From Bacillus sp. KH172YL63 (GTDB lineage Bacteria > Bacillota > Bacilli > Bacillales > Bacillaceae_B): a DNA stretch of 64,000 bases. Shown one piece after another: positions 1-64,000 of this stretch. The notes under the pieces are model-generated. The model was not told the origin of the DNA, did no database searches, and saw only the letters and a list, made by a program, of their open reading frames with translations. The position numbers and the translations under genes are program-made. Each line of letters starts with the position of its first letter. Within the stretch, counting starts at the first letter, position 1. The stretch is taken from the NCBI RefSeq assembly GCF_011398925.1, contig NZ_AP022842.1, positions 15,001 to 79,000 of the forward strand, read 5' to 3'.

Positions 1-1072
<1,072 letters not shown>

Positions 1073-1170
1073 CAAAGAGTCATATTTATATGAACAATCG
1101 GCTGATATTCGGCTTTCTTGACATCAATTCTTTATCTAGTTTTGAAGGAACAAACCTTCAATTAAATATT

Positions 1171-1290
<120 letters not shown>

Positions 1291-1301
1291 AATAGTAGGA
1301 A

Positions 1302-1331
1302 AGAGCAGCTCTTTAGGGAGCTGCTTTTTTT
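1302..1331 (+). terminator. rrn operon terminator 1
   Basis: Hairpin AGCAGCTC / GAGCTGCT followed by a T tract, 12 nt after the 5S end. The same hairpin follows the second 5S gene (26743-26772). Confidence 0.9.
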
Positions 1332-1413
1332 GTGTTGTTTTTTGGGAGTGGGGGCTTCCGGGGTTGGTGATAGAGCTCGAGTTGGATGGTAGTGGGAGTA
1401 CAAGAAGATTGAA

Positions 1414-1533
1414 GACGTGATGGAGTGAAGAAGATCTTTGTTCAGTTCTCCGTAGAGGGATTTGAAGATTAGTCGCAGCTTTAGCGCGGATGATAGATTG
1501 GGTGCGGTATTAGAGTGTGGGATGTCGCCAAGC
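1414..1533 (+). pseudogene. Decayed 5S rRNA-like copy
   Basis: A diverged stretch that still follows the 5S pattern. It begins near GACGTGATGG, has an AGCGCGGATGATAG core (compare AGCGCCGATGGTAG in 5S) and ends in GGATGTCGCCAAGC (compare GGACGTCGCCAGGC). It is followed at the expected distance by a second terminator hairpin. The match is by eye and the 5' half is weak. The related copy behind the second rrn operon (26857-26983) is clearer. Confidence 0.45.
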
Positions 1534-1544
1534 TTTTAGTTAGA

Positions 1545-1575
1545 AGGGTAGCTCTGTGAGAGTTACTCTTTTTTT
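1545..1575 (+). terminator. Second terminator-like hairpin behind the decayed 5S
   Basis: GGGTAGCTCT / AGAGTTACTC stem followed by seven or more T. Placed after the decayed 5S as the true terminator is placed after the real 5S. Confidence 0.55.
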
Positions 1576-1694
1576 AGTTGGTGTGGATGTGGGAGGGAGT
1601 ATGGTTTGGGAGAAAGGGGGCTTCCGGGCAGAAGTGGTAATGAGGTATGAAATGAATAGATAGGGAGGTTGATAAATGGATAATTTTGTTAAAC

Positions 1695-1789
1695 GACGCA
1701 TAAACCAAGTAAAGAGACGCATAAATGAAAAAAACGACGCATAAACCTCCGAAACTGACGCATAAACCTTCCAAAATGACGCAATCGAC
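1695..1789. repeat. 21-bp tandem repeat, 4 units plus a partial unit
   Basis: Units starting GACGCATAAA at 1695, 1716, 1736 and 1757, then a partial GACGCAATCGAC at 1778. Spacing is 21, 20, 21 and 21 bp. The rest of each unit is variable (CCTCCGAAACT, CCTTCCAAAAT). The same family occurs at 27160-27274 and, in the opposite orientation and more diverged, at 47425-47590. Confidence 0.85.
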
Positions 1790-2150
1790 TCGTCTCCCTC
1801 ACTCAATCGGATCTCAAGTCTATGAAAATCTCAGCTATTGCAGCCTCACCACTCAATTCTCATAAAATATCATATTAAAAACGTCTCCCATTGATCGATT
1901 TTATTAAAAAAAGTATTCAAATCTTTGAATAATCACCAAATCACGAGCTCACTCCATTCCTGGCACGATCATGTGAATGAAAACCAACATTGAAACGAAA
2001 AAACAGGTCGGAGGTCAGACCCCCATGGCCCCCAACGCAATACTTCCTCAAAAACAGCCGCCACTCAAACTAAACCCCGTCACTCCCCCTATCCTCAAAA
2101 ATTGCTATCCCCCAACCACCTAAAGTATCATATAGATAACTACGCAAATA
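1790..2150. other. Gene-free stretch between rrn flank and gpx
   Basis: No credible gene or RNA seen. It contains an imperfect palindrome GGTCGGAGGTCAGACC (2006-2021), which recurs in better form at 27482-27497, and a C-rich, G-poor run at 2018-2115. The few open frames have no ribosome binding site. Confidence 0.6.
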
Positions 2151-2163
2151 AGGAGAAGAAAAA

Positions 2164-2646
2164 ATGACGACAATTTATGATTTCAGTGTAAAAAGATCGA
2201 ATGGGTCTGTCACGTCCCTTAAGGAGTATGAGGGGCAAGTGATGCTTATTGTGAACACTGCCAGCAAGTGCGGGTTTACACCTCAATTTGAGGAACTGCA
2301 GGGCTTGTATGAAGAGTATAAGGAAGACGGGCTTGTTGTCCTTGGGTTTCCTTGTGATCAATTCATGAATCAGGAGTTTGATGACCAGAATGAAATTATT
2401 GAATTTTGTCAGGTGAATTATGGGGTGTCTTTCCCGATGTTTGCGAAGGTGGACGTGAAAGGTAAAGAAGCGCATCCGTTGTTTACGTTTTTGACGAAGG
2501 AGAAGAAGGGTGTGCTTCTTTCCAATATTAAATGGAATTTCACCAAGTTTCTTGTTGGCAGGGATGGAGAGGTAGTGGATCGTTATTCGCCGCAGACGAA
2601 TCCGCGGAAGATTGAGGACGATATTAAGAGACTTCTTCAGGAATAG
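2164..2646 (+). CDS. bsaA: Glutathione peroxidase-family thiol peroxidase
   Basis: A 160-residue protein of the GPx/BsaA family, which reduces hydroperoxides in the cytoplasm. In bacteria lacking glutathione it is usually recycled by thioredoxin. The peroxidatic Cys36 lies in NTASKCGFTPQ, Cys64 in GFPCDQF, Cys82 in a helix where a resolving Cys is expected, and the Trp/Asn pair in IKWNFTKFLV. The residue at the selenocysteine site is Cys. The start follows an AAGGAG site at 2150. It stands alone between the rrn flank and the oppositely oriented yaaC; B. subtilis has no gpx here, so this looks like a lineage-specific insertion. Family call is firm; the electron donor is inferred. Confidence 0.93.
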   Translation: MTTIYDFSVKRSNGSVTSLKEYEGQVMLIVNTASKCGFTPQFEELQGLYEEYKEDGLVVLGFPCDQFMNQEFDDQNEIIEFCQVNYGVSFPMFAKVDVKGKEAHPLFTFLTKEKKGVLLSNIKWNFTKFLVGRDGEVVDRYSPQTNPRKIEDDIKRLLQE

Positions 2647-2673
2647 AGAAAGAAGTCTGTTGTCTTCTTTCTC

Positions 2674-3609
2674 CTATGTTTTATCTTTCAGTAATTTGAT
2701 CAGTAGGTAGGGGGACTTCTCTGATGTGACGTCGATAAAGGTCGTGATGATCGGATAGTCTTCGTTCGTACGGTTTTTCAATAGTTCCACCCACCATTCG
2801 GTTTCATACCGGGCGATCATGCTTAGGTTGTAAAGGATGGCGTAGTGGATCAACACTTCCGGGATGTTCGAAGCAGTATTCCGGATGCCGGGGAGTGCGA
2901 GCAGGTTGTTCGACAGGTCCCATCTCACCGGCAGCTGTTCTTTTCCACCCGTCAGCTGCAGGATGTTGCCTTGGTGCCAGGAGGCAGTGTCTGACAGTTT
3001 TTCATTTAAATACTGTTTAAATAAGTTTTCCGACATATGAAAGTGGGAGAGCAGCGCATCATCGACAGTGAGTTCTTGTCGGGGATTGAATGGGAACATG
3101 GTCTGCTTTCTCAGCAGGATGTGAAATGCTTCCCCTAGCTCGGGTATTTGAACGAGCAGATCTTCCATTTTATATTTTTCCCCTATGATTTCTTTTACGT
3201 GAAAGACGAGACTGGAGAAATGGGAAAACAGTCCATTCTTCTGGACCTTCACTTCATCCTGCAAAAATTTATAGTGCTGCTTTTTTCTTTTTCGGGAAGT
3301 GATCCCGTGGGCAAGGACGGTGGTCGTTTCCGGATACGATGGATCTTCTGTGAGCACGATGGCTTTGATGAAATGGATGTATCCATAAAAAAGCAGGATG
3401 GGTTTGAGCGATAATGGCGATTGAATGGCCTGCTTGTAATACAGCTCCCCCTGCTCAAGGTAGTACATGAATGGATAACAGTTGTCATAACTTTTCATTT
3501 CGGCTTGATCGAGCCCGAGTTGAGTGTAGCACTTTTTCAAGAAATGCTGCGTGTATTCGGCCGATTGAAAATAATGGATGAAGCTCCAGTGATGCTGGGT
3601 GGTATGCAA
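2674..3609 (-). CDS. yaaC: YaaC family protein
   Basis: About 311 residues, matching YaaC, a Bacillaceae protein of unknown function encoded divergently from guaB in B. subtilis and here. Rich in aromatic residues and His, with no signal peptide or clear catalytic motif. I chose the TTG start at 3609 because an ideal AGGAGG site lies 8 nt upstream. The GTG at 3618 that would add three codons is inside that ribosome site and cannot use it. The N-terminus then reads LHTTQHHWSF. Confidence 0.85.
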   Translation of the reverse strand: MHTTQHHWSFIHYFQSAEYTQHFLKKCYTQLGLDQAEMKSYDNCYPFMYYLEQGELYYKQAIQSPLSLKPILLFYGYIHFIKAIVLTEDPSYPETTTVLAHGITSRKRKKQHYKFLQDEVKVQKNGLFSHFSSLVFHVKEIIGEKYKMEDLLVQIPELGEAFHILLRKQTMFPFNPRQELTVDDALLSHFHMSENLFKQYLNEKLSDTASWHQGNILQLTGGKEQLPVRWDLSNNLLALPGIRNTASNIPEVLIHYAILYNLSMIARYETEWWVELLKNRTNEDYPIITTFIDVTSEKSPYLLIKLLKDKT

Positions 3610-3658
3610 GAAAATCACCTCCTGATTTATCTGAAAAATTAAATTAATCCTATTCTTC

Positions 3659-3687
3659 TTGACAGTATTTTAACCAATTGATAACCT
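3659..3687 (+). promoter_or_regulatory. Candidate sigma-A promoter of guaB
   Basis: TTGACA (3659) and TAACCT (3682) with a 17-bp spacer, about 36 nt before the guaB start. The -35 is perfect and the -10 is weak. Confidence 0.45.
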
Positions 3688-3695
3688 ACTAATAA

Positions 3696-5186
<1,491 letters not shown>

Positions 5187-5192
5187 ACAATC

Positions 5193-5236
5193 AATCCGAA
5201 CACTCAAGCGTTTCATGAGTGTTCGGATTTTTATTT
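5193..5236 (+). terminator. guaB terminator
   Basis: A 13-bp stem, AATCCGAACACTCA paired with TGAGTGTTCGGATT, then T-rich sequence. Confidence 0.9.
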
Positions 5237-5430
5237 GAATATGGACAGCATGTGAACAAGATCGGTTTTCACACGAAATCCCCCTGGCCCAAAAACCATT
5301 GGTGCGTAGCGTTTCCGCAGGCTCCAAGCCCCTGGACCCATGGGAAAACTAGTCCTATTCTCTGTCTATTCTTACCTTTGGAACTATGATAAAATAACGA
5401 AGGTGTACATAAAATCTTGGAGGGCTAACA

Positions 5431-6786
5431 GTGAAAAGAAGTTGGATTCAAAAATCTTTTGTTTGTATGATGGTTTTTATGATGGCAATGGGCATGGTGC
5501 AGAAGCCTGCAAATGCTCAAGGTGACTTGGACGTTAACGCAAAAGCTGCGATTTTAGTAGAGGCAAGTACGGGTAAGATTCTTTATGAGAAGAATGCTGA
5601 AAATGCGCAAGGCATTGCAAGTATGACGAAAATGATGACGGAATACCTTTTACTGGAGGCTGTGGCAGAAGGTAAGGTGAAATGGGACCAGAAGTATAGA
5701 GTGCCGGCAAACCTTTCTCAAATGTCACATAATACTGGTCTTAGTAATGTTAGCCTTGAAGATGAAGGTACTTATACGATTAAAGATTTGTATGAAGCGA
5801 TGGCAATTTATTCTGCCAATGCAGCAACAATAGCGATTGCTGAAACAATTGCAGGATCAGAAGCAAGCTTCGTTAAAATGATGAACGATAAAGCCAAAGA
5901 ACTTGGCCTGGAAAAATATAAATTTGTAAACTCTACAGGTTTGAATAACAAAGACTTGGCACCTTATGCAGATAAGGTGGTAGGTGGTCCAGAAGAGGAA
6001 AATGTGATGTCTGCAAAAGACGTTGCTACTCTAGCGTATCGTTTGATTCAGGATTACCCTGAAGTGCTGGAGACTTCCAGTATTCCTAAAAAGGTATTTG
6101 CTGAAGGAACTGAACATCCTACTCAAATGGATAACTGGAACTGGATGCTGCCTGGATTGATCCGTGAATATGAAGGGATGGACGGTTTAAAAACCGGAAC
6201 CACTGATTTTGCGGGGGCTAATTTTACAGGAACAGCTGAAAGAGATGGGATGAGATTCATTACGGTAGTCATGGACGTTGAAGTCCAGCCAGGTGAAAAT
6301 TCTTACGATGCACGCTTCAGTGAAACAAGAAAAATGATGGATCATGCCTTTAACAACTATACAATCGAGGAAGTGCTTCCAGCCGATTATCAAGTCAAAG
6401 GGCAAAAAACCCTACCTGTTGAAAAAGGGAAAGAAAAAAAGGTTGAAATCAAAACTGAATCATCATTAAACATGGTGATAAAAAACGGTGAAGAAGATCA
6501 GTACAAACCGAAATTTGTTCTGGATAAGAAAAAACTGAACGAGGATAATGAGTTGACAGCTCCAGTGAAAAAAGGAGAAACAGTGGGGTATGTCACATTA
6601 GAATCGAAAGATAAGCAAGATCTTGGCTATCTTACTGATAAAGGAACAAACGCATCTAAAGTATCTCTGATCGCAGTAGATGATGTTGAAAAAGCAAACT
6701 GGTTCGTCCTTTCCATGAGAGCTGTGGGAGGTTTCTTCGGAGACATTTGGCATTCGATCACCTCTACGGTCAAAGGCTGGTTCTGA
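5431..6786 (+). CDS. dacA: D-alanyl-D-alanine carboxypeptidase (PBP5)
   Basis: 451 residues. Secreted, membrane-anchored low-molecular-weight penicillin-binding protein that removes the terminal D-Ala from peptidoglycan stem peptides. A signal peptide with Lys/Arg N-region and Met-rich core ends in ANA, with likely cleavage after residue 29. The serine hydrolase motifs are present: S64-M-T-K67, S128-A-N130 and K254-T-G256. The PBP5 C-terminal beta domain (about 325-420) is followed by an amphipathic tail ending GWF that anchors to the membrane. Start is GTG at 5431 after GGAGGG. It lies between guaB and pdxS as in B. subtilis, each with its own terminator. Confidence 0.97.
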   Translation: MKRSWIQKSFVCMMVFMMAMGMVQKPANAQGDLDVNAKAAILVEASTGKILYEKNAENAQGIASMTKMMTEYLLLEAVAEGKVKWDQKYRVPANLSQMSHNTGLSNVSLEDEGTYTIKDLYEAMAIYSANAATIAIAETIAGSEASFVKMMNDKAKELGLEKYKFVNSTGLNNKDLAPYADKVVGGPEEENVMSAKDVATLAYRLIQDYPEVLETSSIPKKVFAEGTEHPTQMDNWNWMLPGLIREYEGMDGLKTGTTDFAGANFTGTAERDGMRFITVVMDVEVQPGENSYDARFSETRKMMDHAFNNYTIEEVLPADYQVKGQKTLPVEKGKEKKVEIKTESSLNMVIKNGEEDQYKPKFVLDKKKLNEDNELTAPVKKGETVGYVTLESKDKQDLGYLTDKGTNASKVSLIAVDDVEKANWFVLSMRAVGGFFGDIWHSITSTVKGWF

Positions 6787-6804
6787 TCCGGACTTTTGTT
6801 TAAT

Positions 6805-6856
6805 TGAAAAAAGCACCAAGACTTCTGAAAAATGGACAAGTCTTGGTGCTTTTTCA
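6805..6856 (+). terminator. dacA terminator
   Basis: AAGCACCAAGACTT paired with AAGTCTTGGTGCTT, loop of about 13 nt, then T5. Confidence 0.9.
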
Positions 6857-6902
6857 TAAGCGGTCGGCAGGTCGGGGAAGATATAAGGGGTTGTGTGTCA
6901 AT

Positions 6903-7318
6903 GATGCTTGTCGCCTCTGAGCAAAGCCGCCTCCGCTTTTCGTGATGTCCAGCTCCAGCGGCTAGTCCCTCGAGGTCATAAGCTAAACCGACCAAAAAGG
7001 CAAAGAGCGCCTTTCCGGTCGATTCATCTTATGCTTGTCGGGCCTGACCAAGCCGCTTCCGCTTTTCGATTGTCTAGCTCCGGGGCTTAGAGGCTCGAGG
7101 TCATAAGCCAAACATGCCAAAAAGACAAAGGGCGCCTTTCCGGCATGTTCGCCTTATGCTTGTCGCCTCTGAGCAAAGCCCCTCCGCTTTTCGTGATGTC
7201 CAGCTCCGGCGGCTAGTCCCTCGAGGTCATAAGCTAAACCGACCAAAAAGGCAAAGGGCGCCTTTCCGGTCGATTCATCTTATGCTTGTCGGGCCTGACC
7301 AAGCCGCTTCCGCTTTTC
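6903..7318. repeat. Cluster 1 of about 120-bp palindromic repeats (one right-half, three full copies)
   Basis: A right half-copy (6903-6941) then full copies at 6945-7068, 7070-7192 and 7195-7318. Each starts near TGTCYAGCTCC and ends near TTCCGCTTTTC, with matching inverted arms: CATAAG..CTTATG, a variable inner arm, and a central AAAGGC..GCCTTT hairpin. Inner arms differ but still pair: CGACC/GGTCG in copies 1 and 3, CATGCC/GGCATG in copy 2. Outer arms alternate GCGGC/GCCGC (copies 1, 3) and GGGGC/GCCCC (copy 2). The cluster lies after the dacA terminator and before the pdxS promoter. No gene content; open frames in it lack ribosome sites. Confidence 0.9.
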
Positions 7319-7341
7319 GTCTTGACATTCATGTTTTTTTA

Positions 7342-7370
7342 TTGTTTATTTAGCAGTAGGGTTACATAAT
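7342..7370 (+). promoter_or_regulatory. Candidate pdxST promoter
   Basis: TTGTTT (7342) and CATAAT (7365) with a 17-bp spacer. A TTGACA at 7322 just outside the repeat is an alternative -35 but has a poor -10. Weak assignment. Confidence 0.35.
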
Positions 7371-7455
7371 CAATCCGATTGTTTTAGTCACGATTTATTT
7401 CCTTTGTTGGGAAGTTGTGGGTGGACGGAGGATAAAATATAAGGGGGATATACAT

Positions 7456-8337
7456 ATGAAGACTGGTACAGATCGTGTAAAAAGAGGTATGGCTGAAATG
7501 CAAAAAGGTGGCGTCATCATGGACGTTATCAATGCAGAGCAGGCGAAGATTGCTGAAGCTGCAGGTGCGGTTGCGGTAATGGCTTTAGAACGTGTTCCAG
7601 CGGACATCCGTGCTGCAGGTGGAGTGGCAAGAATGGCAGATCCTCGCATTGTTGAAGAAGTAATGGGTGCGGTGACAATCCCTGTTATGGCAAAAGCACG
7701 TATCGGACATATCGTTGAAGCAAAAGTACTTGAGTCAATGGGTGTTGATTACCTGGATGAAAGTGAAGTATTGACTCCTGCAGATGAAGAGTACCATTTA
7801 AATAAGAGAGATTTCACTGTTCCATTCGTATGTGGATGCCGTGATTTAGGTGAAGCTGCCCGTCGTATCGGTGAAGGTGCTTCAATGCTTCGTACTAAGG
7901 GTGAGCCAGGAACGGGTAATATCGTTGAAGCGGTTCGTCATATGCGTAAGGTGAATGCTCAGGTCCGCAAGCTTGTCAGCATGAATGAAGATGAAATCAT
8001 GACGGAAGCGAAGCTGCTTGGCGCTCCTTATGAATTATTATTAGAAATCAAAGAAAACGGTCGTTTACCTGTTGTAAACTTTGCTGCAGGCGGAATTGCG
8101 ACACCGGCTGATGCGGCTCTTATGATGGAATTGGGCGCTGACGGCGTATTCGTAGGTTCAGGTATCTTCAAATCAGAAAATCCTGAGAAATTTGCAAGAG
8201 CGATTGTAGAAGCGACGACTCACTACCAGGATTACAAGCTGATTGCAGAGCTTTCCAAAGAGCTGGGTGTAGCGATGAAGGGTGTAGAAATTTCTTCTAT
8301 CCTTCCTGAAAACCGTATGCAAGACCGTGGATGGTAA
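7456..8337 (+). CDS. pdxS: Pyridoxal 5'-phosphate synthase, lyase subunit PdxS
   Basis: A 293-residue PLP synthase subunit that makes PLP from ribose 5-phosphate, glyceraldehyde 3-phosphate and ammonia supplied by PdxT. TIM-barrel protein with very high similarity to YaaD, including [14 protein letters not shown], the lysines of VMAKARIGH, and [11 protein letters not shown] start it at ATG 7456, preceded by AAGGGGG, which matches the family N-terminus; an upstream in-frame extension to 7417 is not supported. It is followed 11 nt later by pdxT, with which it forms the 12+12 complex. Confidence 0.97.
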
Positions 8338-8348
8338 GGTGTGATTCT

Positions 8349-8939
8349 ATGTTGAACATCGGTGTATTAGGACTTCAGGGTGCCGTCAGGGAGCATGTTC
8401 GGTCAATCGAAGCTTCCGGTGCCAAAGCAACTGTCATTAAGCGGGTAGAGCAGCTGGATGAGATTCAGGGGCTGATTATGCCTGGCGGGGAAAGTACGAC
8501 GATGAGAAGGCTGATTGATCGTTACGGCTTCATGGAGCCGCTGCGGCAATTCGCTGCAGACGGGAAGCCGATCTTCGGTACGTGTGCAGGTCTTATCCTG
8601 TTGGCAAAGCATATCGTCGGGTATGATACGCCTCACCTTGGTGTGATGGACGTAACGGTGGAACGGAACTCCTTTGGGCGTCAGAAGGAAAGCTTTGAAG
8701 CGGACCTTTCCATTGCCCACGTCGGGGAAGGGTTCAACGCGGTCTTCATCCGTGCCCCGCATATAGTGGAAGCTGGAGAAGATGTTGAGATCCTCGCCAA
8801 GCATAATGGACGGATTGTCCTTGCCCGTCATGGACAGTTCCTCGGTTGTTCTTTCCATCCAGAGCTGACGGATGATCATCGCCTGACGGCTTTCTTCGTG
8901 GACATGGTAAAAGAAAGTATGGAAAAAACAATCGCATAA
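8349..8939 (+). CDS. pdxT: Pyridoxal 5'-phosphate synthase, glutaminase subunit PdxT
   Basis: A 196-residue class I glutamine amidotransferase that hydrolyses glutamine and channels ammonia to PdxS. The nucleophile Cys is in FGTCAGLI, the oxyanion region in [10 protein letters not shown], and the His/Glu pair in SFHPELT. Starts at ATG 8349 after AAGGTGTG, two-gene operon with pdxS. Length and motifs match the family. Confidence 0.97.
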
Positions 8940-8989
8940 TTCTATTGCAAAGTGGAAAACATTGTAGTAGATTATGAAATAACCAATAC

Positions 8990-9224
8990 AAACTTAAATC
9001 GTTGATAGGAAATAGTAGTAAAGACTGCTTGCCTGCAGAGAGTCGGTGGCTGGTGAAAACCGATGCATGCGCTTTATGAATCCATCCTTGAGTGAAGTAC
9101 TGAATGAAGTAGGTATTTTCGGTGATTCCGTTACCATCTCTTAAGAGGAAGATGCGCTGCGTCTTCAATTAGGGTGGCAACGCGGAAACCTCCGTCCCTT
9201 TTACCAGGGATGGGGGTTTTTTAT
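8990..9224 (+). ncRNA. T-box leader (serine) of serS
   Basis: The conserved T-box AGGGTGGCAACGCGG is at 9171-9185. It is followed by a terminator hairpin, CCTCCGTCCCT paired with AGGGATGGGGG, and T6 (9188-9222). Upstream is a stem I with the AGAGAGTCGGTGGCTGGTG segment (9036-9054). The specifier is likely TCC at 9081-9083 in GAATCCATCC, a serine codon, which fits the downstream gene. Uncharged tRNA-Ser would stabilise the antiterminator and allow serS transcription. It fills most of the 310-nt gap after pdxT. Confidence 0.9.
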
Positions 9225-9249
9225 ATTTTTATAAAAAGGAGAGAATCTT

Positions 9250-10527
9250 ATGTTAGACATTAAGTATTTACGAAGCAATCTCGAAGACGTGAAGGCACGT
9301 CTTCAGCATCGAGGTGAAAATCTGGAGGACTTCAGTAAATTCGAGGAACTTGATAAAAGAAGAAGAGAACTGCTTGTTGAAAGTGAAAATTTAAAGAGCA
9401 AGCGTAACGACGTGTCTCAACAGATTGCCGTACTGAAGAAAGAGAAAAAAGATGCGCAGGACATGATTGTTGAAATGCGTGAAGTCGGCGCGATGGTGAA
9501 AAAGCTCGATGATGAATTGCGTGGCATTGAAGAAGAACTGGAGCGTATGCTGCTTTCTATCCCGAACATTCCTCATGAATCTGTCCCTGTCGGTGAAACG
9601 GAAGATGATAATGTAGAGGCACGCAAATGGGGAGAAATCCGTGATTTCGATTTTGAAGCACAGCCCCACTGGGATATCGCGACGGGTCTTGGGATTCTTG
9701 ACTTCGAGCGTGCCGCCAAAGTGACGGGAAGCCGTTTTGTATTCTACAAAGGGTTAGGTGCAAGACTTGAAAGAGCCCTTATCAACTTCATGATGGACCT
9801 GCACATGGATGAGCACGGCTACACAGAAATGATCCCGCCATTCCTTGTGAACCGTGCGAGCATGACTGGAACCGGTCAACTTCCTAAGTTCGAGGAAGAT
9901 GCGTTCAGAATCGAAAGCGAAGATTACTTCCTTGTTCCGACAGCTGAAGTACCTGTCACAAACTATCACCGAGATGAGATCCTGAAAGGTGAAGAACTTC
10001 CGGTGAGCTATGTGGCGTACAGTGCCAACTTCCGTTCTGAAGCGGGATCTGCCGGCCGTGATACACGGGGATTGATCCGTCAGCATCAATTTAACAAAGT
10101 AGAGCTTGTCCGCTTTGTAAAGCCTGAGGATTCTTATAATGAGCTTGAGAAATTGACTGGTCATGCTGAGAAAGTCCTTCAGCTGCTCGGCCTGCCTTAC
10201 CGCGTATTATCAATGTGCACTGCGGACCTCGGCTTCACTGCAGCGAAGAAGTATGACATCGAAGTATGGATCCCAAGCTACGGCACATACCGTGAGATTT
10301 CTTCTTGCTCTAACTTTGAAAGCTTCCAGGCAAGACGTGCGAACATCCGCTTCAGAAGAGAGGCGAAAGGGAAACCTGAACACGTTCACACGCTGAATGG
10401 ATCTGGATTGGCAATCGGCCGTACCGTAGCGGCTATTTTAGAAAACTACCAGCAGGAAGACGGTTCTGTCATCGTCCCTGAAGCTCTTCGTCCATACATG
10501 GGTGGAGTGGAAGTCATCAAAGGATAA
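9250..10527 (+). CDS. serS: Seryl-tRNA synthetase
   Basis: A 425-residue class II aminoacyl-tRNA synthetase charging tRNA-Ser. It has the N-terminal coiled-coil arm (about residues 30-100, charged repeats) that grips the long variable arm of tRNA-Ser. The catalytic core follows, with motif 2 [21 protein letters not shown] and motif 3 [15 protein letters not shown]. Start ATG follows AAAAGGAGAG. Controlled by the T-box leader directly upstream; a tRNA-Ser gene lies just downstream. Confidence 0.98.
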
Positions 10528-10553
10528 ACTGCCAGAGCAGTTTGTTATTCTTG

Positions 10554-10590
10554 AAAAGGTGTCCCAAAAGAAACAGGGACACCTTTTTTG
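10554..10590 (+). terminator. serS terminator
   Basis: AAAAGGTGTCCC paired with GGGACACCTTTT, followed by T tract. Confidence 0.9.
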
Positions 10591-10653
10591 ATTTTTTTTA
10601 GAAAAATCCTTGACTCTGTATTTACCCCATGGTATTATAAATCTTGTCGATAC

Positions 10654-10746
10654 GGAGGAATACCCAAGTCCGGCTGAAGGGATCGGTCTTGAAAACCGAC
10701 AGGGGTGTAACAGCCCGCGGGGGTTCGAATCCCCCTTCCTCCTCCA
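10654..10746 (+). tRNA. tRNA-Ser (UGA)
   Basis: A 93-nt class II tRNA with long variable arm. Anticodon loop CTTGAAA gives anticodon TGA. The acceptor GGAGGAA pairs with TTCCTCC (10736-10742) and CCA is encoded. The discriminator base at 10743 reads T rather than the G I would expect. Same location as the trnSL-Ser gene of B. subtilis after serS. Confidence 0.95.
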
Positions 10747-10789
10747 TTGATTTTTTTTATAACCATAGCGCATAAACATTGGAGATAGA

Positions 10790-10820
10790 ATCCGTTACAT
10801 TTCATGTAACGGATTTTTTT
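10790..10820 (+). terminator. Terminator after tRNA-Ser
   Basis: AATCCGTTACAT paired with ATGTAACGGATT, 3-nt loop, then T7. Confidence 0.88.
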
Positions 10821-10852
10821 GATTTTGCTGTAGGTCAAATAGGCTAGTCTGT

Positions 10853-11209
10853 TTATTTGAGGTTTTCGATATCTTCCCTTGACCTGTGACTGGACTGATC
10901 AAGTACACCAATTCCCTCAATATGCCGCCGAGCTTCATCATCCCCAAGTTTATATATCTCCAAATAAATATCCCTCATGGATTGGTCATAGTGATCGTCC
11001 TCCGGTGAGTTATGGTATTGCCGGAAAGGAACCTGTGCCCGCCTCATCGTCGACATGTCATCATCATAGTTGTGGTTAAAGAGCACTTTGAGCTCGTTCA
11101 CTTCTGCTGGCGTCGCAAATATTCGAAAGCCCGGACTGACCTGCTGTTCCGGGTCCTGGAGGATATCCCCGCTGCTGATATCAACAAAATACGTTTGCTT
11201 CGATTCCAT
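10853..11209 (-). CDS. Hypothetical protein (118 aa)
   Basis: Not recognised. Starts at ATG 11209 after AAGGGGATG. An acidic soluble protein rich in Asp, Glu, His and Arg, with no signal peptide, membrane segment or Cys motif. The N-terminal half (FVDISSGDILQDPEQQ, FRIFATPAEVNELKVLF) looks like a small folded domain; the C-terminal half is charged and probably helical. The good ribosome site, codon use like the neighbours and the clear stop support a real gene. It sits alone between tRNA-Ser and dck, where B. subtilis has no gene that I recall. Confidence 0.75.
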   Translation of the reverse strand: MESKQTYFVDISSGDILQDPEQQVSPGFRIFATPAEVNELKVLFNHNYDDDMSTMRRAQVPFRQYHNSPEDDHYDQSMRDIYLEIYKLGDDEARRHIEGIGVLDQSSHRSREDIENLK

Positions 11210-11375
11210 CTTTCTTTCATCCCCTTGCTTTATTATTTGTTACTACCTATACCTCTTTGAGAATGGATATAAACGGATGGACTGTATTTTGGAGGCGTTT
11301 GTGGCGCGTGCACTGGGAGGCGGCATGCCGATGACCGTACACTCAGGCAGTCTAGATAGAGATAAAATAATCAAC

Positions 11376-11420
11376 AAAAAAAGACTACTCCCGCCATACC
11401 GGGCGCGGAGTAGTCTTTTG
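11376..11420 (-). terminator. dck terminator
   Basis: AAAAGACTACTCC paired with GGAGTAGTCTTTT. On the minus strand a long T run follows, just past the dck stop codon. Confidence 0.88.
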
Positions 11421-11427
11421 TCTATCT

Positions 11428-12096
11428 TCAGCTTTTCAGCATTCTTGTTTGTTCAATGAAGTATCCGATTCTTTCAACGATTGGTTCGATGGAATTTTGG
11501 TCGTTCTTGAGATCGTATTCGCTGATGTCGAGTCGAAGGACCGGACATGCGTTGAAGGAGTTGATCCAGTTTTCGTAACGCTCATGCATTTCTTCCCAAT
11601 AGGCAACCGGTGTTTGTTGTTCCATTGGACGGCCGCGCTCACGGATGCGGTCGACGACGTTGTCGATGGAACCTTCAAGGTAGATCAAAAGATCTGGGTG
11701 CGGGAAGTAAGGTGTCATGACCATGGCGTCGAATAGGCTTGTATACGTTTCATAGTCGATGTCGCTCATATTCCCTTTTTCGTAATGCATGCGAGCGAAG
11801 ATGCCTGTATCTTCGTAGATGGAACGGTCTTGAATGAAGCCGCCGCCGTATTCGAAGATTTTCTTCTGTTCTTTAAAGCGTTCTGCCAGGAAATAGACTT
11901 GAAGGTGGAAGCTCCAGCTCTTAAAGTCCTGATAGAATTTATCGAGATATGGATTGGTATCCACTTTCTCGAATGACGTACGGAAGCCAAGGGCGTTTGC
12001 CAGTCCGTTTGTCATCGTCGATTTCCCGACGCCGACCGTTCCTGCAATCGTAATGACCGCATTGCTCGGGATCCTGTATTTAGTGCGAAGGTTCAT
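11428..12096 (-). CDS. dck: Deoxyadenosine/deoxycytidine kinase
   Basis: A 222-residue deoxynucleoside kinase that phosphorylates dA and dC in salvage. P-loop GTVGVGKS (residues 19-26), the DRSIYED motif (DRS family hallmark) and an Arg-rich lid RIRERGRP. Downstream partner of dgk on the minus strand, with start codon overlapping the dgk 3' end by 17 nt, indicating translational coupling. Same gene pair as in B. subtilis. Specificity dA/dC versus dG is assigned by order and similarity. Confidence 0.93.
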   Translation of the reverse strand: MNLRTKYRIPSNAVITIAGTVGVGKSTMTNGLANALGFRTSFEKVDTNPYLDKFYQDFKSWSFHLQVYFLAERFKEQKKIFEYGGGFIQDRSIYEDTGIFARMHYEKGNMSDIDYETYTSLFDAMVMTPYFPHPDLLIYLEGSIDNVVDRIRERGRPMEQQTPVAYWEEMHERYENWINSFNACPVLRLDISEYDLKNDQNSIEPIVERIGYFIEQTRMLKS

Positions 12097-12736
12097 GATG
12101 GTGAACTCCTTTTTTAAGTGTAGTTTCTAATTCTGTCAGAATATGCTCCAGATCGCCTTTGTTCTGTACAAAGTCCACGTGGTCTCCGTTGTAGCGGAGA
12201 ACCGGGATGTCCGGGTGTGTACGTTCGAATGTATCCATATATTCTTCATAATCCAATGACAGCTGTTTTAAATAAAGAGGGCTGATCTTTTTCTCAAAGT
12301 CCCTGCCTCTTTTTTCGATGCGCTTCAGCAGTGTATCAAGGCTTGCATTCAAGTAGATGACTACGTTCGGCCTTGGCATATCCGATGTCAGGATTTCATA
12401 GATGTTGAGGTATTTCTTGAATTGTTGTTCATCCTTTAGTGTGCGTTTAGCGAAGATGAGGTTTTTAAGGATATGATAATCTGCTACGACAGATTTGTTT
12501 TGTGATAAGTAATGCTTCTCGATATCTTCTAACTGTTTATAACGATTGCATAAGAAAAACATCTCTGTTTGAAAGCTCCACTCTTCAATGTCGTCATAGA
12601 ACTTATCTAAGAACGGGTTTTCATCCACGATTTCTTTGAGTATATGAAATTGAAAATGCTCGGAAATCGCTTTTGCCAGAGAGGTTTTTCCTATTCCAAT
12701 CGGTCCTTCAACGGTAATGAAAGGAATGCGCCCCAT
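12080..12736 (-). CDS. dgk: Deoxyguanosine kinase
   Basis: A 218-residue deoxynucleoside kinase for dG (family substrate). P-loop GPIGIGKT (residues 11-18), the family segment ENPFLDKFY, a lid RIEKRGRDFE, and ADYHILKN in place of the DRS motif seen in dck. First gene of the dgk-dck operon; start ATG after GAGGAGG. A His-rich C-terminus (VHHHEPSH) is encoded in the overlap with dck. Confidence 0.92.
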   Translation of the reverse strand: MGRIPFITVEGPIGIGKTSLAKAISEHFQFHILKEIVDENPFLDKFYDDIEEWSFQTEMFFLCNRYKQLEDIEKHYLSQNKSVVADYHILKNLIFAKRTLKDEQQFKKYLNIYEILTSDMPRPNVVIYLNASLDTLLKRIEKRGRDFEKKISPLYLKQLSLDYEEYMDTFERTHPDIPVLRYNGDHVDFVQNKGDLEHILTELETTLKKGVHHHEPSH

Positions 12737-12885
12737 TAATTGTCCTCCTCATATTACGGCAATCTTTTCTCTCATCATAAAGTAAAATGAAAAATTACGA
12801 CAGGAATTATTGTAACACAATATATGGGTGGATTGTTCAGGTTATTTGCCCTGCATAATTTTTCCCTCGGTCCATAAAAAAGTCA

Positions 12886-12931
12886 AAAAGCTGATGGACA
12901 GGTATATATAGATTTACCTATCGATCAGCTT
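12886..12931 (-). terminator. yaaH terminator
   Basis: AAGCTGATGGACAGGTA paired imperfectly with TACCTATCGATCAGCTT; on the minus strand it is followed by T-rich sequence. Confidence 0.65.
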
Positions 12932-12938
12932 CTATTAT

Positions 12939-14222
12939 TTATCTTTTCACCACATTAAAATGATCTGTAATCAGCAGCCAGTTCTGAGGGAAGGAAAGGC
13001 CGAGCTTCCAGTAGCTCATTCCCCGCAATTTTAATTCTTTCATCAGGTCGAACTTTGCCTGGATACTCCGGGCGTCCTCAAACCAGACTTCGTGATCTTT
13101 CCCGTTTTTATCCCTGTAGGTGAAATGGGGTGCCTGGGCTTTTTGGTCGTATTTAATTTGCACATTGTTTTCGGCAGCCAGCTTGATGGCCTGCTGTGGA
13201 CTGATGGCTTTGGCGGTATCTCCCTGCTTGAATGGAAGGGTCCAGTCGTAACCATACAGGTTCTGGCCCATCAGGATCTTGGAAGGGGGCATTTCCGAAA
13301 TCGCATACTCGAGTACGTCGCGGACAGGACCGATTGGGGAGACCGGCATGGCGGGTCCGCCGCTGTATCCCCACTCATATGTCATGATGACGACAAAATC
13401 GACAATTTCACCATGTGCCTTATAATCATGTGCCTCATACCACTTTCCTTTTTGATCGGCACTTGTTTTCGGGGCGAGGGCAGTCGAGAGGAGCCAGCCT
13501 TCCTCGTTGAATCGCTTCTTGGCCTTCCTCAAAAATTGGTTGTATGCTTCTTTATCCTGTGGACGTAAATATTCAAAATCAAAATGGATGTCCCTGAACC
13601 CATATTTTTTAGCAGTTTTGACCACATTCTGAAGAAATGTATCCTGTATCGCCTTATCGGTCAGGAGGATGCGGCCGAGTTCATCGCTGAATGTTCCATC
13701 TTCCTGATTGGTGATGGCCATCATCATCACATTTTGATTGGCTTTCCCTGTCCCGATCAAGTTCCCGAGTGGGGGCTCCTTCAAGGTGCCATCCCGTTTT
13801 GCCTGAAAGCTGAAGGGGGCAAGGTAAGTAAGATAAGGTGCTGCGTCCTTCGCGCTTTGTTCGAGGTTGGGGGACACTTCCTTCCCGTAGGGCTCGACAT
13901 AGCCGTTGAATTCAGCCCGTGCTTTTTTCTTCTGTGGCAGGTAGAGACGGTATCCTACCCGAAGGGGCTGGTTTGGGGAAATACCGTTTACCCGGGCAAG
14001 CTCCTGATAAGGAATCCCGGTCTTCTGGCTGATCCCCCACAGGCTGTCACCCGGTTGGACAAAATAAAAACTGCCTATAATCGGGATCACGAGTGCCTGA
14101 CCGATCACCAGCTGATTTGGATTCGGCAGTTCGTTCGCATCGACGATATCTTTCACTGTTGATCCATATGCTTGCGCAATCCCAAATAAAGATTGATTGG
14201 ATCGGACAACATGAATTTGCAT
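12939..14222 (-). CDS. yaaH: Spore peptidoglycan N-acetylglucosaminidase (SleL/YaaH), LysM-GH18
   Basis: 427 residues. Two N-terminal LysM domains (about 2-47 and 50-96) bind peptidoglycan, followed by a GH18 hydrolase domain (about 105-420). The catalytic motif DIHFDFE gives Glu217 as proton donor. SleL/YaaH depolymerises spore cortex during germination and sits in the spore coat. No signal peptide, as expected for a protein made in the mother cell. Start ATG after AGGAGGG. A sigma-E type promoter lies 35-63 nt upstream. Single-gene unit. Confidence 0.95.
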   Translation of the reverse strand: MQIHVVRSNQSLFGIAQAYGSTVKDIVDANELPNPNQLVIGQALVIPIIGSFYFVQPGDSLWGISQKTGIPYQELARVNGISPNQPLRVGYRLYLPQKKKARAEFNGYVEPYGKEVSPNLEQSAKDAAPYLTYLAPFSFQAKRDGTLKEPPLGNLIGTGKANQNVMMMAITNQEDGTFSDELGRILLTDKAIQDTFLQNVVKTAKKYGFRDIHFDFEYLRPQDKEAYNQFLRKAKKRFNEEGWLLSTALAPKTSADQKGKWYEAHDYKAHGEIVDFVVIMTYEWGYSGGPAMPVSPIGPVRDVLEYAISEMPPSKILMGQNLYGYDWTLPFKQGDTAKAISPQQAIKLAAENNVQIKYDQKAQAPHFTYRDKNGKDHEVWFEDARSIQAKFDLMKELKLRGMSYWKLGLSFPQNWLLITDHFNVVKR

Positions 14223-14256
14223 AGTAAGGCCCTCCTAAAATTCATTCGCTATAATC

Positions 14257-14285
14257 AACGTATGAACAAGGAGGGCCGAATATAC
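14257..14285 (-). promoter_or_regulatory. Sigma-E-type promoter of yaaH
   Basis: On the minus strand: GTATATT (-35, 14285-14279), 14-nt spacer, CATACGTT (-10, 14264-14257). This fits the mother-cell sigma-E pattern (ATATT, 14 nt, CATACANT). It agrees with the known sigma-E control of yaaH in B. subtilis. Confidence 0.7.
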
Positions 14286-14295
14286 GGATACAATT

Positions 14296-14835
14296 TCACA
14301 ACATGTCATGGGTGGGAGCGATACTTGCTTTCAATACATTCTTCATCATCGTTAAGGCGTAATGATTATCTTCTTCGCTGACAGAAGCGATCGCATCTCC
14401 TGGCACCATCAGGCTGAACTCCCTCATATACGCATCATTTGCCGTGAAGAGGACGCATATGTTTCCCGCGATTCCGGTGATGATCAGGTTCTTGACCGAC
14501 AGATGGTGAAGAAGCGTATTCAACGCCGTACCGTAAAATGCCGAGTGCTTCGGTTTAATGAGGAAAAAATCTTCTTCCTTCGGCTGGAGGGGAGTCATGA
14601 TGCCATCGCTCACCTCATTGTGGCATTTTTGATAAATTTCCTTGTAATCTGCTTTCCAAAGTTCGTAATGGTCGTTAATATAAATGGTGGGATGCCGATG
14701 CTGCTGACAGTAGCGGCGCAATGCGTTAATGGGCCCGACAATGTTGCGGGTATGGTGCGCGAGCGTCTCTCCGTGTGAGAAATCAAAAGGATTCATGATG
14801 TCGATCACGAGGAGAGCGGTATCTTTAGGTATCAT
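14296..14835 (-). CDS. yaaI: Isochorismatase-family cysteine hydrolase
   Basis: 179 residues of the isochorismatase/nicotinamidase fold. The catalytic triad is visible: Asp12 in LLVIDIMNPF, Lys96 in KPKHSAF and Cys127 in GIAGNICVLF. The substrate is unknown; it could be isochorismate, nicotinamide or another amide. Start ATG follows AAAGGGG. Same place as yaaI of B. subtilis, between yaaH and tadA, with a short divergent gap to tadA. Confidence 0.9.
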   Translation of the reverse strand: MIPKDTALLVIDIMNPFDFSHGETLAHHTRNIVGPINALRRYCQQHRHPTIYINDHYELWKADYKEIYQKCHNEVSDGIMTPLQPKEEDFFLIKPKHSAFYGTALNTLLHHLSVKNLIITGIAGNICVLFTANDAYMREFSLMVPGDAIASVSEEDNHYALTMMKNVLKASIAPTHDML

Positions 14836-14864
14836 ATTGAAAGCCCCTTTCTGTTATAGTTTGA

Positions 14865-15416
<552 letters not shown>

Positions 15417-15433
15417 CTTACAGCATTCCATCA

Positions 15434-15462
15434 TTGCTTTTTAACGTAAATCCTAGTATACT
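15434..15462 (+). promoter_or_regulatory. Promoter of SRP RNA
   Basis: TTGCTT (15434) and TATACT (15457) with a 17-bp spacer, about 40 nt before the mature RNA. An inverted repeat TTGCGTC / GACGCAA (15467-15489) lies between, in the 5' extension that must be removed. Confidence 0.7.
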
Positions 15463-15505
15463 TAATTTTGCGTCGCACTAGTGACGCAACTGAATAAGGT
15501 ATCAA

Positions 15506-15776
15506 TTTTGCCGTGCTAGGTGGGGAGGTAGCGGTGCCCTGTACTCGCAATCCGCTCCAGCGAGACCGAATTCCTTTCCGAGGCCCGCACTCTGTAGGGC
15601 TGCCTCAAGTAAGTGGTGTTGACGCCTGGGTCCTGCGCAATGGGAATCCATGAACCATGTCAGGTCCGGAAGGAAGCAGCATTAAGTGGAAGCTCCCATG
15701 TGCCGCAGGGTTGCCTGGGCCGAGCTAACTGCTTGAGTAACGCCTATGGATGCTCGTCGACGAAAGGTGCACGGCA
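15506..15776 (+). ncRNA. scr: Signal recognition particle RNA (small cytoplasmic RNA)
   Basis: 271 nt, the large Bacillus-type SRP RNA with Alu and S domains. The S-domain tip GTCAGGTCCGGAAGGAAGCA (15659-15678) is the Ffh binding site. The Alu domain begins TTTTGCCGTGCTAGGTGGGG and closes with GGTGCACGGCA. It lies between tadA and dnaX as in B. subtilis. With the promoter and terminator this explains the 498-nt gap. Confidence 0.97.
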
Positions 15777-15795
15777 GTTTCATTTATATAACATC

Positions 15796-15824
15796 AACTC
15801 ATCCATCTCGGGTGAGTTTTTTGT
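15796..15824 (+). terminator. SRP RNA terminator
   Basis: AACTCATCC paired with GGGTGAGTT, then T6. Confidence 0.85.
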
Positions 15825-15848
15825 TTGTGCAGAGATCTCCGGTTTTCT

Positions 15849-15878
15849 TTGTAAAAGGGATTTGGATTACGTTATAAT
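15849..15878 (+). promoter_or_regulatory. Candidate dnaX promoter
   Basis: TATAAT (15873) with TTGTAA (15849) 18 bp upstream. Confidence 0.5.
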
Positions 15879-15914
15879 AGACATTATAGTACATATACAA
15901 GAGGGGGGAGTATT

Positions 15915-17603
15915 TTGGCATATCAAGCTTTATATCGTGTGTGGCGTCCTCAGTCATTTATTGATGTAGTTGGACAGCAGCATGTAACGAAAACGTTGCA
16001 AAATGCCCTCCTTCATCAGAAGATTTCCCATGCCTATTTATTCTCGGGACCCCGGGGAACCGGGAAGACGAGTGCGGCGAAGATATTGGCGAAAGCTGTG
16101 AACTGTGAACGGTCCCCTGTGGCTGAACCGTGTAATGAGTGTGACGCCTGCAAGGGGATCACAGACGGTTCAATCCCGGATGTCATCGAAATCGATGCCG
16201 CCTCCAATAACGGGGTCGAAGAGATTCGTGACATAAGGGACAAGGTAAAGTATTCTCCCAACGTAGCCAAGTATAAAGTCTACATCATAGATGAAGTCCA
16301 TATGCTGTCTATCGGAGCATTCAATGCCTTGCTGAAGACATTGGAAGAACCGCCGAAGCACGTCATATTCATCCTGGCTACGACCGAGCCCCATAAGATT
16401 CCACTGACGATTATTTCACGCTGCCAGCGCTTTGATTTCAAACGGATCACAGCAAGGGATATCGTAGGAAGAATGAGTCATATTGCGACTGAATCGGGTG
16501 TGAATTATGAAGAGAACGCCCTTACGATCATCGCAAGGGCTGCAGAAGGCGGAATGCGTGATGCCCTCAGCCTTCTCGACCAGGCGATCTCTTTCAGCGG
16601 CGAGAAAGTCACTGTGGATGACGCCTTGACGGTGACCGGAGCGGTGTCCCAAGGATACTTGAACACGCTTGCGAAGGCGATATTGGAAAGGGATGTCACA
16701 ACCGGATTGGGTGCACTTGAAGAGCTCCTCTTTCAAGGGAAGGACCCGGCAAGGTTCGCAGAGGATTTCATCCTCTATTTCCGGGACATGCTGTTATACC
16801 AGACAGCCCCGAATCTTGAAGAATCATTGGAGCGGGTCATGCTCGATGATGATTTCAAGGAATTAGCGGCACAAACCCAGCCCGGACAGATTTATCAGTA
16901 CATCGATGTGCTGAATCAGGCCGGACAGGAAATGAAGTTTACGAACCATGCCCGCATCTATCTGGAAGTGTCCATCGTGAAGCTCTGTCAGATGGAGGCA
17001 CCTGCAACCGCCTCATCACCTGAAGTCAGCGACATGATGGAAAAGATCAAACTCCTTGAAAAAGAGGTTGAGCAACTGAAGGCGAACGGCGTCAAATTAC
17101 AGGCAGAGCCTGCTGCACAGGCCCCGAAGAAGCCGACCAGGGCCAAGAAAGGGTTCCGTGCACCTACAGGGAAGATCCAGGAAGTGCTTCGCACGGCTAC
17201 GAAAGAAGATCTCAATCTCATCAAGAGCCGTTGGGGTGACATGGTTGAAACGCTCAATCAGCGTCAGATGCGGTCCCAGTCTGCATTGTTGAACGATGCA
17301 GAACCTGTAGCAGCTGCAAACGGGTCATTTGTGTTAAAATTCAAATATGATATTCATTGTCAGATGGCAATGGAAAATCAAGCGTTCACCTCGGCGATTT
17401 CTTCCATACTGGAAGAGCTGACGGGCAGCAGCTATGCGGCGATCGGTATCCCCGAAGACCAGTGGCTCTCCATCAGGGAAAACTTCATCCGCCACTCCAA
17501 AACCGAAGACGGTGAATCATCCGGTGAGGAGCAGGCTGATGATTCTGTCGTGAAAGAAGCCGAGAAGCTTGTCGGTATGGATTTAATAGAACTGAATGAT
17601 TAA
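15915..17603 (+). CDS. dnaX: DNA polymerase III subunits gamma/tau
   Basis: 562 residues. AAA+ clamp-loader ATPase that loads the DnaN sliding clamp and ties the replisome together. Walker A GPRGTGKT (residues 45-52), zinc module Cys64/73/76/79, Walker B DEVH and the SRC arginine finger in ISRCQRFDF. A hinge of about residues 375-420 rich in Ala, Lys and Pro leads to the C-terminal tau domain, which binds polymerase and helicase. TTG start after a strong GAGGGGGG. First gene of dnaX-yaaK-recR-yaaL-bofA. Confidence 0.97.
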   Translation: MAYQALYRVWRPQSFIDVVGQQHVTKTLQNALLHQKISHAYLFSGPRGTGKTSAAKILAKAVNCERSPVAEPCNECDACKGITDGSIPDVIEIDAASNNGVEEIRDIRDKVKYSPNVAKYKVYIIDEVHMLSIGAFNALLKTLEEPPKHVIFILATTEPHKIPLTIISRCQRFDFKRITARDIVGRMSHIATESGVNYEENALTIIARAAEGGMRDALSLLDQAISFSGEKVTVDDALTVTGAVSQGYLNTLAKAILERDVTTGLGALEELLFQGKDPARFAEDFILYFRDMLLYQTAPNLEESLERVMLDDDFKELAAQTQPGQIYQYIDVLNQAGQEMKFTNHARIYLEVSIVKLCQMEAPATASSPEVSDMMEKIKLLEKEVEQLKANGVKLQAEPAAQAPKKPTRAKKGFRAPTGKIQEVLRTATKEDLNLIKSRWGDMVETLNQRQMRSQSALLNDAEPVAAANGSFVLKFKYDIHCQMAMENQAFTSAISSILEELTGSSYAAIGIPEDQWLSIRENFIRHSKTEDGESSGEEQADDSVVKEAEKLVGMDLIELND

Positions 17604-17627
17604 AAATATTAACTGGAGGTTTTTACT

Positions 17628-17951
17628 ATGATGCGTGGTAACGGAAATATGCAAAATATGATGAAACAAATGCAAAAGATGCAAAAGAAAATGGCAGAAG
17701 CTCAAGAAGAACTGGGTGAAAAGCAAATCGAAGGTACTGCTGGCGGCGGCATGGTAACAGTTGTCGTGTCTGGTCACAAGCAAGTCCTTGATGTGAAAAT
17801 CAATGAAGAAGCAGTAGACCCTGATGACGTGGAAATGCTGCAGGATTTAGTCCTTGCAGCGACAAACGATGCACTGAAAAAAGCGGATGAATTAACGAAC
17901 TCGACCATGGGTCAATTCACTAAAGGAATGAACCTACCGGGAATGTTCTAG
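17628..17951 (+). CDS. yaaK: YbaB/EbfC nucleoid-associated protein
   Basis: 107 residues. Small dimeric DNA-binding protein of the YbaB/EbfC family, usually encoded between dnaX and recR, as here. Met/Gln/Lys-rich N-terminal helix, then [10 protein letters not shown] and the conserved tail [17 protein letters not shown] after TGGAGGT; a second ATG follows immediately. Role in replication or repair is inferred from neighbours. Confidence 0.95.
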
Positions 17952-17962
17952 GAGGCAATTAC

Positions 17963-18559
17963 ATGCATTATCCTGAGCCTATATCGAAGCTGATCGACAG
18001 CTTCATGAAACTGCCGGGGATCGGGCCGAAAACTGCGGCCCGACTGGCTTTTTTTGTTCTCAGCATGAAAGAAGACACGGTACTGGACTTTGCGAAAGCA
18101 CTGGTCAACGCCAAGCGTAATTTAAGTTACTGCTCTGTATGCGGACATATTACCGATCAAGACCCATGCTATATTTGTGAGGATCAAAGAAGGGATCGCA
18201 GCATCCTCTGCGTCGTTCAAGATCCGAAAGACGTCATTGCGATGGAGAAGATGAAAGAATTCAACGGGCTTTATCACGTGCTTCACGGCGCGATTTCTCC
18301 GATGGACGGGATCGGTCCGGAAGATATCAACGTGCCTGACTTGATCAAACGCCTTCAAAGCGATGAAGTCCAGGAAGTGATCCTTGCCACGAACCCGAAT
18401 ATCGAAGGGGAAGCGACAGCCATGTATATTTCCCGTCTCGTCAAACCATCCGGCATCCGCATCACGAGGATCGCCCACGGCCTCCCGGTCGGCGGGGATC
18501 TTGAATATGCAGATGAAGTGACGTTATCTAAAGCTCTCGAAGGAAGAAGAGATGTATAA
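17963..18559 (+). CDS. recR: Recombination mediator RecR
   Basis: 198 residues. Acts with RecO (and RecF) to load RecA on gapped DNA. N-terminal helix-hairpin-helix ([15 protein letters not shown]), zinc finger Cys57/60/69/72, Toprim domain ([10 protein letters not shown]), and the C-terminal Walker-B-like part. Begins 11 nt after yaaK stop; start after GGAGG. Confidence 0.97.
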
Positions 18560-18576
18560 CGAAGGAGAGGGTACCG

Positions 18577-18795
18577 ATGTTTTTCAGGAAAAAAGGCAAG
18601 CTGAAAAAAGAGTATGACCAATCCTTGCTTCACGTGTTGGACGAAACGAAGGATCATTGGAACCGGGCCCGTTCCATCGATGAAATGAGTGTGGATTACA
18701 GTTTGAATCTCCACTGCGACTCTAAAATAGCAGAAGCGAAATATTTTTTTCTGTTTAGGGAAGCAAAACATAGAAAGATCGTCATAAAAAGGTAG
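18577..18795 (+). CDS. yaaL: YaaL family protein (DUF2508)
   Basis: 72 residues, basic N-terminus FFRKKGKLKKEYD, then a helical segment. Function unknown. It sits between recR and bofA as in B. subtilis and starts after AAGGAGAGGG. Family call is by order, length and sequence style. Confidence 0.88.
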   Translation: MFFRKKGKLKKEYDQSLLHVLDETKDHWNRARSIDEMSVDYSLNLHCDSKIAEAKYFFLFREAKHRKIVIKR

Positions 18796-18852
18796 ACAAC
18801 CCTCATATCCTTTCAATAAGAGACTTTTTCCAAGTTGAGAGGAGAGAAGGGT

Positions 18853-19116
18853 ATGAGCCCAGTAATCGTCATAGCAGTCATCAGTGGACTGATTGTGCTG
18901 CTGTTAGCTGCAGGCACGCCCATCAAGCCGCTGCGGTTTGTTGGACAGCTTGCCATGAAGGTCATGATCGGAGCGTTGTTTCTATTCTTCCTGAACGCCT
19001 TTGGCAGTCAGTACGGAATCCACGTTCCGATCAATGTTGCAACTTCTTCTATTTCCGGGATATTGGGTATTCCGGGTGTAGTGGGATTAACGGTGATTCA
19101 ATTGTGGATTTTATAA
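18853..19116 (+). CDS. bofA: Pro-sigma-K processing inhibitor BofA
   Basis: 87 residues. Integral membrane protein of the outer forespore membrane that holds the SpoIVFB protease inactive until the forespore signal arrives. Two hydrophobic segments (about 2-22 and 35-55) and the conserved C-terminal part HVPINVATSSISGILGIPGV. ATG 18853 follows GGAGAGAAGGG; an in-frame TTG at 18835 is upstream of that site. Confidence 0.95.
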   Translation: MSPVIVIAVISGLIVLLLAAGTPIKPLRFVGQLAMKVMIGALFLFFLNAFGSQYGIHVPINVATSSISGILGIPGVVGLTVIQLWIL

Positions 19117-19134
19117 CGTTCACACATAAGAAAG

Positions 19135-19168
19135 GGCAGGCGGGACATCATCCCGCCTGCTTTTTTAT
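19135..19168. terminator. Bidirectional terminator bofA / thioesterase
   Basis: GCAGGCGGGA paired with TCCCGCCTGC, 5-nt loop, T6 on the plus strand. It lies between convergent genes. Confidence 0.88.
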
Positions 19169-19644
19169 GTGGATAAAAACGAGTCCGGCATGACGACCGC
19201 CACCACTTCTCCCCGTGCACATAACTTCCCGTCTGCAAACACTTCAGTTTCCACTCTGAACTTCTTCGGGTGAACCTCGTGAACCGTGCCCACCGCTTTT
19301 AAAGGCACCCCGTGTGGCGTCGGCTTTATGAAATCCACTTGCAGGGAAGCAGTCACAAACCGAGGGGGTTCCTGACCATCCCCGACCTGCCCGCCATTAC
19401 CCTGATGAAGGGCAATCGAAGCGGACCCTGTCCCGTGGCAATCGATCAACGATGCAATCAAGCCGCCGTACACAAATCCCGGCACAGCGGTATGGGCCTG
19501 GGCGGGATGATAGAAAGTGACCGTATTCTCCCCGTCGACCCCGGTACGAAAACGGTGTCCCTCCGGATTCAACCGGCCGCATCCGTAACACCAGGAGAAC
19601 TCATCTGAATATTGATCCTGGATGGCATAAACAACTTCACTCAT
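19165..19644 (-). CDS. PaaI-family hotdog thioesterase
   Basis: 159 residues. Acyl-CoA thioesterase fold: the catalytic-loop segment VYGGLIASLIDCHGTGSA and the strand ASLQVDFIKPTP are diagnostic. The N-terminus has a CYGCG pair (WCYGCGRLNPEG) seen in a subset of the family, possibly structural. Substrate unknown. Start after AAGGGAG. Convergent with bofA; not in this position in B. subtilis, so part of a small lineage-specific insert between bofA and rrn. Confidence 0.88.
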   Translation of the reverse strand: MSEVVYAIQDQYSDEFSWCYGCGRLNPEGHRFRTGVDGENTVTFYHPAQAHTAVPGFVYGGLIASLIDCHGTGSASIALHQGNGGQVGDGQEPPRFVTASLQVDFIKPTPHGVPLKAVGTVHEVHPKKFRVETEVFADGKLCARGEVVAVVMPDSFLST

Positions 19645-19833
19645 ATCGCATAACTCCCTTCTGCATACTCTCTAGTACTTTTCGATAGGGAATATCAGAA
19701 TCCTTCTTAATAAAAATCACTCCTCCCAAAAGAAAATGTAAATAGTGATTCCTGGTTGGGATAAAATGGTATATGATAAAGATGCCACACTACTCAACCC
19801 CTAACAATAATAAGAAAGCTGGTGAGCTTGCTA

Positions 19834-20655
19834 GTGAAAAACAAGTTGATCCATGAGACCCCCGAAACAAGAATTTGGTTCCATCCATTCAATCACCCGG
19901 ACGAGCACCGGGACATGCTTGAAAAAGTGAAAATCAGCAGAGCATTCAATCTGAGGTTCCGTGGCTTGGTAGAATATTACGGTGATGACCTTATCGCGTA
20001 CAAGCGGGAACAGATGGCCAATCAAAAACGCAATGACTTCCTCACATCCTTCGCCCACTATATGACCGATCACCTGGAAGACGATTGTCCCGCCTCCTGG
20101 AAAGAATGCGGTCCCTCCTTTTGGGAAGAACTGATCTTCGCCTATCTTCCCGATACGATGAAAGTCACCCCACACAACAACTACACCCAACAATTCCTTA
20201 TCGAATTAAGAAAATTTGTCCGCTGGCTCGATAAGAGAAACGAAACAGCATGCTCGGAAGTGGTAGAATCATTCCTGACGGACGCCTTTCCTCTATTAAA
20301 GAAGTGCGAAATCCTTTTCTCCCAATTATTTTTAAAAAACTATCCAGGCGTGCATAGGGCAGACTGGGATTATATGAATGATATCGAACGGTTGGATCGG
20401 ACAATGGAACAGTTTCAAGAAACTGTATATGGCGTCTTCGAAGTGAGCGAAATCATCGAGGGCGGTATCATCCTGCTGGACCTCCATTCAAATGACTCCT
20501 ATTTCACGAAAAATATTTCTGATAAAACCATCGATCAAGATGTGATGCTTTCAGGCGTCATCGGAAAGAGAAAACATGAATTCCTTTGGGAGCTTGCTTA
20601 CGTTGACGGTGTGTATCCGAGGCGGGGGCTTCCTTATATCGAAATGATAGAGTGA
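19834..20655 (+). CDS. Hypothetical protein (about 273 aa)
   Basis: Not recognised. A soluble, mostly helical protein with many aromatic residues, His and acidic residues (IWFHPFNHPDEH, HYMTDHLEDDCP), no signal peptide and no membrane segment. The C-terminal third is beta-rich (EVSEIIEGGIILLDLHSND). Start is uncertain: GTG 19834 has GGTGA 8 nt upstream, while GTG 19822 and TTG 19828 are in-frame alternatives. Flanked by a thioesterase and another unknown gene, and followed by a terminator. Confidence 0.75.
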   Translation: MKNKLIHETPETRIWFHPFNHPDEHRDMLEKVKISRAFNLRFRGLVEYYGDDLIAYKREQMANQKRNDFLTSFAHYMTDHLEDDCPASWKECGPSFWEELIFAYLPDTMKVTPHNNYTQQFLIELRKFVRWLDKRNETACSEVVESFLTDAFPLLKKCEILFSQLFLKNYPGVHRADWDYMNDIERLDRTMEQFQETVYGVFEVSEIIEGGIILLDLHSNDSYFTKNISDKTIDQDVMLSGVIGKRKHEFLWELAYVDGVYPRRGLPYIEMIE

Positions 20656-20664
20656 GGGGGAACG

Positions 20665-20692
20665 GCTGTCCGTTTATGCGGGCAGCTTTTAT
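20665..20692 (+). terminator. Terminator after the 273-aa hypothetical
   Basis: GCTGTCCG paired with CGGGCAGC, 6-nt loop, then T4ATAA. Confidence 0.7.
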
Positions 20693-20765
20693 AAGTAACG
20701 AAACATGAGCGATTTGAATAGAGGTACGTTCAACATAAATAATTCATATTGAGTGGGAGTTTGAG

Positions 20766-21197
20766 ATGATAACACTTCAGAGGCAGTTAAAATTACGTGA
20801 CTTAGAAATTTTTCAAGTATTGAAGGGTGGAAACATAATAACTTATGCAATCATCGAAGATACTAGAAAACCTTTTACAGAAGAAGATAAAAAATTAGCC
20901 CCTTTATGTTTAAAGGAAGATGAAGACATCAATGAGATTGTAAATGTCTTTAGAATTTCATTCGTTCATGATGAAGCACTTACACAGCAGGAATCAATGA
21001 CATTAAGAACATTCTTCTCAGATTTTGTGAATACTACAAGTTTGACGAATTTCATTATTAAGGAATATACCCTAGAAGACTTGTATGATCATGATGTAGA
21101 CATTGAGTTCTTCAATAAGCTTTTACACAATATCGGTTCAAGTTATTCGATTGAGGTGTTTGATGAGAGAAAGTGGCTGTATCTGTCTCAAGATTAA
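20766..21197 (+). CDS. Hypothetical protein (143 aa)
   Basis: Not recognised. Starts at ATG 20766 after GTGGGAG. Acidic, soluble, with more A+T than its neighbours. Contains IITYAIIEDTRKPFTEEDKK and a C-terminal YSIEVFDERKWLY. The composition and the position next to an rrn operon suggest recent acquisition, but nothing mobile is visible. Real gene likely from the ribosome site and the length of the frame. Confidence 0.7.
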   Translation: MITLQRQLKLRDLEIFQVLKGGNIITYAIIEDTRKPFTEEDKKLAPLCLKEDEDINEIVNVFRISFVHDEALTQQESMTLRTFFSDFVNTTSLTNFIIKEYTLEDLYDHDVDIEFFNKLLHNIGSSYSIEVFDERKWLYLSQD

Positions 21198-21409
21198 TGT
21201 TTCAGAAATACAAGGATTATAACCATTCATTATATGAAGTGTATCACCTATTGTATCGGTACTAAAAACCCCGATCAGATAAAAGATTCATATCCTCTTA
21301 AAAGTGGTCCCCGCCAGGAGAATTCACTTTTAACAAACTCTATCAAAAGGACAAAGTTGATTGTTTAAAAGGATCATGAAATTCTTTTCTTAAAAAAAGT
21401 GAAATAGTA
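21198..21409. other. Gene-free stretch before the rrn promoters
   Basis: About 210 nt of A+T-rich sequence with no gene visible. It may hold upstream activating sequence for the rrn promoters, but no specific motif can be defended. Confidence 0.5.
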
Positions 21410-21439
21410 TTGACTCTATGTGAGGAAAGGTGCTATTAT
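21410..21439 (+). promoter_or_regulatory. rrn promoter P1
   Basis: TTGACT (21410), 18-bp spacer, TATTAT (21434). Confidence 0.75.
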
Positions 21440-21485
21440 ATTCCTTGTCGCCAAAACAAGGCGGAAAACAAATTTCAAAAAAAGC

Positions 21486-21515
21486 TTGACGCTTTATGAT
21501 GAAAAATGTTATATT
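21486..21515 (+). promoter_or_regulatory. rrn promoter P2
   Basis: TTGACG (21486), 18-bp spacer, TATATT (21510). Tandem with P1 as usual for Bacillus rrn operons. Confidence 0.75.
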
Positions 21516-21555
21516 TAAGAGGTGCTCAAGAGAGCTCAACTTACATTGAACCTTG

Positions 21556-21570
21556 AAAACTGAACAAAAC
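21556..21570 (+). other. 16S processing stem, upstream strand
   Basis: AAAACTGAACAAAAC is perfectly complementary over 15 nt to 23196-23210, just beyond the 16S 3' end. The two would form the RNase III type stem enclosing 16S. Confidence 0.8.
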
Positions 21571-21622
21571 AAGACAATACGTCAACGTTAATTCTAGATT
21601 TATTTTAAAGAGCTATTCAAAC

Positions 21623-23166
<1,544 letters not shown>

Positions 23167-23195
23167 AGATTTAACTAAAACGTTTGACAGTCGAA

Positions 23196-23210
23196 GTTTT
23201 GTTCAGTTTT
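23196..23210 (+). other. 16S processing stem, downstream strand
   Basis: GTTTTGTTCAGTTTT pairs with 21556-21570. Confidence 0.8.
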
Positions 23211-23270
23211 GATGGTTCAATCATCAAAAACAATGATAAGCACGCCTTATCATTCATCTTTATGGGATAT

Positions 23271-23347
<77 letters not shown>

Positions 23348-23361
23348 TATTCTTCCCTTTA

Positions 23362-23437
23362 GGGGCCATAGCTCAGTTGGTAGAGCGCCTGCCTTGCACG
23401 CAGGAGGTCAGCGGTTCGATCCCGCTAGGCTCCACCA
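23362..23437 (+). tRNA. tRNA-Ala (UGC)
   Basis: 76 nt, anticodon loop CTTGCAC, G3-U70 identity pair present, CCA encoded. The acceptor arm has an A7-A66 mismatch (GGGGCCA against AGGCTCC), which may reflect the mixed consensus of this operon. Confidence 0.96.
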
Positions 23438-23491
23438 AAGATTTTTGCGTAAGCAAAATATCTAACCATATTGTCTCTTCTGAGACACATT

Positions 23492-23514
23492 TGTTCTTTG
23501 AAAACTAGATAAAG
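23492..23514 (+). promoter_or_regulatory. boxA-like antitermination site and 23S processing stem
   Basis: TGTTCTTTGAAAAC (23492-23505) resembles the boxA of Bacillus rrn leaders and spacers. The overlapping AAAACTAGATAAAG (23501-23514) is complementary to 26572-26585 beyond the 23S 3' end, forming the 23S processing stem. Confidence 0.65.
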
Positions 23515-23583
23515 ATAAATTGATAGTCAAGAAATTACCGAGTATCGCCATTTTAGGTTTTAAACCTTATGTAACAACCAATT

Positions 23584-26514
<2,931 letters not shown>

Positions 26515-26612
26515 CAAAGAGTCATATTTATATGAACAATCGGCTGATATTCGGCTTTCTTGACATCAATTCTTTATCTAGTTTTGAAGGAACAAACCTT
26601 CAATTTAATATT

Positions 26613-26731
<119 letters not shown>

Positions 26732-26742
26732 AATAGTGGAAA

Positions 26743-26772
26743 GAGCAGCTCTTTAGGGAGCTGCTTTTTTTT
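26743..26772 (+). terminator. rrn operon terminator
   Basis: AGCAGCTC / GAGCTGCT stem and T8; same hairpin as 1302-1331. Confidence 0.9.
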
Positions 26773-26856
26773 GTGTTGGTTTTTTTGGAGTGGGGGCTTC
26801 CGGGGTTGAGGGTAGTGCTTGAGTCGGATGGTAGTGGGGAGCACAAGAAGGTTGTA

Positions 26857-26983
26857 GACGTGATGGAGTGAAGAAGATCTTTGTTTTGGTTACGATATAG
26901 GGATCTGGAGATTAGTCGCAGCATTAGCGCAGGTGGTGTGGTAGTTGGGTTGCGAAATTAGGGTGTGGAATATCACCAGGCGA
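26857..26983 (+). pseudogene. Decayed 5S rRNA-like copy
   Basis: Core GGTAGTTGGG followed by AGGGTGTGGAATATCACCAGGC tracks the 3' half of 5S (GGTAGTTGGGGG, then GAGAGTAGGACGTCGCCAGGC). The hairpin at 26994-27023 stands where the terminator should be. Collinear with 1414-1533, so this flank was duplicated with the operon or is kept similar by recombination. Confidence 0.5.
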
Positions 26984-26993
26984 ATAGTTCAGA

Positions 26994-27023
26994 AGGGTAG
27001 CTCTGTGAGAGATACTCTTTTTT
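26994..27023 (+). terminator. Second terminator-like hairpin behind the decayed 5S
   Basis: GGGTAGCTCT / AGAGATACTC followed by T6; counterpart of 1545-1575. Confidence 0.5.
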
Positions 27024-27159
27024 GGTTGGTGTGGATGTGGGAGGGGAGTGGTTGAGGGGGTGCTTCCGGGGAAGGGACGTTGTAAGAAAGTCTGAATTTA
27101 GGAAATTAGTAAGCATTGTCCCAAGCATCTCAAAGACGAAATGGGTAATATTGTTAAAA

Positions 27160-27274
27160 GACGCATAAACTAAGTAAAGAGACGCATAAATGAAAAAAAC
27201 GACGCATAAACCTCCGAAAGAGACGCAAAAAACCCTAAAAGTGACGCATAAACCTTTCAAAATGACGCAATCGA
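27160..27274. repeat. 21-bp tandem repeat, 5 units plus a partial unit
   Basis: GACGCATAAA (one unit GACGCAAAAA) at 27160, 27181, 27201, 27222 and 27243, then GACGCAATCGAC. One unit more than the 1695-1789 array, otherwise matching unit by unit. Confidence 0.85.
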
Positions 27275-27710
27275 CAGGTACACGCCATTCAAACAAGCTC
27301 TCCTTTCTATGAAAATCTCAACTTTTATATCTCCATGCCTTCTTTCTTAAAAGTTTTTATAAAAAATGCTTTCATATAATGGTGTTTCTCATAAAAAACT
27401 GAACATATTCTCATTCATCTATCTAAACCGTCTCCTATCCCAATCATCTGGGTGGTCATCACCCACAAAAATAAAATTATTGGTCTGAAGTCAGACCGCC
27501 ATCCCGCCATCCCGCCGCCATCCCGCCGCCCCGCCACCAAGCCACCTCATCACACCAACAGACCACCACCCCGCCACAAGGCCACATACCCGTCCGCACC
27601 CCACTCCCCATCACCTCCCCCAATCTTTTTCAATAAGACATACACAGAGCGGCCCATTTCAACATAAGATAAAATACACTTGATTATTCTGTCAGTTTCA
27701 ATGTTTTAAA
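27275..27710. other. Gene-free rrn flank with palindrome and C-rich tract
   Basis: A perfect palindrome GGTCTGAAGTCAGACC at 27482-27497 is followed by a 130-nt C-rich, G-poor low-complexity tract with repeated ATCCCGCC. No gene is credible. The rest is A+T-rich. Confidence 0.6.
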
Positions 27711-27714
27711 TTAT

Positions 27715-27745
27715 GTATACATTTCTTTCGTTTGAGGCAGAATAG
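27715..27745 (+). promoter_or_regulatory. Possible sigma-F promoter of csfB
   Basis: GTATA (27715) and GGCAGAATAG (27736) with a 16-bp spacer. Spacing and -35 fit sigma-F, while the -10 has about two mismatches. csfB is sigma-F dependent in B. subtilis. Confidence 0.35.
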
Positions 27746-27768
27746 ATTGTATGGAGGTGGAGAGCCAT

Positions 27769-27966
27769 ATGGGAAATCCGGAGCGTAAGGCTACAGAAGA
27801 GTGTATTGTGTGTCACGTCGAGAAGAAGGTCGGAATCCATCTGTACACATCGTTTATCTGCACAGATTGTGAGCATGAAATGGTGCGAACTGAAACGAAT
27901 GATCCTTTGTATAAAACGTTTATCCAGAGATTGAAAAAAGTGAATACACCGCAAATCTATTCATAA
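27769..27966 (+). CDS. csfB: Anti-sigma factor CsfB (Gin)
   Basis: 65 residues. Forespore protein that inhibits sigma-G (and sigma-E) early in sporulation. Two CxxC zinc pairs, CIVC and CTDC, around GIHLYTSFI, and the conserved end NTPQIYS. I start at ATG 27769, right after GGAGGTGGAG; the ATG at 27751 overlaps that ribosome site. Adjacent to rrn as in B. subtilis; xpaC and yaaN, which follow csfB there, are absent. Confidence 0.92.
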   Translation: MGNPERKATEECIVCHVEKKVGIHLYTSFICTDCEHEMVRTETNDPLYKTFIQRLKKVNTPQIYS

Positions 27967-28000
27967 CCGGGAGTTTTTCAGGGTTATGATTTTTTTTGTT
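27962..28000 (+). terminator. csfB terminator
   Basis: CATAACC paired with GGGTTATG, followed by T8. The stem overlaps the csfB stop codon. Confidence 0.75.
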
Positions 28001-28090
28001 TGACCTGCTGGGCATTTGTTTTTTCTGTGATTCTCGGTAGGATGTTGTGGTACGATATGAGTGGACATTTATGTTGAGGAGATATTTATC

Positions 28091-29503
28091 ATGACATTAG
28101 ATCATCGCAGGACACCACTTATAGAGGCGATTGAACGGCATCGGTCCCGGGAGCCGGTTTCTTTTCATGTGCCGGGCCATAAGAACGGCCTGCTTGCGGG
28201 GAGTCAGTTATATGAGTATGATCTGACAGAACTGACGGGTTTGGACGATTTGCATGATCCGGGTGAGGCGATAGCGGAAGCGGAAGAGCTGTTAAGGGAT
28301 GTGTATGGTTCCCTGAAGAGCTACTTCCTCGTGAATGGGAGTACGGTCGGGAATATGGCTGCGCTCCTTGCTTCGTGTTCACAGGGGGATGTGGTCTTCG
28401 TCCAGCGGAATTGTCATAAGTCGGTGTTGAACGGGATCAGGCTCGCGAAGGCTGTGCCGGTTTTTATAGAAACTGAATTCAATGAAGAGGGATCTGCACT
28501 CGGTATCCGCCTTGATGGTGTGAAGGAAGCATTGAAGGCATATCCACACGTAAAGGCATGTGTGCTGACGTTTCCGACTTATTATGGATTTACGTATCAT
28601 ATTGGTGAAATCATAGAAGAGTTGCATAAAGAGGATGTCTTATGCATTGTGGATGAAGCGCATGGTGCTCATTTGGCAGTCGGATCGCCGTTCCCTCGTT
28701 CATCGATGGAGGTCGGGGCGGATATCGTCGTCCATTCGGCACATAAAATGCTTCCTGCGATGACGATGGGATCATATTTACATATAAACAGCCCGAGGGT
28801 GAATGAGCGCAGGGTGAGTGACTACTTATCCATGCTGCAATCAAGCAGTCCGTCGTATCCGATCATGGCTTCATTGGACGGGGCAAGATCATATATCGGG
28901 ACGTTCACGAAGGAAGACCTGAATGAGAATCTGAAGGAGGTCTCCCGGTTTGTACAAGTTATAGAAGGGATTCATCCTCAATTGAAGGTAAAGCGGCCCA
29001 ACGATCCCTTAAAACTCCTTCTGAAGCTTGAGGGAAGGACTGGTTATGATCTTCAAAGATTATTAGAGTCAGAAGGAATTTATCCGGAACTCGCCGATCC
29101 TGGTCAAGTGCTGCTCATCCTTCCTCTCGTGAAAAAGGGACATTCCTTCCCTTATGATGAAGCGCTGGAGAGGATCCGTCGGGCAGTGGGCAATGAAGAT
29201 ATGCTGGATGTGATTCTTCCGGACGAGATAAAGTATGATAGCAGGGAAGCTCTATTTTCTACCCTCGCATTAAGTTTTGAAGAGATGGACGGAAGAGAGG
29301 AAGTCCTTGTTTCGGTGGAGGAAGCGGAAGGGAAGATATCTGCAGGGATGGTCATTCCGTATCCACCGGGGATTCCTATCCTCGTACCTGGGGAAAGGAT
29401 CACACCAGGAGCGTTAAAGAGATTACAGATTTATGTAGACAATCATGCAAGCATACAGGGACATCATCGCTTAGGTGAGAACGGTTTGTATGTGTATCGA
29501 TAA
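28091..29503 (+). CDS. yaaO: PLP-dependent Orn/Lys/Arg decarboxylase family protein
   Basis: 470 residues, fold-type I PLP enzyme. The Schiff-base lysine lies in HSAHKMLPA, preceded by the Asp/His motif VDEAHGAHLAVG. The N-terminus has the family signature PGHKNG and the C-terminal domain ends with NHASIQGHH. Members decarboxylate arginine, lysine or ornithine; which one is used here cannot be told from sequence. ATG 28091 follows GAGGAG. tmk follows 18 nt later, so co-transcribed with it. Confidence 0.92.
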   Translation: MTLDHRRTPLIEAIERHRSREPVSFHVPGHKNGLLAGSQLYEYDLTELTGLDDLHDPGEAIAEAEELLRDVYGSLKSYFLVNGSTVGNMAALLASCSQGDVVFVQRNCHKSVLNGIRLAKAVPVFIETEFNEEGSALGIRLDGVKEALKAYPHVKACVLTFPTYYGFTYHIGEIIEELHKEDVLCIVDEAHGAHLAVGSPFPRSSMEVGADIVVHSAHKMLPAMTMGSYLHINSPRVNERRVSDYLSMLQSSSPSYPIMASLDGARSYIGTFTKEDLNENLKEVSRFVQVIEGIHPQLKVKRPNDPLKLLLKLEGRTGYDLQRLLESEGIYPELADPGQVLLILPLVKKGHSFPYDEALERIRRAVGNEDMLDVILPDEIKYDSREALFSTLALSFEEMDGREEVLVSVEEAEGKISAGMVIPYPPGIPILVPGERITPGALKRLQIYVDNHASIQGHHRLGENGLYVYR

Positions 29504-29521
29504 GCAAGTGGAGGAAAAGAC

Positions 29522-30154
29522 ATGACAAAAGGATTATTCATTACAGTTGAGGGCCCTGAGGGTGCCGGTAAATCAACGATATTAGCCAGGTTATATGAAC
29601 AGTTGCTTGAGGATGGCGTCGATGTCATTCAGACAAGGGAGCCAGGTGGCATTTCGATTGCTGAACAGATTCGGGAAGTGATTTTGAATACAGGAAACAC
29701 GGAAATGGATAAACGGACGGAAGCCCTCCTCTATGCGGCAGCAAGACGGCAGCATCTGGTGGAGAAGGTGATCCCTGCACTGGAAGCGGGCAAGATTGTG
29801 ATTTGTGACCGTTTCATCGACAGCTCCCTTGCTTATCAGGGGAAAGCCCGTGGCATCGGGATGGAAGAAGTGATGAAGATCAACCAGTTTGCCATCGAGG
29901 ATCAGATGCCGGACCTTACACTGTATTTTGATATCGATCCTGAAGAAGGTCTGAAGAGGATTGCCAGGCACAGCGGCAGAGAAGTGAACCGTTTGGATCT
30001 CGAATCGATGGAATTCCATACCCGTGTCCGGGAAGGATATCAGACGTTGATCAGTCAGTACCCTGACAGGATTCAAATCATTGATGCCAGCAAGCCTGTT
30101 GAAGCGGTGTTTGCAAATGCTTATCAAGTGTTGACGGATTACTTGCAAAAATAA
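29522..30154 (+). CDS. tmk: Thymidylate kinase
   Basis: 210 residues. Phosphorylates dTMP to dTDP. P-loop GPEGAGKST (11-19), DR-containing motif [13 protein letters not shown] and TREPGG substrate motif are intact. Start after GTGGAGG. Upstream of darA-yaaR-holB, a replication-linked group. Confidence 0.97.
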
Positions 30155-30170
30155 CCCTCGATGAGGCGGA

Positions 30171-30214
30171 TTTCTCAGCAAAAATTGGTGCCGGGAAGTC
30201 CGCTTCTTTTTTAG
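30171..30214 (+). terminator. Possible tmk terminator
   Basis: GCGGATTT paired with AAGTCCGC across a long loop, then T6. Weak because of the loop size. Confidence 0.45.
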
Positions 30215-30263
30215 AGTAAACGTGTATGTGACGTCTGTTCAATGATATAATAGAAGGAAGTAA

Positions 30264-30620
<357 letters not shown>

Positions 30621-30637
30621 AAGTGAGGAAATAAGCT

Positions 30638-31078
30638 ATGAAAATTAATCAGGACCACCGAGTGTCCTTAGATAAAGTGCCGAAAGATCAACGAGCCGGT
30701 GGAACCGGGCAGGCGAAGTTCGGTCAGCTTGTCCACAAGCACGACCAGAAGATGCAGGTGGAAGAGCTCAATAAGCTTCTCGGGACGATAGAAGATGCCG
30801 GCAACCGCCTGGCCAAATCCCGAACGTTCCGGGATCTTGCCAAGTATAAGACACTGGTGAAGAAGTTCGTCCGTGAAGCGGTGGATTTCGGTATGGATCT
30901 GAAGCAATCCCATACATGGAATCAATACGGCGAAGGCCGCAAGCTGAATATTGTGGAAACGATCGATCAGGAGCTTGTCGGATTGACCGAGGATGTCTTG
31001 GATAAAGAGAAGAAATCCATTGATCTATTGGGGAAAATCGGAGAAATCAAAGGATTGCTCATTAATCTTTATACGTAA
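30638..31078 (+). CDS. yaaR: YaaR family protein (DUF327)
   Basis: 146 residues, helical and charged, no membrane segment. Conserved in Firmicutes between darA and holB; function unknown. Motif HTWNQYGEGRKLNIVETID is typical. Begins 17 nt after darA and ends 17 nt before holB, so operon. Confidence 0.92.
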   Translation: MKINQDHRVSLDKVPKDQRAGGTGQAKFGQLVHKHDQKMQVEELNKLLGTIEDAGNRLAKSRTFRDLAKYKTLVKKFVREAVDFGMDLKQSHTWNQYGEGRKLNIVETIDQELVGLTEDVLDKEKKSIDLLGKIGEIKGLLINLYT

Positions 31079-31095
31079 GAGAGTGATGTATAGAT

Positions 31096-32079
31096 ATGAA
31101 GTTTGAAGAAATATACCCATTTCAGCCCGTCGTCCTTCAGATGCTTCAGAACAGTATATTGAAGGACCGGGTTGCCCATGCCTATTTATTCGAAGGGGAA
31201 AAAGGGACCCGAAAGAAAGAAATGAGCATCCTTTACGCGAAAGCGCTGCTGTGCGTGAATGCTGCAGACGGGAAGCCGTGTGAGAGCTGTTCCAACTGCC
31301 GGAGGGTCAACAATGGGAATCATCCGGATCTGCATATGGTGGAGCCGGACGGACTTTCAATCAAGAAAGATCAAATCAAGAGTCTGCAGGAAGAATTCTC
31401 GAAAACCGGTGTTGAGTCCAAAAAGAAACTCTACATCATCGTCCATGCAGACAAAATGACGGCCAATGCGGCTAACAGTCTCCTCAAGTTTCTTGAAGAG
31501 CCGTTAGCCGATACAACGGCAATTCTGATCACGGAGAACATCCATAGGATCCTGCCTACGATTCTGTCGAGATGCCAGACGATTTCATTCAAACCTTTGC
31601 CGAAGGAACAGCTTGCCAAACAATTATTGGAAGAGGGGATCCCCCCTCATCTTGCCATGCTGGCGGCCAATTTAACCAATCATTATGAGGATGCTGTAGA
31701 AATATGTCAAAATGAGTGGTTTGCACAAGCAAGAATAATAGTGTTAAAATTGTATGAAGTCCTCCAAAAAAGTCCCTTCCAAGCAATGGTCAAAATACAA
31801 GAGGATTTTGTACAGCACTTCAAAGAAAAAGATCAAGTCGATCGAGCATTGGATCTTTTACTTCTAATATATAAAGACTTACTCCATATCCAGCTGGGAA
31901 AAGAAGAACAGCTCGTGTACCCGGACCAAAAGGAAAACTGGAAATCAAACGCACTTCAAGTATCAACCAACCGTCTTTCTACTAATATGACGGCGATCCT
32001 TGAAGCAAAACGCAAATTAAACGCCAATATGAATTCGCAGCTGCTAGTAGAACAGCTCATGCTAAAACTGCAGGGGTGA
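31096..32079 (+). CDS. holB: DNA polymerase III subunit delta'
   Basis: 327 residues. Clamp-loader subunit partnering DnaX. AAA+ fold with a zinc-type Cys cluster (CVNAADGKPCESCSNC) and the SRC motif in LSRCQTISF, but a degenerate P-loop (EGEKGTRKKEM), as normal for delta'. Start ATG, ribosome site AGAGAGTGATG. Upstream of ricT by 7 nt. Confidence 0.95.
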   Translation: MKFEEIYPFQPVVLQMLQNSILKDRVAHAYLFEGEKGTRKKEMSILYAKALLCVNAADGKPCESCSNCRRVNNGNHPDLHMVEPDGLSIKKDQIKSLQEEFSKTGVESKKKLYIIVHADKMTANAANSLLKFLEEPLADTTAILITENIHRILPTILSRCQTISFKPLPKEQLAKQLLEEGIPPHLAMLAANLTNHYEDAVEICQNEWFAQARIIVLKLYEVLQKSPFQAMVKIQEDFVQHFKEKDQVDRALDLLLLIYKDLLHIQLGKEEQLVYPDQKENWKSNALQVSTNRLSTNMTAILEAKRKLNANMNSQLLVEQLMLKLQG

Positions 32080-32086
32080 TGGTCCT

Positions 32087-32914
32087 TTGTACGATGTTGT
32101 AGGAGTCCGTTTTAAAAAGGCGGGTAAAATCTATTATTTCGATCCCGGGGAACTGGACATTCAGAAAGATTGCTATGTAATCGTTGAAACAGTCCGCGGC
32201 GTCGAATTTGGAAAAGTAGTCGTAGAGAGAAAGCAAGTCGGAGAAAATGATGTAGTGCTTCCATTGAAGAAAGTGATTCGGATCGCCGATCAAAAAGATC
32301 GTTTGATCGTAGAAGAGAACAAATCTTCTGCAACGGAAGCTTATAATGTATGTTGTGATAAAATTAATCAGCACCAATTAGATATGAAACTGGTAGATGT
32401 AGAATATACATTTGACCGCAATAAAGTCATATTCTACTTTACCGCTGATGGACGTGTTGATTTCCGGGAGCTGGTGAAAGATCTGGCTTCGATTTTCCGT
32501 ACGCGCATTGAACTTCGTCAGATTGGCGTTCGAGACGAAGCGAAAATGCTGGGTGGTATTGGTCCTTGTGGCCGCATGCTATGTTGTTCTACCTTTTTGG
32601 GTGATTTTGAACCTGTGTCGATTAAAATGGCAAAGGATCAAAATTTATCCCTTAATCCAACGAAGATCTCAGGTTTATGCGGACGCTTGATGTGCTGCCT
32701 TAAGTACGAGAATGATGAGTATGAACAAGCGAAGGAAGAGTTGCCTGATATCGGAGAAGTGATTAAGACACCTCACGGAAAAGGAAAAGTGGTAGGTCTT
32801 AACATTCTGGAACGTATTCTTCAGGTCGAAATTAAAGAAGAAGAGCGGGTCCTGGAATTCACATTAGATGAAATCAAGAATGCAGGTGCCGTATCATTCC
32901 AAGCCACAGAGTAA
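32087..32914 (+). CDS. ricT: RicT/YaaT, stage 0 sporulation and RNase Y-associated protein
   Basis: 275 residues. Forms the RicAFT (Y-complex) with RicA and RicF, which carries [4Fe-4S] clusters, modulates RNase Y and promotes the Spo0A phosphorelay. Cys-rich signatures CGRMLCCS and [10 protein letters not shown] are intact. TTG start at 32087 with GGGGTGAT upstream; N-terminus [20 protein letters not shown] is family typical. Confidence 0.95.
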
Positions 32915-32928
32915 CGGGGTGTAGTATC

Positions 32929-33303
32929 GTGGATAAAAAAGAGTTCTTTGATTCAGTCAGTAACATGGAACAACAAATCGGTCATTTATATCACCAATTA
33001 GGTGAGCTCAAACAATGCCTAGCTGAAATGATGGAAGAAAATCATTCTCTAAAGCTGGAAAATGAACATTTGCGCCGTAGACTGGAACAAACAGAGAACT
33101 TACCTAAAAAGGGTCAAACAGAAAGCGATGCGGATATGACGGGTGAGTCGGATTTAGAAGATAAAACACTGGATATCGGCGAAGGGTATGACAACCTTGC
33201 CCGCTTATACCAGGAAGGATTCCATATTTGTAATATACATTTCGGAAGTCCCCGGAAGGATGAAGACTGTTTATTCTGCCTCTCTTTCTTAAATAAGAAA
33301 TAA
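32929..33303 (+). CDS. yabA: Replication initiation control protein YabA
   Basis: 124 residues. Negative regulator of DnaA that also binds DnaN. N-terminal leucine-zipper coiled coil (about 1-60), linker, and C-terminal zinc domain ending [22 protein letters not shown] start after GGGGTG. Last gene of the darA-yabA group, followed by a terminator-like hairpin. Confidence 0.95.
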
Positions 33304-33353
33304 AGGCAGGATGAGTCCTTCATTGATCGTGACGGAAGAATAGCATACACATT

Positions 33354-33394
33354 AGAAAGGGCTGATCCATGAAAAAGGGATTGGTCCTTTTTAG
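33354..33394 (+). terminator. Terminator after yabA
   Basis: AAAGGGCTGATCC pairs with GGATTGGTCCTTT (several G-U), then T-rich sequence. Confidence 0.6.
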
Positions 33395-33450
33395 CGCTGT
33401 GACAGGCATAATAGCAGTAACATATATAATAGAAGGAAATGAGGAAAGGC

Positions 33451-34206
33451 ATGGTTCAGTTAAAAGAAGATGAGCGTTTAGATTATTTATTGGCTGAGGA
33501 TATGAGAATCATTCAAAGTCCATCTGTTTTCTCTTTTTCAACGGATGCTGTCCTGTTGGCCCATTTCAGTTATTTACCGATTCATAAAGGGAAAGTGGTG
33601 GATCTTTGCTCCGGCAACGGCATCATCCCCTTATTGTTGAGTGCCAGGACCAATGTGTCCATTACCGGTGTGGAAATACAGGAACGGCTGTATGATATGG
33701 CCCAAAGGAGTGTCGAGTATAACGATCGCAAGCAACAGATCTCGATGGTACAGGGTGATGTGAAGGAAATCGACAGCCTCCTCCATCATTCACACTATGA
33801 TGTGGTCACCTGCAATCCTCCTTATTTCAATACGCCGCCAGGAGATAAACGGAATGTGAATGAGCACTATGCGATCGCCCGTCACGAAATCCTCTGTTCC
33901 CTTGAGGATACAATCAAGGCATCAAGCTATCTGTTGAAGCAGGGTGGCAAGGCCGCATTTGTCCATCGCCCAGGCAGACTGATGGACATCATGATGCTCA
34001 TGAGGAAGCACCGGCTGGAGCCGAAGAGGCTGCGTTTTGTTTATCCAAAGCCGGGACGGGAAGCCAATACCATCTTAATAGAAGGAATCAAGGACGGAAA
34101 GCCGGATTTGAAAATCCTGCCGCCCCTTTATGTGTATGATGAGCATAATCAATATTCTCAAGAAGTACATGATATGTTATATGGGAAAAATAAAAAGGAA
34201 GAATAA
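33451..34206 (+). CDS. yabB: tRNA1(Val) adenine-N6 methyltransferase family (YabB)
   Basis: 251 residues. Class I SAM methyltransferase of the TrmN6/YfiC type, with SAM motif [14 protein letters not shown] and the N6-adenine motif NPPY ([11 protein letters not shown]). Target assumed to be tRNA by family. I start at ATG 33451 after AGGAAAGG, matching the YabB N-terminus; ATG 33439 is a possible longer start. In B. subtilis yazA (GIY-YIG) follows; here only 22 nt separate it from rsmI. Confidence 0.92.
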
Positions 34207-34228
34207 ATTTAGGAGGTGAGCTGCCGAC

Positions 34229-35101
34229 ATGAATCAACAGAAAAGCTTTCAAGAAAGTGATATAGGGAGCCTTTATCTCGTCCCTACCCCGATCGGAAAC
34301 CTGGAGGACATGACGTTCCGTGCGATCCGGATGATGAAGGAAGCATCAGTCATCGCGGCGGAAGATACCCGGAACACGAAAAAGCTTTGCAACTACTTTG
34401 AGATCGATACGCCGATCATCAGTTATCACGAACATAATAAAGAAAGCAGCGGACCAAAGCTGATTGAGCGGATGGAGAGGGGAGAGCTTATCGCCCTCGT
34501 AAGCGATGCCGGAATGCCGTCGATCTCAGATCCAGGCTATGAACTGGTGAAAGAAGCCATTCAACATGATATCCCCGTCATTCCACTCCCAGGTGCCAAC
34601 GCAGCCCTGACGGCATTGATTGCATCAGGTCTTGCCCCCCAGCCGTTTTATTTCTACGGATTCTTACAGCGGGGAAAAAAAGAAAAGCGGGCAGAGCTAG
34701 AAGCATTGAAGCGTTTGGAAGATACATTCATCCTATATGAATCGCCTCACAGACTGAAAGAAACCTTAAAAGAACTATACAGCTCACTCGGAAATAGACA
34801 GATTGTCATTTGCCGTGAGCTTACGAAAAAGTTTGAGGAATTCATCCGTGGATCCATTGAAGAAGTGCTGGAGTGGGTGAACACCGGGGAAGTCCGGGGC
34901 GAGTTCTGCCTGTTGATTGAAGGGGCAGGCCCGCTTGAACAAGAAGAAGGGGACGCATGGTGGTCCAGTTACTCCCTTCAGGAGCATGTCGAATACTATG
35001 TGAACGAAAAAAACATGACTTCCAAAGAAGCCATCAAAGAAGTCTCGAAAGAACGCTCCCTTCCAAAACGGGAAGTGTATCAGGCCTATCACGTGGAATA
35101 A
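34229..35101 (+). CDS. rsmI: 16S rRNA (cytidine1402-2'-O)-methyltransferase
   Basis: 290 residues of the tetrapyrrole-methylase-like fold. Motifs LYLVPTPIGNLEDMTFRA, AAEDTRNTKKL, SDAGMPSISDPG and PLPGANAALTALIASGL are diagnostic of RsmI, which methylates C1402 in the decoding centre. ATG after AGGAGGTGAG. Confidence 0.97.
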   Translation: MNQQKSFQESDIGSLYLVPTPIGNLEDMTFRAIRMMKEASVIAAEDTRNTKKLCNYFEIDTPIISYHEHNKESSGPKLIERMERGELIALVSDAGMPSISDPGYELVKEAIQHDIPVIPLPGANAALTALIASGLAPQPFYFYGFLQRGKKEKRAELEALKRLEDTFILYESPHRLKETLKELYSSLGNRQIVICRELTKKFEEFIRGSIEEVLEWVNTGEVRGEFCLLIEGAGPLEQEEGDAWWSSYSLQEHVEYYVNEKNMTSKEAIKEVSKERSLPKREVYQAYHVE

Positions 35102-35123
35102 GCTGCGGATAATGGCCCAACAA

Positions 35124-35160
35124 AAAAGGTCTGAGTCGAATGCGACTCAGACCTTTTATA
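35124..35160. terminator. Bidirectional terminator rsmI / abrB
   Basis: AAAGGTCTGAGTCG paired with CGACTCAGACCTTT, 4-nt loop, A/T tracts on both sides, between convergent genes. Confidence 0.9.
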
Positions 35161-35173
35161 TATGAACAACAAA

Positions 35174-35455
35174 TTATTTTGATTGTAGTGAGTCTTGGAT
35201 TTCTTTTAGTAATTGATCTGCACCTTCACGGCTAAGAACCAATTTACCGTTAGCAAGCTTGATGTTATCATCAGAAACTTCACCAGTGATTTGGCAAGTC
35301 ATGCTTGGCTTGTATTTCTTTAAGATGATTCTTTCGTCATCAACGTAGATTTCTAAAGCATCTTTCTCAGCAATACCAAGTGTACGGCGTAATTCGATTG
35401 GAATAACGACACGGCCTAATTCATCAACTTTTCTTACAATACCTGTAGATTTCAT
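35174..35455 (-). CDS. abrB: Transition-state regulator AbrB
   Basis: 93 residues. Swapped-hairpin DNA-binding repressor of stationary-phase genes. N-terminal domain MKSTGIVRKVDELGRVVIP; C-terminal multimerisation part with the single Cys in SMTCQITGEV. Ribosome site GGAGGAG. Downstream of a sigma-A promoter and two Spo0A boxes arranged as in B. subtilis, so likely repressed by Spo0A~P at the start of sporulation. Confidence 0.97.
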   Translation of the reverse strand: MKSTGIVRKVDELGRVVIPIELRRTLGIAEKDALEIYVDDERIILKKYKPSMTCQITGEVSDDNIKLANGKLVLSREGADQLLKEIQDSLQSK

Positions 35456-35497
35456 TTGAAAATCTCCTCCAAATATATATTATTTCTCTCTCTCTAG

Positions 35498-35514
35498 TTC
35501 GTCAATATTCGACA
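35498..35514 (-). promoter_or_regulatory. Two Spo0A boxes in the abrB promoter
   Basis: On the minus strand TGTCGAA (35514-35508), 3 nt, TGACGAA (35504-35498). They lie just downstream of the predicted abrB start point, as at the well-known B. subtilis abrB operator. Confidence 0.8.
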
Positions 35515-35533
35515 AATTTCTTTAACTGCTACT

Positions 35534-35562
35534 ATCATACCAACGATTGGGAATTACGTCAA
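35534..35562 (-). promoter_or_regulatory. abrB sigma-A promoter
   Basis: Minus strand TTGACG (35562-35557), 17-bp spacer, TATGAT (35539-35534). Confidence 0.75.
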
Positions 35563-35691
35563 TAATTAAATCTGTAAATTATTAATAAAAAATGGATTAA
35601 TAAATACTGTTCTCATAAGCTTTACGCCTTGTTGTAAAAAACTGTATTACCAATTAAAAATTATTGTAATAAAAGTAAAGATTAAGATTTT

Positions 35692-35759
35692 TGTCGAATT
35701 CTCTCATTTTCGTGTCTGTATTCGACATGTTTCGACAAAAACCTGCATTGCTTTCGACA
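35692..35759. promoter_or_regulatory. Cluster of four Spo0A-box matches upstream of metS
   Basis: Perfect TGTCGAA on the plus strand at 35692-35698, and its complement TTCGACA at 35721-35727, 35731-35737 and 35753-35759. They lie 25-92 nt upstream of the metS -35 and about 130-200 nt upstream of the abrB -35. Confidence 0.6.
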
Positions 35760-35783
35760 AAATTGAAGGATCTGACTGTTTAG

Positions 35784-35812
35784 TTGCAGAAAGCCTGTAT
35801 TTTAGGTATATT
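35784..35812 (+). promoter_or_regulatory. Candidate metS promoter
   Basis: TTGCAG (35784), 17-bp spacer, TATATT (35807). Gives a leader of about 130 nt, in which no T-box is seen. Confidence 0.55.
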
Positions 35813-35912
35813 TTGATGAGATAAGAGGTTAAGATGATAGGTAGGACGATCCTGCAGGGAGACTGGATGATTGTAGAAATAACGCCACTAAAAACCATAC
35901 GCAGCACAGTGA

Positions 35913-37913
<2,001 letters not shown>

Positions 37914-37924
37914 GGAAATTCATC

Positions 37925-37957
37925 CAAAGGGATGTTCCACGTGGAACATCCCTTTGT
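37925..37957. terminator. metS terminator that contains a parS-type palindrome
   Basis: A perfect palindrome from CAAAGGGATG to CATCCCTTTG followed by TT. Its centre TGTTCCACGTGGAACA (37933-37948) matches the ParB/Spo0J site consensus TGTTNCACGTGAAACA at 15 of 16 positions. Near the origin, beside metS, as is one of the known B. subtilis parS sites. Confidence 0.8.
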
Positions 37958-38206
37958 TATATTCGTATAGTTTTATTCATAATAAATAGCCGAATGACAT
38001 GGGTTGTCATTATATAAAAATAATAATGAAACAAATGATTTTGGTTATTTTGCCTGAATCGGTAAAATGGGTAATGGTGATAGAGAGATTAGTGCAAATA
38101 AAATATATCCATTAAAACCATAATATGTAATATGAATGTTACATGACTGTGATGCTTGTCATCCGTTTTTATATTAAACTTATTTTTAATACAAGGAGTG
38201 TCTTAC

Positions 38207-38974
38207 ATGCTATTTGATACACATGTTCATTTGAATGCAGAACAATTTGACGAAGATCTGGAGGAGGTAATATCGAGAGCGAGAGAAGCTGGAGTTGAAA
38301 AGATGGTTGTCGTCGGATTTGACAGGCCTACCATCAACCGTGCGATGGAACTCATCGGTCAATATGACTTCTTGTATGCCGCAATCGGCTGGCACCCAGT
38401 GGATGCAATTGATATGAAAGATGAAGATTTAGCTTGGATCGAAGAGCTTTCCAGCCACCCGAAAGTCGTTGCGATCGGGGAAATGGGCCTTGACTATCAT
38501 TGGGATAAATCACCGAAGGATGTTCAGAAGAACGTATTCAGGAAACAGATTCAATTAGCCAAAAAAGTGAAACTCCCGATCGTGATTCATAACCGTGATG
38601 CCACTCAGGATATTGTGGACATCCTCCGGGAAGAAAACGCAGGCGAAGTTGGGGGGATCATGCACTGCTTCAGCGGAAGTCCGGAAATCGCCCAAGAGTG
38701 TGTAGAGATGAATTTTTATATTTCACTTGGTGGTCCCGTCACCTTTAAAAATGCAAAAAAACCAAAAGAAGTGGCAAAGGAGATTCCGTTGGAAAAGCTC
38801 CTGATCGAAACGGACTGCCCTTATTTAGCACCACACCCGAACCGTGGGAAGCGTAATGAACCCGCTTATGTGAAGCTTGTGGCAGAACAGATCGCTGAAT
38901 TGAAAGAAGTGTCCCTGGAAGAAGTGGAGAGGGTCACATTCGAAAATGCAAAAAAAGTATTCAACATAAACTGA
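38207..38974 (+). CDS. tatD: TatD family metal-dependent DNase
   Basis: 255 residues. TIM-barrel hydrolase with metal ligands in FDTHVHLN, the Glu in GEMGLDYHW, HNRD, MHCFSGS and TDCPYLAPHP. Family members are 3'-5' DNases/RNases involved in quality control. Start ATG 38207 follows AAGGAGTG. Counterpart of yabD. Confidence 0.95.
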   Translation: MLFDTHVHLNAEQFDEDLEEVISRAREAGVEKMVVVGFDRPTINRAMELIGQYDFLYAAIGWHPVDAIDMKDEDLAWIEELSSHPKVVAIGEMGLDYHWDKSPKDVQKNVFRKQIQLAKKVKLPIVIHNRDATQDIVDILREENAGEVGGIMHCFSGSPEIAQECVEMNFYISLGGPVTFKNAKKPKEVAKEIPLEKLLIETDCPYLAPHPNRGKRNEPAYVKLVAEQIAELKEVSLEEVERVTFENAKKVFNIN

Positions 38975-39170
38975 CATCGATATATGTCGAGAATTGAGAG
39001 AGCTTGTCCAAATAGGCAATAAAAACAAAAAGTTCTACATAGAATTCTTGTTTCATAGGATAACCATGTCGACAACTCTCTCTTTTCTTTTTGTATTCTT
39101 TTATGCATAATATGTTTTATGTTCCCCCGGGTTTCAATATTTTGCTAGATTGTGTTAGGTGAAGTAAGGG

Positions 39171-39199
39171 TTGACAGTCACTGGATTACTCTATATAAT
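39171..39199 (+). promoter_or_regulatory. Consensus sigma-A promoter of yabE
   Basis: TTGACA, 17-bp spacer, TATAAT: both boxes perfect. The strongest promoter in the window by sequence. Confidence 0.88.
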
Positions 39200-39225
39200 C
39201 ACTCCGAGAAAAGGAGGCGTTTTTC

Positions 39226-40440
39226 ATGAACATGAAAACCATGAAAAGCCTGTTTTCCAAGTCTTTGAGTCGAAGGAAATGGATTGTTACAATCGGAACA
39301 TTGGTAACATCTGCAGCTGTATTCGGAATTCTTTTTTATGAAGGATCTAAAAACACTGTAGCATTGACCTTAGACGGCGAGCAAAAAGAGATTAGGACGC
39401 ATGCAAACACGATTCAAGATATATTAAAAGAATTAGAGATTTCACCCCGCTCAGAAGACTATTTGTACCCCTCGGGGAATACGAAGGTTTCAAATAACAT
39501 GCAAATTGTTTGGGAACCGGCAAAACAGGTAGGGATTACAGTAGGAGACCAGAAGAAAACGATCTGGACGACTGCTGATACAGTAAAAGAGTTACTCTCC
39601 GAAAATGAAATTAAAGTAGGGGAACATGATAAGGTCCAACCCGGCTTATCAGAGAAAGTAACAGGGAACATGAATGTAATGATTGATGCCGCATTTCCAC
39701 TGAAACTCGTAAATGGTGGGAAAGAGCAAAAGGCATGGTCTACTTCGACTACGGTCGCTGACTTTTTAAAGCAACAAGGAATTACACTAAAAGATTCAGA
39801 CCGTGTTGAACCAGGTTTAGACAAAATTGTGAAAGCAAATGATGTCGTAAATGTCGTTCGAGTTGAAAAAGTCACCGATGTAGTGGAAGAGACAAAAAAT
39901 TTCACCGTCATTTCCAAAAAGGATTCTAATCTTTCAAAAGGGAAAGAAAAGGTCGTCCAGGAAGGTAAGGACGGGAAAATCAAAAAGAAATTTGAAGTTG
40001 TGAAAGAAAACGCCAAAGAGGTTTCCAGAAAACTGGTGAGCGAAGAAGTTGTGGAAGAAAGCCAGGATAAAATCGTCAATGTCGGTACGAAGGTACTCGT
40101 GGCACAAGTATCCCGGGGAAGTTCTTCGGCAAGTTCAGCAGAGTCTGGTGGAAGGGAATTCTATGTGAGTTCTACAGCCTATACAGCCTCATGTAACGGA
40201 TGCTCTGGCCGTACGGCTACAGGCATCAATTTAAAAGCGAACCCTAACGTAAAGGTCATCGCGGTTGACCCATCCGTCATTCCTTTAGGTACGAAGGTGT
40301 ATGTAGAAGGCTACGGCTATGCTGTGGCAGCTGATACAGGCGGAGCGATCAGAGGGAATAAAATTGATGTGTTCTTCTCATCTAAATCCGACGCTTATCG
40401 TTGGGGAAGAAAGACCATCAAGATAAGAATATTGAACTAA
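39226..40440 (+). CDS. yabE: YabE cell-wall protein (DUF348-G5-3D)
   Basis: 404 residues. Rpf/Sps-like putative lytic enzyme. N-terminal membrane segment (about 20-40), two or three DUF348 repeats (EIRTHANTIQDILKEL, KTIWTTADTVKELL, QKAWSTSTTVADFL), a G5 domain (about 215-290), and a C-terminal 3D domain with the three Asp of VDPSVIPLG, ADTGG and IDVFF. Probably cleaves peptidoglycan outside the cell. ATG after AAAGGAGGC; single gene with consensus promoter and own terminator. Confidence 0.95.
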   Translation: MNMKTMKSLFSKSLSRRKWIVTIGTLVTSAAVFGILFYEGSKNTVALTLDGEQKEIRTHANTIQDILKELEISPRSEDYLYPSGNTKVSNNMQIVWEPAKQVGITVGDQKKTIWTTADTVKELLSENEIKVGEHDKVQPGLSEKVTGNMNVMIDAAFPLKLVNGGKEQKAWSTSTTVADFLKQQGITLKDSDRVEPGLDKIVKANDVVNVVRVEKVTDVVEETKNFTVISKKDSNLSKGKEKVVQEGKDGKIKKKFEVVKENAKEVSRKLVSEEVVEESQDKIVNVGTKVLVAQVSRGSSSASSAESGGREFYVSSTAYTASCNGCSGRTATGINLKANPNVKVIAVDPSVIPLGTKVYVEGYGYAVAADTGGAIRGNKIDVFFSSKSDAYRWGRKTIKIRILN

Positions 40441-40441
40441 T

Positions 40442-40468
40442 GGCAGGGGTAGTTCCCTGCTTTTTTTT
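40442..40468 (+). terminator. yabE terminator
   Basis: GCAGGG paired with CCCTGC, then T8. Confidence 0.85.
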
Positions 40469-40559
40469 ATTTATTGATCAAAACCGTTATAATAACTTTA
40501 GGTGTTCATTCATTAGACGAAATGAAAAGTAAAAATGTTTCAACTTTTTTGGAGGAATC

Positions 40560-41991
<1,432 letters not shown>

Positions 41992-41998
41992 CCATATG

Positions 41999-42033
41999 AA
42001 GGCTAAACGCATGACGCGTTTAGCCTTTTTTTG
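41999..42033 (+). terminator. rsmA terminator
   Basis: AAGGCTAAACGC paired with GCGTTTAGCCTT, then T7. Confidence 0.92.
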
Positions 42034-42073
42034 ATGGACAGGGTCCAGAGAGAGTGGTTGTTTGCTTGAAGGT

Positions 42074-42439
42074 TAGCTCCAAGGGCTTGAGGCTCGAGGT
42101 CATAAGCCAAGGCACCCAAAAAGGCAAAGAACGCCTTTCCGGGTGCCTCGTCTTATGCTTGTCGCCTCAGAGCAAGCCCCTTCCGCTTTTATTGTATCCA
42201 GCTCCGGCGGCTAGCCCCTCGAGGTCACAACTGAAAAATCCCATAAGGCAAAGAACGCCTTTTGGGATTTCCCCGTTGTGCTTGTCGGGCCTACCCAAGC
42301 CGCCTCCGCTTTTATGATATCCAGCTCCAGGGGCTTGAGGCTCGAGGTCATAAGACGAGGCACCCAAAAAGGCAAAGAACGCCTTTCCGGGTACCTCGTC
42401 TTATGCTTGTCGCCTCAGAGCGAGCCCCTTCCGCTTTTA
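42074..42439. repeat. Cluster 2 of about 120-bp palindromic repeats (three copies)
   Basis: Copies at 42074-42190, 42193-42313 and 42315-42439. They share the TCC AGCTCC start and TTCCGCTTTT end, with central AAGGC..GCCTT hairpin. Arms co-vary: copies 1 and 3 have CATAAG/CTTATG, GGCACCC/GGGTGCC (one mismatch in copy 3) and GAGGC/GCCTC. Copy 2 has CACAAC/GTTGTG, AAATCCC/GGGATTT and GCGGC/GCCGC. Located between the rsmA terminator and the yabG promoter. No genes inside. Confidence 0.9.
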
Positions 42440-42444
42440 GTGGC

Positions 42445-42472
42445 ACCGAATAAGCTCAGGATGCATAGGTTA
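42445..42472 (+). promoter_or_regulatory. Possible sigma-K promoter of yabG
   Basis: AC (42445), 17-nt spacer, CATAGGTTA (42464) fits the sigma-K pattern (AC, 16-17 nt, CATAnnnTA). About 128 nt before the yabG start. yabG is a late mother-cell gene in B. subtilis. Confidence 0.45.
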
Positions 42473-42599
42473 TCACAGGGAATATTTACTTAATTGATGT
42501 GAAGGGTGGAGAAGGGTTTGGCGGAGACAGATCCTCCTCGGCTTATTCATTTCCTTTTTTGATTGATCAACGAATGTTTAGCCCATGGGAGTGACTGAT

Positions 42600-43478
42600 G
42601 TGAATATCGAAATCAATGATGTCGTGGGGCGCCTTTCCTATCAATGTGATATTTTATTCAGGGTGATTGATATCCGCATGATAGATGGACATAAAACGGC
42701 AGTGCTGTATGGTGAAGATTTTCGATTAATAGCGGATGCTCCTTTTCATGATTTGAAGAAGATGGACCCTAGAGAGCAGGATCGTATTTCGAAGGAGTTT
42801 CGTTCCAAAGAGGAACAATCTCTCGGCTTATTTCGACAAGATATTGAGTTGCTCAAGTATAAGCAGGAATACAGGGTGACAAATGCTTATCGGGACGATT
42901 ATAACTATTTCCAGGTTCCGGGGAAAGTTCTTCATCTTGATGGAGATCCCAGCTATTTAAGAAAGTGCCTAGATCTTTATGAGAAAATCGGTGTACCGGT
43001 AAAAGGCGTTCACTGCAGTGAAACAGAGATGCCTCACCAAATCGGACCCCTTATCGATAAATATAGACCGAATATTATCGTATTGACCGGTCACGATGCT
43101 TATTCAAAAGCAAAAGGGGCCAAGGGAGATATTAATGCTTACCGACATTCCAAATACTTCGTCCAGGCTGTGAGGGAAGCCCGGAGCAAATCCCCCCATT
43201 TGGACCAGCTGGTGATCTTTGCCGGGGCCTGTCAATCCCACTTCGAATCCCTTATTCATGCCGGCGCCAATTTTGCAAGCTCACCGTCCAGGGTCAATAT
43301 CCATGCACTGGATCCGGTTTATATTGTTGCAAAGATATGCTTTACCGGATTCAAAGACTCTGTGAATGTATGGGACGTCATACGCAATACATTGACAGGG
43401 GATAAAGGCTTGGGTGGGATAGAGACAAAGGGTGTACTTCGTACGGGGATGCCGTACAAAATTTCGGAGGAAGACTAA
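42600..43478 (+). CDS. yabG: Sporulation-specific protease YabG
   Basis: 292 residues. Coat-associated peptidase (family U57) that trims spore coat proteins. Conserved segments GKVLHLDGD, LTGHDAYSK, and VIFAGACQSHFESLI, with Cys and His as likely catalytic residues. I start at GTG 42600, preceded by GGGAGTG; ATG 42585 would add five residues without a ribosome site. Confidence 0.95.
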   Translation: MNIEINDVVGRLSYQCDILFRVIDIRMIDGHKTAVLYGEDFRLIADAPFHDLKKMDPREQDRISKEFRSKEEQSLGLFRQDIELLKYKQEYRVTNAYRDDYNYFQVPGKVLHLDGDPSYLRKCLDLYEKIGVPVKGVHCSETEMPHQIGPLIDKYRPNIIVLTGHDAYSKAKGAKGDINAYRHSKYFVQAVREARSKSPHLDQLVIFAGACQSHFESLIHAGANFASSPSRVNIHALDPVYIVAKICFTGFKDSVNVWDVIRNTLTGDKGLGGIETKGVLRTGMPYKISEED

Positions 43479-43500
43479 GGAATGTTCGACAAAACTGACT

Positions 43501-43537
43501 AGACCTTGCCATATCCGGGTGAATGGAAAAGGTCTAT
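43501..43537 (+). terminator. yabG terminator
   Basis: AGACCTT paired with AAGGTCT across a long loop, then TTTGGTTTTTT. Confidence 0.55.
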
Positions 43538-43621
43538 TTGGTTTTTTCAGGCATACACTTTCTAGGTGCTGTTTTTAAAAAAGGACGGTCGCAAGTGCGC
43601 GCCGGCTCTCCCATTTGCATC

Positions 43622-43670
43622 GGCTTTATTGCTGTCGGCACTGATCAAACCGCCTTCCCGTTTATTGTTT
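43622..43670. repeat. Degenerate right arm of the 120-bp palindrome family
   Basis: TATTGCTGTCGGCACTGATC...CCGCCTTCCCGTTTA parallels the right arm GCTTGTCGGGCCTGACC...GCCGCCTTCCGCTTTT. The left arm is not recognisable. Explains part of the 356-nt gap between yabG and veg. Confidence 0.5.
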
Positions 43671-43740
43671 ACATAATTTTTCAAAGGTTGGGGAAAGGTA
43701 GGGATGTAGAAAAAACGTATTTTTTGTTGAATAAAATATA

Positions 43741-43810
43741 TTGACAGGAGTTCGGAATTCTTGTTAAAATAATAAATTTATTTGACTTAACTTACATAAT
43801 GTGTTATATT
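43741..43810 (+). promoter_or_regulatory. Tandem promoters of veg
   Basis: P1: TTGACA (43741), 18-bp spacer, TAAAAT (43765). P2: TTGACT (43782), 17-bp spacer, TATATT (43805), 25 nt before the veg start. The veg promoter is a classic strong sigma-A promoter. Confidence 0.75.
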
Positions 43811-43834
43811 AGATTATAGTGAGGTGGAAGCGAA

Positions 43835-44104
43835 ATGCCAAAAACATTAGCCGACATTAAAAGATCCCTTGATTCCAATCTTGGGAAACGATTAATGCTA
43901 AAAGCAAACGGTGGACGTCGAAAAACAATTGAGCGTTCAGGTGTTCTAGCCGAAACGTATCCTTCTGTATTCGTGGTTCAACTGGATCAAGAAGAGAATG
44001 CGTTCGAACGAGTTTCTTACAGCTATGCAGATGTTCTCACTGAGACAGTTCAATTAACATTTTATGATGAATCAACAGGAAATATCATCTTTAGCCAGCA
44101 GTAG
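43835..44104 (+). CDS. veg: Veg protein, biofilm-associated
   Basis: 89 residues. Small highly conserved Firmicutes protein. In B. subtilis it stimulates biofilm matrix genes by counteracting SinR. N-terminus [19 protein letters not shown] is diagnostic. Start after GAGGTGG. Confidence 0.96.
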
Positions 44105-44128
44105 ACAATTGTTTGCTGCTTTTTTATT
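44095..44128 (+). terminator. veg terminator
   Basis: CAGCAG paired with TTGCTG around the stop codon, then T6. Confidence 0.75.
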
Positions 44129-44186
44129 TGTCTATACATACATGTTTTACATATCAACCTTTCGTCTTGAATCCACTTGTTGAACA

Positions 44187-44193
44187 CATACTA
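44187..44193 (+). promoter_or_regulatory. Possible sigma-G -10 box of sspF
   Basis: CATACTA matches the sigma-G -10. No good -35 was found at 17-18 nt, so the call rests on the -10 and the gene downstream. Confidence 0.35.
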
Positions 44194-44224
44194 AGCATGT
44201 GGCACAACACAAGGGGGTAAGACG

Positions 44225-44407
44225 ATGAGTAGAAGAAGAGGCATCATGTCGGATCAGTTAAAAGCGGAAATCGCACAGGAACTCGGGTTCTACGATGTTG
44301 TCCAAAAGGATGGATGGGGCGGAATCACGTCCCGGGATGCGGGGAATATGGTGAAGCGGGCAGTCGAACTCGCCAGCGCACAGTTTTCCCAAACACATTC
44401 ACGATGA
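44225..44407 (+). CDS. sspF: Small acid-soluble spore protein, alpha/beta-type SspF
   Basis: 60 residues. Forespore DNA-binding [23 protein letters not shown] and [17 protein letters not shown] are the SASP signature, with the GPR-type region only partly present as in SspF. Start after AAGGGGG. Confidence 0.95.
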
Positions 44408-44454
44408 CTCTTGTCTAACGAATAAGCTCACATCTTTTATCATTGCCATATACC

Positions 44455-44500
44455 GGGTCGCCTTAAAAGTACAGTGCTTTTAAGGCGGCCCTTGTTTATT
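44455..44500 (+). terminator. sspF terminator
   Basis: CGCCTTAAAAG paired with CTTTTAAGGCG inside outer GG/CC pairs, then TTGTTTATT. Confidence 0.8.
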
Positions 44501-44636
44501 GGGCTAAGACGTTCTTTCCTATCGGTTCGTTACATGATAAAATAACATACTTGTATGAGTATGTTTAGAAGTTAACACTCTCGATAATGACTGTATGATA
44601 CAATATAACAAAGAGTATTGGTAAGAAGGTGATGAG

Positions 44637-45491
44637 ATGAGGTTATTAGTGAAGGCGCCGGCAAAAATTAACCTATCACTTGATGTTTTACATAAACGTT
44701 CAGATGGTTACCATGAAGTTGAGATGGTTATGACGACAATCGATTTAGCAGATAGAATCGAGCTGACGAATCTTTCCGAAGACACAATCAAGATTCTTTC
44801 GCATAATCGATTTGTACCGGACGATGGAAGAAATCTTGCCTATCAGGCTGCACAGCTGTTAAAGACAAGGATGAATATCAAAAAAGGAGTGGCCATCTCC
44901 ATTGATAAAGTCATCCCGGTTGCAGCAGGTTTAGCAGGAGGAAGCAGTGACGCGGCGGCGACGCTTAAAGGGCTGAACCGATTATGGGATTTAGGTCTCA
45001 GCATGGACGAGCTTGCCGAACTTGGTGCTGAAATTGGTTCTGACGTTTCATTCTGTGTCTACGGTGGAACTGCACTCGCATCGGGAAGAGGGGAAAAGAT
45101 CAAGCATCTCCCTGCCCCGCCGAACTGCTGGGTCATCCTGGCAAAACCGACGATAGGGGTATCAACTGCCGATGTTTATAAAAATTTAGACCTGAAACAT
45201 GTGAACCACCCGAATACACAAGGGATGGTTTCGGCTTTAGAAAATGGAAGTTATCATGATATATGCTCCAATTTGGGGAACGTACTGGAATCTGTGACCC
45301 TGGATATGCATCCTGAAGTGTCACACATCAAAGATCAAATGGAGCGGTTTGGCGCAGACGCGGTATTGATGAGCGGAAGCGGCCCGACGGTATATGGATT
45401 AGTGCAATATGAATCAAGACTTCATCGAATCTATAATGGTTTAAGAGGTTTTTGTGACCAGGTGTTCGCAGTGCGGATGCTGGGAGATTAA
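44637..45491 (+). CDS. ispE: 4-diphosphocytidyl-2-C-methyl-D-erythritol kinase
   Basis: 284 residues. GHMP kinase of the MEP isoprenoid pathway. [12 protein letters not shown] at the N-terminus, ATP loop [15 protein letters not shown] and C-terminal [11 protein letters not shown] are intact. ATG after AAGGTGATG. Lies before purR as in B. subtilis. Confidence 0.97.
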
Positions 45492-45535
45492 GGACTCTTG
45501 CCGAAATCCGTATATTAATGATATATTTACATTAC

Positions 45536-45548
45536 AATATTCGGATTT
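45536..45548 (-). promoter_or_regulatory. Putative PurBox before purR
   Basis: Minus-strand AAATCCGAATATT fits the PurR half-site pattern AAANCCGAACAWT with about one difference. A weaker, oppositely facing TTGCCGAAATCC (45498-45509) could be the second half. Suggests autoregulation, as in B. subtilis. Confidence 0.45.
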
Positions 45549-45562
45549 AGGAGGTTTGTTTG

Positions 45563-46399
45563 GTGAAGTTTAAGCGTAGTGAACGATTAATTGATATGAC
45601 CCATTACTTATTGGAACGTCCCCACCAACTTGTTCCTTTGACTTTTTTCTCTGAGCGGTACGGTTCGGCTAAGTCCTCCATCAGTGAGGATTTAACGATT
45701 GTAAAGGAAACATTTGAAGGACGGGGTGTTGGCACGGTCCAAACGGTTCCAGGCGCAGCTGGTGGAGTGAAGTATGTGCCGAAAGTCAATCGCGGGGAAG
45801 CAAAAGAAATGATCGATGAGCTTTGTGTCCAATTGGAGAGCGCCGATCGATTATTGCCTGGCGGCTATTTATACATGACTGATCTGCTTGGCAATCCCCA
45901 GCTGATGAAGAGTGTAGGTAAGCTGTTGGCATCTGCCTTTGCGGAAAAGGACATCGATGTCATCATGACCGTAGCGACAAAGGGGATACCGATTGCCAAT
46001 GCGGTCGCTTCCTACCTGAATGTTCCGGTTGTAATCGTCAGACGGGACAGCCGTGTGACGGAAGGATCGACAGTGAGCATCAACTATGTGTCCGGGTCAT
46101 CCAAGCGGATCCAGTCCATGGTCCTCTCTAAGAGAAGCCTGAAGGAAGGCAGTAAAGTCCTGGTTGTCGATGATTTCATGAAGGCCGGCGGAACGATCAA
46201 CGGCATGAAGAACCTGTTGGATGAATTCTCGGCAACACTTTCCGGAATCGGGGTCCTGGTCGAATCCAACAGCATGGATGATCGATTGGTCGACGACTAT
46301 GTGTCACTGTTAAAACTGTCCAATGTAAATGAAAAAGACAAACAGATTTCCTTGACTGAAGGAAACTATTTTCAATCCAATCTAACATTTCTACCATAA
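45563..46399 (+). CDS. purR: Pur operon repressor PurR
   Basis: 278 residues. Represses purine synthesis genes and responds to PRPP. N-terminal winged helix (about 1-70: RLIDMTHYLLERPHQLVPL), then a phosphoribosyltransferase-fold domain with the PRPP loop VLVVDDFMKAGGT. GTG 45563 has TTAGGAGG at good spacing; TTG 45560 is one codon earlier. Followed by yabJ, which is needed for PurR function in B. subtilis. Confidence 0.96.
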   Translation: MKFKRSERLIDMTHYLLERPHQLVPLTFFSERYGSAKSSISEDLTIVKETFEGRGVGTVQTVPGAAGGVKYVPKVNRGEAKEMIDELCVQLESADRLLPGGYLYMTDLLGNPQLMKSVGKLLASAFAEKDIDVIMTVATKGIPIANAVASYLNVPVVIVRRDSRVTEGSTVSINYVSGSSKRIQSMVLSKRSLKEGSKVLVVDDFMKAGGTINGMKNLLDEFSATLSGIGVLVESNSMDDRLVDDYVSLLKLSNVNEKDKQISLTEGNYFQSNLTFLP

Positions 46400-46414
46400 G
46401 GGGAGGCATTTACG

Positions 46415-46789
46415 ATGCGTGTAGTTTCTACAAATCAAGCACCAGCGGCAATTGGTCCTTATTCTCAAGGTATGATCGTCAATAATATGTTCTATAGTTC
46501 AGGGCAGATACCATTGACGGCAGAAGGTACGATGATTGAAGGCGACGTAGCTGAACAAACCCATCAGGTGTTCCGTAACCTGCAGGCTGTATTGGCAGAA
46601 GCAGGAGCGTCATTGGAATCGGTCGTCAAAGCCACAGTGTTCATAAAAGATATGAATGATTTTGGTACGATCAATGAAGTGTACGGTGAATATTTCAGTA
46701 ATCACAAACCCGCCCGTTCTTGTGTAGAGGTGGCACGCTTACCGAAAGATGCCAAGGTTGAAATCGAAGTAATCGCACTCGTGAAGTAA
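46415..46789 (+). CDS. ridA: RidA family enamine/imine deaminase (YabJ)
   Basis: 124 residues. Trimeric RidA that hydrolyses reactive enamine/imine intermediates. SSGQIPLT and the C-terminal [18 protein letters not shown] with the conserved Arg are family hallmarks. 15 nt after purR; in the purR-yabJ operon. Start after GGGGAGG. Confidence 0.96.
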
Positions 46790-46809
46790 TCTTCACGGGT
46801 GTTTTTTTG
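46778..46809 (+). terminator. yabJ terminator
   Basis: CGTGAAG paired with CTTCACG around the stop codon, followed by T7. Confidence 0.75.
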
Positions 46810-46890
46810 TATCAAAAAAGGAGTATAGGTCAAATGAAACAGATATAAAGATGAGAAAAATAAAATTTTTCAAAAAATTTTACAGTTAAA

Positions 46891-46920
46891 GAAGGAATAT
46901 GGAAATATTTCGTTGAATAC
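46891..46920 (+). promoter_or_regulatory. Sigma-H promoter of spoVG
   Basis: GAAGGAATA (46891) and GTTGAATAC (46912) with a 12-nt spacer fit RNAGGAWWW and RNNGAATWW. Upstream is an A+T-rich block (46860-46890), as in B. subtilis, where AbrB represses spoVG. Confidence 0.8.
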
Positions 46921-46960
46921 ATACAGTAGATTTCATCTAGGGAAAAAGGTGGTGAACAGA

Positions 46961-47254
46961 ATGGAAGTAACTGACGTAAGATTACGCCGAGTAAACACCG
47001 ACGGTCGCATGCGAGCTATCGCATCTATTACACTGGATAATGAATTTGTTGTTCATGACATTCGTGTGATTGATGGGAACAACGGCTTATTCGTAGCGAT
47101 GCCAAGCAAACGGACTCCGGATGGAGAATTCCGTGACATTGCTCACCCAATTAATTCGGGAACCCGCGGCAAGATCCAGGATGCCGTTTTAGCTGAGTAT
47201 CATCGATTAGGTGAGTTGGAAGAAGTTGAGTTAGAAGAAGCTGGGGCTTCCTAA
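46961..47254 (+). CDS. spoVG: SpoVG regulator
   Basis: 97 residues, nearly identical to B. subtilis SpoVG at the N-terminus ([20 protein letters not shown]). RNA/DNA-binding regulator affecting septation, cortex formation and other genes. ATG 46961 after AAAGGTGGTGAA. The C-terminal tail is acidic ([13 protein letters not shown]). Confidence 0.97.
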
Positions 47255-47267
47255 TAATATTTACCGC

Positions 47268-47303
47268 ATCAAGAGCCTACTTTTGTAAGGCTCTTTTTTT
47301 TGT
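47268..47303 (+). terminator. spoVG terminator
   Basis: AAGAGCCT paired with AGGCTCTT, then T8. Confidence 0.9.
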
Positions 47304-47424
47304 TTGTGAGCCCGTAAGCTAAAATTGGCAATTCTTACGTTTTTGGTTCGGTGAAATGAAATCTCCTTTGAGGATCGTGTGTTTTTGATACTAGATTGGG
47401 ACTTTTAAATGGGAGTCTGATTTT

Positions 47425-47590
47425 ATTGCGTGAGATTGGCGGTTTATTGCGTAACTTTCGGGTATGATTGCGTGAGATTCAGCGTTCATTGCGTAACTTG
47501 TATTTTATTGCGTGACTTTCACGGATGATTGCGCAACTTTCGAGGTTTATTGCGTGAAATTCAGGGTTCATTGCGTAAATACATTTTACT
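47425..47590. repeat. 21-bp tandem repeat, 8 units, TTGCGT type
   Basis: Units begin ATTGCGT (one ATTGCGC) at 47425, 47446, 47467, 47488, 47507, 47528, 47549 and 47570. Period is 21 bp, one unit being 19. Odd units tend to read TTGCGTGA and even units TTGCGTAA. In reverse orientation it resembles the GACGCATAAA arrays (both contain CGAGGTTTAT or CGGAGGTTTAT before GCGT). Lies between the spoVG terminator and glmU. Confidence 0.88.
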
Positions 47591-47661
47591 GTGACAAAAG
47601 CACCGTCCGTTCTCCGTGCCGCAGGCTAAAAGCCAGAAGCCAGCCGCCTGCGCTTATCGCC

Positions 47662-47784
47662 ATGTCCAGCTCCAAGGGCTCGAGGCTCGAGGTCATAAGC
47701 CAAACAGTCCAAAAAGGAAAAGAACGCCTTTCCGGCCTGTTCGTCTTATGCTTGTCGCCTCTGAGCAAGCCCCTTCCGCTTTTC
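47662..47784. repeat. Cluster 3: single 120-bp palindromic repeat
   Basis: One full copy: TGTCCAGCTCC start, CATAAG/CTTATG arms, AACAGTCC/GGCCTGTT inner arm, GAGGC/GCCTC outer arm, TTCCGCTTTTC end. It is preceded by a short fragment resembling a right arm (47634-47658). It ends about 95 nt before glmU. Confidence 0.85.
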
Positions 47785-47880
47785 TAATGACAAATATATG
47801 TACTTTTATTTGAATCCTTGAAATGATAAAGTTTTTAGGATATATTCGATATGGATAAAAAGGTTATTGGAGGACCAAAA

Positions 47881-49254
47881 ATGACAAATCGATATGCCGT
47901 TATATTAGCTGCCGGACAAGGGACGAGAATGAAGTCGAAGCTGTATAAAGTTCTTCATCCTGTTTGTGGCAAGCCGATGGTGGAACATGTGGTCGACCAA
48001 ATTTCTACACTACATATAGAGAAGACTGTCACAATCGTAGGTCATGGCGCCGAGCTTGTGAAGTCCCATTTAGAGGGGAAGAGTGAATTCGCCCTTCAGG
48101 CTGAGCAATTAGGCACAGCCCATGCTGTCATGCAGTCTGAGGATGTCCTGGGTGACTTGGAAGGGACAACTTTGGTTGTATGTGGAGATACGCCACTCAT
48201 CAAGGGAGAGACGATGGAAGCGTTGGTAAAGCATCATGAAGGTCAAGGTGCCAAGGCGACCATTTTGACTGCTCATACAGAATCCCCTGATGGATATGGC
48301 CGGATCATCCGTAATGCTGATGGACTGGTTGAGCGCATTGTGGAGCATAAGGATGCTTCAGAAGATGAGCGACGTGTGAATGAAATCAATACCGGAACGT
48401 ATTGTTTTGATAATAAAGCGTTATTCGATGCCTTGAAGAAGGTTTCCAATGACAACGTACAAGGCGAATATTATTTGCCGGATGTGATCGAGATCCTTCA
48501 ATCTGAAGGTGAGATCGTGAGTGCCTACCAAACGGGTGACTTCAGTGAAACATTGGGTGTGAATGACCGTGTTGCGTTATCACAGGCAGAGGTCACGATG
48601 AAACACCGTATCAATGAATATCATATGCGCAATGGTGTAACGATAACAGATCCAGCCAATACGTATATCGATGCGGATGTAACGATCGGCCGTGATACGG
48701 TAATCCTGCCAGGGACTGTCCTTAAGGGAAGCACTGTGATCGGTGAGGATTCCGTGATCGGACCCCAGTCAGAGGTAAAGGACTGCAAGATCGGGGACCG
48801 TACTGTGTTGAAGCAATCCGTTGCCCATGACAGCACGATCGGATCAGATGTACAAGTTGGACCGTTTGCCCATATCCGTCCTGCTTCTACGATTGAAGAT
48901 GAAGGAAAGATCGGTAACTTCGTTGAAATCAAGAAAGCGACATTCGGTAAGGGCAGTAAAGCATCACACTTAAGCTATATCGGTGACGCTGAGGTTGGCA
49001 AGGATGTCAACATTGGATGTGGCTCGATTACCGTCAACTATGACGGGAAGAACAAGCACCTGACGAAGATTGAAGACGGCGTATTCGTCGGCTGCAATTC
49101 GAATCTGGTTGCACCTGTCAATGTAGGGAAAGGGGCATACATCGCTGCCGGATCTACAATTACGGAAGATGTTCCGGGAGAATCATTATCGATTGCAAGA
49201 GCCCGCCAAGTAAATAAAGAAAATTATGTTCAAAATCTAAATCATAAGAAATAA
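47881..49254 (+). CDS. glmU: Bifunctional GlmU: GlcN-1-P acetyltransferase / GlcNAc-1-P uridyltransferase
   Basis: 457 residues. Makes UDP-GlcNAc for peptidoglycan and teichoic acid linkage. N-terminal nucleotidyltransferase with [14 protein letters not shown], and a C-terminal left-handed beta helix of hexapeptide repeats (about 250-440) with [15 protein letters not shown] 47881 follows TTGGAGG. 13 nt before prs, operon. Confidence 0.97.
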
Positions 49255-49267
49255 CTGGAGGTCCACA

Positions 49268-50227
49268 ATGCCAAACTCTTATATTAATTCCAAGTTGAAA
49301 ATCTTTTCTCTTAATTCGAACTACCACCTTGCCAAGGAAATTGCCGATGAAGTAGGGGTTGAACTGGGTAAATCGTCTGTTAAACGCTTCAGTGACGGCG
49401 AAATCCAAATCAACATCGAGGAAAGTATCCGTGGCTGTGACGTCTTCGTCATCCAATCCACGTGTGCGCCTGTTAACGAAAACTTGATGGAGCTATTGAT
49501 CATGGTCGATGCATTGAAGCGTGCTTCCGCTAAAACGATCAACATCGTGATGCCTTACTACGGCTATGCCCGCCAGGACCGTAAAGCAAGAGCCCGTGAG
49601 CCGATCACGGCGAAATTAGTGGCGAACCTGCTGGAGACAGCCGGTGCGACGCGTGTGATCACGCTGGACCTTCATGCCCCTCAAATTCAAGGTTTCTTCG
49701 ATATCCTGATTGATCATCTGATGGGCGTTCCGATTCTTGCGGACTACTTTGAGGAAAGAGGATTCAATACGGAAGACCTCGTGATTGTATCTCCTGACCA
49801 CGGTGGAGTGACGAGAGCACGTAAGCTTGCAGAGCGTCTGAAAGCACCTATTGCGATCATCGATAAGCGCCGTCCGAAGCCTAACGTGGCAGAGGTGATG
49901 AACATCGTTGGTAATATCGACGGGAAGATTGCGATCTTGATCGACGATATCATTGATACTGCAGGTACGATCACACTTGCTGCGAATGCATTGGTAGAAA
50001 ACGGAGCGAAGGAAGTATATGCTTGCTGTACGCACCCTGTTCTATCCGGCCCGGCAATCGAACGTATCGAAAACTCTAATATTAAAGAGCTTGTTGTCAC
50101 GAACTCCATCCCTCTAGGGGAAGAGAAAATGATTGGCAAAGTGAAGTCGCTGTCTGTTGCTCCGTTGATCAGTGAAGCGATCATCCGCGTATATGAGCAG
50201 CAATCAGTCAGCACGCTTTTTGATTAA
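49268..50227 (+). CDS. prs: Ribose-phosphate pyrophosphokinase
   Basis: 319 residues. Makes PRPP for nucleotides, His and Trp. PRPP loop [14 protein letters not shown]-binding [17 protein letters not shown], and the KRFSDGE segment. ATG after TGGAGG. Last gene of glmU-prs, with own terminator. Confidence 0.98.
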
Positions 50228-50254
50228 GAATTAATATATGTAGTTTGTGCATAG

Positions 50255-50296
50255 GAAAGAGAGCCTGTCCTTCTAGTAAGGAGGGCTCTTTTTTGC
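50255..50296 (+). terminator. prs terminator
   Basis: AAAGAGAGCCTGTCCTT paired with AAGGAGGGCTCTTT (imperfect), then T6. Confidence 0.88.
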
Positions 50297-50406
50297 GTTT
50301 TGGCAGCTGCCCCTTACACCGTTTCGGCGGGTGACAATCCAAAGTGAAAGTGCATGTTTATCAACCATCCCCCATCCCCCAAACCTCAATGAATTGAATA
50401 TTCTAT

Positions 50407-50432
50407 GTTTATTTCAAATACGAATAGGGTAA
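50407..50432 (+). promoter_or_regulatory. Sigma-B promoter of ctc
   Basis: GTTTAT (50407), 14-nt spacer, GGGTAA (50427); consensus GTTTAA-N12-15-GGGTAT. ctc is a classic general-stress gene. Confidence 0.8.
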
Positions 50433-50488
50433 TTACTATATATAGAACTTAACTCACATAAAAGATTAGGGAAGGTGTTGGACGAAAC

Positions 50489-51142
50489 ATGGCAACAGAA
50501 TTGAAAGCTAATAAAAGGAAAGATTTTAAGCGATCTTCATTAACAAAGCTGAGACATGAGGGGAATATCCCTGGTGTTGTCTATGGCTACAAAGCAGACA
50601 ACACAGCGATCAGCGTAGACGCGATCACTTTCATTAAAACAATACGTGAAGTGGGAAGAAACGGAATTATATCCTTAAATGTAGACGGAAATAAACAAAA
50701 TGTCATTTTAAGTGACTATCAGCAGGATCATTTAAAGGATGCGGTGACACATGTAGATTTCCTTGCGGTCAATATGTCAGAGGAAATTGACGCTGATGTA
50801 CGCATCGAGCTTGTTGGTGAAGCGGCAGGAGTGAAAGACGGAGGAGTCCTACAGCAACCGCTACATGAAGTATCTGTCACAGCCAAACCAAATGATATTC
50901 CAGAATCGATCGAAGTGGATGTGACTGAGCTTCAGGTAGGAGAAACGGTCACGATCAGTGATGTCCGCGATAAATACAGTGTGACCCTGAATGAAGAGGA
51001 CGACCGTACGATTGCTTCGATCCTTGCGCCAAGACAGGAAGAAGAAATCAACAGCGGTGAAGAGCAGGAAGCGGGTACACCTGATAACGAAGAAGGCAGA
51101 GAAACGGAAGCCAGTGAAGAAAGTGAATCAACGGAAGAATAA
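50489..51142 (+). CDS. ctc: Ribosomal protein bL25, long form (general stress protein Ctc)
   Basis: 217 residues. 5S rRNA-binding L25/TL5/CTC family: N-terminal L25 beta-barrel (about 5-92) plus TL5 C-terminal domain (about 100-182), then a Glu-rich low-complexity tail. Start after GGGAAGGTG. The tail is longer than needed for the fold. Confidence 0.95.
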   Translation: MATELKANKRKDFKRSSLTKLRHEGNIPGVVYGYKADNTAISVDAITFIKTIREVGRNGIISLNVDGNKQNVILSDYQQDHLKDAVTHVDFLAVNMSEEIDADVRIELVGEAAGVKDGGVLQQPLHEVSVTAKPNDIPESIEVDVTELQVGETVTISDVRDKYSVTLNEEDDRTIASILAPRQEEEINSGEEQEAGTPDNEEGRETEASEESESTEE

Positions 51143-51157
51143 AAAACCATCTTTTTT

Positions 51158-51187
51158 GGCGTAACCTTTTGCAGGTTGCGCTTTTTA
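51158..51187 (+). terminator. ctc terminator
   Basis: GCGTAACCT paired with AGGTTGCGC, 5-nt loop, then T5. Confidence 0.85.
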
Positions 51188-51226
51188 CGTTATTCTAGAG
51201 GTATAAGGTCAGAAGAGGTGTTAGAA

Positions 51227-51784
51227 ATGAAGTTAATCGTTGGATTAGGAAACCCGGGTTCACAGTATGAGAAAACACGCCATAATATCGGGTTTGTGAT
51301 CATTGATGCGTTAGCCGAGCGGTTGGGCGTTTCGCTGAATCAATCTAAGTTTAAAGGGGTTTACGGCACCTATCACTATAAAGGTGAAAAAGTAGTGCTG
51401 TTAAAGCCGCTTACGTATATGAATTTATCCGGAGAGAGCATTGTGCCACTCATGGATTACTTTAATATAGAAGATGAAGATTTACTGGTCATCTATGATG
51501 ATCTGGATTTACCGGTCGGCAAACTGCGTTTAAGACAGAAGGGGAGTGCCGGCGGGCATAACGGAATCAAATCCACCATCGCCCATTTAGGTTCCCAGCA
51601 GTTCAACCGTCTCCGGGTAGGGATCGATCGCCCGACCAATGGGATGAGCGTCCCTGATTATGTACTTGGGAAATTTACAAAGGAAGAACAGGGCGAGCTC
51701 GACAAAGCCATTTCCACCAGTGTAGAAGCCTGCGAAACATGGCTTGATAAACCATTTCTCGAAGTCATGAATAAATTCAACTAG
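51227..51784 (+). CDS. pth: Peptidyl-tRNA hydrolase
   Basis: 185 residues. Recycles tRNA from peptidyl-tRNA. Motifs [18 protein letters not shown] (catalytic His), [10 protein letters not shown], and [25 protein letters not shown] 51227 after AGAAGAGGTG; upstream in-frame codons to 51176 lie in the ctc terminator and are not coding. Confidence 0.97.
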
Positions 51785-51893
51785 ATGCTTCATATACTAG
51801 ATGTCGAAGAACGGTCCTCGGTATATAAAGTGAATAACTCCCCTCCAACAGGTTCATACTAACTGTATAAATGTGTTGCATGGAGGGAATGTT

Positions 51894-52124
51894 ATGGCAA
51901 TCCACTATCAGTGCCGCCATTGTGGGACGACTGTAGGGACACTTTCAAATGTCGCGCTTCATTCGGAACAATTGGGGCTGCATACGCTGTCTGAGGAAGA
52001 GCGGTTACACATGGTTCTTTACCAGGAGAATGGGGACATTCAAGTCAGGACGATCTGTGAAGATTGTCAAGAAAGTCTGGAACGGAATCCGGACTATCAT
52101 CAATTAGATCATATCATTCAGTAA
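51894..52124 (+). CDS. fin: Anti-sigma-F factor Fin
   Basis: 76 residues (yabK). Zinc-binding forespore protein that inhibits sigma-F and helps the switch to sigma-G. CRHCG and CEDC pairs match the family. ATG 51894 after GGAGGG. The same pth-fin-mfd order as in B. subtilis. Confidence 0.93.
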   Translation: MAIHYQCRHCGTTVGTLSNVALHSEQLGLHTLSEEERLHMVLYQENGDIQVRTICEDCQESLERNPDYHQLDHIIQ

Positions 52125-52128
52125 GAAC

Positions 52129-52157
52129 GCTTTGGTTAGGAGCCAAAGCATTTTTCT
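52129..52157 (+). terminator. fin terminator
   Basis: GCTTTGG paired with CCAAAGC, then ATTTTT. Confidence 0.7.
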
Positions 52158-52208
52158 GTTTACGTTTGAGAATATATATAGAACGATCCATAGGGGAGGA
52201 GCGTACAC

Positions 52209-55200
52209 TTGAAAGGTATTTTAAAGCAGGTTCATCAAAGTGAAGAAATCCAATCCATCATCGCCGGGGTGGAGGAACAGTTATCGGAACAGCTCGTTGC
52301 CGGATTGGCAGGTTCTTCCCGTACGGCATATATTGCCGACGTCTACCTTCAAACAAATAAATCCACCATTGTGGTGACGCATAATTTGTTTCAAGCTCAA
52401 AAAATTTATGATGATTTGATTCAATTTTTATCCGAGGATGAGGTGTACCTTTATTCTGCGAATGAATTGATCGCCGCGGAACTGAGTGTGGCGAGTCCTG
52501 AGCTCAGGTCTCAGCGGATAGAAGTATTGAATAAACTTTCACGTCATCACCAGGGGGTTTACATTGTCCCTGTAGCGGGATTAAGGAAGATCCTTCCTCC
52601 GAAAGATATGTGGAGAACGAATCAGATCCATTTCCGGATGGGTGAGGATATCGATCTGGATGAGGTGTTGAACCAGCTCGTGCAGATGGGATACCAACGG
52701 GCCGGCATGGTCAGTACGCCTGGTGAATTCAGCCTCCGGGGCGGGATTGTGGATGTATTCCCACTGACGTCCCAGCATCCGATCAGGATTGAATTATTCG
52801 ATACCGAGATTGATTCGATCAGGCTCTTTTCAGTAGAGGATCAGCGCTCGATCGATAAGCTGGATAAGGTGGAAATAGGACCTGCCACAGAGGTCTTGTT
52901 GAAATATGAGAATATTGAAAGACTGATCGCAGAAATCGAAGCGGGACTTTCCGCCAGTTTGAAAAAGGTGAAGTCAGCGGCAGTCAAGGAGAAGTTGACG
53001 GAGTACATAGGGCATGAGGTGGAGAAGCTTCAGAACGGCCAGATTCCGGAGCAGATCTTCAAATATCTGTCCCTTGCCTATGAGCAGCCTAGTAGTTTGC
53101 TAGATTATTTACCGGATGATGGGGTCATCTTCTTTGACGAATTCAGCCGCGTCCAGGAAATGAGTGATTCCCTCGAGAAGGAAGAAGCGGAGTGGTATAC
53201 CTCCCTGCTGCAAGAAGGACAGATCATCCATGATATACCTGTATCCCATGTGTTCTCGACGCTGATAGGGGAAACAGAGCTGCCAAAGGTTTATTTCTCA
53301 TTATTCCTGCGTCACATCCCTAATACAAGCCCGCAGAACATCTTTAATGTGTCCACAAAGCCGATGCAGAATTTCCACGGTCAGATGAATGTGTTAAAAG
53401 CTGAGCTGGACCGTTGGAAAAAAGGAAACTACACGGTTGTCCTGCTGGGACCTGATGAAGAACGGGTCAAGAAGCTCCAGAGGGTACTCGACGACTATCA
53501 GATTGAAATCGCATTTGTGGAAGACGGAGATAAGCTTCTGCCTGGCAAGGTACAGATGATCAATGGAAGCTTGACGAGCGGATTCGAATTCCCTCTTCAA
53601 AAGCTTGCGGTCATTACGGAAGAAGAGCTGTTCAATAAGAAAACCCAGAAGAAGCCGAGAAGACAGAAGCTTTCCAATGCGGAGAGAATCAAAAATTACT
53701 CCGAGCTGAAAGTCGGGGACCATGTGGTTCATGTGAATCACGGAATCGGTAAATTTTTAGGCATTGAAACGCTCGAAATCAACGGGGTCCATAAAGATTA
53801 TCTCCACCTGAAGTATCAAGGGAATGACAAGCTTTATGTCCCTGTCGATCAGATTGAGCTTGTACAAAAGTATGTGGCTTCAGAAAATAAAGATCCGAAG
53901 CTATACAAATTGGGCGGAAGTGAATGGAAGAAAGTAAAGTCGAAGGTACAGTCTTCTGTTCAGGACATAGCCGATGACCTGATCAAGCTATATGCGGAAC
54001 GTGAAGCGGCAAAAGGATATGCCTTCTCACCTGACGGGGACATGCAGCGGGAGTTCGAGATTGCCTTCCCTTATGAGGAAACCGATGACCAGCTCCGTTC
54101 GATCAGTGAAATCAAGCACGACATGGAAAGGGAGCGCCCGATGGATCGTCTGCTGTGCGGCGACGTGGGATACGGAAAGACAGAGGTCGCGATACGGGCT
54201 GCCTTCAAAGCCATTGCAGATGGAAAGCAGGTTGCGATCCTTGTGCCGACGACGATCCTTGCGCAACAGCATTATGAAACAATCAAAGAGCGTTTTCAGG
54301 ATTTCCCGGTGGAGATCGGGTTGTTGAGCCGTTTCAGGACGAGGAAGCAGCAGCAGGAAACAACGAAGGGCCTTCAAAATGGCACGGTCGATATTGTGGT
54401 CGGGACTCACCGCCTCCTTTCAAAAGACATCCAGTATCGTGACTTGGGTCTGTTGATCATAGATGAAGAACAAAGGTTCGGGGTCACGCATAAAGAGAAG
54501 ATCAAACAGCTTAAAACGAACATCGATGTCCTCACGCTGACGGCCACGCCGATTCCGCGAACACTCCATATGTCGATGCTCGGGGTAAGGGATCTGTCGG
54601 TCATCGAAACACCTCCTGAGAACCGTTTCCCAGTCCAGACGTATGTGATGGAATATAACGGTGCCCTGATCAAAGAAGCGATCGAAAGGGAAATGGCAAG
54701 GAATGGACAGGTGTACTTCCTATACAACCGTGTGGAGGATATCGAAAGAAAAGCGGATGAAATCTCCATGCTGGTCCCGGATGCAAGGATTGCTTATGCC
54801 CACGGGCAAATGAACGAAAATGAACTCGAAGCGGTCATCTTAAGTTTTCTTGCAGGGGAGTATGATGTATTGGTCACAACGACGATCATTGAAACAGGCG
54901 TGGACATCCCGAACGTCAATACGCTCATCGTATTCGATGCGGACCGGATGGGCTTATCCCAGCTTTACCAGCTAAGGGGCCGGGTAGGACGATCCAACAG
55001 AGTGGCGTATGCTTATTTCACCTATCGTAAAGATAAGGTGCTGACAGAAGTCGCCGAAAAAAGGCTGCAGGCGATCAAAGAATTCACAGAACTCGGATCA
55101 GGATTCAAGATTGCCATGCGGGACTTGACGATACGGGGCGCAGGGAATCTTCTCGGGGCGCAGCAGCACGGCTTTATTGACTCAGTCGGTTTTGACTTAT

Positions 55201-55739
55201 ACTCCCAGATGCTCAAGGAAGCCATTGAGGAGCGCAAAGGCGATTTGCCGAAGCAGCCTGAATCGAGCTTTGAAGTGGATATTGAAATCGATGCGTATAT
55301 CCCTGATGACTATATTAAAGACGGTCATCAGAAGATTGAAATGTACAAACGGTTCCGTTCTCTTTCTTCCCTGCCTGAAATCGAGGAACTTGAAGAAGAA
55401 ATCCTGGATCGATTCGGGGAGTATCCGGAGGAAGTCGGTTATCTGTTCTTGATTTCAGAGATGAAAATCTACGCCAAGAACACGAAGCTTGAATCCATCA
55501 AGCAGGATAAGAAAACCGTGAATATCTTCATGTCACCGGAAGGCACGAACCAGATCGACGGCTCCAAAGTGTTTAATCTGTGCAATAAGCACGGACGTGC
55601 AGTCGGACTCGGGATGGAAGGTTCCAAGCTCAAAATCTCCATTAATACGTCAAGGCTCGAAGCGTCCAAATGGTTCAACATGGCCTATGACATCATCAAG
55701 CATTTGGACGAAGCGGTAAAAGTAGAAGAGAACGCTTGA
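52209..55739 (+). CDS. mfd: Transcription-repair coupling factor Mfd
   Basis: 1176 residues. Translocase that removes RNA polymerase stalled at DNA damage and recruits UvrA. N-terminal UvrB-like modules (about 1-350), the RNAP-interaction (CarD-type) domain near 490-560 (KVGDHVVHVNHGIG), RecA-like motor domains with Walker A GDVGYGKTEVA and DEEQRFG, TRG motif, and C-terminal TRCF domain. TTG start at 52209 after GGGGAGGAG. Confidence 0.98.
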   Translation: MKGILKQVHQSEEIQSIIAGVEEQLSEQLVAGLAGSSRTAYIADVYLQTNKSTIVVTHNLFQAQKIYDDLIQFLSEDEVYLYSANELIAAELSVASPELRSQRIEVLNKLSRHHQGVYIVPVAGLRKILPPKDMWRTNQIHFRMGEDIDLDEVLNQLVQMGYQRAGMVSTPGEFSLRGGIVDVFPLTSQHPIRIELFDTEIDSIRLFSVEDQRSIDKLDKVEIGPATEVLLKYENIERLIAEIEAGLSASLKKVKSAAVKEKLTEYIGHEVEKLQNGQIPEQIFKYLSLAYEQPSSLLDYLPDDGVIFFDEFSRVQEMSDSLEKEEAEWYTSLLQEGQIIHDIPVSHVFSTLIGETELPKVYFSLFLRHIPNTSPQNIFNVSTKPMQNFHGQMNVLKAELDRWKKGNYTVVLLGPDEERVKKLQRVLDDYQIEIAFVEDGDKLLPGKVQMINGSLTSGFEFPLQKLAVITEEELFNKKTQKKPRRQKLSNAERIKNYSELKVGDHVVHVNHGIGKFLGIETLEINGVHKDYLHLKYQGNDKLYVPVDQIELVQKYVASENKDPKLYKLGGSEWKKVKSKVQSSVQDIADDLIKLYAEREAAKGYAFSPDGDMQREFEIAFPYEETDDQLRSISEIKHDMERERPMDRLLCGDVGYGKTEVAIRAAFKAIADGKQVAILVPTTILAQQHYETIKERFQDFPVEIGLLSRFRTRKQQQETTKGLQNGTVDIVVGTHRLLSKDIQYRDLGLLIIDEEQRFGVTHKEKIKQLKTNIDVLTLTATPIPRTLHMSMLGVRDLSVIETPPENRFPVQTYVMEYNGALIKEAIEREMARNGQVYFLYNRVEDIERKADEISMLVPDARIAYAHGQMNENELEAVILSFLAGEYDVLVTTTIIETGVDIPNVNTLIVFDADRMGLSQLYQLRGRVGRSNRVAYAYFTYRKDKVLTEVAEKRLQAIKEFTELGSGFKIAMRDLTIRGAGNLLGAQQHGFIDSVGFDLYSQMLKEAIEERKGDLPKQPESSFEVDIEIDAYIPDDYIKDGHQKIEMYKRFRSLSSLPEIEELEEEILDRFGEYPEEVGYLFLISEMKIYAKNTKLESIKQDKKTVNIFMSPEGTNQIDGSKVFNLCNKHGRAVGLGMEGSKLKISINTSRLEASKWFNMAYDIIKHLDEAVKVEENA

Positions 55740-55842
55740 TAAAAGTGCTTAAGGACCGGGAAAATATTCCCTCCGTTATAATAATGTAACCAAAATGTAA
55801 ACGCACGGTTGGTTTCACTTTACTATGATGAGGGTATTAGTA

Positions 55843-55888
55843 TTAATGCAGCTGCCACTACTGGAAAAACATGACTGCATTAGAATTT
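55843..55888 (+). terminator. Possible mfd terminator
   Basis: TAATGCAG paired with CTGCATTA across a 23-nt loop, then GAATTTTAG. Weak T tract. Confidence 0.4.
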
Positions 55889-55919
55889 TAGTGAAATTAC
55901 AGAAAAAATATCTGAATGT

Positions 55920-55948
55920 GTATAGAACTTCTAAGTTGTAAGATACTA
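55920..55948 (+). promoter_or_regulatory. Possible sigma-G promoter of spoVT
   Basis: GTATA (55920), 17-nt spacer, GATACTA (55942; consensus CATACTA). spoVT is a sigma-G gene in B. subtilis. Confidence 0.5.
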
Positions 55949-56028
55949 AACTCAACATTGGTAAAGTATTCATTGTGTATGGGTGCCTTGCCAAATAAAA
56001 TCATCTGATGAAAGTGAGGCAGCTATAG

Positions 56029-56565
56029 ATGAAAGCAACTGGTATTGTTCGTCGTATTGATGATTTAGGGCGTGTCGTTATTCCGAAAGAAATCCGCAGG
56101 ACATTAAGAATACGCGAGGGAGATCCCTTGGAAATCTTCGTTGATCGTGACGGGGAAGTCATCTTAAAGAAATACTCCCCTATCAGTGAACTTGGTGACT
56201 TTGCTAAGGAATACGGTGAAGCTTTATACGACAGTCTGGGAAGTGCGGTATTGATTTGCGACCGGGATTCGGTCATTGCCATCTCAGGCGCTTCGAAGAA
56301 AGAGTATTTGAATAAGAATGTCAGTGAACTGGTTGAGAAAGTGATGGATGACCGTGCGTCTCTTCTTCACACTCAACAGGGACAAGCAGAGCTTGTCGAT
56401 GGACATGGTGAGGATCTTGCTTCCTATACGATTGCTCCGATTGTTGCAAACGGTGACCCGATCGGTGCCGTTGCGATCTTCTCGAAGGACCGTACAGTAG
56501 GCGAAGTGGAACAAAAGGCAGTAGAAACGGCAGCTGGCTTTTTAGCAAGGCAAATGGAGCAATAA
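56029..56565 (+). CDS. spoVT: Stage V sporulation regulator SpoVT
   Basis: 178 residues. Forespore transcription factor tuning sigma-G genes. N-terminal swapped-hairpin domain closely related to AbrB (MKATGIVRRIDDLGRVVIPKEIRR), and C-terminal GAF-like domain (about 60-178). ATG after GTGAGGC. Confidence 0.97.
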   Translation: MKATGIVRRIDDLGRVVIPKEIRRTLRIREGDPLEIFVDRDGEVILKKYSPISELGDFAKEYGEALYDSLGSAVLICDRDSVIAISGASKKEYLNKNVSELVEKVMDDRASLLHTQQGQAELVDGHGEDLASYTIAPIVANGDPIGAVAIFSKDRTVGEVEQKAVETAAGFLARQMEQ

Positions 56566-56718
56566 TTTGAGGGAGTGGCATATGGCCGCTCTTCTTTTTT
56601 GTCTTTTTTTGATAAAGCAATACAGTAAAAGAAAATACACCGCCCTTTGTGATAAAATGACCAGTACATAATGAATTGTCGATGAAGAAAGATTGGTATA
56701 GAAAGGCAGGAAAACTGG

Positions 56719-58332
56719 TTGAGTAAGATATACTCCTCCAATCAATTCTTGAAGGGTGCCATGGTATTGACATTGGCGGCGCTGATCACGAAGATACTGA
56801 GTGCCGTTTATCGGGTTCCGTTTCAGAATATCGTTGGGGATGTCGGATTTTATATTTATCAGCAAGTGTATCCCTTTTATGGGATCGCGATTGCGTTATC
56901 GACTTATGGATTCCCTGTCATCATCTCTAAATTAGTGGCTGAGAGAGTAAGGGAGGACGACGGGGAAGGTGCGAAGCATGTGGCCGTGACCTCGTTCCTG
57001 TTCCTGTGTGCTGTCGGATTGACATGGTTTCTTCTTGTCTACTTCGGGGCCGGGATGATTGCCGGCTGGATGGGAGATCCGCTCCTGACGCCGTTGCTTC
57101 AGGTCATCTCGTTATCCTTTCTGCTGTTGGCACCGCTGTCCGTCATGAGGGGCTATTATCAGGGGAAGGAAGATATGGTCCCCACAGCAGTTTCACAAGT
57201 GACTGAACAGGCTGTCCGGGTGGCGACGATCCTCATTTTCTCCACCATCCTGATGTCTCATGGATATTCCTTATATATGACAGGGAACGGGGCGTTGTTT
57301 GGTTCGATCACCGGCGGTCTCGCCGGGCTGATTGTGCTTGCCCTGTTTGTGACGATCAGGAAAGAGCGTCTATTCTCGAGAAGATATCTCGTGTTGCCCA
57401 AGGATTATCGTCACATCTGGTCGCGGCTGTTGAAGAACGGGACGGCGATTTGCGTAAGTGCGATGCTGTTGGTGTTATTGCAGTTTGTCGACTCCATGAA
57501 CGTATATTCCCTCCTCGTGTCAGGAGGGATGGATGCAGAGCAGGCTAAAACGCTGAAGGGCATATATGACAGGGGACAGCCGTTCGTACAGCTCGGAACG
57601 GTGGTGGCTACCTCGATTTCATTGACCATCGTCCCGCTGGTGACCAGCGCATACTTAAAGCAGCGGGAATCCCTGGTGAGGGAGTACAGCCAACTCTCAC
57701 TCAAAATCAGTGTCACAATCGGGTTTGCAGCAACATTGGGGATCATCAATATCATGGTCCCGACGAATACAATGCTGTTTGAAAATGCCCTGGGATCCAA
57801 CGTACTCTCCGTATTTTGCCTGTCTATTTTCTTTAGTTGCCTCATCCTGACTTTTGCAGGCATTTTTCAGGGAATCGGAAAGATCTATTATCCTGCTGTG
57901 AGCATTTTGATCGGCATCTGTGCCAAATATGCAGGCAACGCCCTGTTCATTCCTGTGATGGGCATCATGGGGGCATCGGTTGCGACCGTATTAGCTTTAA
58001 GCTTGATGACCATCCTGATGGTCGTAAAATTAAGGCGGCTGTTTCCAATCAAGTTCTTCACGCCTTCGTTCTATAAAACGCTGTGTCTCAGCGGGATTGC
58101 GATGACGATCGGTTTACAGGGCTGGTTGCAGATTTATGATACACTTTTAGAAAAAGGAATGCCTGAACGGGAGCTTTCTGTCCTATTTTCTGTAGGAGGG
58201 GCCTGTATCGGGGGCATCATTTTCCTAATTGTGTTTTTAAGAGGAAATGTCCTCTCAAGGGAAGATATCAGCTTCTTGCCCTTTGGGAGTAAATGGATAT
58301 GGCTGATGGATAAGGTTCAGCCCAATAAATAG
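56719..58332 (+). CDS. yabM: Multidrug/oligosaccharidyl-lipid/polysaccharide (MOP) flippase-family protein YabM
   Basis: 537 residues, about 14 membrane segments. Belongs to the MurJ/SpoVB-type transporters of the MOP superfamily, which move lipid-linked precursors. First segment GAMVLTLAALITKILSAVYR is typical. Substrate unknown. TTG start at 56719 with a modest GGCAGGA site. Heads the group yabM-yabN-rqcP-yabP-yabQ-divIC. Confidence 0.93.
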   Translation: MSKIYSSNQFLKGAMVLTLAALITKILSAVYRVPFQNIVGDVGFYIYQQVYPFYGIAIALSTYGFPVIISKLVAERVREDDGEGAKHVAVTSFLFLCAVGLTWFLLVYFGAGMIAGWMGDPLLTPLLQVISLSFLLLAPLSVMRGYYQGKEDMVPTAVSQVTEQAVRVATILIFSTILMSHGYSLYMTGNGALFGSITGGLAGLIVLALFVTIRKERLFSRRYLVLPKDYRHIWSRLLKNGTAICVSAMLLVLLQFVDSMNVYSLLVSGGMDAEQAKTLKGIYDRGQPFVQLGTVVATSISLTIVPLVTSAYLKQRESLVREYSQLSLKISVTIGFAATLGIINIMVPTNTMLFENALGSNVLSVFCLSIFFSCLILTFAGIFQGIGKIYYPAVSILIGICAKYAGNALFIPVMGIMGASVATVLALSLMTILMVVKLRRLFPIKFFTPSFYKTLCLSGIAMTIGLQGWLQIYDTLLEKGMPERELSVLFSVGGACIGGIIFLIVFLRGNVLSREDISFLPFGSKWIWLMDKVQPNK

Positions 58333-58348
58333 TAGCGAGGAGAAAGAG

Positions 58349-59809
58349 ATGAATACGATCACAATTGTCGGCCTGGGCGCTGGGGATATCGAGCAGCTTC
58401 CTTTAGGCGTATACCGGGCCATTAAAAACAGTTCGCATCTTTACCTGCGTACAGAGAAGCATCCGGTTGTAACGGATTTATCGTCAGAAGGTATCACGTT
58501 TGAAACGTTTGATTCTGTGTATGAAAAACACGATAGATTTGAAGATGTGTATGAAGAAATCGTCCGTGAGCTTGTATCGGAATCAGGGAAGCATCCGCTT
58601 GTCTATGCTGTACCGGGTCATCCGCTGGTGGCGGAGAAAGCAGTCCAAATGCTTCTTGACCTTCAGAAGGAAGGAAAGGTGCAGGTGGAAATCGGAGGCG
58701 GGCAGAGCTTCATCGATCCTTTATTTGCAGCGGTCGGCGCAGATCCGATCGATGGATTCCAGCTGTTGGATGGGACGAGCTTGAAGCTCCACGATGTCCA
58801 TATGAATCAACAGCTCATCATCGGACAGGTGTACGATGCATTTATCGCTTCGGAAGTGAAGCTCACGCTCATGGAGATGTATCCGTATGATTATGAAGTG
58901 ATGCTGGTGACTGCCGCAGGAAGTAAAGAGGAGAAGGTTGAAGCGGTCCCGCTGGTGGAGCTCGACCGTGTAGCCAATCTCAGCAATCTGACGAGCCTGT
59001 ATGTGCCGGCCGTGAAGGAGATGGACGCCACTTACAAGCAATTCGCCACATTAAGGGAGGTCATCGCCACATTGCGTGGTCCTGACGGCTGTCCTTGGGA
59101 TAAAGAACAAACCCACCACTCCCTGAAGAAATATTTACTCGAAGAAACGTATGAACTGCTTGAAGCCATCGAGGAAGAAGACATTGATCATATGATTGAA
59201 GAGCTTGGCGATGTTCTTCTTCAAGTCATGCTGCATGCCCAGATCGGCGAAGATGAGGGTATGTTCACCATGGAGGAAGTGATCGAAGGACTCGCTTCCA
59301 AAATGGTCCGGAGACACCCTCATGTATTCGGGAACGTCCAGGCAGATGACAGCGAGCAGGTGAAAGCCAATTGGGATGAAATCAAGAAGCAGGAAAAATC
59401 CCAGGACCATGAACCGATGCTGAAGAATACGGCAAAAGGGATGCCTGCGCTCATGAAGGCGTATGAATATCAGAAAAAGGCAGCCAAAGTAGGCTTTGAC
59501 TGGGCCGATCCAGAAGGCGCATGGGAAAAAGTATGGGAAGAAATGAAGGAATTTGAAAACGAAGTCAAGAATGATAGTAAACACCACATGACAAAAGAAT
59601 TTGGGGATCTGTTATTCGCGCTCATCAATGTGGCAAGGTTCCATAAGATTTTTCCAGAGGAAGCATTGGCTATGACGAATACAAAGTTTTACCGACGATT
59701 TTCGTACGTAGAGGAGCAAGTCCTAAAAAGCGGGAAGGCTTTCGAAGACTATACATTGGAAGAGCTGGATCAATATTGGGATGAAGCGAAAAAGATGAAT
59801 ATCGAATAA
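58349..59809 (+). CDS. yabN: YabN: tetrapyrrole methylase-like / MazG NTP pyrophosphohydrolase fusion
   Basis: 486 residues. N-terminal SAM-methylase-like domain (about 1-210: ITIVGLGAGDIEQLPLGVYRA) of unknown activity; C-terminal MazG domain (about 225-480) with RGPDGCPWDKEQTHHSL, EETYELLEAIEEED and EELGDVLLQV, for hydrolysis of non-canonical NTPs. Start after GAGGAG, 16 nt after yabM. Confidence 0.95.
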   Translation: MNTITIVGLGAGDIEQLPLGVYRAIKNSSHLYLRTEKHPVVTDLSSEGITFETFDSVYEKHDRFEDVYEEIVRELVSESGKHPLVYAVPGHPLVAEKAVQMLLDLQKEGKVQVEIGGGQSFIDPLFAAVGADPIDGFQLLDGTSLKLHDVHMNQQLIIGQVYDAFIASEVKLTLMEMYPYDYEVMLVTAAGSKEEKVEAVPLVELDRVANLSNLTSLYVPAVKEMDATYKQFATLREVIATLRGPDGCPWDKEQTHHSLKKYLLEETYELLEAIEEEDIDHMIEELGDVLLQVMLHAQIGEDEGMFTMEEVIEGLASKMVRRHPHVFGNVQADDSEQVKANWDEIKKQEKSQDHEPMLKNTAKGMPALMKAYEYQKKAAKVGFDWADPEGAWEKVWEEMKEFENEVKNDSKHHMTKEFGDLLFALINVARFHKIFPEEALAMTNTKFYRRFSYVEEQVLKSGKAFEDYTLEELDQYWDEAKKMNIE

Positions 59810-59823
59810 GGGGGAAATGTAAA

Positions 59824-60102
59824 ATGGTTTCGATGAGATTAGATAAATTCTTAAAAGTATCCAGGCTGATCAAAAGACGGACACTGGCAAAGGAAATAGC
59901 TGACCAGGGACGCATTTCAATCAACGGTTTACAGGCCAAAGCGAGCTCGAATGTAAAGGTCGGTGACGAGTTAAGCGTAAGGTTTGGCCAAAAGATTATG
60001 AGGGTAAAAATAGAGAGGCTTTTGGAAACAACGAAAAAAGAAGAAGCGAGCGGGCTTTATTCCGTCCTCTCAGAAGAACGGGTTCAGGAAGAAACAGAAT
60101 GA
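59824..60102 (+). CDS. rqcP: RqcP (YabO), S4-domain ribosome quality-control factor
   Basis: 92 residues, Hsp15-like S4 RNA-binding fold (MRLDKFLKVSRLIKRRTLAKE). In B. subtilis RqcP binds obstructed 50S subunits and helps RqcH add alanine tails. ATG 59824 follows AAGGGGG; ATG 59833 is an alternative. Confidence 0.94.
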   Translation: MVSMRLDKFLKVSRLIKRRTLAKEIADQGRISINGLQAKASSNVKVGDELSVRFGQKIMRVKIERLLETTKKEEASGLYSVLSEERVQEETE

Positions 60103-60193
60103 GGTTCCACAGCCCTTTAATATAGTTCTATTTTTCTCCCCGGCACATAAACATAGTTACAAAGCTTGTACTATGGGAATGTGAGGGATGGAT

Positions 60194-60496
60194 ATGAATC
60201 AATATTATGAAGGAAGCAAAGATAAACCGACTTTTCAGGAACATGACGTCATGATGAGGGGCCGGAAGCTCCTCGACATCACAGGTGTGAAACAGGTGGA
60301 AAGCTTCGATAATGAGGAGTTCCTTCTTGAAACAGTGATGGGATTCCTCTCTGTCAGGGGACAGAATCTCCAAATGAAAAACCTGGATGTGGATAAAGGG
60401 ATCGTTTCCATTAAAGGAAAGGTGTTTGATCTCGTTTATCTGGATGAACAAAATGGGGAAAAAGCTAAAGGGTTCTTTAGCAAGCTGTTTCGATGA
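60194..60496 (+). CDS. yabP: Spore protein YabP
   Basis: 100 residues. Conserved sporulation protein (YabP family) needed for efficient sporulation in B. subtilis. VESFDNEEFLLETVMGFLSVRG is typical. I start at ATG 60194, 7 nt after GAGG; ATG 60188 is too close to it. Stop overlaps the yabQ start (ATGA). Confidence 0.93.
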   Translation: MNQYYEGSKDKPTFQEHDVMMRGRKLLDITGVKQVESFDNEEFLLETVMGFLSVRGQNLQMKNLDVDKGIVSIKGKVFDLVYLDEQNGEKAKGFFSKLFR

Positions 60497-61140
60497 CCCT
60501 GTCTGTCCAGTTCTATACCATGCTTTCCATGATCGGTATGGGCGCATTGTTTGGGGCTTCGCTTGACACCTATTCACGGTTTTTGAACCGGTCTGAGAGA
60601 AAGCGATGGCTTGTATTCGTAAATGATATCCTCTTTTGGATCCTTCAAGCCCTTTCCATCTTTTATATTTTATTCGTCGTGAATTTTGGGGAGATCCGCT
60701 TTTATATATTCCTTGCCCTGCTTTGCGGCTTTGCCGGGTATCAGGCGTTGATCAAGCAATACTACCTGTCCTTTTTGGGGCGGGTCATCCAGTTTTTTAT
60801 CTCTCTTTACAATTTCGGTGTAAAAATGGTAAAGAATTTGGTCTATTCGCCGATAAAATGGATGGTCGTCCTTCTTATTACACTCGTCCTTTCGGTTGGA
60901 AAAGGGCTTTTATCCGTCATATTATTCATTTTGAGGGTCATCCTCAAGGTCGGTCAATGGGCGATAAAGCTCGTAACGGCTCCAATATGGTGGATATTGA
61001 AAGGCATTTGGAATTTATTGCCGAAAAATCTTACAAAAAGAGTCGAGAAGTTATATAATAGAATGGCAGGAATTTATCAAGATGTTATCAAAAAAGTATA
61101 TAGAGTGGTAAAAAGGTTCAACAAAAAGCCGAAAGACTGA
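60493..61140 (+). CDS. yabQ: Spore cortex biosynthesis protein YabQ
   Basis: 215 residues. Membrane protein with about five hydrophobic segments, needed for spore cortex formation. Basic C-terminus (KKVYRVVKRFNKKPKD). Translationally coupled to yabP by a 4-nt overlap. Confidence 0.93.
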   Translation: MTLSVQFYTMLSMIGMGALFGASLDTYSRFLNRSERKRWLVFVNDILFWILQALSIFYILFVVNFGEIRFYIFLALLCGFAGYQALIKQYYLSFLGRVIQFFISLYNFGVKMVKNLVYSPIKWMVVLLITLVLSVGKGLLSVILFILRVILKVGQWAIKLVTAPIWWILKGIWNLLPKNLTKRVEKLYNRMAGIYQDVIKKVYRVVKRFNKKPKD

Positions 61141-61177
61141 GCCTCCTGCCGCTCCATATTGTAAAGGGGGTTTTGGA

Positions 61178-61567
61178 ATGAGAAAAAACGTAACATCAAT
61201 GGAAAATGAATATGTCCGTCACCAGGAGCATATGCATAAATCTTCTTCTAAGAGAAAAAAGCGTTTGGTCCGTCGATTAGCAGTTTTCTTTGTTTTAGTT
61301 GTGGCAATTTGTGGATTTTTAATCTCGACCCTCATTTCCAGAGCCCAAGTGTTAGAAGCGAAACAAACGGAAAAAGTACAATTGGAAAAAAAGCTGGAAC
61401 ATTTAAAAGACAAGCAATCCGCTCTCGAAGAGGAGATTGTAAAGCTTAATGATGATGAATATATTGCCAAATTGGCGCGCCGGGATTACTTTTTATCGAA
61501 TGAGGGAGAAATTATTTTCAACATTCCTGAAAGCGATAAAGAGAAAGAAGAAGAGGTGTCTTATTGA
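61178..61567 (+). CDS. divIC: Cell-division protein DivIC (FtsB-like)
   Basis: 129 residues. Bitopic division protein partnering DivIB and FtsL. Short basic cytoplasmic part, one membrane helix (about residues 29-51), extracytoplasmic coiled coil (about 55-90), and the family tail YIAKLARRDYFLSNEGEIIF. ATG after AAAGGGGG. Confidence 0.96.
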   Translation: MRKNVTSMENEYVRHQEHMHKSSSKRKKRLVRRLAVFFVLVVAICGFLISTLISRAQVLEAKQTEKVQLEKKLEHLKDKQSALEEEIVKLNDDEYIAKLARRDYFLSNEGEIIFNIPESDKEKEEEVSY

Positions 61568-61581
61568 CACTCTTTTTTTTA
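61549..61581 (+). terminator. divIC terminator
   Basis: AGAGGTGTC paired with GACACTCT, overlapping the stop codon, then T8. Confidence 0.8.
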
Positions 61582-61640
61582 ATTGGCTATAATATATAAT
61601 AGGTTTATCTTTTATATTTTTAAGGAGGAGCATTTCTTTT

Positions 61641-62066
61641 ATGTCAATCGAAGTAGGCAGCAAGTTACAGGGTAAGGTTACAGGTATCACAAATTTTGGT
61701 GCGTTCGTGGAATTAGCGGAAGGATCAACAGGTTTAGTTCACATTAGTGAGGTTGCAGACAACTATGTTAAGGATATTAACGAACACCTTAAAGTTGGCG
61801 ACGAAGTAACGGTAAAGGTAATTAATGTTGAGAAAGATGGAAAGATCGGTTTATCCATCCGTAAAGCGAAAGAGCAACCACAACGCCCACAGCGCCCACA
61901 GCGTCCTCAACGCCCGCGTAATAACACGAAACCAAATGACACACGCACTAAAGAGAGTTTCGAACAAAAGATGGCACGTTTCTTGAAGGACAGTGAAGAT
62001 CGTTTATCATCTTTGAAGAAAAACACTGAGTCTCGTCGTGGTGGAAAAGGCGCGAAAAAAGGTTAA
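61641..62066 (+). CDS. yabR: S1-domain RNA-binding protein YabR
   Basis: 141 residues. N-terminal S1 domain (about 1-75: GSKLQGKVTGITNFGAFVEL), then a Pro/Gln/Arg-rich linker with four near-repeats of RPQ, and a basic tail. General stress/translation role unclear. ATG after AAGGAGGAGC. Confidence 0.95.
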   Translation: MSIEVGSKLQGKVTGITNFGAFVELAEGSTGLVHISEVADNYVKDINEHLKVGDEVTVKVINVEKDGKIGLSIRKAKEQPQRPQRPQRPQRPRNNTKPNDTRTKESFEQKMARFLKDSEDRLSSLKKNTESRRGGKGAKKG

Positions 62067-62103
62067 CTTGCTGTCTATTAACCCATATAGCAGGTTGTGA
62101 ACG

Positions 62104-62147
62104 AAAACCAGGCACACTCATCGTCATGAGTGTGTCTGGTTTTTTAT
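62104..62147 (+). terminator. yabR terminator
   Basis: AAAACCAGGCACACTCAT paired with ATGAGTGTGTCTGGTTTT, 4-nt loop, then T's. Confidence 0.92.
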
Positions 62148-62243
62148 TATCTCACCCTCCCAGGAAAGTTTGGATGATACGGAGGGATTTCTCCGGTCTT
62201 TATCGAATACATAAGCATTATCAACAGTATGGGGGCAGTGCTT

Positions 62244-62714
62244 ATGAAAAAAGAGCAGATCATCGATCATCATGAATCATTTAAAATGTGGCTGAATGAG
62301 TTGAACTTGGTAAATGAAGAAGATTGGTATCAGGCGATGGAAGAGGATAAATGGTCGGTGGCTGCAAATGTCGCTCATATCATTAAATGGGATCAATATT
62401 CCTTGAAGGAGATTCTGCCCCATGCGTCAGAAGGAGCTGAGCTGTCGCCGTTTCCTGATTTTCAGCTTTTCAATGGAGAAGCAGAATCATATGCCCACCA
62501 TGTCGCAGGGCAAGCAGATTTGATCCAGGAAGGTGTCGAAGCCAGGGACAAGCTGATCGATTATATCAACTCGCTGTCGGAAGAAGATTTTCACCGGTCG
62601 TTTAAAGTAGGGGATCAAAGTTTTACGCTTGAAGAGTATTTCGAAGACTTCATCGGTCACGATAAGCATCATCAGGAACAGATCGAGCAGGTCGTCTCTG
62701 TCGAAAAGGCGTGA
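62244..62714 (+). CDS. DinB-like four-helix-bundle protein
   Basis: 156 residues resembling the DinB/YfiT superfamily. A conserved VAHIIKWDQ near residue 43 and a C-terminal GHDKHHQEQI supply the usual His triad for a metal. Members include thiol-dependent S-transferases; the activity here is unknown. I start at ATG 62244, 8 nt after a GGGGGC site; ATG 62229 lies upstream of it. Not in this position in B. subtilis as I recall. Confidence 0.82.
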   Translation: MKKEQIIDHHESFKMWLNELNLVNEEDWYQAMEEDKWSVAANVAHIIKWDQYSLKEILPHASEGAELSPFPDFQLFNGEAESYAHHVAGQADLIQEGVEARDKLIDYINSLSEEDFHRSFKVGDQSFTLEEYFEDFIGHDKHHQEQIEQVVSVEKA

Positions 62715-62908
62715 TGACGTGCCTGTTTGAAAACAATATAAAAATGAAAGGCTCTTTTCGCAAAGATTGTTGCTATTATTAGAAGTTAATGTGAGCATCT
62801 TAGGTAATTTGAGACTGTGGAATGAAAAAATTGTCATAGCGTTTATCACTACTATTCAGAAGATGAATAAGCAGTTTATCCAATGAATTTTTGGTTTTTA
62901 TCTTCGAT

Positions 62909-63036
62909 GGTTGATTGGAGCGGAAGATGCTCGACTCCTGCGGGAACCGCTGGACAGGTGAGACCCCGCAGGACGAAGTCCGAGGAGGCTCACCGCCAGC
63001 CCCGCGGAAAGCGAGCATCTCTCGCTGCAATCAACC
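62909..63036. repeat. 128-bp GC-rich palindromic repeat of a second type
   Basis: Outer arms GGTTGATTG / CAATCAACC and GATGCTCG / CGAGCATC. Inside, CCTGCGGG, GGTGAG..CTCACC and CCCGCAGG form further pairs. I recall similar elements between genes in many Bacillaceae genomes. Single copy here, between the DinB-like gene and the tRNA terminator. Much more GC-rich than its flanks. Confidence 0.8.
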
Positions 63037-63087
63037 GCATCTCGCTTGTTTAAAAGCCACAATGATTACGAAAACAGCCCAATAAAA

Positions 63088-63120
63088 AAAAGACTATCAC
63101 CAAGGATAGTCTTTTTTTTA
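63088..63120. terminator. Terminator of the tRNA-Met/tRNA-Glu unit
   Basis: AAAAAAGACTATC paired with GATAGTCTTTTTT, 6-nt loop; T tract on the minus strand as well. Confidence 0.88.
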
Positions 63121-63123
63121 TTA

Positions 63124-63195
63124 TGACCCGTACGGGATTCGAACCCGTGTTACCGCCGTGAAAGGGCGGTGTCTTAACCGCTTGACCAACGGGCC
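63124..63195 (-). tRNA. tRNA-Glu (UUC)
   Basis: 72 nt without encoded CCA. Acceptor GGCCCGT pairs with ACGGGTC (one G-U), anticodon loop CTTTCAC gives TTC. Co-transcribed with tRNA-Met, as beside spoIIE in B. subtilis. Confidence 0.96.
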
Positions 63196-63204
63196 TTGAA
63201 AATA

Positions 63205-63281
63205 TGGTAGCGGCGGAGGGGATCGAACCCCCGACCTCACGGGTATGAACCGTACGCTCTAGCCAGCTGAGCTACACCGCC
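63205..63281 (-). tRNA. tRNA-Met (CAU)
   Basis: 77 nt with encoded CCA. Anticodon loop TTCATAC gives CAT; the fully paired acceptor GGCGGTG indicates elongator rather than initiator. First gene of the two-tRNA minus-strand unit. Confidence 0.94.
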
Positions 63282-63451
63282 ATGATAGGTACCTTTTAGG
63301 CACAAAATCTATAATACCGAGAAAGAATTATCTTGTCAATACAGTCCCGTAAAGATTTTGTCAAAATCCCCTCAAGTCTATCCTGGCAAGTGTTCTTACC
63401 CGAAATCCAAAAGAGCGAGATGGGAAATCCTGCATGTTTTTACCGGAATCG

Positions 63452-63526
63452 ATAGAAAGGCGTCGAAACTTTCTTGGAATACATTCCCTCATTTTGACAA
63501 AGTTTTAAGCTTGTACCATTTATACT
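63452..63526 (+). promoter_or_regulatory. Spo0A-type sigma-A promoter of spoIIE
   Basis: TTGACA (63494) and TATACT (63521) separated by 21 bp, the unusual spacing known from Spo0A-activated promoters such as spoIIE. A Spo0A-box-like CGTCGAA (63452-63458) lies upstream and TTTGACA (63493-63499) overlaps the -35. Confidence 0.7.
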
Positions 63527-63557
63527 GAACAAAAAAGAAATGGGGAGTGTTTTATAC

Positions 63558-64000
63558 ATGGGGAAAGCCGACCAATCGATCATCGAACCTGTTCACAATG
63601 TAGACATTGGGCATACCAAAGTGGAACTATCCAAAGGGATCAAGTCACTTTATGCGAAACTTGAGTGGCTGTTTGTAGAAAAGGGCATTGCTCTTTTCGT
63701 CATCGGGTTTTTATTGGGGAGAGCGTTGATCCTGTCCCATTTAACGCCGTTTGCTTTGCCGTTTTTCGCGTCAGTCTACCTGATTCGGAGAGAGAAGTCT
63801 CCCATTGCACTCATTGGTTTGCTTGCAGGGGCTTTGACATTGTCTCTCCCCAGTATCAGTTATACGTTCGGAAGTGCGGTAATATTCCTGTTGGCGTTTC
63901 GATTAACACAGAAATATCATAAGAATAATGTGAAGGTCGTCGCTTTCTACGTCTTTTTCACGGTCATGATTGCCAAGCTTGGGTTCGATTATATCCAGCA
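63558..64000 (+). CDS. spoIIE: Stage II sporulation protein E (start; cut by window end)
   Basis: The first 147 codons of SpoIIE, the membrane-bound PP2C phosphatase that dephosphorylates SpoIIAA to activate sigma-F and also acts at the polar septum. Starts at ATG 63558 after GGGGAGTG. A short cytoplasmic N-terminus leads to several membrane helices (IALFVIGFLLGRALIL, LPFFASVYLIRR and following), as in the family; phosphatase domain lies beyond the window. Frame is open to the end. Confidence 0.95.
   Translation, partial: MGKADQSIIEPVHNVDIGHTKVELSKGIKSLYAKLEWLFVEKGIALFVIGFLLGRALILSHLTPFALPFFASVYLIRREKSPIALIGLLAGALTLSLPSISYTFGSAVIFLLAFRLTQKYHKNNVKVVAFYVFFTVMIAKLGFDYIQ

Follow-up and report, generated by a model that had tools for sequence, protein, structure and literature searches.

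A palindromic intergenic repeat of Bacilli whose paired arms change in step, with a probable folded minus strand

The array at 42 kb in the window, the 64-kb stretch of Bacillus sp. KH172YL63 DNA analysed here, belongs to a chromosomal, non-coding, array-forming palindromic repeat, with a unit of ~118 nt and spacers of 5–10 nt, that is found in several families of Bacilli. It occurs in dozens of copies across many Bacillaceae-type genomes and no matching Rfam entry was found. Its covariation indicates one folded strand without experiment. On balance, we favour a non-autonomous, REP/MITE-like chromosomal repeat that has spread via a folded minus-strand intermediate, either RNA or DNA. The spread of such repeats, the abutment of their fixed end on stop codons and any effect of theirs on gene 3′ ends, for example that of sigG, are now testable.

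Repeat units in the window

Three units of 116–118 nt lie at 42073–42438 in the type order 2-1-2. They are assigned here to the minus strand, the inferred folded strand, the preliminary description having written them on the plus strand. W1 (type 2, 118 nt, 42073–42190), W2 (type 1, 116 nt, 42198–42313) and W3 (type 2, 118 nt, 42321–42438) are separated by two 7-nt spacers, ATTGTAT (42191–42197) and ATGATAT (42314–42320). W1 and W3 are 94% alike. The fold of the region is far better than that of shuffled sequences (z = −11.2; 0/100 shuffles equally good).

W2 belongs to a CACAAC/GTTGTG subfamily. As read from the plus strand, its P3 arms are CACAAC (42226–42231) and GTTGTG (42275–42280), and its inner arms are AAATCCC (42236–42242) and GGGATTT (42264–42270). 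The both-sided replacement that the preliminary description reported for the middle copy is therefore real, at 42226–42280. Its nearest member among the fetched own-genome copies is 94% identical (locus L016), and the subfamily is also present at sigG in one congener (91.5%). A unique local double replacement is ruled out by this presence elsewhere. We infer that the 2-1-2 array is an array with an ordinary subfamily member in the middle, not an element changing both arms in place.

The array is flanked on the plus strand by ksgA (rsmA, 41113–41991) and yabG (42585–43478). A terminator-like inverted repeat followed by a T-run (41999–42027, plus strand) is downstream of ksgA and upstream of the array. 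Full units occupy the site in 5/30 of the yabG loci fetched, and none of the others listed has the composition of W1–W3; therefore, the 42-kb array is probably young.

The second cluster, at 6.9 kb, begins at its left end with a truncated unit, the plus-strand 3′ half alone (about 6901–6940, minus strand). It continues on the minus strand with W4 (type 1, 6949–7066), W5 (type 2, 7074–7191) and W6 (type 1, 7200–7317). Its order of 1-2-1 is the reverse of that at 42 kb, as had been noted before and as the unit coordinates confirm. Both arrays come after the upstream gene's terminator-like hairpin and just before the likely −35 elements of yabG and pdxS.

A single unit, W7 (47666–47783, minus strand), lies upstream of glmU, so the window holds seven full units and one truncated half in total. 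Upstream of W7, at 47420–47600, there are about eight short direct repeats, ATTGCGTAACTTTC / ATTGCGTGAGATT, which make a second, different intergenic repeat. Strings akin to them adjoin a unit at another locus (L019).

Unit anatomy and types

The units are 111–120 nt long (45 units extracted) and are read as profile match columns with insertions left out. On the plus strand, the first half runs CCAGC(TNC), P1, P2, CTCGAGGT, P3 and a variable P4, and the rest runs AAAGGC-AAAGNNC-GCCTTT, P4′, P3′, GCTTGTC, P2′, P1′, TNC and GCTTTT. The ends are mostly CCAGCT and CGCTTTT (42 aligned units). AGC/GCT pairs form close to the termini and the palindrome spans the whole unit.

The two types differ in P1 and P2, being GGCGGCT with CCC in type 1 and GGGGCTT with GAGGC in type 2. 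P1 and P2 vary separately, since some units combine a type-1 P1 with a type-2 P2 (for example L018, L023 and L024). The left P3 arm has 27 different versions among 411 distinct units, 8 of which carry the CACAAC/GTTGTG arms. One unit is split by ~80 nt that hold further short inverted repeats, CCCACAGGACGTGGG (L248).

Copy number and distribution

A covariance model was built from 42 units of the Bacillus sp. KH172YL63 genome, and unit counts exclude the matches with more than 8 gaps or not near full length. In this 4.25-Mb genome the model identifies 61 full units, grouped into 35 arrays, after 10 opposite-strand echoes and one partial match were dropped. The arrays comprise 21 single units and 14 arrays of 2–5. 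The genome-wide search that the preliminary description called for thus turned up many further copies.

Units were matched in 54 of the 61 genomes searched as relatives, own genome included, namely in 34/35 congeners and 19/25 other members of the order. The one congener without a unit by covariance search, G030, is on one contig; the other 34 have at least 25 matches each. G030 has six Y1 transposase matches. In a wider draw from the class, 16/151 genomes match, eight of them in the order (own included) and eight in one family of another order.

Among the matches listed (at least 120 stretches), the core motif is found in Rossellomorea, Cytobacillus, Metabacillus, Neobacillus, Peribacillus, Siminovitchia and Jeotgalibacillus. 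The genus of the present genome is most likely Rossellomorea. Letters like the unit sequence are, as we take it, also present in other Bacillaceae genomes. The motif is found as well on contigs labelled Pseudomonas sp. ISL-84 (L178 and L197), which are probably mislabelled or contaminated Bacillaceae DNA. With the single query W6, one of 72,556 plasmid records and none of 50,697 phage records matched.

No Rfam family reaches its gathering threshold over any unit in the window and at eight further loci, permissive matches being far below. Searches of the open-access literature listed no paper describing the repeat, and the matches listed by an exact-letter search concern unrelated subjects by their titles. 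In this sense the label of an undescribed element may hold, but the element is a family-wide repeat and not peculiar to the 42-kb cluster.

Paired arms changing in step

In the plus alignment of the 42 own-genome units, 93.1% of the stem cells are paired. The cells changed on both sides and still paired number 228, compared with 71 ± 7 in shuffles (0/500 as high), so the double-sided changes of the kind seen in W2 are beyond chance. Pairing is under selection, most likely on the reverse complement. P3 arms are perfectly complementary in 370/411 distinct units, unpaired arms being exceptional. Single arms are broken in some units, such as P1 at L013:2837 and L022:3079.

The preliminary description offered either selection for pairing or copying of one arm from the other. 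Selection is supported, probably on the complementary strand, but copying is not. In the latter, a polymerase would switch template in the hairpin and copy an arm from its partner in a single event, which we regard as very unlikely. The mostly complementary P3 arms would suit it, and so would the difference of W2 from its neighbours over whole arm blocks. Moreover, some same-locus pairs with four differences have one double change and no single one, so one-step events may occur in individual cases.

However, differences between the closest units are one-sided, and double changes become more numerous as divergence rises. Among the 411 distinct units, whose pairs are not independent, the single-sided and double-sided stem changes are 36 and 0 at an identity of at least 97.5%, 260 and 63 at 95–97.5%, 1076 and 930 at 92–95%, and 99,453 and 272,015 at 70–80%. 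Per pair, the single changes rise slowly with divergence (0.67 to 3.05) and the double ones fast (0 to 8.35). These trends fit stepwise compensation, where as expected a mismatch comes first and is later compensated.

Same-locus congener pairs with 2–8 differences have 382 single against 77 double changes over four sites (60/22, 177/18, 126/37 and 19/0 by site). Against copying are also the close relatives of W2 elsewhere and the strand bias of near-pairs described below, which symmetric copying does not predict.

The folded strand

It is probably the minus strand (5′-AAAAGCGG...GGAGCTGG-3′) that folds; the covariation fits it better than the plus strand. Plus-strand folding would tolerate G.T and avoid A.C; the reverse is found and therefore the minus strand probably folds. 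In four "mismatched" column pairs of 231 non-redundant units, A.C occurs 592 times and G.T five times. By column pair, A.C is found in 161/231, 111/228, 115/230 and 205/228, and G.T in 0, 1, 3 and 1. The remainder in the first three is largely Watson–Crick (63, 83 and 66), and the fourth scarcely varies.

These four A.C pairs resemble internal loops on the plus strand and are G.U on the minus strand. The conserved TNC/TNC likewise becomes a GNA/GNA loop on the minus strand in 216/231 units. In RNA folding, the W3 minus strand is predicted to have an uninterrupted 26-bp apical hairpin, which the G.U pairs close, with −74.7 kcal/mol against −64.0 on the plus strand. The minus strand is computed to be more stable in 217/231 units with RNA parameters and in 224/231 with DNA parameters. 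The strand reading draws mainly on these column-pair, loop and stability counts of the 231 units.

The 35 other stem pairs lean the same way, kinship among units being handled by clustering at 93% or 80% alone. A.C exceeds G.T by 181 to 72 in 205 units clustered at 93% (28 vs 3 columns, p = 5e-6) and by 50 to 24 in 58 units clustered at 80% (20 vs 6 columns, p = 0.009). Unpaired sites lean the opposite way to stems (Fisher p = 7.5e-18). With unpaired columns of 75% consensus and pairs of 60% consensus, the corresponding changes are 65 vs 147 in unpaired columns and 97 vs 26 in stems. Hence an overall mutation bias is no explanation.

This reading is weakened by the concentration of the stem bias in the plus right arm, where 81 single transitions make A.C and 6 make G.T, compared with 16 and 20 in the left arm. 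It is also weakened by the figures from other families, where the A.C:G.T ratio is 27:21 (f32), 9:7 (f29) and 28:11 (f28 with one f27 region), and only the last is significant.

The minus alignment of the 42 units has 94.1% of cells paired and 28 double-changed pairs. None of 500 shuffles is as high or has as many pair types; the structure is taken from W3, which gives it an advantage in the sliding control. On the A.C excess, the stability and the minus-alignment counts, we reject the plus strand as the form whose folding is selected.

Position relative to genes and terminators

Each array has one fixed end, the plus-strand 3′ end with CGCTTTT, and one loose end. Genes in the following counts are long open frames, not annotations, and arrays near contig ends and orthologous duplicates (with similar right flanks) are dropped. 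The duplicates are retained in the counts for neighbour alternation, spacer-flank likeness and stop-adjacent strand bias. Flanking open frames accompany 135 arrays. In 49 of them the fixed end meets a convergent gene, on the minus strand, and the stop codon of 28 of these genes falls −1 to +5 nt from that end. No gene in the other three positions (86, 80 and 47 genes) has its near end in this range.

In genomes of other families, with regions chosen from the best-scoring matches listed and not at random, a stop codon is at −2 to +8 nt of the fixed end in 15/66 arrays, compared with 1/66 for the loose end. An open frame is overlapped by more than 60 nt in 18/135 arrays. Between two plus genes are 48 of the 109 classified arrays (the 135 minus 26 with far or missing neighbours). 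If the contig start is taken as the origin and the terminus is placed near mid-contig, 21–22 of the 35 own arrays are co-oriented with replication, which is near even. Mycobacterial MIRUs are also short tandem intergenic repeats abutting stop codons. The likeness to the present units is by description, and MIRUs belong to another phylum.

Stop-codon adjacency could reflect a host function. The main rival is that the minus hairpin acts in the 3′ UTR of the preceding gene's mRNA, in protection, termination or regulation, and that pairing is selected in place. We consider this unlikely, although several features speak for it. The arrays of sigG and the pepT-like gene are bounded by the stop codon on one side and, on the other, by a terminator-like hairpin common to unoccupied congeners, and the minus strand should be transcribed there. 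The stop-codon positions in 28/49 convergent genes, and in 15/66 against 1/66 arrays of other families, are as it would have them, and the G.U pairs and GNA/GNA loop look RNA-like.

However, the window arrays and many others are placed differently and have the same strand bias, the A.C:G.T ratio being 79:35 beside stop codons and 152:61 elsewhere. Only some congeners carry units at a given gene, and the minus strand would be antisense in the 48/109 arrays between two plus genes. As the strand bias is alike in stop-adjacent and other arrays, pairing is probably tested during single-strand propagation, not in situ.

Alternatively, the host might keep the units between its transcription units as plain intrinsic terminators or insulators. 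Their CGCTTTT follows the stem at the plus-strand 3′ end and the arrays are mostly outside long open frames. Moreover, a terminator-like hairpin with a T-run occurs within 150 nt to the left of 67/156 arrays but of 149/933 random windows, some of these being pseudo-hits from unit remnants. However, the window array and the sigG and pepT-like sites already have such hairpins. Stability is higher on the minus strand, where no T-run follows the stem in the window units, and one site can hold from none to several units. This makes a plain terminator role very improbable.

Terminator adjacency is thus present, yet not universal. The 60-nt flanks fold at z < −2 on the left in 23% and on the right in 8% of 148 arrays, compared with 10% of controls; the figure is 40% for 43 stop-adjacent arrays. 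Adjacency as a universal target rule is rejected by the left-flank figure.

Proposed propagation and known systems

Non-autonomous mobility of the repeat would, by analogy, work like that of REP/BIME or MITE. A single-stranded minus copy, of RNA or DNA, would have to fold into the long hairpin for propagation, and pairing would be selected at this step. After insertion, the arrays would expand and contract by recombination or slippage between direct repeats. A polymerase blocked at the hairpin would yield truncated halves.

A more specific scheme can be put forward only tentatively. The family may spread via a bottom-strand RNA or ssDNA that has to fold into the long hairpin, with the GNA/GNA loop and four mostly invariant wobble pairs. 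It would be re-inserted with the fixed end, often beside stop codons, to give tandem arrays with partly locus-specific spacers. If so, repeats in Bacilli would spread by a new mode.

BIMEs form arrays, too. REP/BIME with RAYT are alike in being chromosomal palindromes scattered between genes, for which movement as folded single strands has been proposed (PMC3733652, PMC6006769). The REP palindrome differs by its length of 20–40 nt against 118 nt here, and its GTAG or CGTC end tag is absent from the 42 aligned units (PMC3733652, PMC6006769). REP copies flank the RAYT gene, but no credible unit is within 1.5 kb on either side of the three own-genome Y1/RAYT-like genes.

For one of the Y1 genes, the part tested matches the model of REP-associated transposases with 58.1 bits (cut-off 80). 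Unit presence does not track Y1 genes, as three genomes have units without Y1 and six have Y1 without units. RAYT linkage is rejected on the neighbourhood of the own-genome genes and on the co-occurrence. Viral contigs searched with one Y1 protein gave no relative.

The repeat is, as MITEs are, short, non-coding and present in many dispersed copies (61 units in 35 arrays). By description it is also like bcr1, other MITE-like repeats of Bacillus and the stem-loop families of B. anthracis and B. halodurans, all foldable Bacillus repeats. The listed lengths of bcr1 are 147 and 167 nt in B. anthracis, and it is called specific to the B. cereus group by the title of a paper cited there (PMC2267715).

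Turnover, remnants and spacers

The occupancy of orthologous sites varies among congeners. The best 30 of 35–36 congener genomes were taken for each site. A full unit is present at 17/30 pdxS, 5/30 yabG, 14/30 sigG and 19/30 pepT-like loci. Occupied sites hold 1–4 units, and the number differs between congeners at all four.

A lone half is kept at several pdxS loci without a full unit (L251, L254, L258, L260 and L264). The half units there and at 6901–6940 end near the base of the P3 hairpin, which suggests that the hairpin determines the deletions. A CCGCTTTT-like end is found 4–11 nt ahead of the first full unit in 85 of 158 non-orthologous arrays. With a score of at least 8, 78 of these 85 extend as unit sequence over 9–115 nt. 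A shifted control gave 43 hits out of an unstated total. The remnants include 29 of 15–23 nt, ending near the P1 base, and 16 of 34–42 nt, ending near the P3 base; the longest are near-full divergent units.

The spacers are 5–10 nt long and no genes are between the units of an array. They resemble the host flank at the fixed end, matching at 3.57 of 6 positions against 2.79 ± 0.08 when shuffled (113 arrays). Spacer pairs are identical in 39/118 cases within an array, compared with 0.9% between arrays, and the units of those arrays average 84% identity.

Neighbours are of unlike type in 91/145 pairs, against 72.7 ± 6.0 when shuffled (1/2000 as high), so the types do tend to alternate, to a moderate degree. 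Likeness is higher between next-but-one units (0.864, n = 76) than between neighbours (0.805, n = 184), suggesting that dimers were duplicated. Polarised array growth is rejected. In orthologous arrays, the right-most units give 0.882 and the left-most 0.771 at pdxS, but the two are nearly equal at yabG, sigG and the pepT-like gene.

Integron attC sites fold on the bottom strand, lie next to stop codons and have a variable stem. The present units share all three features, with a fixed end sequence and with tandem arrays of partly locus-specific spacers. They might thus be sites whose folded bottom strand is cut and joined after stop codons by a site-specific recombinase. Unlike in integrons, cassettes are absent here, the units being 5–10 nt apart with no genes between them, and the orthologous arrays have no polarity consistent across the four sites. 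We hold such a site to be highly unlikely and keep to the folded minus-strand intermediate.

In 20 regions picked for their similar scores, only a single identical unit turned up at another site, one of its two loci being at a contig end. This counts against the mobile-repeat reading, as do the near-absence from plasmid and phage records with W6 as query and the lack of a link to the Y1 genes. Upstream of pdxS at two loci (L269 and L271), the unit is inside another repeat (GATTGGAGTGGAAGACGAAGACTCCTGCGGGA ... CCGCGGAAAGCGA ... TCTTCCACGGAAAT). Additionally, CCCGCAGGAGTCG is in the right flank of several other arrays, so the two repeat families are sometimes together.
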